Position numbers and translations under genes: made by a program
Assembly: GCA_002699025.1 (NCBI GenBank)
Contig: PABA01000186.1
Location: 1-57,040 of the forward strand
Length of the DNA stretch: 57,040 bases
From: Sandaracinus sp.
GTDB lineage: Bacteria > Myxococcota_A > Polyangia > Polyangiales > Houyiibacteriaceae
Direction: 5' to 3'
In this document: one piece after another, positions 1-57,040 of the stretch
Layout: each line of letters begins with the position of its first letter
How positions within the stretch are numbered: the stretch's first letter is position 1
Notes under the pieces: generated by a model
What the model was told of the DNA's origin: nothing
The model's database searches: none
What the model saw: the letters and a program-made list of their open reading frames with translations, nothing else

Positions 1-110
1 CATACGCACGCGGCCATACGCACGCGGCCATACGCACGCGGCCATACGCACGCGGCCATACGCACGCGGCCATACGCACGCGGCCATACGCATGCGGCCA
101 TACGCACGCG
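1..110. repeat. 14-bp tandem repeat (minisatellite), about 7.9 copies, cut by window edge
   Basis: The unit CATACGCACGCGGC is repeated head to tail from base 1. There are seven full copies and a final 12-base partial copy ending at 110. The only variant is a C-to-T change in the seventh unit (CATACGCATGCGGC). The array abuts the 3' end of the minus-strand ABC exporter gene and probably continues to the left of the window. Near-identity of the copies suggests recent expansion. Read from another phase the unit is CGCGGCCATACGCA, close to the unit at 32522-32633. Confidence 0.97.
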
Positions 111-133
111 ATCTGGCCATCGGGCCCGGGCGC

Positions 134-1945
134 TCAGGCCGCCGCTTCGCCCGTCTGCACCTGCCAGAGCGCCGCGTAGAGCCCGCCGAGGGCGAGGAGC
201 TCCTCGTGGGTGCCGCTCTCGACCACCTCGCCCGCGTCGAGCACGTGGATCCGGTGCGCGCGCCGGACCGTGCTCAGCCGATGCGCGATGACCAGCGTCG
301 TCCGCCCCTCCGCGACCCGCTCGAGCGAGCGCTGGATGGCGGCCTCGGTCTCGTTGTCCACGGCGCTCGTCGCCTCGTCGAGCACCAGCACGGGCGGGTC
401 CTCGAGGAAGGCCCGGGCCAGGGCGAGGCGCTGGCGCTGCCCGCCGCTGAGCTTCTGCCCGCGCTCGCCGATGATCGTCTCCCAGCCGTCCGGGAGCGCC
501 TCGATGAACTCCCGCGCCTCGGCGAGCTCGGCGGCGCGCTCGAGGGCCGCGTCGTCGGCGTCCGGGCGCCCGTAGGCGACGTTCTCCCGGACCGTGCCGT
601 GGAAGAGGAAGACGTCCTGGGCCACCAGGCCGATGGCGCCGCGGAGGCTCGCGAAGTCGAGCTCGCGGACGTCGACGCCGTCGAGCCGTACGGCCCCCTC
701 GCGCACCTCGTAGAGGCGGAGGAGGAGCTTCACGAGCGTGCTCTTGCCGGCGCCCGTCGCGCCGACGACGGCGTGGGTCTCCCCGGCGGGCACGGCGAGC
801 TCGAGCCCGCGGAGGACGTCCTGATGCCCCTCCTCCGCCGGGCCGTAGGCGAAGCGCACGCCCTCGAAGGCGAGCTCGCCGCGCACGGGCTCCGGCAGGG
901 TGCGCGGGCCGGGGCGGATCGCGGGCTCGACGTCGAGGAGCTCGAAGATGCGGCGCGTCGAGGCCATGGCGCGCTGGTAGAGGTCGAAGGTCTCGCCGAG
1001 GCGCGTGAGGGGCCAGAGCAGGCGCTGGGTGACGTAGACCATCACGCTGTAGGTGCCGACCTCGAGGTCGCCCTCGAGCGTGAGCCAGCCGCCGAGCACG
1101 AGGGTCGCCGTGAAGCCGACGAGGATGGCCATGCGGATGAGCGGCACGAAGGCCGAGCTGACGCGGATCGCCTGGCCGTTCGCGGCGCGGTAGGCGAGCG
1201 ACTCGGCGCCGATGCGCGCGACCTCGCGCTCCTCGGCGGTGAAGGCCTTGATGGTGGCGACGCCGCCGAGGTCGTTCGCGAGGGAGGCGTTGAGGTCGCC
1301 GGCGCGGGCGCGGACCTCCGCGTAGCGGGGCTCGAGGCGGCGCTGGAAGCGGAAGCTGCCCCAGATGATGAGGGGCACGGGGAGGAAGGCCAGGGGGGCG
1401 ATGGAGGGCGCGAGGACGAAGAAGGCGGCGCCGATGACGAGGACGGTGGTGAGCGTCTGGAGGATGTCGTTGGCGCCGCGGTCGAGGAAGCGCTCGAGCT
1501 GGTTCACGTCGTCGTTGAGGACGGCCATGAGGCCGCCCGTGGAGCGGTCCTCGAACCAGCCGAGCTCGAGGCGGAGGACGTGGCGCCAGGCGTCGAGGCG
1601 GGCCTCGTGCTGGAGGGTCTGGGCGAGGGTGCGCCAGCGGACCTGGTAGGCGTACTGGAAGGCCGACTCGAGCAGCCAGATCAGGGCGTTGAGGGCGCCG
1701 AGGAGGAAGAGCTGCCGGGTGAGGTCGTCGACGCCGAAGAGCTCGGAGAGGAAGGAGCCCTCGCGGCGGACCACGACGTCGACCGCCATGCCGATGAGGA
1801 AGGGCGGGGCGAGGTCGAAGACGCGGTTGAGGATGGAGCAGAGGCTCGCGGCGAGGACGGCGCGGCGGTGCGGGCGGGCGTGACGCCAGAGGCGGCGGAG
1901 GGGCCGCTCGGTGCGAGGGGGCGAGGTCGCCATGGGGCAGGGCAT
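134..1945 (-). CDS. ABC exporter half-transporter (fused membrane and ATPase domains)
   Basis: This 603-residue protein is a type IV ABC exporter subunit expected to form a homodimer in the inner membrane and to couple ATP hydrolysis to export of an unknown substrate. Residues about 25-330 form the six-helix membrane domain; several hydrophobic segments are visible (for example around 75-95, 165-195 and 268-288). The ATPase domain has Walker [10 protein letters not shown] at about 395-403, a Q-loop (VAQDVF, about 441), the signature LSGGQ at about 499, Walker [10 protein letters not shown] at about 519 and the H-loop IAHRLS at about 553. Domain order and length are those of the MsbA/LmrA-like family. 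The start chosen is ATG at 1945; an in-frame ATG at 1933 is equally possible and neither has a clear ribosome binding site. No partner gene adjoins it, so substrate (lipid, peptide or drug) cannot be assigned. Confidence 0.93.
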
Positions 1946-2101
1946 GGCGGCGTGCGTGGGGAAGGCAAGTCGACGCGGGTCTCCCGGTCGCGCTCGTCGC
2001 GTTCCTCCGACGCGTCACGGGCCGTCCGCGCCCGCGCTCCTGCGGCGCGGGGGCGGGCGGCCCGAGGGGTCGACGGCGCGTCCGGGATCGCTCGCTGCGC
2101 G

Positions 2102-2473
2102 TCACTCGGCGCGGCGGAAGGTCAGCACGAGGCCGTCCCGCGGCGGGAAGGCGACGTGCTGACGCCGCATGAGCGCGTTCCGGTTGCAGTCGAGGAGCTG
2201 GAAGTCGTAGGAGCCCGCGGGGAACTCCCAGCCGCGCTCCACGCCGGGCGAGATGACCTCGGAGGGGCCGAGCCGGTCGGGGCCCCAGTTGCTGTCCGAC
2301 GAGGGCGAGATGTTCACGTAGCAGATCGTCAGCTGCGATTGGTTGCGGATCACGAAGGCGGAGTTGCCCCCCGGCCCCGTGGTCGCGCCCCCGCCTCCTC
2401 CGCCCCCGCAGGCGCTCAGGCCGAGCGCGAGAAAGCCCATCAGCGCGAGTCCCAGACGTCGCATCGTCACCAT
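2102..2473 (-). CDS. small lipoprotein of unknown function
   Basis: This is a 123-residue protein with a lipoprotein signal peptide: basic start, hydrophobic stretch and a lipobox ending LSAC, with Cys about residue 22. Seven consecutive glycines and a short Gly/Thr linker follow. The mature part (about 85 residues) contains two Cys in CYVN and LLDCNRN, spaced so that a disulfide is plausible, and reads like a small beta-sandwich. I do not recognise a family. A purine-rich GGAGGGAGAGGG stretch lies directly upstream; ATG at 2464 (MRRLG) is an alternative start with better spacing. It is expected to be anchored to the outer or inner membrane facing the periplasm. Confidence 0.8.
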   Translation of the reverse strand: MVTMRRLGLALMGFLALGLSACGGGGGGGATTGPGGNSAFVIRNQSQLTICYVNISPSSDSNWGPDRLGPSEVISPGVERGWEFPAGSYDFQLLDCNRNALMRRQHVAFPPRDGLVLTFRRAE

Positions 2474-2684
2474 CCCTCTCCCTCCTCTCTCGGCACCCTC
2501 CGCCTTTCGGCGCCTGCCTTTCTAGCGCCAGGCGAAACGTGCCGTGAAATCGTAGGAGGCGGGGCCCGGCTCGGTCTACCCCCTTTTCGGGACGCGCGCG
2601 TCCCGCGGTGCCGGCGGTGGCTGCGCTCGTGGCCTCTCGGTTCTTCGGCGGGTCGCCCGCGTCGGGGCCTGCTACCGTCCCCGC

Positions 2685-4403
2685 ATGCGCGCCCTCGCCC
2701 CCCTCCTGCTCGTCGCCTCGTGGGCCCTCTTCGCCTGCGGTGATGACGACGGACCCGCGCCCGAGGACGCCAGCGCGCCGGACGCTCGCGCCGAGGACGC
2801 GGGCGTCGACGCCGGCCCGATGGCCATGGACTGGCCCGCCGAGTACCCGCCCCGCTCGACCGTGCCCGCCGAGGGCGTCCGCCGCGACCTCTTCCTGGTC
2901 CGGGGCGTCACGGCGCCGGCGAACCCCGAGACCGGCGAGGCGACCCCCGAGCAGCTCGGCTACACGCAGGTGGTCCGCTACCGCCGCGACGTCGACCCGC
3001 CCGCTCCGGCCCGCGCCATCGTCGTGGCGATGCCCGGCTTCCTCGGCGGCGGCCCGTCCTTCGAGGGGCTCGCGCGCGCCATGGTGCGGCTCGGGCTCGA
3101 CGGGGAGCCGATCGAGGTCTGGGCCATCGACCGGCGGAGCAACCTGCTCGAGGACCTGCGCGGCATGGACGCGGCGGAGGAGCAGGGGAACCCGGAGATC
3201 GCGCAGGGCTACTACTTCGGCGACGACACGATCGGCGGCGAGGCCTTCGGCGGCTACGTGCCGCAGGGGGACGTGTCGTTCATGAGCGAGTGGGGCCTGG
3301 CGACGCACGTCGAGGACCTCCGCCGGGTGATCGCGCTGGTCCCCGAGGCCGAGCGGCAGCAGCGGGTCTTCCTGATGGGGCACAGCCTCGGCGCGTCCTT
3401 CACGGAGGCCTACGCGGCGTGGCGTTTCGAGGACGGGACGCGCGGCGTGGAGGAGCTCGCCGGGTTGGTGCTGATCGACGGGGCGCTCGGGGACGCGCCG
3501 AGCACGGAGGAGGCGTACCTCGAGGGGTCGAGTGCGGGGGGCTTCCCCTCGCCCGGGCTCGAGGGGATCCGCACCGGCAACCAGCGCTACACGACGCTGC
3601 CGCTGCTGGGGATCGACGTGTACGCGCGGGCCGAGATCTCGAGCCTGCGCGCGCTGGTCGCGCCGGACGAGGTGGTCGAGGACTTCGGGCGGGCGCGGGT
3701 GCTCGGGACGCTGATGGGCCTGCGCGTCGACCGGGTGCCGCCGATGACGAACGAGGCGGCGCTCGCCGTGGCCTTCGACGACGAGTTCCAGCCGCTGGGG
3801 TTCGTGCGGGCCAAGCTCGGGCACCTGGTCGGGCCGACCGAGACCTACGAGAGCGCGCTGGCGGGCGGGGCCGAGCTGCTGCGGCCGAGCGATCCGGAGG
3901 CGGAGGTCTCCTGGGAGGACGCGCTGGAGGCGGACCCGAACGAGTACACGCCCGTGCGGAACCTGGCGGAGAGCTTCGCGCATGGGCGGAGCAACTTCGC
4001 CGAGTGGTACTTCCCGACGCGCTTGCCGCTCGATCTCTCGGCGGTGGGCGGCGCGGCCGTGGCCGAGGACGGCTGGCAGGCGGCGCTCGGGCTGCGCGCC
4101 TTCGACGGGGGGCTCATCGATGCGCCGATCCTGGCGATCGCGAACGGGCTGGTCGGGGATCCGGAGCGCTTCGAGGCCATCCGCGAGCGGGTGGCGGCGA
4201 CGGTCGGGGAGGGCCGGCCGGCGGCCGGGGTGGCGCGGAGCGACGAGCGGGCCTTCCAGGTGGTCGATGCCGTCGATCTGGAGCACCTCGACCCGGTCTT
4301 CGCGGACGAGAACACGCCGGGGAATCCGGTGCCCGAGGCCGTGCTGGGCTTCGTCGCGGAGCACGCGGCGGAGGGCACGGTCGCGGTCGAGAGGATGGAA
4401 TGA
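2685..4403 (+). CDS. lipoprotein alpha/beta-hydrolase-like protein
   Basis: This is a 572-residue protein with a lipoprotein signal (LFAC, Cys 18) followed by an acidic Asp/Ala/Pro linker (about 19-48) typical of secreted myxobacterial proteins. The core carries the nucleophile elbow GHSLGAS at about 232-238 (Ser 234). Before it, a strand-turn VVAMPGFLGGG could form the oxyanion region; VLIDGALG and the EHLDP segment near the C-terminus could supply the acid and the His. That fits the alpha/beta hydrolase fold (esterase/lipase-like), but the substrate is unknown. It ends in TGA overlapping the ATG of the next gene, so translation of the pair is probably coupled. ATG at 2685 is the only start that gives the signal peptide. 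Confidence 0.8.
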   Translation: MRALAPLLLVASWALFACGDDDGPAPEDASAPDARAEDAGVDAGPMAMDWPAEYPPRSTVPAEGVRRDLFLVRGVTAPANPETGEATPEQLGYTQVVRYRRDVDPPAPARAIVVAMPGFLGGGPSFEGLARAMVRLGLDGEPIEVWAIDRRSNLLEDLRGMDAAEEQGNPEIAQGYYFGDDTIGGEAFGGYVPQGDVSFMSEWGLATHVEDLRRVIALVPEAERQQRVFLMGHSLGASFTEAYAAWRFEDGTRGVEELAGLVLIDGALGDAPSTEEAYLEGSSAGGFPSPGLEGIRTGNQRYTTLPLLGIDVYARAEISSLRALVAPDEVVEDFGRARVLGTLMGLRVDRVPPMTNEAALAVAFDDEFQPLGFVRAKLGHLVGPTETYESALAGGAELLRPSDPEAEVSWEDALEADPNEYTPVRNLAESFAHGRSNFAEWYFPTRLPLDLSAVGGAAVAEDGWQAALGLRAFDGGLIDAPILAIANGLVGDPERFEAIRERVAATVGEGRPAAGVARSDERAFQVVDAVDLEHLDPVFADENTPGNPVPEAVLGFVAEHAAEGTVAVERME

Positions 4404-4744
4404 TGGAAGCGGAGTCGGAGCCGAAGCGCCCCGAGCGGCGGCCGCGGGCCGAGCTGAGCTCGCGGCAGCGAAAGCACTTGAAGGGCCTGGCGCACCACCT
4501 CGACCCGCTGGTGCGGGTGGGGCAGGAGGGGCTCGACGAGCGGATCGCCGGGGCGCTGAGCGAGGCGCTGGAGCGGCACGAGCTGGTGAAGGTGAAGGTG
4601 CTCGAGGGGGCGCCGATCGGGCGGGCCGAGGCCGGGCCGTGGCTGGCGGAGGCCTGCGGGGCGCACCACATCGGGACCATCGGGCGGATCGCGATCCTCT
4701 ACCGGCGGCACCCGGAGAAGCCGCAGATCACGCTGCCGCGATAG
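4400..4744 (+). CDS. yhbY: YhbY/CRS1 family RNA-binding protein
   Basis: This is a 114-residue protein matching the CRM (CRS1-YhbY) domain. A basic N-terminus is followed by SSRQRKHLKGLAHHLDPLVR, then VGQEGL, an alpha/beta core with ELVKVKVL, and the Gly-rich loop HHIGTIGRIAILYRR near the C-terminus that binds RNA in this family. E. coli YhbY associates with pre-50S ribosomal subunits, so a role in large-subunit assembly is likely. The start ATGATG at 4400 overlaps the stop of the hydrolase gene (ATGA), indicating translational coupling, although the two products have no obvious functional link. The family is usually 95-115 residues, so the length is normal. Confidence 0.9.
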   Translation: MMEAESEPKRPERRPRAELSSRQRKHLKGLAHHLDPLVRVGQEGLDERIAGALSEALERHELVKVKVLEGAPIGRAEAGPWLAEACGAHHIGTIGRIAILYRRHPEKPQITLPR

Positions 4745-4830
4745 CCGCGGAGGCGCCCCGTTCGAGCGCTCGCCGCTCTCGCAGCGGCTGCGCTGTGCCA
4801 TGCCGGCGAGCTCCCCCTGTCGGCGTGAAA

Positions 4831-5270
4831 TGACCGGGGGTCAGTTAATTGGGCGAGGCAGCGGCTTCCGAGCTCCGCGGCGGGTCCGGAGCCCCTCGCG
4901 GACCCTCACGAAGTCAATGAATCCAAAGGCTTGGGCACGCCGAGGCGATGTCCGCAGGACGCCCGGTCCGGGGCTTTGGTGACCTGGAGTCATTGATTCG
5001 GGGGCGCGAGCCGCCGAGCGGCTCCGCGGACCGTCTCGGGATCCCATGGGTCCGCCACGAGGCCAATGAATTCGATGTGTTGGCTTCCATGAGCGGGTGT
5101 CCGCAGGACTCCCGCTGCGGACTCCTGCGGCGGCCTTTGGTGACCCGGGGTCAGTTGTGTGGAGCGGGGGAGCGGCGGCGGAGCGCCACGGGCCACTCCG
5201 AGCTCCTTTCGATGGACCCGAACCCAATGATTCCAAGGGCTCGAGCCGACCGTCCGGGTGTCCGCAGGAC
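4831..5270. repeat. three registered ~150-bp degenerate repeats with palindromic landmarks
   Basis: Units begin at 4831, 4980 and 5141 with TGACC-N3-GGTCA palindromes (the middle copy has one mismatch: TGACCTGGAGTCA). In each unit CAATGA lies exactly 84 bases after the start (4915, 5064, 5225). The small palindrome GTCCGCAGGAC lies exactly 119 bases after the start (4950, 5099, 5260). The sequence between the landmarks has diverged a good deal but without net insertions or deletions. Confidence 0.85.
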
Positions 5271-5338
5271 TCCTCTGGACCCGGGCTCCGACCGTGCCCG
5301 CAGGACTCCTTCCCGGGGTCGCTCGAGCCCCAGCGGGT

Positions 5339-5568
5339 GTCCGCAGGACTCGTCTGCGGGTGTCCGCAGGGCTCTCGGGGCGCCGTCCGGGTGTCCGCAG
5401 GACTCCCCTCGGGGCCCGCAGGACTCTCTCGGGGGGCCCAGGGGACTCCACTCGGGGGCCGCAGGACTCTCTCGGGGGCCGTCCGGGTGTCCGCAGGACT
5501 CCTCTCGGGGTGTCCGCAGGACTCCTCTGGGGGTGTCCGCAGGACTCCTCTCGGGCTCTCCGCAGGGC
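5339..5568. repeat. array of about ten GTCCGCAGGAC palindromes spaced two helical turns apart
   Basis: Copies of GTCCGCAGGAC (GTCC-GCA-GGAC, an interrupted palindrome) or close variants start at 5339, 5362, 5393, 5414, 5436, 5457, 5489, 5512, 5535 and 5558. Spacing is 21-23 bp except for two steps of 31-32 bp. The wider unit is roughly GGGTGTCCGCAGGACTC plus a six-base spacer. The same palindrome closes each of the three longer repeats just upstream. Confidence 0.88.
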
Positions 5569-5765
5569 TCGTGGAGCATTCCGTAGGCGTCGGAAAGTGT
5601 TCGGCTTTCACGCGAGGGAGTCCGGTTCGCGGTTCGGTCAGATTCCGAACGGTGGGGGTCGAGTGACCCCGGCGGATGTGCGGACTTCCGTACGCACACT
5701 GCGCAGCTGTGTCGCGGGTTGTACGCCCGCTGCACGGTACGCGGGTTGCACAGAGGGCTCGCGAC

Positions 5766-8333
5766 ATGCGCGCCATCGGCCTCTCGCTTCTCCTTCTCCT
5801 CCTCGCGGCACCGGCAGCCCGCGCCCAGACGGTGGTCATCGACCCGGGCCACGGCGGCTCGGACCCCGGCGCGGTCGGCTGCGGCCTCGAGGAAGAGGAC
5901 GTCGTCCTCGACATCGCCCGCCGCACCCGCGACCTCCTCCGCGCCGACGGCGTCGACGCCATCCTCACCCGCGAGGACGATCGGAGCGTCGGCCTCTCCG
6001 CCCGCGCCTCCTTCGCCAACTCCCGGGGCGCCAGCCGCTTCGTCTCCATCCACGCCAACGCCAACGCGGGCACGCCGGCCACCGGCACCGAGACCTTCGT
6101 CTACACCTCGGCCTCCTCCACCAGCCGCACCATGGGCCAGCAGGTGCAGGACGAGATGATCGCCGCCTGGGGCCTCCGGAACCGCGGCCTGAAGTCGGCC
6201 AACTTCGCCGTCCTCCGCCTCACCTCCATGCCCGCCGCCCTCTCCGAGACGGGCTTCATCAACCGCTGCGATCCGGACGCCGCCCTCCTCGGCTCGGCCT
6301 CTGCCCGCCAGGAGATGGCCGTCGCCCACTACCGCGCCATCCTCCGCAGCCTCGGCCGCACCCCCGGCGACCCGGGCCCCGCCCCCGAGCCCGAGCCCGA
6401 GCCGGAGCCCGAGCCCGAGCCGAGCGGCGGCCGCCTCATCGGCGTCGTCTTCGAGGACACCGGCGCCGGCCTCGAGGACACGAGCCGCCGCCTCCCGGAG
6501 GCCACCGCCCGCATCGTCGAGACCGGCACCACCAGCGACCTCGACGGCGAGGCCTTCTTCCGCTTCGCCGCCCCCGCCGGCACCTACACCATCGAGGCCT
6601 CGGCCCCCGGCTACACCACGGCCCGCCGCACCTGCTCGGTCGGCACCGGCGACACCTGGTGCTCGGTCGGCCTCGAGCCCTCCGTCGCCGCCCCCGGCAC
6701 CGTCCGGGGCGTCGCCTTCCGCGACCGCGGCGTGGGCTTCGCCGACACCAGCGAGCGCCTCGCCGGCGCGACCGTCCGCGTCGCGGAGACCGGCGACACG
6801 GTCCGCACGGACGACGGCGGCAACTTCGCCCTCAGCCTCCCGGCCGGCGGCTACACCCTCGAGCTCTCGGCCGCGGGCCACACCTCCGCCAGCCGCCGCT
6901 GCGTCGTCGACGCCGGCGCCGTCGCCTGGTGCTCCCTCGGCCTCGTCCGCGAGGCCGGCGGCGGCGCGCTCCAGGGCGTCGTCTTCGAGGACGGCGCGCC
7001 CTCCCGCCGCGTCGTCGGCGCGACGGTGCGCATCGTCGAGAACGGCGCGACCGAGCTGAGCGCCGCGGGCTCGGGCTACTGGCGCTTCGAGCTCCCCGCC
7101 GGCACCTGGACCGTCGAGGTCGAGGGCGAGGGCCTCAGCCCGGCGAGCCGCCGCTGCACGGTCACCCGCGGCGGCGAGACCTGGTGCTCGGTCGGCGTCC
7201 GCTTCGGCGGCCGGGGCGGCGCCGTGATCGACCCGGGCCTCGAGGAGCCCGAGGTGGTCGAGGGGGTCGACGACGACGCCGCGGCCGCGGACCCGGCCCT
7301 CGCCGGGGGCCTCTCCAGCGGCTGCAGCGCCGGCGGACCCGCGCCGACGGGCGGCGCCCTGCTGTTGCTCCTCGTCCTCTTCGGCCTCCGCTCGCGCCGC
7401 CGTCGCGCGCTCGCTCCGGCCCCCCTCGCCGCGCTCGCGCTCGTCGGCCTCGTCGGCTGCGCCGGCGCCGAGCCCGGCGCGGAGCTCGGCCTCGAGCCGG
7501 GCGCGGAGCTCGACCTCGCCCCGGCGCTCGACGAGCCCCTCGCGCTCGGCGAGACGGTCCAGCTCGTCGACGAGGTCGCGCCCTTCGCCGAGGTCCGCGC
7601 CGCCCGCGTGATCTCCGCCGGCGGCTACGCCGACGCGACCCTCTCGCCGGACGGGACCCGCCTCGCCCTCAGCCACGACACCTTCGCCGGCGTCAGCGTC
7701 CAGCCCGCGGACGGGAGCGCGCTCCCCCAGGTGCTCCGCGAAGGCCGCGCCCTCGGCATCGCCCCCGTCTGGCGCCCGGACGGCCGCGCCCTCGGCCTCC
7801 GCGCCCCCGGCCAGACGGAGACCGCCGTGCCCCTCCTGAACGTCGACCTCGGCGGCCGGGACATCGCCCCCGAGCCGAGCGACGCCCTCCGCGCGCGCGT
7901 CGACGACGCCGGCCACGTCCTCGTCGGCGTCGGCGCCCGCACCGAGCGCCTCGGCCCGCCGGGCGACCGCTACTTCGCCCCGCGCGTCGGTCCCGAAGAG
8001 CGCTTCGTCGCCTTCCAGGGCCTCAGCTCGGGCCTCTACCTCCACGACCTCGACCGCGGCGTCACCTACCACCTCGCCCAGGGCGGCGGTCACGCGCGCT
8101 TCGATCCGGCGGGGCGCTGGCTGGTCTTCGAGCGCCTCGAGGACGACGGCCACGTCTTCACCGCCGGCGACGTGATGATCGTCGACCTCCAGCCCGAGGT
8201 GCCCGCCATGGCGCCGCTCGTGGCGACGGACGCCCTCGAGCGCGCGCCGGACCTCGCCGGCGGCCGGCTCAGCTACCTCCGCGGCAACGAGGGCGTCGAG
8301 GTGGTCGTCGCCGAGCTCGCCTTCACCCGCTGA
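5766..8333 (+). CDS. N-acetylmuramoyl-L-alanine amidase with three repeat domains and MYXO-CTERM, continuous in frame with a lipoprotein-like beta-propeller
   Basis: This is an 855-residue open frame with a signal peptide (1-20) ending ARAQ. Residues 21-205 are an Amidase_3 domain with the zinc site: VIDPGHGG (His 29), Glu about 43, SIHANAN (His 96) and the catalytic SETGF Glu. It should cleave the stem peptide from N-acetylmuramic acid in the periplasm. A Pro-Glu linker follows, then three related modules of about 80 residues (about 233-490), each ending in two Cys within a WCSVGL-type motif and resembling CarboxypepD_reg/SdrD-like beta-sandwiches. Around Cys 520 there is a MYXO-CTERM-like tail: SSGCSAGG, a hydrophobic helix, then RSRRRR. 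The frame does not stop: a second hydrophobic helix ends in lipobox LVGC (Cys 565), and about 270 residues with LSPDGTRLALS-type propeller blades follow. No in-frame ATG or GTG lies near the junction; a TTG at 7365 is the only alternative start. It could be a sequencing frameshift that fused two genes, or a true polyprotein. Confidence 0.85.
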   Translation: MRAIGLSLLLLLLAAPAARAQTVVIDPGHGGSDPGAVGCGLEEEDVVLDIARRTRDLLRADGVDAILTREDDRSVGLSARASFANSRGASRFVSIHANANAGTPATGTETFVYTSASSTSRTMGQQVQDEMIAAWGLRNRGLKSANFAVLRLTSMPAALSETGFINRCDPDAALLGSASARQEMAVAHYRAILRSLGRTPGDPGPAPEPEPEPEPEPEPSGGRLIGVVFEDTGAGLEDTSRRLPEATARIVETGTTSDLDGEAFFRFAAPAGTYTIEASAPGYTTARRTCSVGTGDTWCSVGLEPSVAAPGTVRGVAFRDRGVGFADTSERLAGATVRVAETGDTVRTDDGGNFALSLPAGGYTLELSAAGHTSASRRCVVDAGAVAWCSLGLVREAGGGALQGVVFEDGAPSRRVVGATVRIVENGATELSAAGSGYWRFELPAGTWTVEVEGEGLSPASRRCTVTRGGETWCSVGVRFGGRGGAVIDPGLEEPEVVEGVDDDAAAADPALAGGLSSGCSAGGPAPTGGALLLLLVLFGLRSRRRRALAPAPLAALALVGLVGCAGAEPGAELGLEPGAELDLAPALDEPLALGETVQLVDEVAPFAEVRAARVISAGGYADATLSPDGTRLALSHDTFAGVSVQPADGSALPQVLREGRALGIAPVWRPDGRALGLRAPGQTETAVPLLNVDLGGRDIAPEPSDALRARVDDAGHVLVGVGARTERLGPPGDRYFAPRVGPEERFVAFQGLSSGLYLHDLDRGVTYHLAQGGGHARFDPAGRWLVFERLEDDGHVFTAGDVMIVDLQPEVPAMAPLVATDALERAPDLAGGRLSYLRGNEGVEVVVAELAFTR

Positions 8334-8348
8334 GCCTCCCGGGCTCGC

Positions 8349-8401
8349 GAGCGGCGCCCCGAGCCGAGCCTCCAGCAGGGGGGCGGTGGGGGGCGCCGCT
8401 C
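8349..8401. terminator. inverted repeat between convergent genes (possible bidirectional terminator)
   Basis: GAGCGGCGCCCC (8349-8360) pairs perfectly with GGGGCGCCGCTC (8390-8401), giving a 12-bp stem with a 29-base loop. It sits between the stop of the amidase gene and the stop of the hybrid kinase gene, which face each other. There is no T-run, so a Rho-independent role is plausible but unproven. Confidence 0.45.
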
Positions 8402-8403
8402 CC

Positions 8404-10833
8404 TCAGGCCTCGGCCACGGCGCGGTCTTCTTCGCCCACCCCGGTCATCCGGTCGATGCGCACCCGGATCTCCTCCACGAGGTCCTCCCGCCCGTGCCCG
8501 TTCTTCCGCACGACCCGCGCCATCCCCGACTCGAGCCGCGCCCGGTCCTCCGCGTCCAGGTCCATCGCCGTGAACACCAGCACGGGCAAGTCCCGGAAGC
8601 GCGCGTCCCCCCGCAGCCGCTCGAGCACCTCGAACCCATCCATCTCCGGCATCATCAGGTCGAGCACCACCAGCCCCGGCCGCTGCGCCTCCACCGCCTC
8701 CAGCGCCTCCGCGCCCCCGGCCGCCGTCCGCACCGCGTAGCCCTCGCGCTCGAGCGTCCGCTCCACCACGTCGCGGATCGCCGGGTCGTCGTCGACCACC
8801 AGCACCTCGCCCTCCGCCGTCTGCCGCCGCAGCACGGCCCGCAGCCGGTCCCAGTCGACGGGCTTGGTCAGGTAGTCGGTCGCGCCGAGCGCCAGCCCCT
8901 TGCTCCGATCCTCGATCATCGACACCAGCACCACCGGCACGTCCGCCAGGCTCGGATGCCGCTTCAGCTGCGCGAGGAGCTCCCAGCCCGACGTGTCCGG
9001 CAGCTGCACGTCCAGCACGATCGCGTCGGGCCTCCGCGCCTCCCCGGCCGCCAGCCCGTCGCGCCCGTTCGCCGCCACCGTCACCGCGTAGCCCTCGCGG
9101 ATCAGCGTCCGCGCCATCAGCTCGCGCACGGAGCGGTCGTCGTCGATCACGAGCACGAGCCCCCGCGGCGGCCCCTCCGGCTCCGTGCTCTTCGGCCCCT
9201 CCTCGGGCAGGCTCGAGCGCCGCGCCGTGTGCCCCGGGAGGCGCACGCAGAAGGTCGACCCCTCGCCCGGCACGCTCTCGACCACGATCTGCCCGCCGAG
9301 GAGCTCGCAGAACTCCTTCGAGAGCGAGAGGCCGAGCCCCGTGCCGCCATACTTCCGTGTCGTCGAGGCGTCGGCCTGCATGAAGGGCGTGAAGAGCCGC
9401 GCCAGCTGGTCGCCGGTCATGCCGATGCCCGTGTCCGCGACCTCGAAGAGCACGTCGTCGTCCTCGCGCCAGACGCGCAGCGTGATCTCCCCCTCGCTCG
9501 TGAACTTCGCGGCGTTGCTGAGCAGGTTGAAGAGGATCTGCCGCGTCCGCATCGCGTCGCCGTGCATCTCGCCGACCTCGGCGTCCACGTCGCGCACGAG
9601 CCGGTTGCCGCCCTTCTGCACGAGCGGCGCGACCGTGTCCGCCACCTCGTCCACGAGCGCCTCCACGTCGAAGTCCTCGTAGAAGAGCTCGATGCGCCCC
9701 GCCTCCACCTTCGAGAGATCGAGGATGTCGTTGATCAACGCCAGGAGGTGCTCGCCGGCGCTCTTGATCTTCTCGAGGTCCTCCGCGAAGTCCACGCCCG
9801 CGTCCCCGAGCAGCTCCGCGTCCTCGATGAGCATCTCGCTGTAGCCGAGGATCGCGTTCATCGGCGTGCGCAGCTCGTGGCTCATGTTCGCCAGGAACTG
9901 GCTCTTCACCTCGGTCGCCGACTCGGCCTCCTGGAGCGCCTCGGCGAGCTTCTTCTCCGACTCGCGCTGCGCCGCGAGCTGCGCCGCGATCCGCTGGCGC
10001 GCCCCCTCGAGGGCCGAGGCGAGCTGGCGCACCTCGGCCGTCGTCCCCCGCTCGCGGATCGGCGTCTCGTGGTCCCCCTGGCCGAAGCGGCGCGCCGCGC
10101 TCGCGAGGCGCTGGAGCGACTGCGTGAGCCGGAAGCTCGCGAGGATCAGCGCGCAGACGAGGATGACGAGGAGCAGGCCCGCGAAGAGCACCTGCTGCCC
10201 CGTATGCCACTCGGCCTCCTCGAGCATGCGGTCGAGGGGCGCGTCCACCTGCAGCACGCCCACCACCACGCCCCGGTGGTCGCGGAGCGGGGCGAAGGCC
10301 GAGATCCACGTGCCGTGGGCGTCCGCGTAGGGCCGCTTGGTCGCCACCTCGCCCTGGAGCGCGGCGGCCATCTCGGGAAGGTAGTCGGCCGCGTGGCGGA
10401 AGTAGGGCACGTCGCTGCTCGTCGCGACGACGGCCATGGCCCCCTCGGCCCGCCGGTTCGGCGCCGCGCGCACCCGGCTCGCGTGGCGCTCGCGGAGCAC
10501 CAGCGTCTCCACCGGCGCGATGAGCTCGTTCTCCTTGGCGGCCTTCGCGAGCTGCGCGTGGATGAGCTGGAGCTGATAGGGCGCCTCGGCCCAGCGCACG
10601 AAAGCGTCCCGGTCGGGCGTACGCGTCTCGGCCCGCCGATGGGCCGAGCCGTCCACCTCGAGGGCGAGGGTCGCCGCGATGGCCCGCACCCGCGCGAGCT
10701 CCCCCTGCTCGATGCGCTCGCGGAGGCGCTCGTTCGATTGCCAGAGGAGCGCGCCGGTCGCGACCGCGAGGAAGACGGCCGTGACCAGCACGAGCCGGCC
10801 CATCAGCGTGCGGGGGGTGAGTCGGAAGGCCAT
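8404..10833 (-). CDS. membrane hybrid histidine kinase with two receiver domains
   Basis: This is a protein of 809 residues. A transmembrane helix near the N-terminus (LVLVTAVFLAVATGALL), an extracytoplasmic sensor of about 150 residues and a second helix (VLFAGLLLVILVCALILASF) are followed by a HAMP-like segment and a coiled coil. HisKA has the H-box FLANMSHELRTPMNAILGYS. HATPase_c has NLLSNAAKF, VADTGIGM and GGTGLGLSLS. Two receivers follow, with phospho-acceptor segments IVLDVQLPD and VVLDLMMPEMDG. It should autophosphorylate on His and pass phosphate internally to its own receivers or outward to the divergently encoded receivers at 10959 and 11425. ATG at 10833 is chosen because it starts the basic stretch before the first helix. 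Input signal is unknown. Confidence 0.92.
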   Translation of the reverse strand: MAFRLTPRTLMGRLVLVTAVFLAVATGALLWQSNERLRERIEQGELARVRAIAATLALEVDGSAHRRAETRTPDRDAFVRWAEAPYQLQLIHAQLAKAAKENELIAPVETLVLRERHASRVRAAPNRRAEGAMAVVATSSDVPYFRHAADYLPEMAAALQGEVATKRPYADAHGTWISAFAPLRDHRGVVVGVLQVDAPLDRMLEEAEWHTGQQVLFAGLLLVILVCALILASFRLTQSLQRLASAARRFGQGDHETPIRERGTTAEVRQLASALEGARQRIAAQLAAQRESEKKLAEALQEAESATEVKSQFLANMSHELRTPMNAILGYSEMLIEDAELLGDAGVDFAEDLEKIKSAGEHLLALINDILDLSKVEAGRIELFYEDFDVEALVDEVADTVAPLVQKGGNRLVRDVDAEVGEMHGDAMRTRQILFNLLSNAAKFTSEGEITLRVWREDDDVLFEVADTGIGMTGDQLARLFTPFMQADASTTRKYGGTGLGLSLSKEFCELLGGQIVVESVPGEGSTFCVRLPGHTARRSSLPEEGPKSTEPEGPPRGLVLVIDDDRSVRELMARTLIREGYAVTVAANGRDGLAAGEARRPDAIVLDVQLPDTSGWELLAQLKRHPSLADVPVVLVSMIEDRSKGLALGATDYLTKPVDWDRLRAVLRRQTAEGEVLVVDDDPAIRDVVERTLEREGYAVRTAAGGAEALEAVEAQRPGLVVLDLMMPEMDGFEVLERLRGDARFRDLPVLVFTAMDLDAEDRARLESGMARVVRKNGHGREDLVEEIRVRIDRMTGVGEEDRAVAEA

Positions 10834-10958
10834 GGGCGCGCTCGCCGAGAGTACGCTTTGTGGCCACCTCCGCCCAGCCGACGGGGCGGCTTGCGGTACC
10901 CTCGGGGCCGCTGTATCCGGTGGCGGCGCGCGCCGGGGCGCGCCCATACGAGGCCCGC

Positions 10959-11330
10959 GTGCCGAAGATCCTACTGGTCGAAGACAACGAGCTGAACCGG
11001 GACATGCTCTCCCGCCGGCTGAGCCGCCGCGGCTTCGAGGTCGTCGTCGCCGTCGACGGCGAGGAGGGGCTCGCGCTCGCCGGGGCCGAGGCGCCGGATC
11101 TGGTCCTGATGGACATGAGCCTGCCCAAGCTCGACGGATGGGCCGCGACCAAGGCGCTCAAGGCGGATCCGGCGACGCGGGCGATCCCCGTGATCGCCCT
11201 GACGGCCCACGCGATGCGCGGCGATCGGGAGAAAGCCCTCGCGGCCGGCTGCGACGACTACGACACCAAGCCCGTCGATCTCCCGCGCCTCCTGAAGAAG
11301 GTCGAGGCGCTCCTCGCGAAGCGCGCCTGA
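10959..11330 (+). CDS. CheY-like single-domain response regulator
   Basis: This 123-residue protein consists of one receiver domain: acidic pair VEDNE, phospho-acceptor in LVLMDMSLPKLDGW, the conserved Thr in ALTAH, and Lys in DTKPVD. There is no output domain, so it acts by protein contact, like CheY or DivK. GTG at 10959 is chosen because it gives exactly the canonical N-terminus (VPKILLVEDN); a longer version from further upstream would add a Pro/Ala-rich extension. It is divergent from the hybrid kinase (126 bp between starts) and 94 bp before the receiver-kinase gene. Confidence 0.92.
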   Translation: MPKILLVEDNELNRDMLSRRLSRRGFEVVVAVDGEEGLALAGAEAPDLVLMDMSLPKLDGWAATKALKADPATRAIPVIALTAHAMRGDREKALAAGCDDYDTKPVDLPRLLKKVEALLAKRA

Positions 11331-11424
11331 GCGGGCGCTCGCGCGGCTCCCGGTTCGCGCGGCGCAGGCGATTGGGTCCTTCCCCCCGACCCCGGGCCTC
11401 GCATAGCCTCGAAGGGCCCCCTCC

Positions 11425-13038
<1,614 letters not shown>

Positions 13039-13135
13039 CGTCCCGCCGCTCCGCCGCGCCTCGAAGGCGGCGTCGCGCGCTCGGCCAGCGCGTCCCCGTC
13101 GACGACGTCGGCTTTGGGCGCCTCGTCCTCCAGGG

Positions 13136-13210
13136 AACCGTCCACCAGCGAGCCGTTCACCAGCGAGCCGTCCACCAGCGAACCGTCCACCAGCGAACCG
13201 TCCTCGACGG
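13136..13210. repeat. 15-bp tandem repeat, about five copies
   Basis: The unit is AACCGTCCACCAGCG with A/G and C/T variants; four full units run from 13136 to 13195, then a degenerate fifth. It lies in the 221-bp gap between two convergent genes (the receiver-kinase and the aldehyde dehydrogenase). No gene or clear terminator is seen in that gap. Confidence 0.9.
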
Positions 13211-13259
13211 CGCGCGCCGGGCATCGCCGGGCCGCTCGAGCACGCGCGCCTCTCGCGCG

Positions 13260-14648
13260 TCAGAAGCGGAGGTGGAAGGACTTCGGGCGCGTGAGGTGCT
13301 CGTAGCCGACGACGCTCAGCGTGCAGCCGCGCCCCGAGTCCTTCACGCCGGTCCAGGCGAGCTCCGGGTCGAGGTAGTCGCAGCGGTTCATGAAGACCGT
13401 GCCGGTCTCGAGCTGGGCGCCGACCCGCCGCGCGCGCTCCACGTCCTTCGTCCAGATGGACGCCGTGAGCCCGTAGCGGCTGTCGTTCATGCGTCGCACG
13501 GCCTCCGCCTCGTCCTGCACGGGCATGATGCCGACGACCGGCCCGAAGGTCTCCTCGCGCATGACCTCCATGCCGTGCGTGACCTTCACCAGCACCTGCG
13601 GCGCGAGGTAGGGCAGGCCGCGCTCGGCGGCCGCCGGGAAGAGCGCCGGGTCGACGAGCGCCTCGGCCCCGGCGGCGACCGCCGCCTCCACCTGCGCGCG
13701 GATGCTCTCCGCGTTCCGCACGCGCACGACGGGCCCGAGCGTCGTCGCCGCCTCGCGCGGGTCGCCGAGCTCGTAGCCCTTCACGGCCTCGACGAAGGCC
13801 TCGACGAAGTCGTCGTAGAGCGCCGCGTCCACGTAGACGCGCTCGATGCCGCAGCAGCTCTGGCCGCTGTTGAAGAAGGCCCCGTCGACGATGCCCTCCA
13901 CGCTCCGCGCGAGGTCCGCGTCCGGCGCGACCCAGGCCGGGTCCTTGCCGCCGAGCTCGAGGCCCGTCGCGACGAAGCGCTCCGCCGCCGCCCGGTGCAC
14001 GGCCCGGCCGCCCTCCACGGAGCCCGTGAAGCAGACGTGGTCGACGCGCGGGTCGGCCACCAGCCGGGCGATGCCCTCGTGCGAGGCGTGGAGGTGCTGG
14101 AAGACGCCCTCCGGGAGGCCCGCCTCCCGCGCCGCCTCGCTCATGCGCTCGGCGACGAGCGGCGTCTGCTCCGAGTGCTTGAGCACGACCACGTTTCCGG
14201 CCATCAGCGCCGGTACGATCGCGTTCACCGCCGTCAGCCAGGGGTAGTTCCAGGGCGCGAGGACCAGGACCACGCCGAGCGGCTCGCGGGTGATGGCGCG
14301 CTCGAAGCCCTCCTTCGCGCCCGGGTCGATGGGCGCGAGGGCCTCGTCGGCGAGCGCGATCATCGTGCGGGCGCGCTCCTCGAAGCCGGCGATCTCGCCG
14401 GGCGTGGAGCGGCGCGGCCGGCCCATCTGCAGGGTGAGCTCGTCGGCGAGCGCGTCCTTCTTCGCGACCACCGCGTCCACGAAGGCCGCGACCATGGCGG
14501 CTCGCTCGGCGAGGCTCCGCGCGCGCCAGCGGGGGAAGGCGCCGCGGGCGCGCTCGAGGGCTTCGCGCCCGTCCGCCTCCGTGGCGAAGGGGCGCTCGGC
14601 GACGACGGCGCCGTCGATGGGGGAGACGGTCTGGAAGGTGTCGGTCAT
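13260..14648 (-). CDS. NAD(P)-dependent aldehyde dehydrogenase
   Basis: This 462-residue cytosolic enzyme belongs to the ALDH superfamily and oxidises an aldehyde to the acid with NAD(P)+. The nucleotide-binding segment is APWNYPWLTAVNAIVPALMAGN; the general base Glu is in LELGGKDP (Glu 231) and the catalytic Cys in FFNSGQSCCGIERVYV (Cys 265, with a second Cys next to it). EETFGPVVGIMP follows as usual. Length and motifs fit the succinate-semialdehyde/aliphatic aldehyde class but the exact substrate is not readable. ATG at 14648 is preceded by GAGGAGCCC, a good ribosome binding site; a longer reading from 14693 lacks one. It is divergent from the ABC pair that follows. Confidence 0.93.
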   Translation of the reverse strand: MTDTFQTVSPIDGAVVAERPFATEADGREALERARGAFPRWRARSLAERAAMVAAFVDAVVAKKDALADELTLQMGRPRRSTPGEIAGFEERARTMIALADEALAPIDPGAKEGFERAITREPLGVVLVLAPWNYPWLTAVNAIVPALMAGNVVVLKHSEQTPLVAERMSEAAREAGLPEGVFQHLHASHEGIARLVADPRVDHVCFTGSVEGGRAVHRAAAERFVATGLELGGKDPAWVAPDADLARSVEGIVDGAFFNSGQSCCGIERVYVDAALYDDFVEAFVEAVKGYELGDPREAATTLGPVVRVRNAESIRAQVEAAVAAGAEALVDPALFPAAAERGLPYLAPQVLVKVTHGMEVMREETFGPVVGIMPVQDEAEAVRRMNDSRYGLTASIWTKDVERARRVGAQLETGTVFMNRCDYLDPELAWTGVKDSGRGCTLSVVGYEHLTRPKSFHLRF

Positions 14649-14785
14649 GGGCTCCTCGCGGCCGAGGATCGACGCGCGGGCCGGGGCTTTCAAGCGCCGA
14701 ACGCCCGCTCCCCAGCCGTCGTCATGCGTCGGCCACGACGGTCCGTTCCATGGCGAGCGCGCCGACCGGCGCTATACCCCCGCCG

Positions 14786-15544
14786 ATGGCTCCCCCCGCG
14801 CTCCGCTGCCACGAGGTCACGAAACGCTTCGGCGAGTTCGTCGCCGTGGACCGGGTCTCGCTCGAGGTGGCGCCCGGCGAGATCTTCGCCCTCCTCGGCC
14901 CGAACGGCGCCGGCAAGACGACCCTCATCGGCTGCATCACGGGCCTCGCCCGGCCCACGAGCGGCACCATCGAGGTCTTCGGCCAGGACGTCGTGAAGGA
15001 CTTCCGCGCGACCCGCACCGCCGTCGGCCTCGTGCCCCAGGAGCTGAACTTCGACCCCTTCTTCACGCCGATCGAGTCGCTCCAGATCCAGTCCGGGCTC
15101 ATGGGCTGCGAGCCGGACCGGGCCCGCTGCGAGCGCCTCCTGAAGACCTTCGCGCTCTGGGACCATCGCGAGGCCTATACGCGCCACCTCAGCGGCGGCA
15201 TGAAGCGGCGCCTCCTCGTCGCCAAGGCGCTCGTGCACCAGCCCAAGCTCCTCTTCCTCGACGAGCCGACGGCCGGCGTGGACGTCGAGCTCCGCAAGGA
15301 GCTCTGGGACGAGGTGCGGAAGCTCCGCGACGCCGGGACGACCATCGTGCTGACGACCCACTACCTCGAGGAGGCCGAGGAGCTCGCCGATCGGATCGGC
15401 GTGCTCCATCAGGGGCGCCTGCTCGTCGTCGAGGATCGCGACGCCATGATGGCCCGCGGCACGCCGGACCAGCGCCTCGAGGACATCTTCGTCGACCTCA
15501 TCCGCGCGGCCGGCCCGCGGCGCGGCGCGGAGGCCTCCCCGTGA
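14786..15544 (+). CDS. ABC transporter ATP-binding protein (YadG-like)
   Basis: This is a 252-residue cytoplasmic ATPase subunit. Walker A GPNGAGKTT is at about 38-46, then a Q-loop (LVPQEL), signature LSGGMKRRL, Walker B LLFLDEPTAGVD and switch His in LTTHYLEEAEEL. It matches the ABC-2 export class (YadG/CcmA-like). The following gene, overlapping by four bases, encodes its membrane partner. ATG at 14786 (MAPPALRCHEV) is favoured because it starts just before the first strand; an upstream in-frame ATG at 14750 would add a Pro-rich tail. Confidence 0.93.
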   Translation: MAPPALRCHEVTKRFGEFVAVDRVSLEVAPGEIFALLGPNGAGKTTLIGCITGLARPTSGTIEVFGQDVVKDFRATRTAVGLVPQELNFDPFFTPIESLQIQSGLMGCEPDRARCERLLKTFALWDHREAYTRHLSGGMKRRLLVAKALVHQPKLLFLDEPTAGVDVELRKELWDEVRKLRDAGTTIVLTTHYLEEAEELADRIGVLHQGRLLVVEDRDAMMARGTPDQRLEDIFVDLIRAAGPRRGAEASP

Positions 15545-16317
15545 GCGCGCCCGCCCTGAACGCCGTCGCCCTGAAGACGCTCTTCCGCAAGGAGGTGCGC
15601 CGCTTCTCCAAGGTCTGGATGCAGACCGTCTTCAGCCCCCTGGTCACGACGAGCCTCTACTTCCTCGTCTTCGGCGTGGCCCTCGGCAGCCGGCTCCGCG
15701 AGATCGACGGCGTCCCCTACATCGAGTTCGTCATCCCCGGGCTCGTCATGCTCGGCGTGATCAACAACGCCTTCCTCAACTGCAGCTCGAGCCTCTTCCA
15801 GTCGAAGATCAACGGCACGGTCGTCGATCTGCTCGTCGCCCCCATCGGGCCCGCCGAGATGCTCCTCGCCTACGTCGGCGCCGCCGTGCTGCGCGCCTTC
15901 ATCGTCGGCAGCCTCGTCTACCTCGTCGCCAGCTTCTTCGTCGGCTTCCAGATGGCCCACCCGCTCTGGACCCTCGTCTTCGTGCTCGCCGTCGCCGCGA
16001 CCTTCGCCACCGCCGGCCTGATCACGGCGCTCTGGGCCGAGAAGTTCGACCACCTCAGCGTCGTGCCGAACTTCGTGCTCACGCCGCTGACCTTCCTCGG
16101 CGGCGTCTTCTACAGCGTCGACATGCTCCCGGCGCCCTGGGATCTGGTGAGCCGCTTCAACCCGATCCTCTACATGGTCAACGGCCTCCGCCACGGCCTG
16201 CTCGGCATCAGCGACGTCCCCCCGGAGCAGAGTCTCGCCTTCGTGGGCGGCCTGCTCGTCCTGCTCCTCGCCGTCGCCGCGCGCCTGCTCGGCAGCGGCT
16301 ACAAGCTCCGCAGCTGA
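15541..16317 (+). CDS. ABC-2 type transporter permease (YadH-like)
   Basis: This 258-residue integral membrane protein has about six hydrophobic segments, including TVFSPLVTTSLYFLVFGVAL and the conserved FLGGVFYSVDMLP and NPILYMVNGLRHGLLG motifs of the YadH family. It forms the membrane channel for the ATPase encoded just upstream. The GTG start at 15541 overlaps the TGA of that gene (GTGA), which indicates coupled translation. The transported substrate is unknown; relatives export polysaccharide, lipid or drugs. Confidence 0.92.
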   Translation: MSAPALNAVALKTLFRKEVRRFSKVWMQTVFSPLVTTSLYFLVFGVALGSRLREIDGVPYIEFVIPGLVMLGVINNAFLNCSSSLFQSKINGTVVDLLVAPIGPAEMLLAYVGAAVLRAFIVGSLVYLVASFFVGFQMAHPLWTLVFVLAVAATFATAGLITALWAEKFDHLSVVPNFVLTPLTFLGGVFYSVDMLPAPWDLVSRFNPILYMVNGLRHGLLGISDVPPEQSLAFVGGLLVLLLAVAARLLGSGYKLRS

Positions 16318-16358
16318 GCGCGGCCTCGGCCGAGCGGCCGTGCTCGGGTGCGCGCTCA
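16315..16358. terminator. inverted repeat between convergent genes (possible bidirectional terminator)
   Basis: TGAGCGCG (16315-16322, containing the ABC permease stop) pairs with CGCGCTCA (16351-16358, overlapping the 3' end of the FMN protein gene). A smaller GC-rich stem (CGGCC/GGCCG) lies inside. The gap between the two convergent genes is only 38 bp. Confidence 0.4.
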
Positions 16359-18014
16359 GGCGCGCGCGAAGGAGTCCGCGCGGGCCGCGTCCCAGAGCCG
16401 GTCGAAGGGCGCCGGCGGCGTCCCGTCGACGAGCACGCGCGGTTCGAGCTGGGCGAAGATCTCCGAGTAGGTCCGGATCACGCCGATGTCCGTGCGCCGG
16501 TAGATGTGGTGTGGCCGGAGGTCGTCGGGGTCCTCGAGGCCCGCGGCGGCGATGAGCTCGTAGACCGCCTCGACCGTGCGCCGGTGGAAGCCGAGCACGC
16601 GCTGCGACTTGCTGAGCACGTCGAGGCCGCGGGTGTACTTCGGCTTGTGGCTCGCCACGCCGACCGGGCAGTCGTTGCTGTTGCACTTCACGGCCTGGAT
16701 GCAGCCGACGGCCAGCATCATCGCGCGGGCTGAGTTCGTCAGGTCCGCGCCGAGCGCGAGCTTCTTCACGACGTGGAAGCCCGTCGTGATCTTGCCGGCG
16801 GCGATGATCCTCACCTGGTCGCGGAGCCCGGCGCCGAGGAGCGCGTTGTGGATGAAGCTCAGCCCCTCGTTCGCCGGCGCGCCGACCGAGTTGGAGAATT
16901 CGAGGGGCGCCGCCCCCGTGCCGCCCTCGCCGCCGTCGACGGTGATGAAGTCCGGCGCGAGCCCGGTCTCGAGCATGGCCTTGACGATGCAGAAGAACTC
17001 GCGCCGGCTGCCCACGCAGAGCTTGAAGCCGACGGGCTTGCCGCCCGAGAGGCGGCGGAGCTCGTCCAGGAACTCGAGGAGCTCGATGGGGGTCCGGAAG
17101 GCCGCGTGCGAGGGCGGCGAGATCACGTCGCGCCCCTTGGGGACGTGCCGGATCTCGGCGATCTCGTCGGTCACCTTCGCCGCCGGGAGGATGCCGCCGT
17201 GCCCGGGTTTGGCGCCCTGCGAGAGCTTCAGCTCGATCATCTTCACGGCGTCGTGCCGGGCCTTCTCCTGGAAGCGCTCCGGATCGAACTCGCCCTCGAG
17301 CGTGCGGCAGCCGAAGTAGCCGGTGCCGACCTGCCAGACGAGGTCCGCGCCGTGCTCGAGGTGGTAGGGGCTCAGCCCGCCCTCGCCCGTGTTGTGCGAG
17401 AAGCCGCCGAGGGCCGCGCCGCGGCCGAGGGCGAGGATGGCCTTCGCGCTGAGCGAGCCGTAGCTCATGGCGGAGATGTTCAGGAGCGAGGAGGCGTAGG
17501 GCTGCTCGCAGCGCGGGCCGCCGATCCGGATGCGCCGCTCGTCGGCGTCGGGCGCGGGCGCGACGGCCATGAGCGAGTGGTTGATCCACTCGTAGCCGAC
17601 CTGGTCGACGTCCCGCTTGGTGCCGAAGGGCAACGTGTCGAGCTGGCCCTTGGCGCGCTGGTAGACGATGGCGCGCTTCTCGCGGCTGATCGGCGTCTCC
17701 TCCTGGTCCGACTCGATGAAGTACTGGCGGATCTCGGGGCGGAGGGACTCGAGGAGGTAGCGGAGGCGCCCGAGCACGGGGAAGTTCCGCTGGATGGTGT
17801 GCTGGCGCTGGAAGGTGTCGAAGACGCCGACGAGCGTGAAGGGGGCGACGGGGATCCAGCCGAGGGCCCAGAGGGGCGAGTGGAGGAGGACCCCGGCGAG
17901 GAGGCCGCCGTTGAGCAGGACGGCCCAGGCGGCGAAGGCGGCCGGGGACCAGCGCTCGATCATCCCGGGGACGCGCGAGAAGACGGCCCGGTGCTCGTGT
18001 CGGGGAGAGGTCAC
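16356..18014 (-). CDS. FMN-binding glutamate synthase family protein, membrane-anchored
   Basis: This 552-residue protein matches the central FMN/iron-sulfur domain of glutamate synthase. It has GHGGILPA, the FMN phosphate loop VDGGEGGTGAAP, AAGKITTGF, and a Cys triad for a 3Fe-4S cluster in CIQAVKCNSNDCPVG (Cys 438, 444, 449). Near the N-terminus are one or two hydrophobic segments (about 25-60), typical of the stand-alone family. It lacks the glutamine amidotransferase domain, so it is not a complete glutamate synthase; relatives are thought to transfer electrons or act on glutamate/ammonia but are poorly characterised. GTG at 18014 is used; ATG at 17963 is an alternative. Neither has a clear ribosome binding site. 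Confidence 0.88.
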   Translation of the reverse strand: MTSPRHEHRAVFSRVPGMIERWSPAAFAAWAVLLNGGLLAGVLLHSPLWALGWIPVAPFTLVGVFDTFQRQHTIQRNFPVLGRLRYLLESLRPEIRQYFIESDQEETPISREKRAIVYQRAKGQLDTLPFGTKRDVDQVGYEWINHSLMAVAPAPDADERRIRIGGPRCEQPYASSLLNISAMSYGSLSAKAILALGRGAALGGFSHNTGEGGLSPYHLEHGADLVWQVGTGYFGCRTLEGEFDPERFQEKARHDAVKMIELKLSQGAKPGHGGILPAAKVTDEIAEIRHVPKGRDVISPPSHAAFRTPIELLEFLDELRRLSGGKPVGFKLCVGSRREFFCIVKAMLETGLAPDFITVDGGEGGTGAAPLEFSNSVGAPANEGLSFIHNALLGAGLRDQVRIIAAGKITTGFHVVKKLALGADLTNSARAMMLAVGCIQAVKCNSNDCPVGVASHKPKYTRGLDVLSKSQRVLGFHRRTVEAVYELIAAAGLEDPDDLRPHHIYRRTDIGVIRTYSEIFAQLEPRVLVDGTPPAPFDRLWDAARADSFARA

Positions 18015-18067
18015 GCGGCGATGCTACGCCAAGCCGCGCCGGGCGCGGGGAGCGCTCGCCCGCGGCG

Positions 18068-19048
18068 TCAGTACCACCCCTCGCGCCGGTACCACTCGTG
18101 GGTGCGGCGCGTGCCCTCCGCGGGCTTCACCTCGGTCTCGAAGCCGAAGTCGCCCCGGGCCTTGTCCACGCAGCAGGTCCAGGCCTCCTGCGCGCCCATC
18201 TTCGCCTTCTGCTTGTTGAAGAGGCGCGGCTTGCCGTCGAGGCGCGTCGCCGCCTCCCCCGCGTGGGCGGCCACCGTGACCAGCGCCTCCGGCAGGTTCA
18301 GCTTCAGCGCGCGCTTGCCGACGGCGCGGACCACGTGCTCCTGGAACGCGCCCCAGGTGATCGGCTCCGGGTCCGCGAGGAAGTAGCCCTCGCCGGCGGT
18401 CTTCTCGTGCGTCGCCGCCTCGAGGATGCCGCGGACGCAGTCGTCGACGTAGATGGCGCTCATCCAGCGCTTCTCGTTGCCGAAGAAGACGTTCACGCGG
18501 CGCCAGGCGCTCCGGAAGAGCTCGAAGTAGTCGGCGTCGCCGGGCCCGTAGACGCCGGCCGGGCGGACGATGGTCCAGGGGAGGGCGCCCTCGCGCTCGA
18601 CGGCCTGCTCGGCCTCGAGCTTGGACTGGCCGTAGAACTCGATGGGGCGGCGCGGCGCGGCCTCGTCGATCGGGCGAGCCGGATCCGAGGGGCCGTAGCT
18701 CGTGAGCGAGCTGACGTGCACGAAGCGCTTCACGCCCGGGTGCGCGCGGCGGAGGGCCTCGAGCAGGTTCTCCGTGGGCATCACGTTCGCCCGCCGGAAG
18801 TCCGCGTAGGTGCGGCCCTTGGTGGCGCCGGCGACGTGGAAGACGACGTCCGGCTTCTCTTCGGCCATCACCTCCGCGAGCCCCTCGACGTCGGCGTAGT
18901 CCGCCGTGACCGAGCGACCCGTCTTCGCGGGGGGCGAGCCCTTCCGGCGAATGGCCACGACGTCCACGCCGCGGCCGAGGAGCGTGTCGCGGAGCCGGCT
19001 CCCGATGAAGCCGCTCGCGCCGGTGATCAGCGCCTTGCCTTCCTGCAT
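18068..19048 (-). CDS. NAD-dependent epimerase/dehydratase (extended SDR)
   Basis: This 326-residue protein has the Rossmann glycine motif GASGFIGSRL near residue 10, a Ser/Thr region VSSLTSYG, and the catalytic Tyr-Lys pair in FYGQSKLEAEQ. PAGVYGPGD is the usual substrate-loop motif. It resembles the 3-beta-hydroxysteroid dehydrogenase/NDP-sugar epimerase-like group that uses NAD(P)H on a sugar nucleotide, sterol or aldehyde; the sequence alone does not decide. ATG at 19048 opens directly into the first beta strand. It lies 53 bp upstream of the FMN protein gene on the same strand and could be co-transcribed. Confidence 0.9.
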   Translation of the reverse strand: MQEGKALITGASGFIGSRLRDTLLGRGVDVVAIRRKGSPPAKTGRSVTADYADVEGLAEVMAEEKPDVVFHVAGATKGRTYADFRRANVMPTENLLEALRRAHPGVKRFVHVSSLTSYGPSDPARPIDEAAPRRPIEFYGQSKLEAEQAVEREGALPWTIVRPAGVYGPGDADYFELFRSAWRRVNVFFGNEKRWMSAIYVDDCVRGILEAATHEKTAGEGYFLADPEPITWGAFQEHVVRAVGKRALKLNLPEALVTVAAHAGEAATRLDGKPRLFNKQKAKMGAQEAWTCCVDKARGDFGFETEVKPAEGTRRTHEWYRREGWY

Positions 19049-19273
19049 CGAGCGGGTCGTACCCCGCTCGCCGCGCCCCGCAAGCCGAGCGAGCCCGGAC
19101 GAGTGACCACGCGGCGTGATGATCGTGCGAGGTTTCGGGGTCGCAGGGGGTCTCGCGGATCGAGGAGCTCAGGCCGGGTTTCCGCAGAGCGAGAACCCGC
19201 CGCGGGCCCGGAGGGGTGGCGAGGGCGCGTCGACGGGTGACGAATCGGGGGGGGGGCCGAGCCGGGGCCGCCC

Positions 19274-20323
19274 TCACTCCGAGAGCGTGCGCAGGTAGGC
19301 GACGATGGCCTCGATCTGCCGATCCGAGAGCCGGTAGGGGGGCATGTTCACGCTCGTGTAGCCCTCCACGACCTGCGCCTGCGGCTGGAGGATCGACTGA
19401 CGCACGTAGTTCTCGTCGGCGACCGCCCGCTCGCCTCCCTCGAAGGCCCGCTCGCTCCCCCAGAGCCCCTGCCAGCTCGGCCCCGGCCCCGAGGAGCCGT
19501 CGACGCTGTGGCAACCGACGCAGCCGTTGCTCTGGTAGAGGTGCTCCCCCCAGCACGCCATCGGGTCCTCCGCGGCCTCGCAGCGCTCCGGCATGATGGG
19601 CTCGAAGCTCGGCATCTCCTCGACCACGTAGAGCTCGGCCAGCATCGTCGAGTGGTTCGTGTTCCGCCCGGCCGAGTCCTGGATGTCCTGGGGCGCGCCG
19701 CAGTACTCGGCGCAGTAGATGGGGAGCGCGCAGCGCCCCTGCCGGCCACAGAACTGGCCCTCCGGGCAGGCGTCGTCGCTCTCGCAGGCGCCGCCCGTGA
19801 CCTGATCCGCCTCGAACCAGAGCGTCGTGTACATGCCGGGGACGACGTCCCGCTTCACGCGGAGGCCCGGCACGAAGAACGAGTGGATCACGTCGCTCGA
19901 GCTCATGATCAGCTTCACGGGCTCCCCCACCGGCACGGTGAGCTCGTTCAGCGGGCCGAGGGCGCCGCCCGGGTGCTCGAACTCCCAGCTCCACTGCATG
20001 GCGCGCACGCGCACCTCGTAGGCCCCCTCGGGCGCGACCGCCCCGTCCACGTAGTGCGCGAAGCCGGCGTGGAAGAGCCAGGCGAGGGGGAAGAGCGGGG
20101 CGACGGTCCAGGCGATCTCGAGGACCGTCGCGTGGCCCGTCGGCTTGCTCTTCCGTCCCGGGCGGCGCCGGTAGCGCCAGAGGAGGACGAGCATCGCGCC
20201 CACGATCCCCACGAAGAGGGCGACCGAGAGCCAGAAGATGCTCCCGTAGAGCTCGTCGACCTCGCGCGCGTAGGCGGAGTAGGCGGGGGGGAGCTGCACC
20301 GTGCCCTGGGGGTCCATGTTCAC
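19274..20323 (-). CDS. coxB: cytochrome c oxidase subunit II with fused cytochrome c domain and unusual CuA-loop insertions
   Basis: This is a 349-residue protein. Two transmembrane helices lie at about 29-49 and 66-86, followed by the periplasmic cupredoxin domain with MQWSWEF and CuA ligands His 147, Cys 204, Glu 206, Cys 208, His 224 and Met 227. It ends in a class I cytochrome c domain with CVGCH (268-272) and probable axial Met 327 in NMPPY. Two insertions are odd: about 25 residues with four Cys (180, 186, 192, 198) just before the CuA loop, and about 14 residues between Cys 208 and His 224, where CGxxH is usual. No subunit I, III or assembly gene is nearby. GTG at 20323 is chosen because AGGA lies seven bases upstream; ATG at 20317 is an alternative. 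Confidence 0.88.
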   Translation of the reverse strand: MNMDPQGTVQLPPAYSAYAREVDELYGSIFWLSVALFVGIVGAMLVLLWRYRRRPGRKSKPTGHATVLEIAWTVAPLFPLAWLFHAGFAHYVDGAVAPEGAYEVRVRAMQWSWEFEHPGGALGPLNELTVPVGEPVKLIMSSSDVIHSFFVPGLRVKRDVVPGMYTTLWFEADQVTGGACESDDACPEGQFCGRQGRCALPIYCAEYCGAPQDIQDSAGRNTNHSTMLAELYVVEEMPSFEPIMPERCEAAEDPMACWGEHLYQSNGCVGCHSVDGSSGPGPSWQGLWGSERAFEGGERAVADENYVRQSILQPQAQVVEGYTSVNMPPYRLSDRQIEAIVAYLRTLSE

Positions 20324-20363
20324 GTGATCGTCCTACGCGTTTTCGAGGCGCGTTCCCAGCACT

Positions 20364-21875
20364 TCAGCGCAGCCGCTCGAAGAGCGAGTCGGTCGCCACC
20401 GGCCGCCCGGCGCCCGGATCCCAGGTCACGGCGTCGCGTCGGCCGCGCGCCGAGTCGTGGAAGAGCCCCGCCCGCGCGCGAGACCCGTTGAGCTCGAAGT
20501 CGCCGAGCTCCGAGAGATTCACCCAGGACGAGCGGCCCGAGCTCGGGTCGAAGAGGCGGACCTCGCGCCGCGCGCCCTCGCCGCGGACGTCCGTGAGCAC
20601 GGTGGCGTGACCGGACCCGCCCTCCCAGCGCACGCCGAGGTAGACGTCCACGCCTCGCTCGAGGAGCGCCGCGATGCGCGCCCGCCCGGCCGGGGTGTCG
20701 GCCTGCTGGGCGACGTAGCCGCGGTTGGTCGACTGGTCGTAGAGCCGGAGGCTCGGCCCCATCTGCGGCGCCCCCCAGCGGCCCTCGGTGAAGCGCGCAT
20801 AGGTCTCGAGGACGCCGGCGTCGCTCGCGTGCGGGCGCTCGCCCCGCTGGCCCATCACGCTGGTCAGCTCCCAGGCCACGACCGGGTCCGCCTCGGCTCG
20901 GATCACCAGCGCGCAGGCCTGGGTGCAGGCCCTCGGGTCGAGCTGGAGGAGCCCCACGCCGCCGTCGACGTCGAGCACGGTCGTGCCGCGGACGAGCGCT
21001 TCCCGGTCCAGGCCGCGGATGGCGTCGGCGAAGGCGGTGACCTCGCTCAGATCGGTCCGGCCGGCGCGGATGTCCTGCCAGCGCGCGGTCACGGCCTCGA
21101 GGAGCAGCGCCCGCTCCGTGTCCGGCGCCTCGGCGCCGACGCGCGCGAGGAGCCCGTCGAGCTCGCCGCGGACGTCCTCCGGGAGGTGGGCGTAGACCTG
21201 CGCCGCGAGCTCGGCGGTCTCCGCGCCGAAGAGGCCTTCGCTGCCGGGGGCGCTGCCCGCCGGCTCGCCGACGCCCCGGAGGAGCGCCCGAGCGACCGGG
21301 TCGGGGAGCTCGGCGCGGACGTCCCCCATCCCCACGTACGCGCGGGAGGCGCGCGCGCGGAGCCGACCGGCGGCGCCGCGGAGCGTCGCGAGATCGTCGG
21401 CCAGCCGCTCGGGGGAGAGCCCGTCGAGGCGCTCGGCCAGATCGCGGCGCGAGCTGGGGTCGAGCGAGGGGAGCTGGCGGCGCAGGGTGGCGGCGCGGCG
21501 GACCGCCCCCTCGTCGCGGGGAGCGAGGTCGCTTCCCATCAGCTGCACCCGCGGATCGGCGAGGTGGGGAGAGCGCGGCGCTCGGGGCTGGATCTCCTGG
21601 GGCGCGTCGTCGGCCTCGTGGGCAGCGCGCTCGTGGTCGATCCAGCTCGCCTCCCGGCGGAGCGCCTCGAGCGTCGCCGCGTCGGGCTCGCCGGTCGTCG
21701 GGAGGCCGTGGCGGCGCTGGGCGTCCTCGAGGTGCGTGGCGAGGGCCTCGGGGGTGAGCCCGCGGGTCGCGTGGGGGGCGACCTGGCGGAGGAGGGCGGT
21801 GGCCTCGTCGTGGGGAGCCGGGCCCGTGGGAGACGTGCTCGGCGGCTGCGGGGCGTGGACGTCGTCGATACGCAT
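20364..21875 (-). CDS. putative peptidoglycan-binding protein with C-terminal Cys-His peptidase-like domain
   Basis: This is a 503-residue protein without a signal peptide. Residues about 25-75 resemble a PG_binding_1 domain (LTPEALATHLEDAQRRHGLP, then TTGEPDAATLEALRR). The middle is helical and charged. The last 170 residues look like a papain/C39-like fold: DPRACTQACALVI could supply the nucleophile Cys, and GSGHATVLTDV followed by LFDPSSGRSSWVNL resembles the His and the DPxxG turn of such peptidases. This is a pattern match, not a firm family assignment. Absence of a signal peptide means it is either cytoplasmic or delivered by a specialised secretion system. Its stop is 40 bp before the oxidase subunit on the same strand. 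Confidence 0.65.
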   Translation of the reverse strand: MRIDDVHAPQPPSTSPTGPAPHDEATALLRQVAPHATRGLTPEALATHLEDAQRRHGLPTTGEPDAATLEALRREASWIDHERAAHEADDAPQEIQPRAPRSPHLADPRVQLMGSDLAPRDEGAVRRAATLRRQLPSLDPSSRRDLAERLDGLSPERLADDLATLRGAAGRLRARASRAYVGMGDVRAELPDPVARALLRGVGEPAGSAPGSEGLFGAETAELAAQVYAHLPEDVRGELDGLLARVGAEAPDTERALLLEAVTARWQDIRAGRTDLSEVTAFADAIRGLDREALVRGTTVLDVDGGVGLLQLDPRACTQACALVIRAEADPVVAWELTSVMGQRGERPHASDAGVLETYARFTEGRWGAPQMGPSLRLYDQSTNRGYVAQQADTPAGRARIAALLERGVDVYLGVRWEGGSGHATVLTDVRGEGARREVRLFDPSSGRSSWVNLSELGDFELNGSRARAGLFHDSARGRRDAVTWDPGAGRPVATDSLFERLR

Positions 21876-22021
21876 GGGCCGGTGCTCGTCCAGCCCCCGC
21901 GCGGGTTGTGTCGCTTTTTTGACCGGGTCGATCCGAGTCCGGTACGCCGGGGGAAGACGCGGCGGGCGAGCCGCGCGGAGGCCGCGGGGCGAACGCGGCC
22001 ATCACGTCTCGGGAGGACGAC

Positions 22022-22732
22022 ATGCGAACGATCGGTCTGCTGCTTCTGGCGGCGGGGATGGGGTGCTCCACCTCGGCCTCGACCGCGACCACGGCCTCTG
22101 CGCCGACCCCCTCGACCCAGGGCGAGGAGCTCGCGCTCACGGCCCCGACGCCGGGGCATCTCGAGACCCGCGAGGCGCCCGACGCCGCGCTGCCCGAGTT
22201 CGACGCCGAGCAGCTCGCGTCCCTCCCGGAGGCGCCCTGGTCCGAGGCGCCCCTCGCCGTGACCCAGGCCCCGGCCGATCTGCTCGCCGCTTGGGCGCGC
22301 GCCGAGAACCGCGACTGGTGCGCCCCGATCGCGCCCGCCGCGCTCCGCGAGGTCGCGGCCCGCGCGCATCGGCTCGACGGCGGCTGGAGCGTGGAGTTCG
22401 ACCAGGCCGGCATGCCGGGTGTCGACGAGGAGGGCGAGCTCTGCGCCGAGTGCGGCCGAGGCACCTTCGGGATCGCCGGCACGGCCATGGGCGTCGACGA
22501 CATGATGGACACGCCCGCGCCGAGCTTCGCGGACGGGAGCGCGGCGGACGTGGCGCCGGTCGAGGGGGGCGTCGCCGCGGCGACGATCGCCATCCGCGGC
22601 CAGGGCTGCGTCTACCAGGTCTGGTCCTTCCTCGGGGAGGAGCACCTCGAGTCGCTCGTCGGGCAGCTCCGCTTCGTCGCCGTGCAGCCGCGCGGGGACG
22701 CGCAGGTGGCCGGCCTCGACCTGCCCTTCTGA
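22022..22732 (+). CDS. putative lipoprotein of unknown function
   Basis: This is a 236-residue protein starting MRTIGLLLLAAGMGCS, a short signal with a possible lipobox (GMGC is imperfect), followed by a Ser/Thr/Ala-rich linker. The mature part has a CAECGRG segment and ends with a conserved-looking GQGCVYQVWSFLGEEHLESL stretch. I recognise no family. GGAGGAC stands seven bases before the ATG. It is divergent from the peptidase-like gene (146 bp between starts). Confidence 0.75.
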   Translation: MRTIGLLLLAAGMGCSTSASTATTASAPTPSTQGEELALTAPTPGHLETREAPDAALPEFDAEQLASLPEAPWSEAPLAVTQAPADLLAAWARAENRDWCAPIAPAALREVAARAHRLDGGWSVEFDQAGMPGVDEEGELCAECGRGTFGIAGTAMGVDDMMDTPAPSFADGSAADVAPVEGGVAAATIAIRGQGCVYQVWSFLGEEHLESLVGQLRFVAVQPRGDAQVAGLDLPF

Positions 22733-22841
22733 GCGGAGCGAGAGCTTCACGAGCGCGAAGGCGCGTCGCTCCGGCGGCGCGCCTTCGACGCGTTCGGAGC
22801 ACCGACGGCTCGGCGCTTCGTCCGCTCCCAGCCGGCTCCTG

Positions 22842-23000
22842 CGCCAGGTCGTTCGCCCGCTCGCCAGGTCGTTCTCCGATCGCCAGGTCGTTCGCCGCTC
22901 GCCAGCTCGTCCGCCGCTCGTCAGCTCGTTCGCCCGCTCGCCAGCTCGTCCGCCGCTCGCCAGGTCGTTCGCCGCTCGCCAGCTCGCCAGCTCGCTCGCC
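22842..23000. repeat. 19-20-bp tandem repeat, about eight copies
   Basis: Imperfect units of the form CGCCAGGTCGTTCGCCGCT follow each other, with G/C variation in CAGGTCG/CAGCTCG and TTCG/TCCG and an occasional extra C. The array degrades at both ends. It shows no similarity to the other arrays beyond composition. Confidence 0.88.
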
Positions 23001-23097
23001 GGGGCTCCTTCGGCTCGGCTCGCGCGCCTCCCGTCGAGGGTCCCCGGTCGCGCGCCGCCACGCCGGCGAGCGAAGACAGCGCGCCCTTGCGTTCTCC

Positions 23098-23134
23098 CTA
23101 CCGAGTGGTAGAAGTGTGCCTACCGATTGGTAGG
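23098..23134. promoter_or_regulatory. tandem palindromic operators for the TetR/acyl-CoA dehydrogenase operon
   Basis: Two inverted repeats share the same half-site: CTACCGAGTGGTAG (23098-23111) and CCTACCGATTGGTAGG (23119-23134), consensus CTACC-GAKT-GGTAG. Their centres are 22 bp apart, about two helical turns. They lie 59-95 bp before the TetR start at 23193. Position and symmetry fit autorepression by that protein, also controlling the acyl-CoA dehydrogenase behind it. Confidence 0.85.
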
Positions 23135-23192
23135 TGCGCGACCGTTCGAGCAAAGCAGAACGCCGCGCAGGGCTCCACCGGGTCGAGACACG

Positions 23193-23909
23193 ATGCCCAA
23201 GACCACCCGAGGCCGAGCAGCGGAGGACCCGGCGACCCCGGACGCCGAACGGCCCACGGACGCGCGCGCCGCCATCCTCGACGCCGCCACGCGCCTCTTC
23301 GCCGCCCACGGCTTCGACGGCACCTCGCTCCAGGCCATCGCCAGCGAGGTCGGCATCCGCAAGCCGAGCCTCCTCTACCACTTCCCGAGCAAGGCGGCGC
23401 TCCGCGAGGCCGTCCTCGAGGCCCTCCTCACGCGCTGGAACGCCCTCCTCCCGGAGCTCCTCCTCGCCGCCGCCAAGGCGCGCCGCTTCGACGCCGTCAT
23501 GGAGGCGCTCACGAGCTTCTTCCTCGAGGACCCGGACCGCGCCCGCCTGCTCCTCCGCGAGGCCCTCGACCGCCCCGACGCGCTCCGCGCGCTCCTCGCC
23601 GAGTACGTCCGCCCCTGGGTCGCCGTCGTGCGCGACCAGCTCGAGGCGGCGCGCGCGGACGGCTTCGTCCACGCGGACGCGGACGTCGAGGCCTACGCCG
23701 TCCAGATCATCCACCTCGTCGTCGGGGGCGTCGCCGTCATGGACACCATGACCGCCGTCCTCGGCCCCGGCGAGGTGCCCCCCGAACGACGATTGACCCG
23801 CGAGCTGCTCCGCTTCGCCCGCGCCGGCCTCTTCGCCCGCCCCCTCCCCGGGGCCGGCGACCGGAAGGCGCCCGCGGACGGCGCTCGCGCCGAAGCCCCC
23901 GAGGACTGA
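23193..23909 (+). CDS. TetR family transcriptional regulator
   Basis: This is a 238-residue protein. The N-terminal TetR HTH runs about 28-75: AILDAATRLFAAHGFDGTSL, QAIASEVGIRKPSLLYHFPSK. The rest is the helical ligand-binding and dimer domain. A short acidic/Pro N-terminal extension and a C-terminal tail flank it. Its stop is one base before the ATG of the acyl-CoA dehydrogenase, so the two form an operon and the natural ligand is probably an acyl-CoA or fatty acid. Two matching palindromes upstream are the likely operators. ATG at 23193 is chosen; an earlier in-frame start at 23127 would lie within the second operator. Confidence 0.93.
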   Translation: MPKTTRGRAAEDPATPDAERPTDARAAILDAATRLFAAHGFDGTSLQAIASEVGIRKPSLLYHFPSKAALREAVLEALLTRWNALLPELLLAAAKARRFDAVMEALTSFFLEDPDRARLLLREALDRPDALRALLAEYVRPWVAVVRDQLEAARADGFVHADADVEAYAVQIIHLVVGGVAVMDTMTAVLGPGEVPPERRLTRELLRFARAGLFARPLPGAGDRKAPADGARAEAPED

Positions 23910-23910
23910 C

Positions 23911-25839
23911 ATGGCCAACTTCTACAAGGACAACGACGACCTCCGCTGGTACGTCGAGAAGGGCATCGACTGGGACCGGCTCATCGAGCTGACCGAGCGC
24001 CGCTTCGTCGACGAGGACGGCCCCGCGGACGTGGCGGAGGCGAAGGCCTTCTACGAGGACATCCTCACGATGGTCGGCGAGTTCGTCGCCACGGAGATCG
24101 CGCCGCACGCCGCGGAGATCGACGAGGAGGGCGTCCGCCTCGAGGAGGGCGAGGTCGTCTTCCCGCCGCGGCTCCAGCGCATCTTCGATCAGATCCGCGA
24201 CCTCGAGCTCCACGGGCTGACGGTCCCGCGCGAGCTCGGCGGCATGAACGCGCCCATGCTCGTCTACTTCCTCAACAGCGAGGTGATGGGCCGCGCCGAC
24301 GTCTCCGTGATGGCCCACCACGGCTTCCACGGTGGCATCGCCATGGCCATGCTCATCTTCTCCATCCGCGAGGGGACGACGACCATCGATCGGGAGACCG
24401 GGCGCATCCTCGAGACGCGCTTCGGCGACGCCATCCGGGAGATCGTCCGCGGTGAGGCCTGGGGCTGCATGGACATCACCGAGCCGGACGCGGGCTCGGA
24501 CATGGCGGCGCTCCGCGCGAAGGGCGAGCAGGACGAGGACGGGAACTGGTTCGTCACCGGCGAGAAGATCTTCATCACCAGCGGGCACGGGAAGTACCAC
24601 TTCGTCATCGCGCGCACGGAGGAGGCCGGCGACCCGGACGACCCCATGGCCGGGCTCGCGGGGCTGAGCTTCTTCCTCGTGCCGACCTACGCGGACCGGC
24701 CGGACGGTACGCGGGAGCGCGTCGTCGAGATCAGCCGCCTCGAAGAGAAGATGGGGCACCACGGCTCGGCGACCTGCGGCCTCGTCTTCGAGCGGGCGCC
24801 GGCGATGCTCGTGGGCGAGCGGGGCGAGGGCTTCAAGTACATGCTCACGCTCATGAACAACGCGCGCGTGGGCGTCGGCTTCGAGTGCCTCGGGCTCTGC
24901 GAGGCCTCGCTCCGGAAGGCGCGCGAGTACGCGGCGGAGCGCGGCTCGATGGGGAAGAGCATCGACCGGCACGAGATGATCGCGGACATGCTCGACGAGA
25001 TGGAGGCGGACGTGGTCGCCATCCGCGCCATGGCCGTCGCCGCGGCCGTCCACGAGGAGCTCGCGCAGAAGCTCCAGCTCGCCCTCGACCACTACGGGGC
25101 GATGAGCGACGAGGAGCGGCGCGAGGCGAAGCGCGAGCTCGCCCGCCACAAGCGCGAGGCGCGCCGCATCACGCCGCTCCTGAAGTACTTCGGCGCGGAG
25201 AAGGCCGTGGAGCTGAGCCGCCGCTGCATCCAGATCCACGGCGGCAACGGCTACATCAACGAGTACGGCGCCGAGAAGCTGATGCGCGACGCGATGGTCA
25301 TGCCCATCTACGAGGGCACCTCGCAGATCCAGTCGCTCATGGCCATGAAGGACGCGCTCGGGCTCATCCTGAAGGATCCGCGGCGCTTCGTGCGGAAGGC
25401 GGCGCAGGCCCAGTGGCGGGCGCTCTCCGCGCGGGACCCGCTCGAGCGGCGCGTCGCGAAGCTCCAGGGGCTCTCCTACGGCGTGCAGCGGCAGCTCGTC
25501 TTGCGGACGGCGGGCGACAAGGCGCGCGGCCTCCAGGGCAAGCCGATCACGGACTGGCCGGACGCCTTCCTGAAGAACTGGAACCCGAAGCGGGACTTCG
25601 CCTTCGCCATGCTCCACGCGGAGCGGCTGACGAAGATCCTCACGGACGTCGTGGTCGCCGAGCTCCTCCTCGAGCAGGCGGAGAAGGATCCGGCGCGCCG
25701 GCCGCTCCTCGAGCGACACCTCGAGCGCGCGGAGCTCCGCTGCGAGGGGCTCCAGCGCGAGATCGGGCAGGCCGGCGAGCGACTCCTCGCGAAGCTCGGC
25801 CGGCTCGGTCCGGGGCGCGTCGCCGACGCGGCGGAGTGA
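23911..25839 (+). CDS. acyl-CoA dehydrogenase
   Basis: This is a 642-residue FAD enzyme that introduces the alpha-beta double bond in acyl-CoA. The ACAD signature MDITEPDAGSDMAALR, FVTGEKIFITSGHG, the QIHGGNGYINEYGAEKLMRD helix and IYEGTSQIQ, with catalytic Glu 468, are all present. About 140 residues beyond the usual catalytic domain form a C-terminal helical extension, as in long ACADs. It is regulated with the TetR gene one base upstream, probably in response to fatty acids. The 270-bp convergent gap downstream shows no gene, only GC-rich irregular sequence. Confidence 0.93.
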   Translation: MANFYKDNDDLRWYVEKGIDWDRLIELTERRFVDEDGPADVAEAKAFYEDILTMVGEFVATEIAPHAAEIDEEGVRLEEGEVVFPPRLQRIFDQIRDLELHGLTVPRELGGMNAPMLVYFLNSEVMGRADVSVMAHHGFHGGIAMAMLIFSIREGTTTIDRETGRILETRFGDAIREIVRGEAWGCMDITEPDAGSDMAALRAKGEQDEDGNWFVTGEKIFITSGHGKYHFVIARTEEAGDPDDPMAGLAGLSFFLVPTYADRPDGTRERVVEISRLEEKMGHHGSATCGLVFERAPAMLVGERGEGFKYMLTLMNNARVGVGFECLGLCEASLRKAREYAAERGSMGKSIDRHEMIADMLDEMEADVVAIRAMAVAAAVHEELAQKLQLALDHYGAMSDEERREAKRELARHKREARRITPLLKYFGAEKAVELSRRCIQIHGGNGYINEYGAEKLMRDAMVMPIYEGTSQIQSLMAMKDALGLILKDPRRFVRKAAQAQWRALSARDPLERRVAKLQGLSYGVQRQLVLRTAGDKARGLQGKPITDWPDAFLKNWNPKRDFAFAMLHAERLTKILTDVVVAELLLEQAEKDPARRPLLERHLERAELRCEGLQREIGQAGERLLAKLGRLGPGRVADAAE

Positions 25840-26110
25840 GTTCGACGGCGCGCGGCTCCTCGCCGGGCCGCGCGCCGACCTCTCGGTCGCATCCGCGGCC
25901 GCAGCGACGTCGTGTCGGTCACGCACGCGTGCATCGGCGGCCGTCGTTCGCTTCGGTCGCGTCCGCGCGCGCCGCCGCCTGTCGGTCGCGCCGCGCCCGT
26001 CGGTCGTCTGCGGTCCGCCGCGTCCGCGCGCAGCGCCGCCCGTCGGTTGCCTGGGTCGCGTCCGCCCACATCCGCCTCGGTTCACGGCGGAGGCGTCCGC
26101 GTCGCCGTGC

Positions 26111-29100
26111 TCAGCGCTCTCCGGCGGGGAGGCGCGGCGCGTCGCCGGCGGGGAGCGCGGCCTCGCGGAAGCCGGGCATGAAGAGCCGGAGCGTGGCCTC
26201 GAGGTCGCGGACGCGCTGCGCCTCGAAAAAGCGCGTCGCGGAGCGCTCCTGGCTCGCCGAGCCGAAGCCGAGCTGCACGAGGCGGAGGCGCGCCGCCTCG
26301 GCGACCAGCTCGTGGCCGTGGAGCTCGGCCCGCACGGCGCACTCTTCGAGCGCGGCCCGGCTCCCCGCGAGGTCGCCGAGCCGATGGCGGGCGCCGGCGA
26401 GGAGCGCCTGGCCGAAGATGCGCGCGTAGGAGAGCGGGCGCCGGAGGAGGTTCTTGGCGAGCTTGAGCGCCCGCTTGGCCTCGCCGGGCACCCCCGCGTC
26501 GGCCCGCGCGAGGTGCAGGCGCCCGAGCAGCCAGACGAGCTCGGCGCCCCACGTCACCACGAGCCCGAACTGCGTGCGCCGATAGCGCCGCATCACGGCG
26601 ACGTGCTCGGCGAGCTCGGCGGCGGAGCGGTCGTCGTAGAGCGCCTCCTCCGCCTCCGCGCGGGCGAGGTACCAGCCGTTCGCGCCGGTGCGCACGAGGG
26701 GGCTCTCGAGGTCGAGCTGCTCGAGGTCGCGCCGGGAGGCTTCGAGGCCGTCCTGGAGGAGGATCGGCAGGCCGAAGGCGACCGTGCTCAGCGTCCAGAG
26801 GTAGCGGTTGCCGCGCCAGGCCGCGTCCCGCCGGGCCCGGTCCAGCTCGCTGCGGAGCTCGCTCAGCTGCCCCATGTAGCGCAGGCAGCCCATCGCGAAG
26901 ACCGAGACCTGGCTGATGTTGGCGACGTGCGCCACGGGCACGGACGACCAGAGCTCGAGGCCGCGGCGGAACTCGGTCAGGGCGCGCTCGAAGTGCCCGG
27001 TGAAGTAGTGGCGAAGGCCGTTCCCCACGGTGAGCCAGGCCTGATGGTCCGGGTTGGGGCTCGTGCCGAAGACGGGCGTGGCCAGGCGGACCGCATGCTG
27101 CGCCTGCTCCACGTTGCTCGCGTTGAAGGTGAGGCAGACGCCCGCTTCGCGGGAGAGGCAGAGGGCGAGGGTCTCGGTGTCGTCCTCGCGGAGGGCGTCG
27201 ACGAGCGTCCGCGCGTGGAGCTCGTTGGCGAGGATCGGGTCGAGGATCGGGAGGTGCACGAAGGCCGCCGTGTAGAGCCGGTAGATGGGCGACTCGGTGG
27301 CCTTCATGGAGTCGGTGAGCTCGGCGTCGAGCCGCTCCGGGAGGCCCCGAAGGCGGATCTGCAGGCGGCGGCGGAGCAGGGAGAAGAGGGCGCCGAGCTT
27401 CGTCCGCGGGAGGCGCACGCCGACGGCGACGCAGAGGCTGCGGAGCAGCTCCATGGCCTGCTCGGTGTGCCCGCTCATGGCGAGCTGCTCGAGGGCGCGC
27501 GTGCGCAGCGTCAGCGCCTCGTCCGGGTCGGTCGTGTCGGCGGCGTCGGCCGCCTCGAGGAAGCCCTTCGCCGCCTCGAGCGCGCCCTGGCCGGCGTTGG
27601 CGAGCGCGTCGGAGAGGGCCAGCCGGAGCCGGAGCTGCTCCGAGGGCGTGTGGCGTCCGAGGGCGAGGGCCATGCGGTAGAGCTCGCTCGCCCGGTCGAA
27701 GGCCAGCGAGCGCGTGGCTCGCTCCGCCGCGGCCTCGGCGGCTCGGGCGGCGCGCTCCCGATGGCCGGCCTCGGCGAGGTGCCGGACCACGTCCCGGTCG
27801 TCCTCGCTCTCGGCCGCGCCCTCGCCCAGGGCCGCGGCCAGGGCGGCGTGGTGCCGCGCGCGCTCGTCGGGCTCGAGGGCGTCGATGACCGCCTCGCGGA
27901 TCCGATCGTGGAAGGGCTCGAGGCGCGCGGCGTCCGTCGGCCCGCTCCGCACGAGCTGCTCTCCCTCGAGCTCGGAGAGGAGCTCGCTGACGCGGCCCGT
28001 CTCGAGGCCCGTCGCGGCGCCGAGCGTGCGAAGCGCCAGGGGCACGCCGGAGACGCAGATCACCTCGAGGAGCCGCCGGGCCGAGGGCTCGAGGCGCGCG
28101 ACGCGCGTCCGGATCACGTCGTCGAGGCGGAGCGAGCCCGGCCTCTCGCTCTTCGACGCGCGCCGGATGAGCTGCTGCAGGAACATCGGGTGGCCGCCGC
28201 TCTCCTCGACCACGCCGGCGAGCTCCCCCTCGGCGACCTCCTGGCCGTAGCGGACGCCGAGCTCGCGGGCGAGGGCGAGCGTCTCACTGCTCGCGAGGGG
28301 CTCGAGGGGGAGGGCGCGGGCGTGCACGCCGGGCGGGGTCTCGTCCCGGCTCGGACGCTCCGTGGTCACGAGGAGGAGCGGCGGGGCGTCGTGGACGGCG
28401 AGGAGGTCTTCGAGGAGGAGCCGGCTGTCGCGGTCGGCCCAGTGGAAGTCGTCGATCCAGACGACGACGGGACCCTCGCGGCCGAGGTTGCGGAGGAGCT
28501 CCCGGAGCGCGTCGAAGGCGCGCCGACGAAGCCGCTCCGGGTTCTCGACCTTCTCGCTCGGCGGCACCAGGTCGGCGATGGCGGGCACGCGCTGGAGCAC
28601 CGGGAAGACGCGGGCGAGGTCGTGGACGTTCTTCGGGAGGAGCCAGGCGGCGTGGGCGGGGCTGGTGAGGCCTTCGATGCGCCGGAGCTGGCGGCTGATC
28701 GCGTCGACGACGCCGTCCCAGGCCTTGTAGGGCACCAGCTCGTGGGCGTAGCAGCGGCCCTCGAGGAGGACGAGCTCGGGGACGGCTTCGGCCAGCTCGT
28801 CCAGGAAGCGGCGCACGAGGGCGGTCTTCCCGACGCCCGACTCGCCGAGGACCCGGGCCATGACCGGCTTGCCGCGGCGGCCGTCGTCGAAGGCGCGGCG
28901 CAGCGCGTGGATCTCCCGGTCGCGGCCGACGAAGGGGCTGTCGTCGACCGGGAGGGTGACGCTGGCGGAGCGGAGCTTCTGTCCCTGGGCGCTCGCGATC
29001 TCGCGGAGGAGCTCGGCGCCCCCGCGCTCGGCGGGGTCGCGGCGCAGCAGGCCCACGCACGCCCGTTCGAGGTCGGGCGCGATGCCGACGGTGAGCTCGG

Positions 29101-29878
29101 AGGGCGAGGGCGGATCCTCGGCGACCTTCTGCGCGAGGATCTGCAAGGGCGGTCCGTCGAAGGGGAGGCAGCCGGTGAGCGCCTCGAAGAGCATCACGCC
29201 GACCGCGTACCAATCGGCGGCCGCCTCCGCCGGCAGGCCCTTCGCTTGCTCCGGGGACATGTAGGCGGCCGTGCCCTCGACGTGCTCACCCGAGCCCGTG
29301 TCGTGCGCGTGCGTGTCGCGCGTCAGGCCGAAGTCGAGGACGACGAGGCGCCCCGTGTCCGCCTCGACGACGACGTTCGAGGGCTTCACGTCCCGGTGCA
29401 CGCGGCCGGCGGCGTGGAGGGCGGCGAGCCCCTCGCCCAGCTGGGCGAGCACCCCGCGGAGGCGCGCTTCGTGGAAGTGGGGCGCCTTGCGGCGGCGGCG
29501 CCGGAAGCCGCTGTCGCCGTCCTCGGGCGGCCCCGGGGGGAGGGTGACGCGCTCGCTGTCGATGACGTGGGAGGCGCCCCGGACCCAGTGGAGGAAGTCC
29601 ATGCCCTCCACGAGCTCCATGGAGAAGAACCACTCGTCGCTGCCGCCGAAGAGCTCGCCCAGGCGCACGAGGTGGCGGTGGCGGAGGTCGGCGAGGGCGC
29701 GGAACTCGGCCTTCAGGCGGTAGAAGGCCTGGGGGCTGCGATGGCGCACGGCCTTGAGCGCGACCTCGACGCCGAGCGAGCGATCGAAGGCCCGGTAGAC
29801 GGTGCCCATGCCGCCGCGGCCGAGGACGCCACGGACCTCGAAGCGGTCGCGCAAGACGTGCCCACTCGCCAACCCCAT
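26111..29878 (-). CDS. Ser/Thr protein kinase fused to AAA-type ATPase and TPR-like helical region
   Basis: This is a 1255-residue protein. Kinase at about 12-290: GRGGMGTVYRA loop, Lys 42, HRDVKPSN 161-168, DFG 182-184, MSPEQ. A signalling NTPase follows: FVGRDREIHALRRAF then P-loop GESGVGKT 345-352 and Walker B VVVWIDDFHWAD, as in the AAA_16/STAND class. Residues about 700-1255 are Ala/Leu/Arg-rich helical repeats, probably TPR. Such kinase-ATPase-TPR proteins are typical of myxobacteria and Actinobacteria and are thought to be scaffolded signal integrators. All kinase catalytic residues are present. No transmembrane segment is seen. ATG at 29878 opens MGLASGHVLRDRFEV, the standard kinase N-terminus. 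Confidence 0.93.
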   Translation of the reverse strand: MGLASGHVLRDRFEVRGVLGRGGMGTVYRAFDRSLGVEVALKAVRHRSPQAFYRLKAEFRALADLRHRHLVRLGELFGGSDEWFFSMELVEGMDFLHWVRGASHVIDSERVTLPPGPPEDGDSGFRRRRRKAPHFHEARLRGVLAQLGEGLAALHAAGRVHRDVKPSNVVVEADTGRLVVLDFGLTRDTHAHDTGSGEHVEGTAAYMSPEQAKGLPAEAAADWYAVGVMLFEALTGCLPFDGPPLQILAQKVAEDPPSPSELTVGIAPDLERACVGLLRRDPAERGGAELLREIASAQGQKLRSASVTLPVDDSPFVGRDREIHALRRAFDDGRRGKPVMARVLGESGVGKTALVRRFLDELAEAVPELVLLEGRCYAHELVPYKAWDGVVDAISRQLRRIEGLTSPAHAAWLLPKNVHDLARVFPVLQRVPAIADLVPPSEKVENPERLRRRAFDALRELLRNLGREGPVVVWIDDFHWADRDSRLLLEDLLAVHDAPPLLLVTTERPSRDETPPGVHARALPLEPLASSETLALARELGVRYGQEVAEGELAGVVEESGGHPMFLQQLIRRASKSERPGSLRLDDVIRTRVARLEPSARRLLEVICVSGVPLALRTLGAATGLETGRVSELLSELEGEQLVRSGPTDAARLEPFHDRIREAVIDALEPDERARHHAALAAALGEGAAESEDDRDVVRHLAEAGHRERAARAAEAAAERATRSLAFDRASELYRMALALGRHTPSEQLRLRLALSDALANAGQGALEAAKGFLEAADAADTTDPDEALTLRTRALEQLAMSGHTEQAMELLRSLCVAVGVRLPRTKLGALFSLLRRRLQIRLRGLPERLDAELTDSMKATESPIYRLYTAAFVHLPILDPILANELHARTLVDALREDDTETLALCLSREAGVCLTFNASNVEQAQHAVRLATPVFGTSPNPDHQAWLTVGNGLRHYFTGHFERALTEFRRGLELWSSVPVAHVANISQVSVFAMGCLRYMGQLSELRSELDRARRDAAWRGNRYLWTLSTVAFGLPILLQDGLEASRRDLEQLDLESPLVRTGANGWYLARAEAEEALYDDRSAAELAEHVAVMRRYRRTQFGLVVTWGAELVWLLGRLHLARADAGVPGEAKRALKLAKNLLRRPLSYARIFGQALLAGARHRLGDLAGSRAALEECAVRAELHGHELVAEAARLRLVQLGFGSASQERSATRFFEAQRVRDLEATLRLFMPGFREAALPAGDAPRLPAGER

Positions 29879-30020
29879 CAGGGGGGGATTGTATCAGGGA
29901 TGGAAAAGTCCGTCCCGGCAGTCCGGGGCTGGGGACGGCCTCGATGGCCAGGGTCGGCCTGCGTCGGCGGCGCGTTCCCGCGTTCGCGTGAGTCGAGGTG
30001 CGCTCCGCGCGCGTTTCGCC

Positions 30021-30132
30021 GGGAGCCCTGCGGACGCTGCGCGGGAGCCCTGCGGACGCTGCGCGGGAGCCCTGCGGACGGCTGCGCGGGAGCCCTGCGG
30101 ACGCTGCACGGGAGCCCTGCCAGACGCTGCGC
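30021..30132. repeat. 22-23-bp tandem repeat, five copies
   Basis: Units start at 30021, 30043, 30065, 30088 and 30110 and read GGGAGCCCTGCGGACGCTGC plus two bases. The third unit has one extra G; the fifth is altered (CCTGCCAGACG). On the other strand the unit contains GTCCGCAGGGCTC, which matches variants in the array at 5339-5568. The array lies just downstream of the stop of the TetR gene at 30148 (minus strand). Confidence 0.93.
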
Positions 30133-30147
30133 GGAGTCTTGTGGGCG

Positions 30148-30780
30148 TCAGCCCTGGGCCAGCACGTCGGCCGTGTACAGGCGGATCATCCGCTTGGTCT
30201 CCGCGAGCAAGGCGCGCGATCGGGGGCGCTCGTAGCGCAGCCCGGCGAAGAGCATCGCGGCGACCGTCTCGACGAGCGTCGTCGCGACGGTCTCGCGGCG
30301 CTCCTCCGAGAGCGCGGGCGCGTAGCCGCCCAGGATCGCCGCCGTCCGCTCGACGATGCGCCGCTGGTAGCGCTCGCCGGTCTCGGCGACCTCCCCCACG
30401 AGCGCGAGGTGGCTCGACCAGACCGCGCGCCAGGCCGGCTCCGTGTCCTGCAGGTGCGCGAAGGCGTCGACGACCGCCTCCACGAGCTCGTCCCAGGGCC
30501 GCCCCTGCGCTTCCGCGACCACCTCCTCGAAGAGCGCGTTCTCCCGCTCCATGAGCCGCTCGGCGAGCGTCACGAAGATGGCCTTCTTCCCCGGGAAGAA
30601 CTGGTAGAGCGAGCCAATGGACGTCCCCGCCGCCGCGGCGATGGCCTCCGTCGTGACCCCGTCGAAGCCGCTCTCGGCGAAGAGCGTCGCCGCCGCCTCG
30701 AGGATGGCCTCGTAGCGGCGCCGGCTGCGCGCCTGGCTGGGCCGGCGGCGTGGTCGATCCTCGGGCTCCACGAGGGTCAC
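30148..30780 (-). CDS. TetR family transcriptional regulator
   Basis: This is a 210-residue protein. The HTH part reads YEAILEAAATLFAESGFDGV then TTEAIAAAAGTSIGSLYQFF, followed by a C-terminal helical domain of a type seen in many fatty-acid and drug-responsive TetR proteins. The start is GTG at 30780 (VTLVEPEDRP), giving the canonical short basic lead before the HTH; longer readings run through repeat-like intergenic sequence. It is divergent from the P450 gene; the two starts are 370 bp apart with two matching operators close to the P450. Confidence 0.9.
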   Translation of the reverse strand: MTLVEPEDRPRRRPSQARSRRRYEAILEAAATLFAESGFDGVTTEAIAAAAGTSIGSLYQFFPGKKAIFVTLAERLMERENALFEEVVAEAQGRPWDELVEAVVDAFAHLQDTEPAWRAVWSSHLALVGEVAETGERYQRRIVERTAAILGGYAPALSEERRETVATTLVETVAAMLFAGLRYERPRSRALLAETKRMIRLYTADVLAQG

Positions 30781-31150
30781 GTTAGCAGCTCGCCCTCCGC
30801 TCCGATGCCGCGTTCGCGGGAGGCGCCTTCGGCGTCGGCTCTCCGCCTTCCGCCGTCCGCTCTCCGGGGCGGGCAGCGGAGCGAGGACCGCGCTGGGCCG
30901 AGCGACTCCCGGTCGCGAGCTTCGACGCGACCGAGGCCTCGCGCTCGTCCGCGAACACGGCCGCCGCCGCGCAGTCCCCCCCGACCGGCGGAAGGCGGAA
31001 GAGCGATGGCCGAGCCTTGCTCCCGTCGAGAGCCCGAGCCAGCGCTGGACAAAATGTGAGGCATGCCTCACGTTTCTCCTGAACATGAGGGTGTTCTCAT
31101 GTTTTGCCCCCTGTGCCCGTCGCGGTACTCCGGGGCGGGAGGTCTTGCGA
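30781..31150. other. divergent TetR/P450 intergenic region
   Basis: No gene is seen in these 370 bp. The P450-proximal 100 bp are markedly richer in A/T than the surroundings (around AAAATGTGAGG and CATGTTTTG) and hold two operator-like palindromes. The TetR-proximal part is GC-rich without obvious repeats. Confidence 0.7.
31056..31103. promoter_or_regulatory. two operator palindromes between TetR and P450 genes
   Basis: GTGAGGCATGCCTCAC (31056-31071) is a perfect 16-bp palindrome. AACATGAG-N6-CTCATGTT (31082-31103) is a perfect inverted repeat with six spacer bases. Both obey TGAG-N6-CTCA, so they are probably two sites for one dimeric regulator, most simply the TetR protein encoded divergently. 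The second ends 47 bp before the P450 start codon, where it could block RNA polymerase. Confidence 0.82.
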
Positions 31151-32509
31151 ATGGAGTTCGTGCGCGTACCGGGACGCCCCCTCGTGGGGCACCTCTTCGA
31201 CGCCTGGGAGGACGGCCCCCGCTTCATGCTGCGCGGCCTCCTCGAGCACGGCGATCACGTCTGCTTCCGCTTCGCCCACTACGACTACCGCCTCATCGGC
31301 GACCCGGAGGACGTCCGCCACGTGCTCGTGCGCCACCACGAGAACTACGTGAAGAGCCGCAACTACGCCGGCCTCCGGCTCACCCTCGGCGAGGGCCTCG
31401 TCACCTCCGAGGGCGCTCATTGGAAGCGCCAGCGCAAGCTCGCCCAGCCGGTCTTCACGCCGCGCCGCCTCACGGGCTTCGTCGACACCATGGCCGCCTG
31501 CACCGACGCGCTCCTCGAGGACTGGGAGCGACGCGGCCGCGGCGCCCCGCTCGCCCTCGACGTGCACCGCGAGATGATGCGCCTGACGTTCCGCATCGTC
31601 GGCCTGACCCTCATGGGCGTGGACCTCGAGGGCGAAGCGCAGACCTTCGCCGGAGCCCTCGAGGAGGCGCTCCACTTCGCGAACGACTACGTCGAGAACC
31701 CGCTCTCGCTTCCGCCCTGGGTGCCCACCGCGCGCAACCGCCGCTTCCGCGCCGCCATGGCGACCCTCGACGGAACGGTCGGGCGTCTCGTCCGCGCGCG
31801 CCGCGAAGAGGGCGGCGAGGAGGACCTGCTCGGCATGCTCGTGGCCGCGACCGACGGCGGCGAGCGCATGACCGACGCGCAGCTCCGCGACGAGGTGCTG
31901 ACCATGGTGGTCGCCGGCCACGAGACCACGGCCAACGCCCTCAGCTGGACCTGGGCGCTCCTCTCGCAGCACCCGGCCGTGGCCCGGCGCGTCGAGGCCG
32001 AGGCGCGGAGCGTGCTCGGCGACGGGCCCCCGACGGCGGCGGACCTCGATCGCCTCGAGTACACGGAGCGCGTCATCCGCGAGGCGCTCCGGCTCCACCC
32101 GCCCGTCTGGATCATCGAGCGCGACGCCCTCGCCGAGGACTCGCTCGGCGGCTACCGCGTCCCGGCGGGGGCCACGGTCGCCATCAGCCCCTACGCGCTC
32201 CACCGCCACCCGCGCTGGTGGGCCAACCCCGAGGGCTTCGATCCCGATCGCTTCCTCCCGGAGCGCGTCGCCGAGCGCCCGCGTTACGTCTACCTCCCCT
32301 TCGGCGCCGGCCCGCGGGTCTGCATCGGCGCCGGCTTCGCGCTCATGGAGGCGAAGCTGATCCTCGCCATGATCGCCCGCCGGCACCGGCTCGAGCTCGA
32401 GCCCGGTCACCCGCTCGAGGCCGACCCCGGCATCACGCTCCGTCCCCGCCACGGCGTCCGCGTCCGCGTGCGCCCGGCGCCTCCGGCGACCCGGGACGCC
32501 GCCGCCTGA
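31151..32509 (+). CDS. cytochrome P450
   Basis: This is a 452-residue heme monooxygenase. The I-helix oxygen-binding motif AGHETT is at 255-260, the K-helix ExxR in EALR at 311-314, and the heme loop FGAGPRVCIGAGFA has thiolate Cys 391. The sequence around it (YLPFGAGPRVCIG, DPDRFLPER) is closest to the eukaryote-like/CYP102-CYP4-type group that hydroxylates fatty acids or terpenoids. No ferredoxin or reductase is adjacent; it must use a remote partner. ATG at 31151 follows GGGAGGTCTTGCGA, a good ribosome binding site; an upstream reading from 31085 would overlap the operator. It is probably regulated by the TetR protein encoded divergently. Confidence 0.94.
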   Translation: MEFVRVPGRPLVGHLFDAWEDGPRFMLRGLLEHGDHVCFRFAHYDYRLIGDPEDVRHVLVRHHENYVKSRNYAGLRLTLGEGLVTSEGAHWKRQRKLAQPVFTPRRLTGFVDTMAACTDALLEDWERRGRGAPLALDVHREMMRLTFRIVGLTLMGVDLEGEAQTFAGALEEALHFANDYVENPLSLPPWVPTARNRRFRAAMATLDGTVGRLVRARREEGGEEDLLGMLVAATDGGERMTDAQLRDEVLTMVVAGHETTANALSWTWALLSQHPAVARRVEAEARSVLGDGPPTAADLDRLEYTERVIREALRLHPPVWIIERDALAEDSLGGYRVPAGATVAISPYALHRHPRWWANPEGFDPDRFLPERVAERPRYVYLPFGAGPRVCIGAGFALMEAKLILAMIARRHRLELEPGHPLEADPGITLRPRHGVRVRVRPAPPATRDAAA

Positions 32510-32521
32510 GGGTCCGCCCGG

Positions 32522-32633
32522 CGCGGCCGTCCCGACGCGGCCGTCCCGACGCGGCCATCCCGGCGCGGCCGTCCCGGCGCGGCCATCCCGACGCGGCCAT
32601 CCCGACGCGGCCATCCCGGCGCGGCCATCCCGG
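32522..32633. repeat. 14-bp tandem repeat, eight copies
   Basis: Eight units of CGCGGCCATCCCGA run from 32522 without interruption. Variation is restricted to A/G at position 8 and A/G at position 14. It fills the gap between the P450 stop and the DUF4202 gene (152 bp). The unit agrees at 11 of 14 positions with that of the array at 1-110 when phased on CGCGGCCAT. Confidence 0.95.
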
Positions 32634-32661
32634 CGACCGCGCCTCGTGTAGGCTGGGCGCC

Positions 32662-33246
32662 ATGAGCGACGGGAAGCTGGAGCGCGCCTTCGAGCGCATC
32701 GACGCCGCCAACGCCGAGGACCCGCGCGAGGAGGAGGTCGACGGGGAGGCCGTGCCCAAGGAGTGGATCTACGGCCGCCGCATGAGCGCCACCCTCGACG
32801 CCTTCCGCCCGGACGCGCCCGAGCCGGTGAAGCTCGCGGCCCGCGCCCAGCACATCCAGCGCTGGAAGATCCCGCGCGACGAGTACCCGATGGACCGCAA
32901 GGGCTACCTCCGCTGGCGCCAGACCCTCTACGGCATGCATGCGGACCTCGCCGCGGCGATCTGCGAGGAGGTCGGCTACGACGCCGAGACCATCGCGAAG
33001 GTGCGCAAGCTGCTCCGCAAGAAGGGGCTGAAGAGCGACCCGGACGTGCAGCTCCTCGAGGACGTGATCTGCCTCGTCTTCCTCGAGCACTACTTCGCCG
33101 CCTTCGCCGCGGAGCACGAGGAGGAGAAGGTGATCTCCATCCTCCAGAAGACCTGGCGCAAGATGAGCGAGGCGGGCCAGCGGGCGGCCCTCGCCCTCGA
33201 GCTCGGTCCCGAGCGGGCGCTCGTCGAGAAGGCGCTCGCCGGATGA
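32662..33246 (+). CDS. DUF4202 family protein
   Basis: This is a 194-residue cytosolic protein. The motif ERIDAANAEDPREEEVDGEA, then KLAARAQHIQRWKIPRDEYP, RKGYLRWRQTLYGMHA and LLEDVICLVFLEHYF fit the DUF4202 family, which is widespread but uncharacterised. Conserved His and Asp residues (AQHIQRW, EDVICLVFLEHYF) suggest a helical metal-dependent fold of the HD-like type, which is inference. ATG at 32662 is the first start after the 14-bp array. It overlaps the next gene by four bases (ATGA), so the two are translationally coupled. Confidence 0.85.
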   Translation: MSDGKLERAFERIDAANAEDPREEEVDGEAVPKEWIYGRRMSATLDAFRPDAPEPVKLAARAQHIQRWKIPRDEYPMDRKGYLRWRQTLYGMHADLAAAICEEVGYDAETIAKVRKLLRKKGLKSDPDVQLLEDVICLVFLEHYFAAFAAEHEEEKVISILQKTWRKMSEAGQRAALALELGPERALVEKALAG

Positions 33247-33545
33247 GCGAGGAGGGCGAAGCGCCTCGGCGGGGCGGCCGGGTGCGCATCCGCTACTGCA
33301 CCCGCTGCCGTTGGCTCCTCCGCGCCGGCTGGCTCGCCCAGGAGCTGCTCAGCACCTTCGCCGACGAGCTCGAGGAGGTCGCCCTCGCGCCCTCGGACGT
33401 CGCCGGCACCTTCCGCGTCGAGCTCGATGGCGCCCCGCTCTGGGATCGGCGCACGGACGGCGGTTTCCCCCAGGCGAGGGAGCTGAAGCAGCGTGTCCGG
33501 GACGCCATCGCCCCCGGGCGCGACCTCGGTCACCTGGACCGATGA
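33243..33545 (+). CDS. Rdx/SelW-type thioredoxin-like protein
   Basis: This is a 100-residue protein with VRIRYCTRCRWLLRAGWLAQ, the CxxC redox motif at the end of the first strand as in the SelT/SelW/SelH (Rdx) family. The second Cys is encoded by TGC, not UGA, so it is the Cys form. DGAPLWDRRTDGGFPQARELK is the conserved C-terminal part with the FP motif. A redox role with unknown partners is likely. The ATG overlaps the stop of the DUF4202 gene, which fixes the start. Confidence 0.9.
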   Translation: MSEEGEAPRRGGRVRIRYCTRCRWLLRAGWLAQELLSTFADELEEVALAPSDVAGTFRVELDGAPLWDRRTDGGFPQARELKQRVRDAIAPGRDLGHLDR

Positions 33546-33582
33546 CGCGCGGGCCCCGCGAGCCGTGTAGGCTCTCGGGTTC

Positions 33583-35421
33583 ATGGAGCGCCCGTCCGAG
33601 CCCCTGCTCCGCGAGATCGTCGCCCACCTCCCCTACGTCGCGACGATCATCGATCCGGAGTGCCGCCTGCTCTGGGTCAACCAGATCGATCCGGCGGTGC
33701 CCCTCGAGTCGGTGATCGGTCAGCCGATCGACGGGTCGATCCACGAGGACCACCGAGCCGCTTTCGTCGCGCTCGTCCGGGACAGCTTCGCGACGGGCGA
33801 GAGCGGCTACCGCGAGGTGCGGGCGTTCCTGCGGACCGAGGGCTGGCGCTGGTACGGCGTGCAGATCGTCCCGATCGCGGGCGAGGGGGAGCGGCGCGCC
33901 TTGATGCTCGGCATCGACGTGACCGAACGGCGCGAGGCGATCGCCGCCATCGAGGCCAGCGAGGCGCGCTTCCGGGCCGTCACGGTGGCGCTCCCGGAGG
34001 TGCTCACGGTCGTCGATGGGGAAGGGAGGATCCTGCAGACGAACCGGCCGACCCCGGACGAAGCCTTCGGCGCCTCGATCGTCGAGTACGCTGCGCCGGA
34101 GGACCGGGAGCGCGTACGGGAGGCGCTCGAGAGTCTCTTCGCGGGCGCCGAGCCCGCGCCCTTCGACACGCGCTCGGCGCACGACGGGCGCGTGTACGAG
34201 AACCGCCTGCTCCGGCTCCCACCCGAGGGCGACGAGCCGCGCGCGCTGTGCATCTCCCTCGACGTGACGGAGCGGCGCGAGGCCGACCGGCGGCAGCGCG
34301 AGCTCGAGGCGCAGCTCATCGAGGCGCAGAAGATGGAGAGCCTCGGTCAGCTCGCCGGGGGCGTCGCCCACGACTTCAACAACCTCCTGACGGCGATGCT
34401 CAGCCAGCTCTCGCTCGCCATGGAGGACATCGGCCCCGAGCACCCCGCCCACGCGGACCTCGCGCTCGTCGAGGGCGGCATCGAGCGCGCGGCCGAGCTC
34501 ACGCGGCAGCTCCTCACCTTCGGCCGGCGCCAGCCCCATCGCCCCGAGCGCATCGATCTGCGCGAGCTGGTGGAGGGCTCGGCGCGCCTCCTCCGGCGAA
34601 CGCTCCCCGCGTCCATCTCGCTCGAGGTCGACCTCGGCGCGGCGCCGGCCTGGATCGATGCGGACCCGGGGGCCCTCGAGCAGGTGCTCCTGAACCTCTG
34701 CGTGAACGCGCGCGACGCCATCGAGGGGGAGGGGCGGATCGGCGTCGCGGTCGAGGCCGACGAGGGCGAGGTCACGCTCCTCGTCGAGGACGACGGCGCC
34801 GGGATGACGCCGGCCGTGCTCGCGCGGATCTACGAGCCCTTCTTCACGACGAAGGAGGTCGGCAAGGGCACGGGCCTCGGCCTCTCGATCGTGCACGGCG
34901 TGGTCGCGCGCCACGAGGGCCGGCTCGAGGTGGACAGCGCGCCCGGGGAGGGGAGCCGCTTCCGGGTGCACCTCGCGCGGGCCGAGCCGGCGCCGCGCGA
35001 GGTGGTGCCGGCCGAGGAGCCGGAGCCGGAGGCGCAGAAGAACCGCGGCACGGTGCTCCTGGCCGAGGACACGGCCTCCGTGCGGCGCGTCCTGGCGCGC
35101 GTGCTCGAGCTGGCGGGCTTCCGGGTGCTCGAGGCCGTCGACGGGGCAGACGCGCTCCGCGTGGTCGACGCGCATGGCGAGCCCATCGACGCGGCCGTGC
35201 TGGACGCCATGATGCCGAAGCTCAGCGGGCGCGACGTGTACGAGCGCCTGGTGGAGCGCCAGCCGGATCTGGTCGCGGTGTTCTGCACGGGCTACGCGGC
35301 GGACGTCTTCCCGCCGGGCTACCTCGAGGAGCGGGGCCTGCGCCTCCTCTCGAAGCCCTTCCCGCCGATGAAGCTGATCGAGCTGCTGGACGAGCTCGTC
35401 GCCGCGCGCGCCGGCTCTTGA
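33583..35421 (+). CDS. cytosolic PAS hybrid histidine kinase with C-terminal receiver
   Basis: This is a 612-residue protein. Two PAS-like domains (about 10-115 and 122-230, each ending in a DVTERREA coiled segment) are followed by HisKA with phospho-acceptor His 263 in AGGVAHDFNNLLTAM, then HATPase_c with NLCVNARDAIEG, VEDDGAGM and GKGTGLGLSIVHG. A receiver makes up the last 120 residues (LLAEDTASVRR, phospho-acceptor in VLDAMMPKLSG, Lys in LLSKPFPP). No membrane segment is seen. The HDFNN-type H-box is common in myxobacterial soluble hybrid kinases. No cognate regulator is adjacent, so output is remote. ATG at 33583 is the first start after a 37-bp gap. Confidence 0.92.
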   Translation: MERPSEPLLREIVAHLPYVATIIDPECRLLWVNQIDPAVPLESVIGQPIDGSIHEDHRAAFVALVRDSFATGESGYREVRAFLRTEGWRWYGVQIVPIAGEGERRALMLGIDVTERREAIAAIEASEARFRAVTVALPEVLTVVDGEGRILQTNRPTPDEAFGASIVEYAAPEDRERVREALESLFAGAEPAPFDTRSAHDGRVYENRLLRLPPEGDEPRALCISLDVTERREADRRQRELEAQLIEAQKMESLGQLAGGVAHDFNNLLTAMLSQLSLAMEDIGPEHPAHADLALVEGGIERAAELTRQLLTFGRRQPHRPERIDLRELVEGSARLLRRTLPASISLEVDLGAAPAWIDADPGALEQVLLNLCVNARDAIEGEGRIGVAVEADEGEVTLLVEDDGAGMTPAVLARIYEPFFTTKEVGKGTGLGLSIVHGVVARHEGRLEVDSAPGEGSRFRVHLARAEPAPREVVPAEEPEPEAQKNRGTVLLAEDTASVRRVLARVLELAGFRVLEAVDGADALRVVDAHGEPIDAAVLDAMMPKLSGRDVYERLVERQPDLVAVFCTGYAADVFPPGYLEERGLRLLSKPFPPMKLIELLDELVAARAGS

Positions 35422-35810
35422 CGGTCCCGCCCGCCGTGCGCACCTGAGGCGGGCCATGCGCACGACATCGTCGACCCCCGCTCCCGCCGTCGCCCCGGGC
35501 CCCCACCCGGCGAGCGAGGCGGACGCGCGCGCGCCGTCGACGATCGCTCTCCGCTGAGCCCACCGAGCTTCCCGGCCCGGTCCATCGACGCCCCGCTCGC
35601 GCCCGAGCGGGGCGTCGCGCGTTTCGGCGCCTCGCGTTTCGGCCCGGCGCTCCCGCTCCAGCGAGCCGGCCCGAGAGCCCGCCCCGCGGCCCGGACCCGT
35701 CCCCCGGGCGCGGGCCCCGCGGCGCCGAGCTCGCCGAACGAGCGGCCCCGCGGCCCCCGAACGAACCCCGCCCCGTTCCCGCGGCGCGCGGCGGGGAGGA
35801 GAAGAGAACC
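35422..35810. other. 389-bp GC-rich intergenic region before the EF-Tu paralogue
   Basis: It contains a strong hairpin (35586-35617) and two GCGTTTCGG copies (35617-35642). The GGCGGGGAGGAGAAGAGAACC before the ATG at 35811 contains a good ribosome binding site (GGAGGAG). No gene is visible. Confidence 0.7.
35586..35617. terminator. perfect 14-bp stem hairpin, probable transcription terminator
   Basis: CGACGCCCCGCTCG (35586-35599) and CGAGCGGGGCGTCG (35604-35617) pair perfectly around a CGCC loop. It is 165 bp downstream of the histidine kinase stop and 194 bp before the next start. There is no strong T-run (GCGTTTCGG follows), so it may be a terminator acting with Rho or a barrier that protects the transcript end. 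Confidence 0.6.
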
Positions 35811-36974
35811 ATGACCCCGAAGATCCCCATCAACGTCGGCACCATCGGTCACGTCGACCACGGCAAGACCACCCTCACCGCCGCCCTCTGCTCGGTCCTC
35901 GCCCAGCGCCACGGCGGCGAGGCGCGCTCCTTCGCGCAGATCGATCGCGCCCCCGAGGAGAAGCGGCGCGGCATCACCATCGTCGCCAGCCACGTGCGCT
36001 ACGACACGGAGACGCGCCGCTACGCCCACGTCGACTGCCCCGGTCACGCCGACTTCGTGAAGAACATGATCACCGGCGCCGCCCAGATGGACGGCGCGAT
36101 CCTGCTCGTCGACGGTTCCCAGGGGCCGCAGGAGCAGACCCGCGAGCACGTCGTCCTGGCCCGCCAGGTCGGCGTCGAGCACCTGGTCGTGTTCGTGAAC
36201 AAAGCGGACGTCGCCGACCCCGAGCTCCTCGAGCTGGTCGAGCTGGAGACCCAGGAGCTCCTCGAGAGCTACGGCTACGAGGCGCCCTTCGTCGTCGGCT
36301 CGGCGCTGAAGGCCCTCGAGGCGGCGGAGGCCGGGCGCTGGGACGACCCGGCGCTCGCATGCATCGACGCCCTCGCGGCGGCTCTCGACGAGGCGATCCC
36401 GGCGCCCGAGCGCGACCTCGGCGCGCCCTTCCTCATGCCCATCGAGGGCGTCCACGGGGTGAAGGGGCTCGGCACGGTGATCACCGGCTGCGTCGCCCGC
36501 GGCGTGCTCGCGCCCGGCGAGGCGATCGAGATCATCGGCGCCGGGCTCGGCCCGGTCGTCGTGAGGGGCGTGCAGGCCTTCCACCGGGACATCCCGCGGG
36601 CGGAGGCCGGCCTGAACGTCGGCCTGCTCTTGCGGAACGTCGACCGCGGCTCCGTCCAGCGAGGCCAGGTCGCCGTGCTCCCGGGCTCCGTCGCGCCCCG
36701 CGCCGGCGGCGAGGCCGAGCTCTTCCTGCTCGGCGGGGACGAGGGAGGACGGCACACGCCGGTCCGGAGCGGCTACATGCCCCAGCTCTGGTTCGGCGCC
36801 ACCGACGTCACGGCCACGCTCGACGTGGGCGAGCGCGCGCTCCTCGAGCCCGGCGCCCGCGGCACGGTCGCCTTCGACCTGCAGCGGCCCGTGGCCCTCG
36901 AGGTCGGCATGCGCTTCGCCGTGCGCGAGGGCGGCCGCACCGTCGGCGCGGGCGTCGTCTCGCGGGTGCGCTGA
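35811..36974 (+). CDS. divergent EF-Tu paralogue (translational GTPase)
   Basis: This is a 387-residue three-domain EF-Tu-type GTPase. G1 GHVDHGKT at 13-20, switch I RRGITI, G3 DCPGHADF with His 79 (the catalytic His of EF-Tu), G4 NKAD at 130-133 and G5 GSALKAL are intact. The C-terminal [12 protein letters not shown] is perfectly EF-Tu-like. Differences from typical bacterial EF-Tu include PEEKRRGIT (usually PEEKARGIT), HADF (usually HADY), [14 protein letters not shown] where FSISGRGTVVTG is normal, and [14 protein letters not shown] where GYRPQFYFRTTDVT is normal. The tRNA-binding face may therefore be altered. It stands alone, without fusA, rpsG or rpsL. It could be a second EF-Tu or a specialised factor. 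A good ribosome binding site precedes the ATG. Confidence 0.88.
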
Positions 36975-37077
36975 GCCCGTGAGGGCGCCGTGATGGCGCC
37001 GCGCCGGGTCCCGATCGGGGCCCGGCGCGGCACGCCCCTGCTGGCGGCGGGCCGGGGGGCTTGGTAGGACCGGGCCG

Positions 37078-37752
37078 ATGATCTCGCGCCTCCTCCTCTC
37101 CCTCGCGCTCGCGGCGCTCGCCGCCTGTGGGCCCAGCCGCGAGGACCAGCTCGAGGCCACGCGCGCGAGCCTCGAGCACATCGAGCGCTGGCTCCCGGCC
37201 GAGGACCTCGCCTGGGTCGAGGCCGAGGAGGGCGCCCGGCTCCGCGTGCGCCTCCGGGTCGAGGACTCGCTCCCGTTCCTCGTCGACTGCGGCGCCGGGC
37301 CGCGCTCCTACGCCGTCGTGCGCCGGGGCGAGCGGCTGCAGGTGCCCGGCGAGCCGGTGGTCGCCCAGCTCGGCGACACGGTCGAGCTGACGCTCGCGCC
37401 GCTCGGGGAGGAGGGCTGCCGCTTCGACCTCGACCCGCAGCCGGAGGCCCCGGCGAACGCGAGACGCGAGCCCTGCGAGTTCGGGGTGAAGCTCCCGGAG
37501 GCGCTCCAGGGTCACTTCCGGGTGCGCGCCACCTACTGCTCGCTCCAGCAGCTGGGCCGGCACCGCAGGGCGATCCTCGAGGCGATCACGCCGGGTGAAC
37601 CGAGCCTGCCGGAGGCCTGGGGCGGCCCGCTCGCGCTGCGTATCGCCGACTCGGAGGGGGCGCTCGTCCACCCGCTCGACGGGCCCCGGGTCCTCGGCCT
37701 CGGGGACGGGCTCCTCGTCGAGGTGCCCGAGGACGGCGTGCTCGCCCAGTAG
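37078..37752 (+). CDS. lipoprotein of unknown function
   Basis: This is a 224-residue protein with a lipoprotein signal (LAALAAC, Cys about 17). After it come an Arg/Glu-rich helical stretch (about 20-55) and a beta-rich part with VDCGAG, CRFDLDP, REPCEFGV and YCSLQQ; four Cys could form two disulfides. No family is recognised. It is predicted to be membrane-anchored in the periplasm or at the surface. A strong hairpin with a T-run follows the stop. Confidence 0.78.
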   Translation: MISRLLLSLALAALAACGPSREDQLEATRASLEHIERWLPAEDLAWVEAEEGARLRVRLRVEDSLPFLVDCGAGPRSYAVVRRGERLQVPGEPVVAQLGDTVELTLAPLGEEGCRFDLDPQPEAPANARREPCEFGVKLPEALQGHFRVRATYCSLQQLGRHRRAILEAITPGEPSLPEAWGGPLALRIADSEGALVHPLDGPRVLGLGDGLLVEVPEDGVLAQ

Positions 37753-37775
37753 GGCGGCCCGTCGCGCGCGGCGCC

Positions 37776-37804
37776 GAGCGCCGAGGGCGCTCTTCAGCGT
37801 TTTT
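37776..37804 (+). terminator. Rho-independent terminator
   Basis: GAGCGCC-GAG-GGCGCTC (37776-37792) forms a 7-bp perfect stem with a three-base loop, followed by a T-run (37799-37804). It is 24 bp after the stop of the lipoprotein gene. The T-run lies inside the end of the convergent thioesterase gene. Confidence 0.7.
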
Positions 37805-38237
37805 CTGGCGGGGGGATCGAGTAGGTCACCTGCGCGTGGGCGACCGGGCCCTCTTCGCCCTCGATGAGCACGTCGCCCACGGCCAGGCGGCGACCCAGCT
37901 TGAGCATCGTCGCCGTCGCCTCGAGCAGGCCCGGATCCGGGCGGCGCATGAAGCTCAGGTTCAGCTGCGTGGTGACGGCGAGCGGCACGGGGCCGATCAG
38001 GCTGAGCGTCAGCTGGTAGAAGGCGAGGTCCGCCAGCGTGAAGATCGTCGGCCCACTGATGGTGCCCCCGGGGCGGAGGTGCCGCTCGGTCGATCGCAGG
38101 CGCAGCGTGAGCGCGCCCTCGCCGAGCTCGACCACGTCCGCGAAGCCGACGGCCTGCTCGAAGTGCTCCTCGAGGAAGGCCTCGAGCTCCGGGATGCCCA
38201 TCACGTGGACGGGGGCGTCCTCCGCGCCGGCGCTCAC
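37794..38237 (-). CDS. hotdog-fold acyl-CoA thioesterase (PaaI-like)
   Basis: This is a 147-residue protein. PGGTISGPTIFTLADLAFYQ is the hotdog helix and the VTTQLNLSFMRRPDPG strand pair is the PaaI-type signature, with DLAF supplying the acidic residue in the helix. Such proteins hydrolyse acyl-CoA thioesters in the cytosol. GTG at 38237 overlaps the TGA of the OPT gene and is chosen on coupling grounds; ATG at 38201 (MGIPELEAF) is an equally good reading. It is the last gene of a minus-strand run that begins with the acyl-CoA synthetase. Confidence 0.85.
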   Translation of the reverse strand: MSAGAEDAPVHVMGIPELEAFLEEHFEQAVGFADVVELGEGALTLRLRSTERHLRPGGTISGPTIFTLADLAFYQLTLSLIGPVPLAVTTQLNLSFMRRPDPGLLEATATMLKLGRRLAVGDVLIEGEEGPVAHAQVTYSIPPPEKR

Positions 38238-40120
38238 GAGCCCGTCACCGTCTTCCAGATCGCCAGCACCACGCCCACCAGCGACTCGCCGGCGATGAGC
38301 CCGGCGGCGAGCACGATGAGGAAGCGCTTGGCCCAGCTCGGGCTGGCCTTCATCGCGCCGAAGCCGAGGATGGCGCCGAGGAACATGCTCAGCGAGTAGA
38401 GCGCGGGCACGACGAGGGCCAGGCCCATGCTCGCCGGGCTCGGCACCCAGACGGCCGCCTTCTTCGGCAGGAGCTTCTCGAGGACGGCGAGCACGACGCC
38501 GATGCCGCCGGCGATCGCCATGGCCTGGGGCGCCATCTCCGGCATGGCCTCGAGCCCCTCGCGGAAGAGCTCGGCGACGGCCTTCCAGGCGGCGACGGCC
38601 GGGGCGGGCCACTCGTCCGTGAGCAGCATGCCCGCCGGGTCGGGCACGAGGACCAGGTAGCCCGCGCAGCCCACGAGCGCGCCGGCGAGGACACCGAAGC
38701 TCTGGGCGAAGGCCTGAAAGCGCGGGCTCGCGCCGATGAGCGCGCCGGTCTTCATGTCGTGGAGCAGATCCGCGCACTGGCTCGCGGCGCCGCCGGTGAC
38801 GTTCGCGGCCATGAGGTTGCCGGCGACGTTGCCCGGCGAGAGCACGCCGAAGAGGAGCTGGGTGACCTTGCCCATGGGGCCCACGGGCGTGATGCCCGTC
38901 TCGCCCGAGACGCGCGCGGCCACGATGGCGAGCACGAAGGTGAGGAGGACGCCGCTGATCGCGATCCAGGCGGGGATCGAGAAGAAGCTGATCTGCGTGA
39001 TCGAGGCGAGGACCAGCGCGACGAAGAGACCCGCGAGGAAGATCTTCTTCGGCACCTCGTGCGCGTCCGTGCCCGCCTTCTCGTCCTCGGCGCCCGCCTT
39101 CGCGCCCCGGAGCGCGGCGACGACCGACTTCCAGCTGAAGGCGAAGGAGGTCAGCGAGGCCGTCACCATCATCGCGACGCCGGGCCAGAGCATCCACTTG
39201 TTGAGCGCGCCGAACCACATGGCGTCCGGCCGGTCCGCGACGGCGTGGGCCCAGCCCGCGTCCATGGCCATCGGCGCGATCCAGCCCCACGCGATGACCG
39301 CGCCGAGCAGCAGCGAGATGCCCGCGCGCAGCCCGATGATCGCGCCGACGCCGATCATGAGCACGCTCGGGTCGAGGGCGAAGCCGAGGTTCATCATCGT
39401 GTACTTCGACACGCCCGAGGCCCCGCCGGCCTTGGCGGCGATGGAGCCCGGCAGGCCCACCGGGTGGAGCTTCAGGAAGTGCGCCGCGAGCTTCGTGCCC
39501 GCGCCCGCGGCCGCGCCGGCGAGGAGCATCTTCACGCGGGCCATGGCCTCGGCGCCCTTCGCGTACATCTGCTTGATGGTCTCGGCCGAGGCGATGCCGC
39601 CGGGGAAGGGCAGCTTGTCGACGAGGAGCATCTGGCGGCGGAGGCCGATGGCGACGACGACGCCGACGAGGCTGACGGCGAAGGTCCAGACGACGAGGAC
39701 CGGGTAGGAGAGCTCCTCGCCGGTGATCATGGTCAGCGCCGGGATGGGGGCGACGAGGCCGGCCGAGGAGATGCTGGCGGCCGAGGAGGCCGTCGTCTGG
39801 TTGATGTTGTTCTCGAGGAGGCCGAAGGACCGGGTGCCGGCGCCCTTCTCGAGGGCCTTGAAGAGGCCGAAGCCGAGCAGCATGGCCGTGATGGACATGT
39901 TGAAGCCCCAGCCGATCTTCAGCCCCGCGTAGACGTTGCAGAGGCTGAGGATGCCCCCGAGGACCATGCCCGTGAGGATCGCGCGGATGGTGAGCTGGGG
40001 GGCCGTCAGATCCGGGGGCGGGAACTCCACCTCGGCGGTCTCGCCCTCCGCGGCGTCCGTGGTCTCGGCGGCGTCGGGCGGGGTCTCCGGCTCGTCTCTC
40101 TCGGGCGCGTCCTGGGCCAT
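38234..40120 (-). CDS. OPT family oligopeptide transporter
   Basis: This is a 628-residue integral membrane protein with about 14 hydrophobic segments. LSLCNVYAGLKIGWGFNMSI near the N-terminus is the OPT signature, and the internal NLMAANVTGGAASQCADLLH segment is characteristic too. The first 40 residues are acidic and disordered. OPT proteins import oligopeptides or metal-chelate conjugates with protons. ATG at 40120 is chosen; an in-frame GTG at 40138 would add six residues. Its neighbours in the run are YhhN and acyl-CoA synthetase genes, which do not point to a common pathway. Confidence 0.92.
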   Translation of the reverse strand: MAQDAPERDEPETPPDAAETTDAAEGETAEVEFPPPDLTAPQLTIRAILTGMVLGGILSLCNVYAGLKIGWGFNMSITAMLLGFGLFKALEKGAGTRSFGLLENNINQTTASSAASISSAGLVAPIPALTMITGEELSYPVLVVWTFAVSLVGVVVAIGLRRQMLLVDKLPFPGGIASAETIKQMYAKGAEAMARVKMLLAGAAAGAGTKLAAHFLKLHPVGLPGSIAAKAGGASGVSKYTMMNLGFALDPSVLMIGVGAIIGLRAGISLLLGAVIAWGWIAPMAMDAGWAHAVADRPDAMWFGALNKWMLWPGVAMMVTASLTSFAFSWKSVVAALRGAKAGAEDEKAGTDAHEVPKKIFLAGLFVALVLASITQISFFSIPAWIAISGVLLTFVLAIVAARVSGETGITPVGPMGKVTQLLFGVLSPGNVAGNLMAANVTGGAASQCADLLHDMKTGALIGASPRFQAFAQSFGVLAGALVGCAGYLVLVPDPAGMLLTDEWPAPAVAAWKAVAELFREGLEAMPEMAPQAMAIAGGIGVVLAVLEKLLPKKAAVWVPSPASMGLALVVPALYSLSMFLGAILGFGAMKASPSWAKRFLIVLAAGLIAGESLVGVVLAIWKTVTGS

Positions 40121-40215
40121 GGCGGCGCAAAACAGCACGCTCGCGCCGCGATGACAAGGGCGCTCCGCACGGCGCCGGACCGGGGGGCGAACCGGGGCGC
40201 GGATCGGGGCGCGGC

Positions 40216-40902
40216 TCAGGGCGCGAAGGTCGCGACGGAGAGGGCGAGGAGGACCTGCCCCGTGTAGTAGAGCGGCAGGCCGACGATGCGGTTCTCGAAG
40301 CCGCGGGTCACGAAGCGGTCCCGGGCGACCGTGAGGTCCGAGAGGTAGAAGGCGATGGCGCCGGCGAGGACCAGCGGGTGGGCGCCGAGGCCGAGCGCGC
40401 CCGCGGCCGTGGCGACCATGGCGCTGATCACGACGACGTAGGCGATGACCGGCCCCTTCAGGCTGGCGTCGGCTCTCCCGAGCAGCCAGCGGAGGACGAG
40501 CGCGGCGACGGGCAGGAGCGCGGCGAGGGCGACCCCGGCCCAGGCGAGCGCCATGCCGTGGAGGGCGAACGCGACGACGTAGGCGACGTGCCCGAGGAGG
40601 AACGCGAAGAGGCCGAGGGTGAACCAGCGCTTGGCGCGGCTCATCAGGAAGACGTCGCCGAGGAAGGAGAAGAAGAGGCCGGCGAAGATGGCCGCGCCGG
40701 GCACGGTCCCGAGGGCGCCCCCGGTGAGGGCGAGGGCGAGGAAGGCGAGGGAGGCGAGCGGCTTGAAGACGTGGATCCAGCGGCGCGCGGCTGCGGCCTG
40801 GGCCTCGTCCTCGGCGGCGAGGGCGGCCAGCTCGCGGCGCTCCCAGAAGAGCACGACGGCCAGGCAGAGCGCGCAGGCGGCGATGAGGGCGGGGGCCGTC
40901 AT
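40216..40902 (-). CDS. YhhN family integral membrane protein
   Basis: This is a 228-residue protein with about eight hydrophobic helices and motifs KPLASLAFLALAL, FSFLGDVFLM and IAFYLSDLTVARDRF, which are the conserved acidic motifs of the YhhN/TMEM86 family. Eukaryotic members hydrolyse lysoplasmalogen; bacterial function is largely unverified, but a membrane lipid hydrolase is likely. Start ATG at 40902 is seven bases after the stop of the acyl-CoA synthetase, so they are in one operon. The lipid context (acyl-CoA synthetase, thioesterase) is consistent. Confidence 0.9.
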   Translation of the reverse strand: MTAPALIAACALCLAVVLFWERRELAALAAEDEAQAAAARRWIHVFKPLASLAFLALALTGGALGTVPGAAIFAGLFFSFLGDVFLMSRAKRWFTLGLFAFLLGHVAYVVAFALHGMALAWAGVALAALLPVAALVLRWLLGRADASLKGPVIAYVVVISAMVATAAGALGLGAHPLVLAGAIAFYLSDLTVARDRFVTRGFENRIVGLPLYYTGQVLLALSVATFAP

Positions 40903-40909
40903 CGGGGCG

Positions 40910-42751
40910 TCAGAGCCGGTGCGTCCCGCCGACGACCTCGCCCCAGCGCGCGACGTCGAGGGGGAGGTAGGCGCCGTCGCCCCGCACGAAGAGCGGGTCC
41001 TCGACCTTCTTCGGATCGGCGCCCTCGTTGCGGAGGGCGGTCTTCTGCACCTTGAAGGTGCCGGTCGTCTGGAGGGCCGGCAGCAGGCGGACGAAGCGAG
41101 GCTGGGCGTAGGCCGGGAGCTCCTGGGTGGTGCGCCAGAAGGCCTCCGCGTCGAACTCCGCGCCGGGCTCGAGGACCAGCGCGGCCAGCCCCGCTTGCCC
41201 CTCCATGCCGGGCACGGGCACGCCGACGACCGTCGCTTCGCGCACGCCGGGCGCGCCCGTGAGCACGTCGGCGACCTCGGCCGTGGAGACGTTCTCGCCC
41301 TTCCAGCGGTAGGTGTCGCCGATGCGGTCGACGAAGTAGAAGTAGTCGTCCTCGTCGCGGCGGAGGAGGTCGCCCGTGCGGAAGTAGCGATCGCCGTCGC
41401 GAAAGACGCCCTCGAGGATCTTGCGGCTCGTCGCCTGCGGGTCCGTGTAGCCGCGGTACTCGGTGGCGCCCGTCAGGGGCTTGTCCGAGAGGCGCACGAG
41501 GAGCTCGCCGACCTCGCCGGGCTCGCACTCGATCATGCGGCCGTCGACGTCGCGTGCATGCTCGCCCTTCTCGACGTCGAAGCGGACGAGGCGCATCCAG
41601 CCGCTCCGCCGGAGCGGGACGTGGCCGACCGAGCCGACGCGGCCCGTGAGGTTCACGATGAAGCCGGGGGCCTCCGTCGCCGCGTAGAACTCGCGGACCA
41701 TCGCGATGTCGAAGCGCCGCTGGAAGGGCTCCCAGACGTCCGGGCGGAGGCCGTTGCCGACGGCGATGCGCACCGGGTTGTCCTTCTCCGCCTCGTTCGG
41801 CGCGGCGTTCACGAGGTAGCGGCAGAGCTCGCCGATGTAGAGGATCGCCGTGGCGCCGTGGCGGCGCACGTCGGGCCAGAAGCGGCTCGCGCTGAAGCCG
41901 TCGCGGAGGGCGACCGGCGTGCCCGTGACCAGGCAGGCGCCGACGCCGAGGAGGAGGCCGCTCGCGTGGTAGAGGGGCAGGACGGCGTAGAGGAGGTCGC
42001 CCGGCGCGAAGGCGAAGACCGCGTGGCCGAAGCCGGCGCCGGCGAGGAGGGCGCGCTCGTGCGAGATGCGGCAGGGCTTGGGCAGGCCCGTGGTGCCCGA
42101 GGTGTAGATGTAGACGAAGTCCGCGTCGTCGGGCGGGCTGGCCGGCGGGAAGGGCTCTCGGGGAGCGCCGGCGAGCTCGTCGACGGAGCGCTCGCCTTCG
42201 CCGGCGGGCCCGCCGTAGACGAGGCGCGGCGGGCAGGGGTCGAGGGTGCGGGCCGGATCGAGGAGGCTCTCGTGGACGACGAGGGCGCGGGCGCCGGCGG
42301 CGTCGACGGCGTGCTGGAGCGGGCGGCCGCGGAGGTGCGTGTTGATCAGGGCGACGGTGGCGCCGACGCGGGTGCCGGCGAGGACCCAGGCGACGTAGGC
42401 CGGGGCGTTCGGGCCGAGGAGGGCGACGACGTCGCCGCGGCGGACACCGGCGCCGGCGAGGGCCCAGGCGAGGCGAGAGGTCTCCGCTTCGAGCTCGGCC
42501 CAGGTCCAGCGCGTGTCGTCGTCGATGAGGGCGGGGGCGTTCGGGGTCTTGCGGGCGTGGCGGCGCACCGCGTCGAGGAGCGTGCCGCCGAGGAGGCTGC
42601 GGGCGACCCAGGGGAGGGTGCCCGTGCCGAGCCCCGGGAGGGCGCCGAGCTCGGCCTTGAGGGCCTCGCGGTAGGTGGGGCGGCGGAGCCCGGTGGCGAG
42701 ATCCGCGAGGGTGCCGGTGACGGCGTCGAACATCTCTCGGGGCGGCAGCAT
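40910..42751 (-). CDS. AMP-dependent long-chain acyl-CoA synthetase (FATP/VLACS-like)
   Basis: This is a 613-residue enzyme. The AMP-binding P-loop YTSGTTGLPKP is at about 216-226, the A5 region at VREFYAATEAPG, the YFRTGDLLRRDEDDYFYFVD adenylation motif, and DRIGDTYRWKGENVSTAEVAD in the C-terminal domain. The YRWKGENVST motif is characteristic of the VLACS/FATP branch. It activates fatty acids to acyl-CoA at the membrane. ATG at 42751 is preceded by GGGAGGACGAAGTCG, giving a good ribosome binding site. It is the first gene of the minus-strand run with YhhN. Confidence 0.93.
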   Translation of the reverse strand: MLPPREMFDAVTGTLADLATGLRRPTYREALKAELGALPGLGTGTLPWVARSLLGGTLLDAVRRHARKTPNAPALIDDDTRWTWAELEAETSRLAWALAGAGVRRGDVVALLGPNAPAYVAWVLAGTRVGATVALINTHLRGRPLQHAVDAAGARALVVHESLLDPARTLDPCPPRLVYGGPAGEGERSVDELAGAPREPFPPASPPDDADFVYIYTSGTTGLPKPCRISHERALLAGAGFGHAVFAFAPGDLLYAVLPLYHASGLLLGVGACLVTGTPVALRDGFSASRFWPDVRRHGATAILYIGELCRYLVNAAPNEAEKDNPVRIAVGNGLRPDVWEPFQRRFDIAMVREFYAATEAPGFIVNLTGRVGSVGHVPLRRSGWMRLVRFDVEKGEHARDVDGRMIECEPGEVGELLVRLSDKPLTGATEYRGYTDPQATSRKILEGVFRDGDRYFRTGDLLRRDEDDYFYFVDRIGDTYRWKGENVSTAEVADVLTGAPGVREATVVGVPVPGMEGQAGLAALVLEPGAEFDAEAFWRTTQELPAYAQPRFVRLLPALQTTGTFKVQKTALRNEGADPKKVEDPLFVRGDGAYLPLDVARWGEVVGGTHRL

Positions 42752-43048
42752 CGACTTCGTCCTCCCTTTGCGCGCTCGGGGGGCGCGGGGGGCGAGCATC
42801 CCAGGGGAGGCGGGATTGTGCCAGTGCGGGGGCGCGGGAGACCGAGGCGAGATCGGAAGCCCGAACGGCGAGCTCGAGCCCGAGCCGGAAGCCTGGAGCC
42901 AGGAGCCCGAGCCCAAGCCGGAAGCCAGGAGCCCGAGCGGCAAGCCAAGAGCCCGAGCAGGCCGCGAGCCCGAGCGGAGTGCCGGGGCGGCGGCCCGCTG
43001 GGGGGCGCTGCTGCTGGGGCTCGCGCTGGAGCCGTCGCTGGGGTTCGC

Positions 43049-43126
43049 GCTGAAGCTGTAGCTGAAGCTGAGGCTGTAGCTGAAGCTAGCGCTGAAACTG
43101 AAGCTGGAGCTGGCGCTGTGGCTCGC
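43049..43126. repeat. hexamer repeat (GCTGAA/GCTGTA), thirteen units
   Basis: Thirteen six-base units run in perfect register, all of the form GCTNNN or near it: GCTGAA, GCTGTA, GCTGAA, GCTGAG, GCTGTA, GCTGAA and so on, degrading to GCTGGC and GCTGTG at the 3' end. It is the most A/T-rich low-complexity part of the gap. Confidence 0.88.
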
Positions 43127-43140
43127 GTCGAAGGACGCTC

Positions 43141-43380
43141 TGCCCCGTCGCCCTGGCTGTCCGCGGAGACGGAGAACGAGCGGCCGCCCGGCTCCTGCGA
43201 AGCTCCCCCCGCTCCGTGTCGCCCCCCGACCCCGGCCGGGGGAGCGCCCCCACCTCTGCCCCGCAGCCCGGCCCCACGGAGCCGCCCCTCCGCACCGACG
43301 AAGAACCGCGCCTCGTGACGCCGCGGCCACGCGGCGCCGAGGGCCCTACGGGCCCGCTGGCAAGGGCCGCGAAGCGGCCA
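43141..43380. repeat. interspersed repeat, copy A (240 bp)
   Basis: This 240-bp segment reappears at 43457-43696 at an offset of 316 bases with roughly 90 percent identity by eye. Toward its 3' end it has two tight inverted repeats, GGGCCC-TAC-GGGCCC and GGCCGC-GAA-GCGGCC, which would form hairpins. Parts of it, such as GGGGAGCGCCCCCA then GGCCCCACGGAGCCGC and CGAAGAACCG, recur at 56640-57040. Confidence 0.9.
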
Positions 43381-43456
43381 GAATAGCGAGCGAAGCGAGC
43401 GGAAACCGCGGCGCCGAGCGGCCCACGGCCGCGCCATCCCCGCGTCCACGGAAGTC

Positions 43457-43696
43457 TGCCCCGTCGCTCCGACTGCCCGCGGAGACGGAGAACGAGCGAC
43501 CGCACGGCTCCTGCGAAGCTCCCCCCGCTCCGCGTCGCCCCCCGACCCCGGCCGGGGGAGCGCTCCCACCTCTGCCCCGCAGCCCGGCCCCACGGAGCCG
43601 CACCCCCGCCCCGACGAAGAACCGCGCCCTGTGACGCCGCGGCCACGCGGCGCCGAGGGCCCTACGGGCCCGCTGGCAAGGGCCGCGAAGCGGCCA
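43457..43696. repeat. interspersed repeat, copy B (240 bp)
   Basis: This is the second copy of the segment at 43141-43380. The terminal hairpins are perfectly kept. It ends one base before the stop codon of the next minus-strand gene. The tail GGCCAATTAG at 43692-43701 partly overlaps that stop. Confidence 0.9.
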
Positions 43697-43697
43697 A

Positions 43698-45347
43698 TTA
43701 GTAACGCGTCGGCTCGGTGAAGGTCGTGTCCTCCACCAGGTACTGCACGCGCCGACCGTCCCGGTTCAGCACGCAGTCGCCGCTCGCGAGCAGCCGCCTC
43801 AGCGCCAGCTGCGCGGTCCGTACGCTCACGTCCAGCTCCTGCGCCGCCTGCCGCGTCGTGATGCCCCCATGCCGCGCGATCACCCGCAGGAGCCGATCCT
43901 CCACGTGCTCCACGCAGCGCGGGTCGGGGAGCACCAGCACGCCATGCGGCTCGAGGCACATGGTCCCGCTCTTCCGGTGCACGGTCGCCGCCCCCTCGAG
44001 CCGCGCCCGCATGCGATGCACGAGCACGTCGAGGATCCCCGCGTGGAGCGCGGACACGAACTCGAACTCGTAGGCCTTCTCGAAGAGCGCCGAGTCCGCC
44101 AGCCCCTCCTCGCCCGCGAGCGCGAGCGCCGCCACCGCCGTGTCGACCCGCCCGCGCCGCAGCCGCGTCCGCTGGAGCCGCACGATCTCGCCCTCTGCCG
44201 CCAGCAGCGGCGTCGCCACCCGCAGCAGCCGCCGCGGCCGCCGCCCGGGCTGGCAGACCACGTGCGCGATCGTCGAATCCGCGGGCCCGTCCGGAGGCCC
44301 GACGATCCCGTGCAGGCCCGCCGGCGTCTCGTCCACCGCGCCGAGCGCCCACTCGCGCACGTCCTCGGGGCAGTCGTCCGGGTCGAGCGCCGGGTCGAGC
44401 GCCGCCGCCAGCGCCGCCGCCTCCTGCGCCATGTCGACGAAGCGCGCCGCTTCGGCCCGCGCCCCGTCGCGCCCGGCCTCGAAGCCCTCGCGGTCGCCGT
44501 CCGAGCTCGCCGCCAACCAGCGCAGGAGCGCCCGCGCGGCCCGCGTCGCCGGCTTGTCCGGCGCGTCCAGGAGCGCCTGCTCCACCTCCGCCGGCTTGGT
44601 GTCCTTCCGCGGCCGCCAGCCCGCGAGGATCCGCTCCCAGCGCAGCCAACCCTGCCAGAGCCCCGGCGCGATGGGCGCGATGGCGCTCAGGATCCGCGTC
44701 GCCAGATGCGGCCGGCCGGCGCGGCGCCGCACGCGCGCGAGCACGATGCTCGCGAGAAAGCGCTCCGCCCGGAGCCCCTCCGTGCGCGCCATGCGCGAGG
44801 CCCGCCGGCTCAGCGCCTTCGCCTCCTCCGCGTCCCGCGAGGTCAGCGCCGCCATGGCCCGCATGAGCGTCGCGTCGATCACCATCGAGGCGTCCTGCGC
44901 CGCCGAGCCCTCCGAGTAGAGCGCCTTGCCCACCTCCTCGAGCCCCTCGACCTCGCCGGCCATGAGCCGCAGCCAGGCGTCCGCGCGGCGCAGGGCGAGC
45001 TCCGCCTCCGGCAGCCCGGGCGCGAGCTTCGCGTGCACGGCCCGCGTCGCCGCCAGGCCCTCCGCGTCCCAGGCGACGAGCGCCGCGCGCTCCAGGTGCA
45101 CCAGGGCGAGGTTCGCGGGGCGGCGCACCTCGGGGCCCTCCCCGGCGAAGGCGGCGAGCTCGTCGGGCGTGGGGCCCTTCCCGGCGTTCGGGTCCACGAG
45201 GAGCCGGGCCGCCGCGATCGCCGCGCGCCACGCCCTCGCCTCGGCGCCCTCTGCCTCCGCGAGCGCCTCGCTCGTGCTCTCCAGGCCACGGAGCGCGCCG
45301 CGGCACACCGCTTCGTGGATCTCGAGGCCGGTGCTCTTCACGTCCAT
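43698..45347 (-). CDS. TPR-like protein with C-terminal winged-helix domain
   Basis: This is a 549-residue protein. The first 350 residues are Ala/Leu/Arg-rich helical repeats, consistent with TPR or similar superhelix. The last 100 contain EDRLLRVIARHGGITTRQAA, QELDVSVRTAQLALRRLLAS, then a DCVLNRDGRRVQYLVEDTTF wing: a winged helix DNA-binding domain of the DeoR/MarR-like fold. The protein probably binds DNA and is regulated by a partner bound by the helical region. It is divergent from the Ser/Thr kinase gene, with 109 bp between starts, so this kinase could act on it. ATG at 45347 (MDVKSTG) is the first start after GC-rich sequence; a longer upstream reading is unlikely. Confidence 0.8.
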   Translation of the reverse strand: MDVKSTGLEIHEAVCRGALRGLESTSEALAEAEGAEARAWRAAIAAARLLVDPNAGKGPTPDELAAFAGEGPEVRRPANLALVHLERAALVAWDAEGLAATRAVHAKLAPGLPEAELALRRADAWLRLMAGEVEGLEEVGKALYSEGSAAQDASMVIDATLMRAMAALTSRDAEEAKALSRRASRMARTEGLRAERFLASIVLARVRRRAGRPHLATRILSAIAPIAPGLWQGWLRWERILAGWRPRKDTKPAEVEQALLDAPDKPATRAARALLRWLAASSDGDREGFEAGRDGARAEAARFVDMAQEAAALAAALDPALDPDDCPEDVREWALGAVDETPAGLHGIVGPPDGPADSTIAHVVCQPGRRPRRLLRVATPLLAAEGEIVRLQRTRLRRGRVDTAVAALALAGEEGLADSALFEKAYEFEFVSALHAGILDVLVHRMRARLEGAATVHRKSGTMCLEPHGVLVLPDPRCVEHVEDRLLRVIARHGGITTRQAAQELDVSVRTAQLALRRLLASGDCVLNRDGRRVQYLVEDTTFTEPTRY

Positions 45348-45456
45348 CGCGTTCGTTCCTGGGTCCGGAGGCGGCGAGGGCGCCCGACCCTCTTCCTCCG
45401 TAGAGCGCTTCGCCGGGATGTCACCATCGCGCCCGCCACGCGATACAGTATGCGGC

Positions 45457-47070
45457 ATGGCCCCGGGGCGTGGATACCGGCACCTGTGCGAGATCGCGGC
45501 CGGCGGCATGGGCCGGGTGTACGTGGCGGTCCGCCGCGACGACCCGGAGATGCGCCTCTTCGCCGTCAAGCGCCTCCACCCGCACCTCCGCGACGACGCC
45601 CGCGCCCGCCGCACGCTCACGGCGGAGGCGGAGGTCGCGGGCGGCGTCGAGCATCGGAACGTGCTGCGGGTCTTGGAGAGCGGCGCGGACGTCGAGGGGC
45701 CCTTCCTCGCCATGGAGTACGTCGAGGGCTGCTCCCTCGCGGAGCTCGTCGGCGCCGTGAAGCGCATGGACGAAGAGGTGCCGCTCCAGGTGGCCCTCGA
45801 CATCGCGCAGCAGATGGCCGCCGGGCTGCACGCGATCCACGAGCAGGTCGGCGGGCTCCTCGTCGTCCACCGGGACGTCTCGCCGCACAACGTCCTCGTC
45901 GACTTCGAGGGGCGCGTCCGCGTCGCGGACTTCGGCATCGCCAAGTCGCTGAACCCGGAGCAGACGGCCCACGACACCTCGACGGGCGTGCTCAAGGGCA
46001 AGGTCGGCTACATGTCGCCGGAGCAGCTCCGCTTCGAGAAGCCGGACCGGCGCTCGGACCTCTTCGCGCTCGGCGTCGTGCTCTGGGAGCTCCTCGCCGG
46101 TCGGCGCCTCTACCACGGCTCGGATGGCACGGAGGGCGCGCGCCGCATCCTGCACGAGCCCCCGCCGGACATCGGCGACGAGCGGGAGGACGCGCCGCCC
46201 GAGGTCGTCCAGCTCCTCTTCGAGCTGCTCGCGAAGCAGCCGCAGACCCGGCCCCCGAGCGCCGCCGTGGTCGCCGATCGGCTGGAGGTGAGCCTGGAGG
46301 TGCTCGGCCAGGCGGAGGGGCGCGTGCACCTCGGCGACTACACGGCCTCGTTCTTCGAGCGGGAGCGGGCGGCCCGGCGGAAGATGATCGACGCGGCGCT
46401 CGAGCGCTCGCACGCCCTCGACCAGGCCGAGACCCAGTTCGGCGAGACGGCGCGCGAGCCGGCCACGCGCGAGTGGCACGTGAAGGGCGTCGCCATCTCC
46501 GCGACCGTCGAGTACCTGCAGACGGTCTACGGCGCGGAGGGCTTCGCGCGGGTCGTCGAGATCTGCCCGGAGGACGTGCGCGAGACGCTCGCCGGGCCCG
46601 TGCTCGTCTCCGGCTGGTACGACGGACGCGTGATGGTCGCCCTGACCGAGGCCGCCCAGCGGCTCTTCTCCACCGAGGACGAGACCAAGCTCGCGGCGCG
46701 CATCGGCGCGGCCGGCGCGGACTACGCCTTCGGCGAGGGCGGGCCCTACGAGGTCTTTCGGCAGCAGGGGCTCCGCGAGGGCGTCGCGCCCTTCCTGCAC
46801 ACGGCCGGCGAGATCTACCGGCTCTACTACGACGTGGGCTCGTGGATCGTGGAGGAGGTCACGGAGACGGCGGCGGTCATGCGCATCGTCGACGGGACGG
46901 TCTTCCCGGAGGCCATCGCCGACCGGATCCGTGGCTACCTGCGGCGGGGCTTCGAGCTCATCGGCTGCGAGGAGGTGCACGTCACCTACCTCACGGACGG
47001 GAGCGACCTGATCATGTCGGCGCGCTGGCGGAACCCCGGCGGGCGCCCCTCGCGGCCGCCGCCACTCTGA
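45457..47070 (+). CDS. Hanks-type Ser/Thr kinase with C-terminal V4R/heme-NO-binding-like domain
   Basis: This is a 537-residue protein. Kinase at about 8-300: IAAGGMGRVYVA loop, VKRLHPHL (invariant Lys), HRDVSPHNVLVDF and DFGIAKSL, then MSPEQLR. The HRDVS loop has Ser in place of the usual Lys of HRDxK, a variant common among myxobacterial kinases. The C-terminal 190 residues contain GVAISATVEYLQTVYGAEGF, YEVFRQQGLREGVAPFLHTA and EEVHVTYLTDGSDLI, which look like the V4R/heme-NO-binding-like sensory fold of the TIGR02265 class. That assignment is tentative. No transmembrane helix is seen. ATG at 45457 is chosen because MAPGRGYRHLCEIAAGG is the canonical opening. Confidence 0.88.
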   Translation: MAPGRGYRHLCEIAAGGMGRVYVAVRRDDPEMRLFAVKRLHPHLRDDARARRTLTAEAEVAGGVEHRNVLRVLESGADVEGPFLAMEYVEGCSLAELVGAVKRMDEEVPLQVALDIAQQMAAGLHAIHEQVGGLLVVHRDVSPHNVLVDFEGRVRVADFGIAKSLNPEQTAHDTSTGVLKGKVGYMSPEQLRFEKPDRRSDLFALGVVLWELLAGRRLYHGSDGTEGARRILHEPPPDIGDEREDAPPEVVQLLFELLAKQPQTRPPSAAVVADRLEVSLEVLGQAEGRVHLGDYTASFFERERAARRKMIDAALERSHALDQAETQFGETAREPATREWHVKGVAISATVEYLQTVYGAEGFARVVEICPEDVRETLAGPVLVSGWYDGRVMVALTEAAQRLFSTEDETKLAARIGAAGADYAFGEGGPYEVFRQQGLREGVAPFLHTAGEIYRLYYDVGSWIVEEVTETAAVMRIVDGTVFPEAIADRIRGYLRRGFELIGCEEVHVTYLTDGSDLIMSARWRNPGGRPSRPPPL

Positions 47071-47221
47071 GCGGCGACATCGCGCAGCGACTTCGAGCGG
47101 CGACTTCGAGCGGCGGCATCGAGCGGCGGCCGACGGCCATGGCGCCTGTCCGGCGCGTTCCGGACGGGGGCCCGGTCGCCCGCGGCGGTCTCCGCGCGGC
47201 GGGCAGTGGTACCGTGAGCCC

Positions 47222-48040
47222 ATGCGGACCTGGAGTGCGGCGGTGCTGCTGGTGTTGCTCGCGGTCGCGCCCGCGTGGGCGGATCGGGGCGTCGTGCGTC
47301 TGACCTCGGGGCAGAGGGTCTCCGGGGAGATCATCGCCTACGAGCCGGGGCGGCGCGTCGTGATTCGGGGCGCGGATGGGCGCGCGTACGAGTACCCGGC
47401 CTCGGCGATCGTCGAGGTGCGCATCGAGGGAAGCGGTACGTCGGGGGTCGCGCCCGCGCCGCCTGCGCCGAACGCGGCCCCGGTTCCGCGAGCGGCGAGC
47501 GGCGGGCCGGCCGCGCCTCCCTCCGGCGGCCCGGACGTGCCGGCGCCCCCCGGCGACTACGCGGGCCCGGCTCCGCAGCTCGGCGCACCGACGGGCCCGC
47601 CGCCGCCGAGCCCGGAGGCGCAGGCCGCGCGACGCGAGCAGCTCCTCGAGCAGCGGCGCACCCTGCAGGCGCAGGAGGAGCCCTCGCTCACGATGCCCAT
47701 CGCCTTCCTCGCCACCGGCGTCGCGCTCCTCGTCACCGGCGCCGTCTTCATCGAGGCCGGGGACTTCGACGACCACGCCGACGGGCGGGACTACTGGGGC
47801 GACGGTCGCTGCGATCCGGACTTCGACGACGACTGTCGCTGGTCCGGCGCGATGCTCCAGGGCTTTCTGACGATGCTCGCCGGGGGCGTCTTCGCCGGCA
47901 TCGGCGCGGGCACCTTCATCCCGCGGATGATCCAGCGCGGGAAGCGCCGAAAGCAGCTCCGGCGCATCGATCGCGAGCTCCGGCTGAACGGCTGGGCCGG
48001 GCCCGAGTCCGCGGGGCTCCGGCTGCAGCTGCGCTTCTGA
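47222..48040 (+). CDS. secreted or membrane protein with small beta-barrel domain
   Basis: This is a 272-residue protein. Signal peptide 1-20 ends AWA. Residues about 22-70 have the pattern VRLTSGQRVSGEI then GRRVVIRGADGRAYEYPAS, typical of an SH3/Sm-like barrel. A Pro/Ala-rich linker follows (about 75-140). Two hydrophobic helices flank a Cys-containing Asp-rich loop (CDPDFDDDCRW), and the C-terminus is basic (RGKRRKQLRRIDREL). I do not recognise a family; similar low-complexity proteins occur in myxobacteria. No function can be assigned. Confidence 0.75.
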   Translation: MRTWSAAVLLVLLAVAPAWADRGVVRLTSGQRVSGEIIAYEPGRRVVIRGADGRAYEYPASAIVEVRIEGSGTSGVAPAPPAPNAAPVPRAASGGPAAPPSGGPDVPAPPGDYAGPAPQLGAPTGPPPPSPEAQAARREQLLEQRRTLQAQEEPSLTMPIAFLATGVALLVTGAVFIEAGDFDDHADGRDYWGDGRCDPDFDDDCRWSGAMLQGFLTMLAGGVFAGIGAGTFIPRMIQRGKRRKQLRRIDRELRLNGWAGPESAGLRLQLRF

Positions 48041-48218
48041 GGCGCGCCGGGAGAACCCCCGCGTCCGGACAAATCCGCGAAGGGGGGTTCAAAGCTGGGC
48101 GAAGGCTGTACTAGTCTCTCGCCGACTGCCCGGCATGGCCGGGCCCAACCCACGGCGCGACGTCTCCGTCGCGCCACACCGCCGACTCAGGCAGCCACCA
48201 AACGAGGGGGTCTCGCTC

Positions 48219-48605
48219 ATGCCGACTTGGGCCGAAGTTCAGGAATACGCGCGCTCGAAGTACAAGCTCGCCGACGATCGCGACAACAGCTTCAAGCTGG
48301 TGTTCGAGTACCAGAACAAGCGGCTCCAGGCCGTGATCGTCTCCCGCTTCGAGGCGCTCAACCGCGACTGGTGCGATTTCGCCTCGGCCTGTTGCAAGCT
48401 CGACCAGATGAACCCGGAGGTCGCGCTACGGAAGAACTTCCAGTTCGCCGTGGGCGCCCTCTGCCTGGATCGGGACACGTACATCGTCCGCTACAGCGTG
48501 CAGATGGCGACCATGGACATGGAGGAGTTCGAGCTCCCGCTCCACGTCGTCGCCAGCACGGCGGACAAGCTCGAGCAGGAGTTCGCGGCCTCGGACCGCT
48601 TCTGA
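48219..48605 (+). CDS. YbjN/CesT-like small chaperone-type protein
   Basis: This is a 128-residue protein. It starts MPTWAEVQEYARSKYKL, then SFKLVFEYQNKRLQAVIVSR, ALRKNFQFAVGALCLDRDTY and ADKLEQEFAASDRF. The pattern of alternating beta strands and helices, with the conserved N before a GAL strand and a C-terminal AD helix, matches the YbjN/CesT (type III secretion chaperone-like) fold. In that fold such proteins bind partner polypeptides. GAGGGGG is a good ribosome binding site nine bases before ATG at 48219. It sits upstream of the CHAT-like gene, 203 bp away on the same strand. Confidence 0.7.
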   Translation: MPTWAEVQEYARSKYKLADDRDNSFKLVFEYQNKRLQAVIVSRFEALNRDWCDFASACCKLDQMNPEVALRKNFQFAVGALCLDRDTYIVRYSVQMATMDMEEFELPLHVVASTADKLEQEFAASDRF

Positions 48606-48679
48606 GCTCGAGAGAGCGCTGATTCGACACGTGGGCGGGGCCGGAGACGGACCCGCCCACGCGCGTTTCGGGCACATCC

Positions 48680-48727
48680 GTTCGGGAGCAGGCGTTCGGG
48701 AGCAGGCGTTCGGGAGCAGGCGTTCGG
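48680..48727. repeat. 14-bp tandem repeat, 3.4 copies
   Basis: The unit GTTCGGGAGCAGGC is repeated perfectly at 48680, 48694 and 48708, then truncated after GTTCGG. It lies between the chaperone-like and CHAT-like genes and differs in sequence from the other 14-bp arrays. Confidence 0.95.
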
Positions 48728-48808
48728 CATGCGGTCTTCTCGGATCGCGGCCTGTGCCGCTATGCTCGCGCCGCGGCGTCCGCCGCGCAGGGAAGGGGAG
48801 GGGAGACC

Positions 48809-50281
48809 ATGACCGGTTGGAGCAAGAAGGGCGGAGGCTTCGGGGGCGACGCGACGCCGCCGGAAGCGCCCGACGCGCCGAGACCCGAGAAGCCGGCCCC
48901 GGCCGCGGCCCCGCCTCCGGCGGCGAGCGCGCCGGAGCCGACCGCGCCCGAGAGCGGCGCCGGAAAGGAAGCGGGAGCCATGAGCAGCTGGAGCAAGAAG
49001 GGCGAGGGGTTCGGGGGCAGCGAGGCCGGCGGGGAGAAGGCCGAGGCGCCGCCCGCCGAGGGCGCGAAGGCCGAGGCGGCGACGCCGGATGCCGCCGCCG
49101 AGCCCGACGCGAAGCCCGCGGCGGACGCGAAGGCAGAAGAGAAGAAGGAGCCGGTGAAGCCGGAGGGCTGGGGCAAGCGCAAGGACGGCACGAAGGCCTG
49201 GTCCGAGCGGGCGCGGGCCGACGACCCGGACAAGCGCAAGGTCCTCGCGCCGACGGGGACCGGCATCGGCGACGGGAAGGTCTTCCACTTCCTCTTCGGC
49301 TTGAAGATCCACTCGCCGAACGACCGGCGCCTCTTCGGCGAGGCGCGCGAGCACGTGGACGATGACGTCGAGGCGCTGCGCGCGGCGGGCTACACGGTCG
49401 TGGTCGACGAGCAGGCCGTCCACGCGGACTTCATCGGCGCCGTCTACGGCGACGCGGAGGACGTGAAGGGGCTCGCGCCGGCGGGCGTGTTCTGGCTCGC
49501 CCACGGCCACGACGACGGCGCCATCGAGACCTGCGACGGGGGCGTGGTGCAGCCGACGGACGTGGACCCGGAGAAGGTCCACGCGGGGCTCAAGCTCGTG
49601 GTCTTCGCGGCCTGCTACACGGGCTCTTGCTCGCGCACCTGGCGCGAGCGGCTCGGCGGTCGCGCCCTCGTGGTCGGCTGGGGCCGGCCCGTGACCATCG
49701 ACCGCGCCGTCGAGTTCCTCACGCCCGACGATCGCACCGAGACCGATCTCGACGACCTGCTCCGCCGCTACCTCCTGGCGCCCACGGACGTGCCCAAGGA
49801 GGTGGAGATGCGCTACTCGCCGCTCGGCGCGGCGGCGGCGGCCGGCCGCTCGGGTGACCTGCCGAAGCGCCTCGAGGGGACCGTCTCGATCCTCCACGCG
49901 AAGGTGCTCCCCGCGAAGGACGGGGACGCGGCCGTGACCATCGACGTGCCCATGGGCGACAAGCGCTGGCACCGCGCGAAGATCTTCATCGTCGACGGCA
50001 ACGAGCCCTTCGCCGAGGGCGAGCTGCTCCTCGGCGTGGAGTGCGACGTGGGCGAGCTCTCGAACGTCGTCGATCCGCCGATGCTGCTCAGCGGGATCCC
50101 GCACAACCGCTACGCGCGCGTGCAGCTCGTGGAGAGCGAGAAGGAGATGCCGCGCATCGTGACCCAGGGCTTCATGCCGCTGGCGCGCGTGCGCGACATG
50201 GACGCTGCGTCGCTGATCTTCCAGGTTTGCCAGTACGCGGACGTGCTCGAGCACCGCATCTTCGGCGGCGACATGGGCTGA
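48809..50281 (+). CDS. caspase-like (CHAT-type) protein with repeated disordered N-terminus
   Basis: This is a 490-residue protein. Residues 1-145 are Pro/Ala/Glu-rich and disordered, with the motif WSKKGxGFGG at 4-13 and 61-70, then WGKRKDGTKAWSERA at about 121-135. Residues about 150-310 look like a CHAT/caspase-like hydrolase: GVFWLAHGHDDG (His 232 before Gly, as in the clan CD HG motif) and LKLVVFAACYTGSC (Cys 269 after two small residues), followed by GGRALVVGWGRPVT. The C-terminal 130 residues form an unrecognised beta-rich domain. A processed or regulated protease is likely. GGAGGGGAGACC precedes the ATG at 48809. It is probably linked to the chaperone-like gene upstream. Confidence 0.75.
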   Translation: MTGWSKKGGGFGGDATPPEAPDAPRPEKPAPAAAPPPAASAPEPTAPESGAGKEAGAMSSWSKKGEGFGGSEAGGEKAEAPPAEGAKAEAATPDAAAEPDAKPAADAKAEEKKEPVKPEGWGKRKDGTKAWSERARADDPDKRKVLAPTGTGIGDGKVFHFLFGLKIHSPNDRRLFGEAREHVDDDVEALRAAGYTVVVDEQAVHADFIGAVYGDAEDVKGLAPAGVFWLAHGHDDGAIETCDGGVVQPTDVDPEKVHAGLKLVVFAACYTGSCSRTWRERLGGRALVVGWGRPVTIDRAVEFLTPDDRTETDLDDLLRRYLLAPTDVPKEVEMRYSPLGAAAAAGRSGDLPKRLEGTVSILHAKVLPAKDGDAAVTIDVPMGDKRWHRAKIFIVDGNEPFAEGELLLGVECDVGELSNVVDPPMLLSGIPHNRYARVQLVESEKEMPRIVTQGFMPLARVRDMDAASLIFQVCQYADVLEHRIFGGDMG

Positions 50282-50283
50282 GG

Positions 50284-50420
50284 CGCTTCGAGCCCGAGCG
50301 GCGGCGAGCTGCGGCCAGGCCCGAGGCTCGGGCTCGGTCTCGAAGCTGGGGCTCGGGCTCGAAGCCAGGGTTTGGGCTCGGCTTCGAAGCTGGGGCTCGA
50401 AGCCTGGGCTGCAGCCCGCC
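50284..50420. repeat. degenerate GGCTCGAAGC/GGGCTCGG repeats
   Basis: Imperfect units of about 20-24 bp contain TCGAAGCTGGGGCTCG (for example at 50337 and 50383) and run between the CHAT-like gene and the oxidoreductase. They resemble the GAGCCCGAGC-type repeats at 42858-42985 in the opposite orientation. Confidence 0.65.
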
Positions 50421-50432
50421 GCCCAGCCCGCC

Positions 50433-51770
50433 TCATCCCCCGTCGGGCCGCACCTTGGCGATCCAGTCGGCGTAGCCCTCGTACCCGATCTCCGCCCAGC
50501 GGGCGCGCACCCACGCCTCGATGCGCTCGACGTCGGCGGCCGGGCCGAGCATGGCGCGGTCGACCAGCCTCTCGGCGGCGCCGTGGGCCTCGTCGTGCAC
50601 CCGCGCGAGCGCGTCGTCGACGCAGCCCTTTTCGGCGCCCTCGGGCGCGACGTCGAGGCAGTCGATGAGCCCCCGCGCGACGGCCTGCGCGTTCGCCCGG
50701 CTCTCGCGGATGTTCCCGCGCCCCGTCAGCACGTTGCCCAGCCCGAACACGGTCGGGAGGTCCCGCACGGCGCCCGTGTCCCAGTCGGCGAAGTCGTAGA
50801 GCTCGCCCTTCATCGGGACCCCCGGGAGCGGCTCGGGGACGCTGCCGATCGAGCTCACGGTCAGCGGCGCCCGCACCTCGCGCTCGGAGCCCTCGATCGG
50901 CTTCACGCGTCCGTCGACGATCTCGGTCCGCGCGAAGACCAACCCCACCATCCGGTCGTCCTCCACGATCGGCCGCCGGGGCGTGTGGAGCGGCTCGAAG
51001 CGCACGAGGTAGCGCTCCATCACCCGCCGCATGATCTTGATGCGCGCCCGGCGCACCTTCGCGAGCTGCGCCTCGTCCGCCCCCTCGGGGGCGCTCGCCA
51101 GCGGCATGTCCTCCATGCGCCGGCGGTAGAAGAGCGTCGGCGGCGTCACGTCGAGCGCCTCCACGTCGACGCCGTTCTTCGCGCACCAGGCGGGGATGCC
51201 GCGGAGCTCCAGGTCGACCAGGTCGACGTCCCAGCCCCGCTGCTTCAGCGCGCGCGCGTAGGTCTCGAGGGAGAGGATCTTCACCACGTCGATGCTCGCC
51301 AGCCCGCCGCCGACGACGATGGCGCCCTCGGGCAGCTCGTAGCGCGGGCCGTCGTAGCTCGGCTCCTCCTGGTGGTTGAACCAGTGCACGAGCGGGTTCT
51401 GGTAGAGGAGGCCGCGATCGACGAAGCGCTCCACGCCCTCGAGGGGCAGGGGGCGATCGCGCCAGGCGCCGTTCGCGAGGACGATGGCGCTGAAGCCCAT
51501 CCCCAAGAGCGCGTCGAAGCCGAGATCCTCCCCGACCCGCGTCCGCGGGACGAAGTCGACCCCCTCGCGGTCGAGGTTCGCGTCGATTCGCCCGTACTCC
51601 TTCTCGCGGAGCTTCTCGTGCCAGCGCGGGAGGCCGTCCTCGATCTTGCCGTAGGGCCGGTCGCCCTGCTCGAGCACGACGGCGCGCGCTCCGCGCTCGG
51701 TGAAGAGGGCCGCGGCCTCCGAGCCAGCGACGGCCCCTCCGACGATCGCGACGACGTGCGTGCCAGCCAT
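50433..51770 (-). CDS. FAD/NAD(P)-dependent oxidoreductase (FprA/GltD-like)
   Basis: This is a 445-residue flavoprotein. The first Rossmann motif VVAIVGGAVAGSEAA opens the protein (GGAVAG is a variant of GxGxxG), with Glu at the end of the second strand (VVLEQG). A second dinucleotide motif is AIVVGGGLASIDVVKIL, and the FAD-binding C-terminal part is FGLGNVLTGRGNI. The arrangement matches ferredoxin-NADP reductase/glutamate synthase small-subunit-like proteins. It probably transfers electrons from NADPH to an unknown partner; the distant FMN protein at 16356 is one possible relation. ATG at 51770 opens the first Rossmann strand directly. Confidence 0.87.
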   Translation of the reverse strand: MAGTHVVAIVGGAVAGSEAAALFTERGARAVVLEQGDRPYGKIEDGLPRWHEKLREKEYGRIDANLDREGVDFVPRTRVGEDLGFDALLGMGFSAIVLANGAWRDRPLPLEGVERFVDRGLLYQNPLVHWFNHQEEPSYDGPRYELPEGAIVVGGGLASIDVVKILSLETYARALKQRGWDVDLVDLELRGIPAWCAKNGVDVEALDVTPPTLFYRRRMEDMPLASAPEGADEAQLAKVRRARIKIMRRVMERYLVRFEPLHTPRRPIVEDDRMVGLVFARTEIVDGRVKPIEGSEREVRAPLTVSSIGSVPEPLPGVPMKGELYDFADWDTGAVRDLPTVFGLGNVLTGRGNIRESRANAQAVARGLIDCLDVAPEGAEKGCVDDALARVHDEAHGAAERLVDRAMLGPAADVERIEAWVRARWAEIGYEGYADWIAKVRPDGG

Positions 51771-51840
51771 GCGCCCCGTATAGCAGGGCGCCCGGTGGCG
51801 CGTCTCGGAGCGCGGCGTGCCGGCGCCCGCGCTCGTCGCC

Positions 51841-52632
51841 TCAGGCCCGCGCCGTGCGCGGGGTGGCGGTGGCGATGAGCAGCCGCGAGTCGAGGTCGAA
51901 GGCCTCCTGGTCCCAGCTGCCGTGGAGCACGACCAGATCGAGGCCGCAGCTCGCCAGGAGGGCCTCGAGCTCGTCGGCGAGCACGTAGCGCTGAGGGATG
52001 GTCGCGCTCACGGCCGGCCGGCCGTCCCGCGGCACGTGCGTGTAGACGGCGTCGATGCGCTGCTCGGCGCGGTCCCAGCGGCTGTGCTCGAAGACGTCCC
52101 AGGAGGTACCGAGAGCGTCCACCGTGCGCACGAGGCCGGGCGCGTCCTCGGAGCCGTCTCCCTCGGCCTCGGCGTGGAAGAGCTCGGCCGAGTAGCCGTC
52201 GAAGACGAGCAGGCCGCCATCCTTCAGATGCGCCCGGGCGCAGCGGAGGCAGTCGCGCAGGTCCTCGGGGCGGAGCAGGCAGTAGAGGCCGTTGTAGGGG
52301 ATGAGCACGCGGTCGAAGCGGCGACCCAGGTCGAAGTCGCGCATGTCGGCGTGGACCAGCTCGACCCCCGGCGCGTTGCAGCGCGCGAGCTCGAGGAGGC
52401 CGCCGTCCCGGTCGAGGCCCACCACCTCGAGGCCGTCGGCGGCGAGGGCCTGCGCCACGCGGCCGGCGCCCACGCCCAGCTCGAGCACGCTCTCGGCGGC
52501 CGCGCAGGCGCGCCGATAGAAGTCGACGTCTCCCGGGTTACCGGTGTGCACGGCGGCGTAGAGCGCGGCCGGATACTCGGTGCACGCGGGCCGCGGAGCG
52601 CGGGAGGGGCGACGGTGGGTCTCGGGCGACAC
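51841..52632 (-). CDS. class I SAM-dependent methyltransferase
   Basis: This is a 263-residue protein. Motif I is SVLELGVGAGRVAQALA, followed by the acidic strand-end VVGLDRDGGLL, ELVHADMRDFDLG and FDRVLIPYNGLYCLL, all typical of Methyltransf_25/11. The target is unknown. The start is GTG at 52632 (MSPETHRR); there is no nearby ATG. It is 142 bp downstream of the acyltransferase on the same strand. Confidence 0.9.
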   Translation of the reverse strand: MSPETHRRPSRAPRPACTEYPAALYAAVHTGNPGDVDFYRRACAAAESVLELGVGAGRVAQALAADGLEVVGLDRDGGLLELARCNAPGVELVHADMRDFDLGRRFDRVLIPYNGLYCLLRPEDLRDCLRCARAHLKDGGLLVFDGYSAELFHAEAEGDGSEDAPGLVRTVDALGTSWDVFEHSRWDRAEQRIDAVYTHVPRDGRPAVSATIPQRYVLADELEALLASCGLDLVVLHGSWDQEAFDLDSRLLIATATPRTARA

Positions 52633-52774
52633 GTCGCGAAGCCTGGGGCCGAACGCCTGCGATCGCCAGTCGAAGGCCCCGCGAAGGGGGCGCGGCTCGG
52701 GCGCTTCGGCTCGGGCTGGGCCTTCGGCGGCCTCGCTCGCCGCGGCGGTCTCCGAGGGCTCGGGGGGCGGCCGG

Positions 52775-53770
52775 TCAGACGAAGCGGTGCGAGCCTCGGA
52801 CCCCGCCGCTCTCCTGGTCGTCGGAGAAGCGATAGGGTTCGTCGAGCAGGCCGTCGATGCGCTCCATGATCAGGTCGACGAAGCCCTGGAAGCGCTCCCG
52901 ATGGGTCGCCTCGTCCTGCGGATCGAAGGGCGTGAAGGGCGCGTCCGGCACGAAGGGGGCGGCGTCCTCGGGCCCGAGGGGCTCGCCGAAGCGGTACACG
53001 ATGCGGCCGGGGCGGGCGAAGGGGCTCGAGCCCGGATAGACGTGGTCGGAGCCGTTGCAGCCGACGGGGACGACCGTCTTCCCGTAGCGGAGCGCCACCT
53101 CCGCCACGCCGATGTGCCCCTTGCTCAGCCGCACGCTGCGCGTGCCCTGGGGGAAGACCAGCAGGTCGAGGCCGAGCGCGAAGGCCTCCTCGTGGAGGGC
53201 GACGAAGCGGCGCATCATTCGCGCCCAGACGGCCACGATGGCGTCCTCCCAGCGCTCGCGCGTCGGGTCGAAGGGGCGCCCGAGGATCTCGCGCGGCACC
53301 GTGAGGAGCGCCCGCGGTGCGGCGGCCTCGCCCTCCGGGAGCGCCTCGCCTCGGGCGGCGGCGTCGACGCGGGCGCGCAGGGTCGCGTACTCGTCGGCGT
53401 CCGGGCGCCGCCCGAGCGTGGCGAGGAAGTCCTTCGTGATGACGTAGCCCCGCGAGACCGTCGGCAGGTTGTTCGTCATCTCCATGAAGAGACCGACGAA
53501 GGGGTTCTCGTAGTACTTGCCCTTGACCCAGGTCGCCGTGAAGCGGCCGTGCGTGCGCCAGAGGTGGTACTGGAAGGGCCAGTAGTTGTACCGGTCCGTG
53601 TGGTTCATCGCGAAGATGACCGGCTCGTCGGGCACGCGCTCGAAGCCCTCGAACTGGATGTCGACGCCGGCGAGGCCGTAGTTCGGCGCGAGGACCCCGA
53701 GGGCGACGAGGCGCTGGGCGCGCGGCCGGGCCGAGAGGCGGATCCGGTCCATGCGGCGGAGGTCGAGCAT
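52775..53770 (-). CDS. PlsC-like glycerol-phosphate/lysophospholipid acyltransferase
   Basis: This is a 331-residue protein. FAMNHTDRYNYWPFQYHLWR contains the acyltransferase block I, but the canonical HxxxxD reads HTDRYN here, with Asn in place of Asp. FPQGTRSVRLSKG is the block III (usual FPEGTRS). VVPVGCNGSDHVYPG is block IV. It belongs to the lipid acyltransferase superfamily that transfers acyl groups to glycerol-phosphate or similar acceptors at the membrane. ATG at 53770 (MLDLRRMD) is chosen; a longer reading begins in repetitive Gly/Ser-rich sequence. The catalytic change makes the exact activity uncertain. Confidence 0.8.
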   Translation of the reverse strand: MLDLRRMDRIRLSARPRAQRLVALGVLAPNYGLAGVDIQFEGFERVPDEPVIFAMNHTDRYNYWPFQYHLWRTHGRFTATWVKGKYYENPFVGLFMEMTNNLPTVSRGYVITKDFLATLGRRPDADEYATLRARVDAAARGEALPEGEAAAPRALLTVPREILGRPFDPTRERWEDAIVAVWARMMRRFVALHEEAFALGLDLLVFPQGTRSVRLSKGHIGVAEVALRYGKTVVPVGCNGSDHVYPGSSPFARPGRIVYRFGEPLGPEDAAPFVPDAPFTPFDPQDEATHRERFQGFVDLIMERIDGLLDEPYRFSDDQESGGVRGSHRFV

Positions 53771-53959
53771 GGGTCGACCCTCCCCCCGGCCCGCGACCTC
53801 TGTCAACGCAGGGCGGCGCCCGGGCCCGCGAGCGCGGCTCGGCGCCGGGACGACCGGGCCCATCCCCGAGCCGGACTCCGAGCCGGACTCCGAGCCGCAC
53901 CTCCCCATTCCCGACCCCCCCACGGGTCCTGCACGTGAGTCTTCTCTCGCTCGCGGTTG

Positions 53960-53977
53960 TAATCAAACGTTTGATTA
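53960..53977. promoter_or_regulatory. perfect 18-bp palindrome immediately before the TetR start
   Basis: TAATCAAACGTTTGATTA is a perfect palindrome ending three bases before ATG 53981. A regulator bound there would cover the translation start and the -10/+1 region, so it is a strong candidate for the autoregulatory operator of the TetR gene. The A/T-rich sequence contrasts with the GC-rich surroundings. Just upstream (about 53869-53897) lies a short 12-bp repeat, GAGCCGGACTCC, in about 2.5 copies. Confidence 0.85.
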
Positions 53978-53980
53978 GTT

Positions 53981-54613
53981 ATGTCTCCCTCCATGGCGAG
54001 ACCCGTGAACGCCGACGCCGCCGCGACCCGGCAGCGCATTCTGGAGAGCGCGACCCTCCTCTTCTCCGAGCAGGGCGCGAAGAGCTCCGTCCGGGAGATC
54101 GCCAAGAGCGCCGGGGTGAGCCTGGCCATGGTCCACCACTACTTCGGCTCCAAGCAGGACCTCTACGCGGCCTGCGTCGACGCCATGTACGAGGAGCTCG
54201 CCGAGCTCCGGGATCACCTCCAGGCCTCCCTCGCCCAGGGCGGCGCCGGCTCCATCGGCGAGCTCCTCGAGCAGGCCATCCGCGCCGGCTTCCGCTTCGC
54301 CCGAGCCCACCAGCCGGCCATGCGCCTCATGCTGCGTCAGGTCGTCTCGGTGGGCGCCATCGACGCCTCCCGCGTCGACGAGTTCCTCGTGCCGTTCCTC
54401 GAGCAGGGCTCACGGCTCATCGCCGGCCTCAGCGGGCGCTCCCCCGAAAGCCTCCGGCTGCCGCTCCAGAGCCTGATCTTCCTGAACGGCCGCTACGCCA
54501 TCGCCGACGAGCAGGAGCTGATGCTCGTCACCCGGACCGAGACCCCCGAGGCCGCGCTCGAGGCCGTCGAGGACCACCTCGTCGAGTCCGCCCACCTCAC
54601 GCTCGGATTCTGA
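53981..54613 (+). CDS. TetR family transcriptional regulator
   Basis: This is a 210-residue protein. The HTH part is TRQRILESATLLFSEQGAKS then VREIAKSAGVSLAMVHHYFG, followed by a helical ligand domain. ATG 53981 leaves only three bases between the operator and the start codon, so a leaderless transcript is possible. ATG 53993 (MARPVNADA) is a second candidate; neither has a clear ribosome binding site. The PhyH gene begins 74 bp downstream, so the pair is probably a co-regulated operon. Confidence 0.92.
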   Translation: MSPSMARPVNADAAATRQRILESATLLFSEQGAKSSVREIAKSAGVSLAMVHHYFGSKQDLYAACVDAMYEELAELRDHLQASLAQGGAGSIGELLEQAIRAGFRFARAHQPAMRLMLRQVVSVGAIDASRVDEFLVPFLEQGSRLIAGLSGRSPESLRLPLQSLIFLNGRYAIADEQELMLVTRTETPEAALEAVEDHLVESAHLTLGF

Positions 54614-54687
54614 CGCACCGCATCCACGCACCGCTCCCACGCACACCGCTCCCACGCTTCCACCTCTCTCTGCAGGAGACGCCTTCC

Positions 54688-55629
54688 ATGATCGCCGCTG
54701 CCCCCGCCCGCCCCATCGCCGCCGCGCCCACGCCGGAGATGCTCACCTCGCCCCCCGCCGCCGAGGTCAGCGAGGCCGACCGCCGCGAGGCCCGCTCGCT
54801 CCCGCTCACCACCCGCTTCCACCTCGGCGAGCGCATCACCCCGGTCCAGCAGGCCTTCCTCGACGAGCACGGCTTCCTCGTCTTCGCCCAGGTCGCCAAG
54901 CCCGACGAGGTCGAGCGCATCCTCGCCGAGATCGACGCCCTCCAGGAGCGCTGGCTCGCCGAGGGGCGCAAGGAGGTCAACGGCATCCCCATCTTCGTCG
55001 GCACCGGTCCTGACGGCGGCCCGTTCATCCAGCGTTTCGCCTTCACCAGCCTCTACGTACCGTACCTCTACGACTTCGTCCGGGACGCCCGCTTCGCGCC
55101 GATCCGCAGCCTCGTCGGTCGCAAGACCCGCGTCGGCGATCACGAGAAGGACGGCCTCGTCTTCAACCGGAACCTCAACGTCCCGGGCAGCGCCTACCCG
55201 CGCCTCGGCTGGCACACGGACGGTCTCCGCGACCTCTTCCTCAACCGCACCGTCCCGGGCCCCATGCTCAACGTCGGCATGCACTTCGACCGCATCCGCA
55301 AGGAGGACGGCGGCCTGCGCATCATCCCCGGCAGCCACCGCCAGGGGTTCTGGGACATGCTCACGCGCAAGCCCTACTTCGTCAGCCACGACGTCGACCC
55401 CGACGAGATCGCCGTCGAGACCGAGCCCGGCGACCTCACGGTGCACGACGGCCGCACCTGGCACCGCGTCGAGCGCTCGCCCCACGTCGGCCGCCGCAGC
55501 CTCCGGCGCACCATGTACGTGCCCTACGTGACCGACGCCTACGCGCCGAAGGACGAGAGCTCGAGGACGCCCTTCTACCACCGGCTCGGCCGCGTCGCCC
55601 GCGAGCTCCGGGTGAAGCTGAAGCGCTAG
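54688..55629 (+). CDS. phytanoyl-CoA dioxygenase (PhyH) family oxygenase
   Basis: This is a 313-residue Fe(II)/2-oxoglutarate-dependent oxygenase. The metal triad is visible as GWHTDGLRD (His, Asp) and DGRTWHRVERSP (distal His). The downstream Arg in SLRRTMYVPY would bind 2-oxoglutarate. LRIIPGSHRQGFW is the conserved PhyH core. It hydroxylates an unknown lipid-like or secondary metabolite substrate. GCAGGAGACGCCTTCC before ATG 54688 provides a good ribosome binding site. It is downstream of the TetR gene and its operator. Confidence 0.9.
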   Translation: MIAAAPARPIAAAPTPEMLTSPPAAEVSEADRREARSLPLTTRFHLGERITPVQQAFLDEHGFLVFAQVAKPDEVERILAEIDALQERWLAEGRKEVNGIPIFVGTGPDGGPFIQRFAFTSLYVPYLYDFVRDARFAPIRSLVGRKTRVGDHEKDGLVFNRNLNVPGSAYPRLGWHTDGLRDLFLNRTVPGPMLNVGMHFDRIRKEDGGLRIIPGSHRQGFWDMLTRKPYFVSHDVDPDEIAVETEPGDLTVHDGRTWHRVERSPHVGRRSLRRTMYVPYVTDAYAPKDESSRTPFYHRLGRVARELRVKLKR

Positions 55630-55811
55630 GAGTGTGCGGCGCATGGGCGCCAGACGCCCCGAGGGCGGGACGAGCCCATCTCGCCCGATCCCCCTCTCGC
55701 CCCATCCCCTCACTCTCGACACAGCACCCCGATTCCTCGGCTCGCGGACGGACGATCTGGACCCGTCGTGCTCCAGGCTCCGCCCAGCGCCCATGCGCAC
55801 CACACTCCTGG
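55626..55811. repeat. inverted repeat with 25-bp arms, 136 bp apart
   Basis: The arm at 55626-55650 (beginning CTAGGAGTGTGCGG, ending GCATGGGCGC) pairs with the reverse complement of 55787-55811 at 22 of 25 positions. The left arm contains the PhyH stop codon TAG. The 136 bases between have no open frame of note. It could mark a small non-autonomous element or a folded RNA. Confidence 0.75.
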
Positions 55812-56091
55812 GCGCGACGGAGCCGGTCCAGAGCGGCGGCGTGGGGGGACCTGCGTCGCCGCTTTCGACTTCTCGGTGGATTCTGCTAGACCCGGGCCCG
55901 CCGGTGGCGAACGGGGCCACCCGGACTTAAGTTGGGAAAACCCGTGTTGAAACGGGTTTCGGGGGCGTCCACCATGGCGCACCCGCTCCGACCGGTCGAT
56001 TCGGCTGGCTCGTGAGCCCCCGAGGCCCCACCACCGGGGAGCGAGGCGACGCGGCCTCGCGCTGAACGCAACCAAGACCAGGAGAACCCAT
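55630..56091. other. 462-bp leader region between PhyH and infA
   Basis: No gene is seen. The first 180 bp hold the long inverted repeat. A hairpin follows at 55938-55959 (AAACCCGT-N6-ACGGGTTT). The infA ribosome binding site AGGAG is at about 56080. The leader of infA is probably much of the second half. Confidence 0.7.
55938..55959 (+). promoter_or_regulatory. hairpin in the infA leader
   Basis: AAACCCGT (55938-55945) pairs perfectly with ACGGGTTT (55952-55959) around GTTGAA. It is about 130 bp before the infA start, too far to be a simple ribosome-binding block. It could be a leader attenuator or a processing site; a terminator is also possible, although no T-run beyond GGGTTTC follows. 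Confidence 0.5.
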
Positions 56092-56388
56092 TTGAGCACC
56101 CGCAAGCGACGTCCCGGAGGCCGTAGGAAGAAGAAGAAGAAGAAGCGCAAGGACTTCGACGGCCCGCAGGAACAGCGCGACGATCACATCAAGCTCGAAG
56201 GCGTCGTCACGAACGTCTTCGCCGGTGGCCAGTTCGAGGTCGAGACCGACGCGGGCACGAAGGTGCGCGCGCAGCTCTGCGGCCGCATGCGCAAGTTCCG
56301 CATTCGCGTGATCCTCGGCGATCGCGTGACCGTGGCCCTCTCGCCCTACGACCTCACCCACGGCATGATCGTGTACCGCGCCAAGTGA
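56092..56388 (+). CDS. infA: translation initiation factor IF-1 with basic N-terminal extension
   Basis: This is a 98-residue protein. Residues about 31-98 are a complete IF-1 OB-fold: DHIKLEGVVTNVFAGGQFEV, GRMRKFRIRVILGDRVTVAL, and SPYDLTHGMIVYRAK. The first 30 residues are a basic run (STRKRRPGGRRKKKKKKRKD) not found in ordinary 72-residue IF-1. The start is TTG at 56092, with AGGAG seven to eight bases before; no ATG or GTG gives a similar context. Rare start codons for initiation-factor genes are known (infC in E. coli uses AUU for autoregulation), so this could also be regulatory. Confidence 0.9.
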   Translation: MSTRKRRPGGRRKKKKKKRKDFDGPQEQRDDHIKLEGVVTNVFAGGQFEVETDAGTKVRAQLCGRMRKFRIRVILGDRVTVALSPYDLTHGMIVYRAK

Positions 56389-56639
56389 CGCCTCTGGGCG
56401 TATTCACCTTCGCGCAGAGCGGCCCCGCGCCGCGCCACGATTCGCCGATCCCCCCGACCTCTCCCGGTCCCGCGTAGTGGGGGAGGGTCGCGCTCCCGGG
56501 ACGAGCGCGCGACCCCGTCATCCCCCACGACCCATTGCGTCCCCCACCGCGCCGCCGGCTCTCGGGAGCTGGCGGCGCGTACGCGTCTTCCGCGCGCCGA
56601 CTCGGGCGCACCAGCGGCGAAGCCCGGGTTCTGTGAAGG

Positions 56640-56885
56640 GAGCCCCCCTCTCCACCCGGTGGCCCAGCCCCACACGGAGCCGCCTCACCGTGATGTCGAA
56701 GAACCGACCCGCGTGACGCGAGCTCCGGCCGCGACAGCGGCAAAGCCACACCTCTGCGAAGGGGAGCGCCCCCATCTCCGCCCCGTAGCACGGCCCCACG
56801 GAGCCGCGTCCGTGTACCCACGAAGAACCGACCCGTGTGACGCGGCCGCAGCCCCCGCCGAGGGCCCCACGGACCCGCCGGCCGC
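56640..56885. repeat. interspersed repeat, diverged copies C and D
   Basis: Two diverged copies start near 56640 and 56762. The second carries GGGGAGCGCCCCCATCTCCG, GGCCCCACGGAGCCGC and ACGAAGAACCGACCC, then GACGCGGCCGCAGCC. It aligns along about 140 bases with the segment at 43215-43380. The first keeps the CACACGGAGCCGC and TCGAAGAACCGACCC parts only. Confidence 0.82.
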
Positions 56886-57040
56886 GAACGCGGCGAAGTC
56901 ACCCAACTGCGAAGGGGAGCGCACCGGCCGCGGAGCGGCGAAGTCACCCGACTGCGAAGGGGAGCGCACCGGCCGCGGAGCGGCGAAGTCACCCGACTGC
57001 GAAGGGGAGCGCCCCCATCTCCGCCCCGTAGCTCGGCCCC
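56880..57040. repeat. 45-46-bp tandem repeat running into another interspersed copy
   Basis: Units beginning GGCCGCG and ending TGCGAAGGGGAGCGCACC start at 56880, 56926 and 56971, 45-46 bp apart and nearly identical. The last continues into GCGCCCCCATCTCCGCCCC, the start of another copy of the interspersed family, cut by the window end. Confidence 0.88.

Follow-up and report, generated by a model that had tools for sequence, protein, structure and literature searches.

An internal MYXO-CTERM signal followed by a lipoprotein signal in a putative two-product envelope polyprotein of Sandaracinus sp.

A reading frame joining a secreted amidase, a MYXO-CTERM tail, the lipobox LVGC and a beta-propeller was identified in the window, which is the whole stretch of 57,040 nucleotides of contig PABA01000186.1 from Sandaracinus sp. 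analysed here. Its product is predicted from sequence to be an envelope polyprotein giving two mature products, and we hold this to be probable. The conserved joint, the two signals and the enzymes encoded in the genome support this reading, which the preliminary description had proposed, by comparison only; cleavage has not been shown experimentally, and there are no lipidation or localisation data. The idea is also supported in a broader form than first stated, as a recurring class of junction whose second signal is sometimes of the SPase I type.

Layout of the window frame

The frame at positions 5766-8333 (+) is open throughout and encodes 855 amino acids. An N-terminal Sec signal peptide of the SPase I type (MRAIGLSLLLLLLAAPAARA/Q, where the slash marks the predicted cut) was recognised by eye in the translation at 5766..5828 (+), and the N-terminal signal peptide expected of MYXO-CTERM precursors is thus present (MRAIGLSLLLLLLAAPAARAQ, judged by eye). 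The Amidase_3 domain (N-acetylmuramoyl-L-alanine amidase; Pfam PF01520, E=8e-49, residues 23-193) lies at 5832..6344 (+), and H29, E43, H96 and E161, which we take to be its conserved metal/catalytic residues, are invariant in 11 homologues, meeting the requirement for both domain and residues. Three carboxypeptidase-regulatory/PEGA-like repeats (PF13620, PF08308) occupy 6411..7205 (+).

The internal MYXO-CTERM signal (7314..7406, +; TIGR03901/TIGR03382) consists of SSGCSAGG with Cys520 (7323-7325), TM1 (about 7356-7388) and the Arg cluster RSRRRR (R542SRRRR547, 7389..7406), the sole basic cluster between both hydrophobic segments. The window protein has the invariant Cys, the transmembrane helix and the Arg cluster of MYXO-CTERM proteins, and lacks the C-terminal position, with 308 residues lying beyond the signal. 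TIGR03382 scored 16.5 bits against a cut-off of 15.85 in the protein scan, while TIGR03901 gave 17.4 bits in the whole-protein scan, below its cut-off of 20, and 21.8 bits, above the cut-off, at the same signal in the genome scan.

The internal lipoprotein signal (7407..7460, +), assigned from the sequence and the alignment of 11 homologues, is composed of the second hydrophobic stretch (7407-7457) and the lipobox LVG/C ending in Cys565 (7458-7460). A basic n-region, hydrophobic core and lipobox Cys are all present (RSRRRR-ALAPAPLAALALVGLVG-C), and the usual location at the N terminus of a translation product is not, as the signal is internal and without a usable start codon in the window. Behind Cys565, the predicted lipidation site, a flexible linker (7461..7550, +) was modelled by AlphaFold2 with pLDDT <50, the first 31 residues past the Cys being disordered in the model of the C-terminal half. 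The remainder, with the stop codon (7557..8333, +), is a TolB-like propeller according to AlphaFold2 and Foldseek: the half is all-beta with pLDDT 86.9, and TolB chains head its Foldseek list as the nearest solved fold, as required of a propeller. In the full-length AlphaFold2 model, helices 529-543 and 553-561 are flanked by disordered stretches. The one-frame arrangement that had been described from the letters was thereby confirmed by translation, domain models and structure prediction.

A single basic cluster of <=7 residues stands between the hydrophobic stretches in 35 of 47 listed junctions (23 amidase-propeller and 24 others, counted by hand from the junction table, with G266 added by eye), and such a lone cluster must therefore serve both signals. 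On its sequence, RSRRRR is read as both the end of the MYXO-CTERM signal and the n-region of the second signal, a double role that had been suggested beforehand and that recurs in most tabulated junctions.

Conservation and splitting of the amidase-propeller pair

Ten homologues, drawn from three families within the order and with identity in the N-terminal half as low as about 43%, have a frame that is uninterrupted at the joint. In the alignment (11 homologues, mean column identity 36%), Cys520, R544, R546 and Cys565 are invariant amid variable surroundings. A survey covering 379 genomes of the phylum together with the genome_contigs collection gave 23 fused amidase-propeller genes including that of the window, from ten families (f1, f3, f11, f12, f31, f39, f45, f48, f53 and f55), with a frame-broken MAG copy in G280 left out; a fused copy is present in the single-contig genome G044. 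Among the strong matches of the propeller profile in 184 genomes of the window's order, no split copies were found, and a short frame in the same survey (G181, 393 aa) leaves the contig end with the joint still inside. In close pairs, both synonymous and amino-acid differences span the joint, in counts too small to measure selection.

A strict rule demanding a lipobox, a hydrophobic core and basic residues was applied to 30 fused frames (36,674 aa) and returned 24 junctions, five N-terminal signals and nothing elsewhere; judged by this pattern and by the invariant residues in the alignment, the junction signal is far above chance. At the same site, orthologues carry a lipobox Cys in some cases and an SPase I site in others (sites assigned by eye), with ARA/H, GHA/D and THA/T as examples of the latter. 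To fit the well-supported branches of the propeller tree, the lipoprotein label must have changed two or more times, and the second signal appears to behave as an ordinary signal peptide. At L034:1278-1625 (G016), (RCENGP)n tandem repeats enlarge the cytoplasmic loop between the helices, with both signals intact.

Other arrangements of the pair were found in more distant lineages. In family f46, an amidase with a terminal MYXO-CTERM precedes a separate secreted propeller gene; in f15 and f38, the order is reversed, the propeller gene standing ahead of an amidase that again has MYXO-CTERM at its end. Sumerlaeota have amidase and propeller as two adjacent genes, and in a Planctomycetota MAG (L139) the two are fused directly, without the signals. 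The amidase and the propeller are thus a conserved unit, because the pair recurs fused, adjacent or split across lineages. Where Myxococcota have the pair split, both halves bear ordinary signals of their own.

A split pair also occurs in the window's own genome (G000:C19, L269, 184000-192000), where the upstream gene ends in RRRNGGTR, its stop overlaps the next ATG (ATGA), and the downstream gene encodes a lipoprotein, MSRLLQRFATLSALGLAAGALAGCDVEPYC. This pair is 58% identical to the fused paralogue C24 over about 1000 aa upstream and 927 aa downstream, the Cys of the C19 lipoprotein aligns with the internal Cys of C24, and the fused form has three more paralogues there (family C24/C163/C145/C6). 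Fused and split forms are thus interchangeable over evolution, and their presence in one genome provides a natural control. As for the question of joined or separate homologues raised in the preliminary description, the joined form is kept widely, and separate genes were met only in distant relatives and in one paralogous pair; the separate genes themselves support two products, because each half keeps an ordinary signal.

Census of internal MYXO-CTERM junctions

A census relying on the MYXO-CTERM model TIGR03901 alone was performed in two genomes, with matches inspected individually. The window's genome has 62 matches (about 60 MYXO-CTERM signals), 51 of them within 7 residues of the protein end. 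Of the MYXO-CTERM signals, eight lie internally ahead of a further domain, and each of these runs directly into a signal, of the lipobox type in seven cases and of the SPase I type in one; L259 (no Cys), the second match in L245 (other frame) and L212 (a 67-aa tail without a signal) were set aside. In the closed genome G044, 58 of the 67 matches are terminal and six have >60 aa beyond; five of these long tails begin with a signal, of the lipobox type in four and of the SPase I type in one, and the sixth is Arg-rich (L315). A fusion peculiar to the window gene was rejected by this census of both genomes.

The other fused genes of the window's genome (G000:C141, C24, C163, C145, C6, C87 and C46; L270-L275, L114) carry unrelated domains. 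Fused pairs unrelated to the amidase-propeller gene were also found in other genomes, among thrombospondin-repeat, Kelch/PEGA and OmpA proteins, including one frame (L120) with TSP3, MYXO-CTERM, an SPase-I-type signal and OmpA; these were chosen with the junction profile and serve as examples, not as a count. We are inclined to think, with some reservation, that Myxococcota use a generic junction in which a MYXO-CTERM signal and a type I or II signal share one basic cluster, so that one translation yields two proteins anchored or secreted separately after processing by two membrane proteases, and that roughly one in ten MYXO-CTERM signals of the two genomes counted belongs to such a junction.

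Two further layouts were observed. In L113 and L117, the halves look by eye like one protein repeated in tandem, as though duplicated genes had merged by loss of a stop. L043 (G015:C24), a frame of 1156 aa, is a double polyprotein: its first half is lipoprotein-like and carries TSP3 repeats and MYXO-CTERM, and the other half repeats this plan and has a terminal MYXO-CTERM of its own.

Proposed processing, known systems and upstream repeats

The window's genome encodes a cognate myxosortase, MrtC (NF040594, 255.1 bits against a cut-off of 195), as well as one LspA and three Lgt-like loci, so that both Lgt and LspA are available. Myxosortase and the lipoprotein-cutting enzyme are both thought to recognise a modified cysteine. 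As we infer the route, Sec would export the amidase half via the N-terminal signal peptide, and TM1 of MYXO-CTERM would halt transfer while the Arg cluster stays on the cytoplasmic side. Export would then be restarted by TM2, acting as an internal lipoprotein signal with the same Arg cluster as its n-region, so that both folded halves come to lie outside. Lipidation of Cys565 by Lgt and an LspA cut before it would give a lipoprotein propeller, a MrtC cut at Cys520 would give a C-terminally anchored amidase, and a two-helix leftover of about 45 aa would be discarded. The joined gene may set a 1:1 output of the amidase and its partner propeller, and in orthologues whose second signal has an SPase I site in place of the lipobox, the propeller would be set free in soluble form along the same pathway. 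One of the three Lgt-like loci (L297-L300) could supply the acyltransferase so far missing for MYXO-CTERM.

The propeller might instead be made, also or only, from an internal start, the two cistrons overlapping in frame and the fused frame being a side effect of the overlap; the split paralogue with its ATGA overlap in the same genome fits such an arrangement, and in G044 and G182 an ATG stands immediately upstream of RRRR at the junction. The start codons found elsewhere speak otherwise. Between the cysteines of the window there is no usable start, the sole TTG lying inside TM1 upstream of the Arg cluster, and no ATG, GTG or TTG occurs between the Arg cluster and Cys565; in G011, none of the three was found between both cysteines. 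In the stretch that begins at the Arg cluster and stops 9 aa short of the cut, 20 of 46 tabulated junctions are without ATG/GTG/TTG, 34 have no start codon that would keep a basic n-region, and only five contain an ATG. Because starts are absent from many junctions, internal initiation cannot be the general explanation, and, with no stop codon closing the upstream part, the fused product would be made regardless. As far as codon content can decide, separate translation from standard start codons is excluded in several members, the window among them. An internal start as a general rule was rejected on these counts; it remains possible in G044 and G182 and for genus g23, and for the window gene we consider overlapping cistrons improbable. 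That an assembly error or frameshift merged two genes is scarcely conceivable: the window's genome is a 238-contig assembly, but the joint is repeated in about 20 other assemblies, the single-contig genome included, and in unrelated gene pairs, and this conservation refutes a sequencing error or missing stop.

A more serious alternative, still unlikely in our judgement, is that only one cut is made or none, the product remaining as a TM1-TM2 hairpin in the inner membrane or being cut by LspA alone, with the amidase keeping a two-helix anchor. Helices 529-543 and 553-561 of the AlphaFold2 model fit a hairpin, and activity of MrtX on an internal substrate is without experimental data: it has been proven on the terminal MYXO-CTERM of TraA, not on one with a second helix after it (PMC11980579). 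The same paper states that without MrtX some uncleaved MYXO-CTERM protein is still surface-exposed (PMC11980579), and the direct L139 fusion without signals shows that one joined chain can also work. A hairpin alone, however, needs neither the invariant Cys565 nor the SPase I site of orthologues at the same position, and the split relatives, with their own signal on each half, also argue against it; a generic hairpin is disfavoured by the invariant Cys565 together with the swap between lipoprotein and SPase I signals.

The two-product reading makes the system a variant of known sorting signals, not a new kind of system. The window protein resembles the MYXO-CTERM/myxosortase system (TIGR03901; MrtX, MrtC) in Cys motif, helix, Arg cluster, signal peptide and MrtC, and differs in having the signal internal, with a signal peptide and another secreted domain directly behind it. 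Compared with a bacterial lipoprotein signal (Lgt/LspA), it has the same basic region, core, lipobox, Cys and flexible linker, placed in the middle of a precursor. In the FbcH cytochrome b/c1 precursor of Bradyrhizobium, one gene gives two envelope proteins by cleavage of an internal signal peptide; only signal peptidase I acts there, and the first product has no sorting tail. A Haloferax ArtA substrate, in the work of Abdul Halim 2017 as cited in PMC11980579, is said to carry a non-terminal tripartite signal and to be processed though not C-terminal, and thus shares a C-terminal-type sorting signal away from the C terminus, whereas enzyme and signal differ; we know of no lipoprotein signal behind it. 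To our knowledge, cellular polyproteins are uncommon in bacteria, and a literature search on bacterial polyproteins with internal signal peptides yielded nothing beyond viral or unrelated papers.

Guo, Haft and Wall 2025 report that MrtX cleaves the terminal MYXO-CTERM of TraA, for which the cysteines are required, and cite earlier work that such signals function mid-protein (PMC11980579). MXAN_5598 of Myxococcus xanthus is described there as having an internal MYXO-CTERM, possibly through gene fusion, with its N-terminal part proposed to be processed; like the window protein it has this signal between two envelope domains, and L120 has a similar domain layout, but it is treated as a rare atypical case, and the passages considered mention no lipobox, second signal peptide or class (PMC11980579). 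The claim that the arrangement lacks precedent consequently fails for an internal MYXO-CTERM as such and stands for a recurring MYXO-CTERM/signal-peptide junction, which was not found in the searched literature. If the reading is true, a recurring modular junction would make two envelope proteins from one gene, which would alter gene annotation and counts, and myxosortase would be shown able to act on internal sites; a single molecule would also allow the C-terminal sorting cut and the lipoprotein cut to be tested side by side in vivo.

Repeats were also observed upstream of the frame. Twelve copies of a 15-mer like GTGTCCGCAGGACTC (<=2 mismatches) lie at 4948-5547, ending about 220 bases upstream of the start codon. 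The entire window has 15 matches (0.36 expected), of which the remaining three (GCGTCCGCAGGGCTC) lie at 30023-30104 on the opposite strand. Longer imperfect direct repeats of 55 and 22 nt, with a spacing of about 149-161, occupy 4831-5156 in the same upstream region.

Follow-up and report, generated by a model that had tools for sequence, protein, structure and literature searches.

Our computational analysis points to a two-gene module composed of a putative caspase-like cysteine protease, with a predicted His232/Cys269 dyad, and a stand-alone partner of the YbjN/CesT fold. In the window, i.e. the whole 57,040-nt stretch of Sandaracinus sp. DNA that was analysed, both genes lie on the forward strand. 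The partner gene (48219..48605; ATG 48219, stop 48605) encodes a small YbjN/CesT-fold protein of 128 aa, and the protease gene (48809..50281; ATG 48809, stop 50281) encodes a CHAT/caspase-like protein of 490 aa with a C-terminal YbjN/CesT-fold domain. The positions that an earlier note on this DNA had assigned to both genes, to His232 and to Cys269 were confirmed from the sequence. A perfect 14-bp tandem repeat (48679-48727; 3.5 copies of CGTTCGGGAGCAGG) is located between the two genes, and degenerate GGCTCG-type repeats are located 3' of the protease gene (50318-50410).

The AF2 model of the protease monomer was confident across most of residues 141-290 and 341-420, and the pLDDT of the caspase-like core was mostly 73-96. 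Residues 155-330 (49271..49798, forward strand) matched the SAVED-CHAT structure 8tl0 with a VIA Z of 10.3 (153 aligned, 3.7 A) and caspases, including caspase-3, with a Z of ca. 7.8; structure prediction thus gave the CHAT/caspase-like fold that had previously been called by eye. In the model, His232 (49502..49504, HGxxDG setting) directly follows the strand at 223-230, and Cys269 (49613..49615, ACYTGS setting) follows the strand at 263-267. A His and a Cys after these successive core strands occupy the usual clan CD positions. The proposal of a clan CD-like pair also held when homologues were aligned, since both residues were invariant in 16 of 16 aligned homologues of the class, Minicystis included; the dyad was present in the aligned actinobacterial proteins as well. 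dN/dS in closer pairs was 0.11-0.33 for the caspase-like domain and 0.06-0.25 for the C-terminal domain and, judged by these ratios, both domains are under purifying selection in such pairs. No Pfam or PADLOC model matched the protease, its NCBIfam matches were spurious, and comparison of the family with solved structures by sequence gave chance-level matches only. The window protein did not match the Pfam caspase/CHAT profiles, and the best hit among 16 members was Peptidase_C25 (E 0.24, one member); a match of this kind is a matter of detection threshold and does not define clan CD.

The dyad also bears on whether the protein might be an inactive pseudo-protease acting as a scaffold or signalling module. 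The homologue in G463 (L108:4078-5883), which carries a long insert between the domains, has lost both residues (His to Gln, Cys to Ser) yet keeps the recognisable sequence of both domains, as such a module might. However, the dyad and its HGxxDG and CYxG settings were kept in every aligned partner-bearing homologue, and we therefore regard this explanation as extremely improbable. The G463 homologue, for which no partner gene was found, represents a natural dead relative.

The AF2 model of the small protein had a pLDDT of 91.7 and matched 2plg, ExsC, SycT, CesT, YbjN (6vu7) and AmyR with VIA Z values of 13.4 to 9.5, so that its designation as YbjN/CesT-like, made by eye from the sequence, is borne out by the predicted fold (Z 10-13). 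When 42 members of the small family were searched against Pfam, CesT_Tir_1 was weakly matched by five, YbjN by three and CesT by two (best E 0.0019-0.018); the window's own small protein matched none of these profiles, and its matches to models in general were weak. Among PADLOC candidates, PDC-M13A/B and PDC-M10A showed weak similarity to the family (E 1.9e-6 at best). At a cutoff of E 1e-10, none of 57 genomes of the order, the window's own among them, yielded PDC-M13B. The name PDC-M13 is thus not supported for the system.

A second YbjN/CesT-fold domain, which the earlier note missed, is located at the C-terminus of the protease. Residues 347-486 (49847..50266, forward strand) matched BacA, VecA, CesT, YbjN, AmyR and other type III chaperones with VIA Z values of 9-12.6, and hhalign matched this domain to the small partner family (89%, E 2e-6). 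In addition, a single-domain protein of G503 matched both YbjN-fold profiles (E 1.3e-16 and 1.8e-8). The hhalign match and this intermediate indicate that the C-terminus of the protease is homologous to the product of the neighbouring gene. The domain also occurs alone, without a caspase-like part, at L009 (G102) and at L109:6691-7107 (G503), the latter encoding the protein that links the two YbjN-fold families.

The window genome carries one copy of the protease gene, the distribution of which is patchy: the protease was found in 5 of 33 genomes of the window's family, as 16 full or partial typical relatives in 317 genomes of the class, and in 4 of 298 Micromonosporales genomes. Named relatives are a Nannocystaceae MAG, Micromonospora gifhornensis and, more distantly, Minicystis rosea. 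Identity to the window protein over the conserved part was 70-75% within the family, ca. 47-58% across the class and 45% in Micromonospora. Two order-level matches were treated as chance, one because its open frame reads dehydrogenase-like (G111) and the other because it contains a stop (G124).

The neighbourhood proved to be conserved in relatives. The small gene was located within 4 kb of the gene for a typical protease, meaning the two-domain proteins of Myxococcota and Micromonosporales with the Minicystis and G463 outliers kept apart, in 20 of 20 genomes (16 of the class and 4 Micromonosporales) and at less than 1 kb in 17. In the window's family the small gene lies upstream in tandem with a gap of 9-334 bp, in other Myxococcota the two genes are convergent, and in actinobacteria they overlap by one base. 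Co-transcription is therefore not a general feature of the pair, as in some genomes the genes converge or lie as much as 3.9 kb from each other. The four Micromonosporales genomes with the protease were the same four, among 298, that carry a close partner (E ca. 1e-48), the next YbjN-like matches having E values of 3e-27 and weaker. A typical protease was never found without the partner in the genomes surveyed, whereas the partner often occurred by itself: it is present in 50 of 183 genomes of the order, as compared to five with both, and in the window's family 31 of 33 genomes have the small gene, 26 of them alone. Being kept alone in these 26 genomes, the partner either has another role as well or outlasts the protease. 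In two genomes lacking the protease (G022 and G024), the oxidoreductase gene known from the window as a flank of the protease gene comes directly after that of the partner. Inter-family distances of the two proteins were correlated (Pearson 0.88, 19 pairs), a correlation that shared descent alone could give. In the partner tree, the label 'with protease' changes approximately seven times, at least three of which are forced by well-supported branches. Where two partner copies are present (G015, G284 and G299), the protease lies beside one, and the other copy is on a long branch.

The excess of the small gene over the protease in the window's family (31 vs 5 of 33) would also fit a functional link without contact, through the same pathway or regulation, with the small protein acting as a stress regulator of the YbjN type. 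Regulation of stress and virulence has been described for E. coli YbjN and AmyR (PMC5398634). We consider this explanation quite unlikely, because the linkage is strict in two phyla with differing layouts, the co-occurrence in Micromonosporales is perfect, and the partner is homologous to the C-terminal domain of the protease itself.

Residues 1-136 of the protease were modelled with low confidence (AF2, pLDDT <50), in agreement with the disordered N-terminus that had been suggested. This region contains WSKKGGGFGG at residues 4-13, WSKKGEGFGG at 61-70 and WGKRKDG at 121-127. The first two belong to duplicated DNA on the forward strand, copy 1 (48782..48889) comprising the ribosome-binding region, the ATG and residues 4-13, and copy 2 (48954..49060) comprising a ribosome-binding-like region, Met58 and residues 61-70; the local alignment of the two scored 44, as compared to 23 for the best of 200 shuffles. 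Since the duplicated stretch spans the ribosome-binding region and the start codon, it is a duplicated gene start and not a motif array. A single such N-terminus is present in the f1 relatives (MKSWGK in G045, MKSWSK in G046 and MSSWTKK in G021), and no WSKKG-type N-terminus was seen in G015, in f14/f29 or in actinobacterial homologues. Within the window's family, the relatives carry it once or not at all. Because copy 2 resembles the single N-terminus of the relatives, Met58 (48980, forward strand), an alternative start of the protease gene, is probably the ancestral one. The suggestion in the earlier note that the WSKKG repeats could be cleavage or recognition sites is not supported, and conserved sites of this kind were rejected, since the repeats are not conserved and represent a local, lineage-specific duplication of the 5' end. 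A SHOCT-like reading, made by eye, of the helical N-terminal segment in f14/f29 was also discarded, there being no SHOCT match in Pfam.

The third motif of the earlier note is part of a conserved W motif (WGKRKDG...W...DDP; residues 118-146; 49160..49246, forward strand), in which the columns P118, W121, K129, W131, R136, DDP, R143 and V145 were invariant or >90% conserved. This motif was found in nearly all aligned class members except Minicystis and in the actinobacterial proteins, and it was mostly of low confidence or unstructured in the monomer model. Only ca. 8 aa precede it in G015, and the actinobacterial homologues are also short there, which argues that the disordered N-terminus is dispensable. 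The homologues of Minicystis and G463 have neither the W motif nor the partner; that of Minicystis rosea (L097, match 8001-9047) is divergent but keeps the dyad, and the partner was not found anywhere in the M. rosea genome. Since the W motif is conserved, disordered alone and absent without the partner, a correlation with two negative cases only, both divergent, it has the features expected of a segment at which a chaperone-fold protein docks and is a candidate for such a role. One member of the class alignment, judged by its N-terminal sequence probably the Minicystis homologue, matched Tudor_2 (E 0.0015).

Each class I type III chaperone binds its specific client in the form of extended chains, an argument from fold extends this to YbjN proteins, and the genes of class IA chaperones adjoin the client gene (PMC5398634). 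In Craspase, the dyad of the CHAT protease is separated until activation (PMC9729208). By combining the client-adjacent class IA genes with the held-inactive dyad of Craspase, we arrive at the proposal, to which we give an even chance, that the small protein most likely serves an intracellular caspase-like protease as its dedicated chaperone, of class IA type, or as its restraint. The small protein would bind the protease, and the partner could hold the otherwise disordered W motif (residues 118-146), hetero-dimerise with the protease's own YbjN-fold domain, or use both sites. It would keep the enzyme in a folded but inactive state; on release by a signal, the enzyme would then act inside the cell. 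The predicted folds, the conserved dyad, the homology between the two YbjN-fold domains and the gene linkage come from computation, whereas we infer the binding, the inhibition, the proteolysis, the signal and the substrate. More tentatively, the pair may form a new type of bacterial caspase control unit in which a CHAT-type protease is gated by two homologous, pairing domains of the YbjN/CesT fold, the one part of the protease and the other a separate protein, in a toxin-antitoxin-like manner; this is conceivable, but we lean towards doubting it. If true, such a gated unit would be a protease/inhibitor module common to Myxococcota and Actinomycetota.

In the case of an exported protease, a possibility raised in the earlier note, the small protein would act as a type III-type chaperone and bring the caspase-like protein to a secretion apparatus. 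The class IA chaperone fold of the small protein, the position of its gene beside that of a protein with a disordered N-terminus, and the single FlhA/SctV-family protein of the window genome (flagellar or secretion type) are consistent with this. However, the genome of M. gifhornensis (G317), which has the pair with the 1-base overlap, gave no hit to FlhA/SctV, the export-gate family, and type III export is thus very unlikely; the dispensability of the disordered N-terminus (G015, actinobacterial homologues) argues in the same direction.

The proposed restraint was also weighed against abortive infection or programmed death, in which phage or stress would unleash the protease and the protease would kill the cell by cleaving an effector. 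Killing of this kind has precedents in Craspase and in gasdermin-linked CHAT proteases. Such a role would agree with a CHAT fold closest to SAVED-CHAT, an effector of type III CRISPR, with the patchy distribution and the jump between phyla, and with the weak similarity of the partner family to the PDC-M13 and PDC-M10 candidates. On the other hand, a scan of ten window proteins yielded no defence gene beyond generic protein kinases, searches of plasmids, phage records and viral contigs gave no copy, neither a gasdermin-like gene nor a sensor gene was seen beside the protease, and the flanking genes are metabolic and differ by lineage. Hence, we consider abortive infection unlikely. The defence or cell-death role raised in the earlier note may still apply, but no defence-island, phage or plasmid association was found here.

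Protein-kinase and HTH-protein genes, which neighbour the pair in G045, G046 and G021, are rearranged in the window (43698-47070). They were rejected as parts of the system, since they are kept in the protease-less relatives G020 and G017 and are arranged differently in the window, where an extra gene of 272 aa (47222-48040) adjoins the pair. Elsewhere in the window, an EF-Tu-like gene (35811-36974, 387 aa), possibly an isolated copy, lies amid metabolic and regulatory genes, and the minus strand encodes a protein of 1255 aa in which a Ser/Thr kinase domain precedes an AAA ATPase domain (26111-29878).

Caspase-like proteases need restraint until they are required. To our knowledge, the known bacterial caspases are under the control of CRISPR complexes, cyclic nucleotides or sensor domains, and few clients of YbjN proteins are known. 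The sole conserved partner here has the chaperone fold of type III effector chaperones and YbjN proteins. The pair thus provides a concrete candidate for a client of YbjN-type proteins and, for bacterial caspases, a candidate mode of restraint that would be new, and it is directly expressible and testable since it is small (two genes, ca. 1.5-2 kb). Each fold was already known; the fusion of protease and chaperone fold and their pairing appear to be undescribed, and no paper mentioning both YbjN and CHAT was found among the open-access papers searched.

Among known anti-phage systems, neither the protease nor the neighbours had a match apart from the generic kinases and the weak PDC-M13/M10 similarity of the partner. 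The protease itself had no PADLOC match, and PDC-M13B was not found in the 57 order genomes at E 1e-10. The pair shares with SAVED-CHAT (8tl0, linked to type III CRISPR) the CHAT/caspase fold over residues 155-330; unlike SAVED-CHAT, it lacks a SAVED sensor domain, CRISPR genes were not seen beside it, and it has a C-terminal YbjN/CesT-fold domain and a separate protein of that fold. With TPR-CHAT/Craspase (type III-E) it shares a caspase-like His-Cys dyad (H585/C627 in Craspase; PMC9729208), which is held inactive there, a likeness in terms of function; TPR and gRAMP are absent here, and the partner is a chaperone-fold protein. The class IA type III chaperones (CesT, SycE, SycT, ExsC and VecA) have the same fold and a gene beside that of a putative client with a disordered N-terminus. 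Their gene adjacency is found here in 20 of 20 genomes within 4 kb, if the protease is the client, but no secretion context is apparent, and the pair occurs in an actinobacterium whose genome gave no FlhA/SctV match. The YbjN family (YbjN 6vu7, Erwinia AmyR 5fr7 and Deinococcus DR1245 4h5b) shares its fold with both the small protein and the C-terminal domain of the protease. While the AmyR/ybjN genes have no adjacent client gene (PMC5398634), the small gene described here adjoins one for a caspase-like protein that itself contains a domain of this fold.
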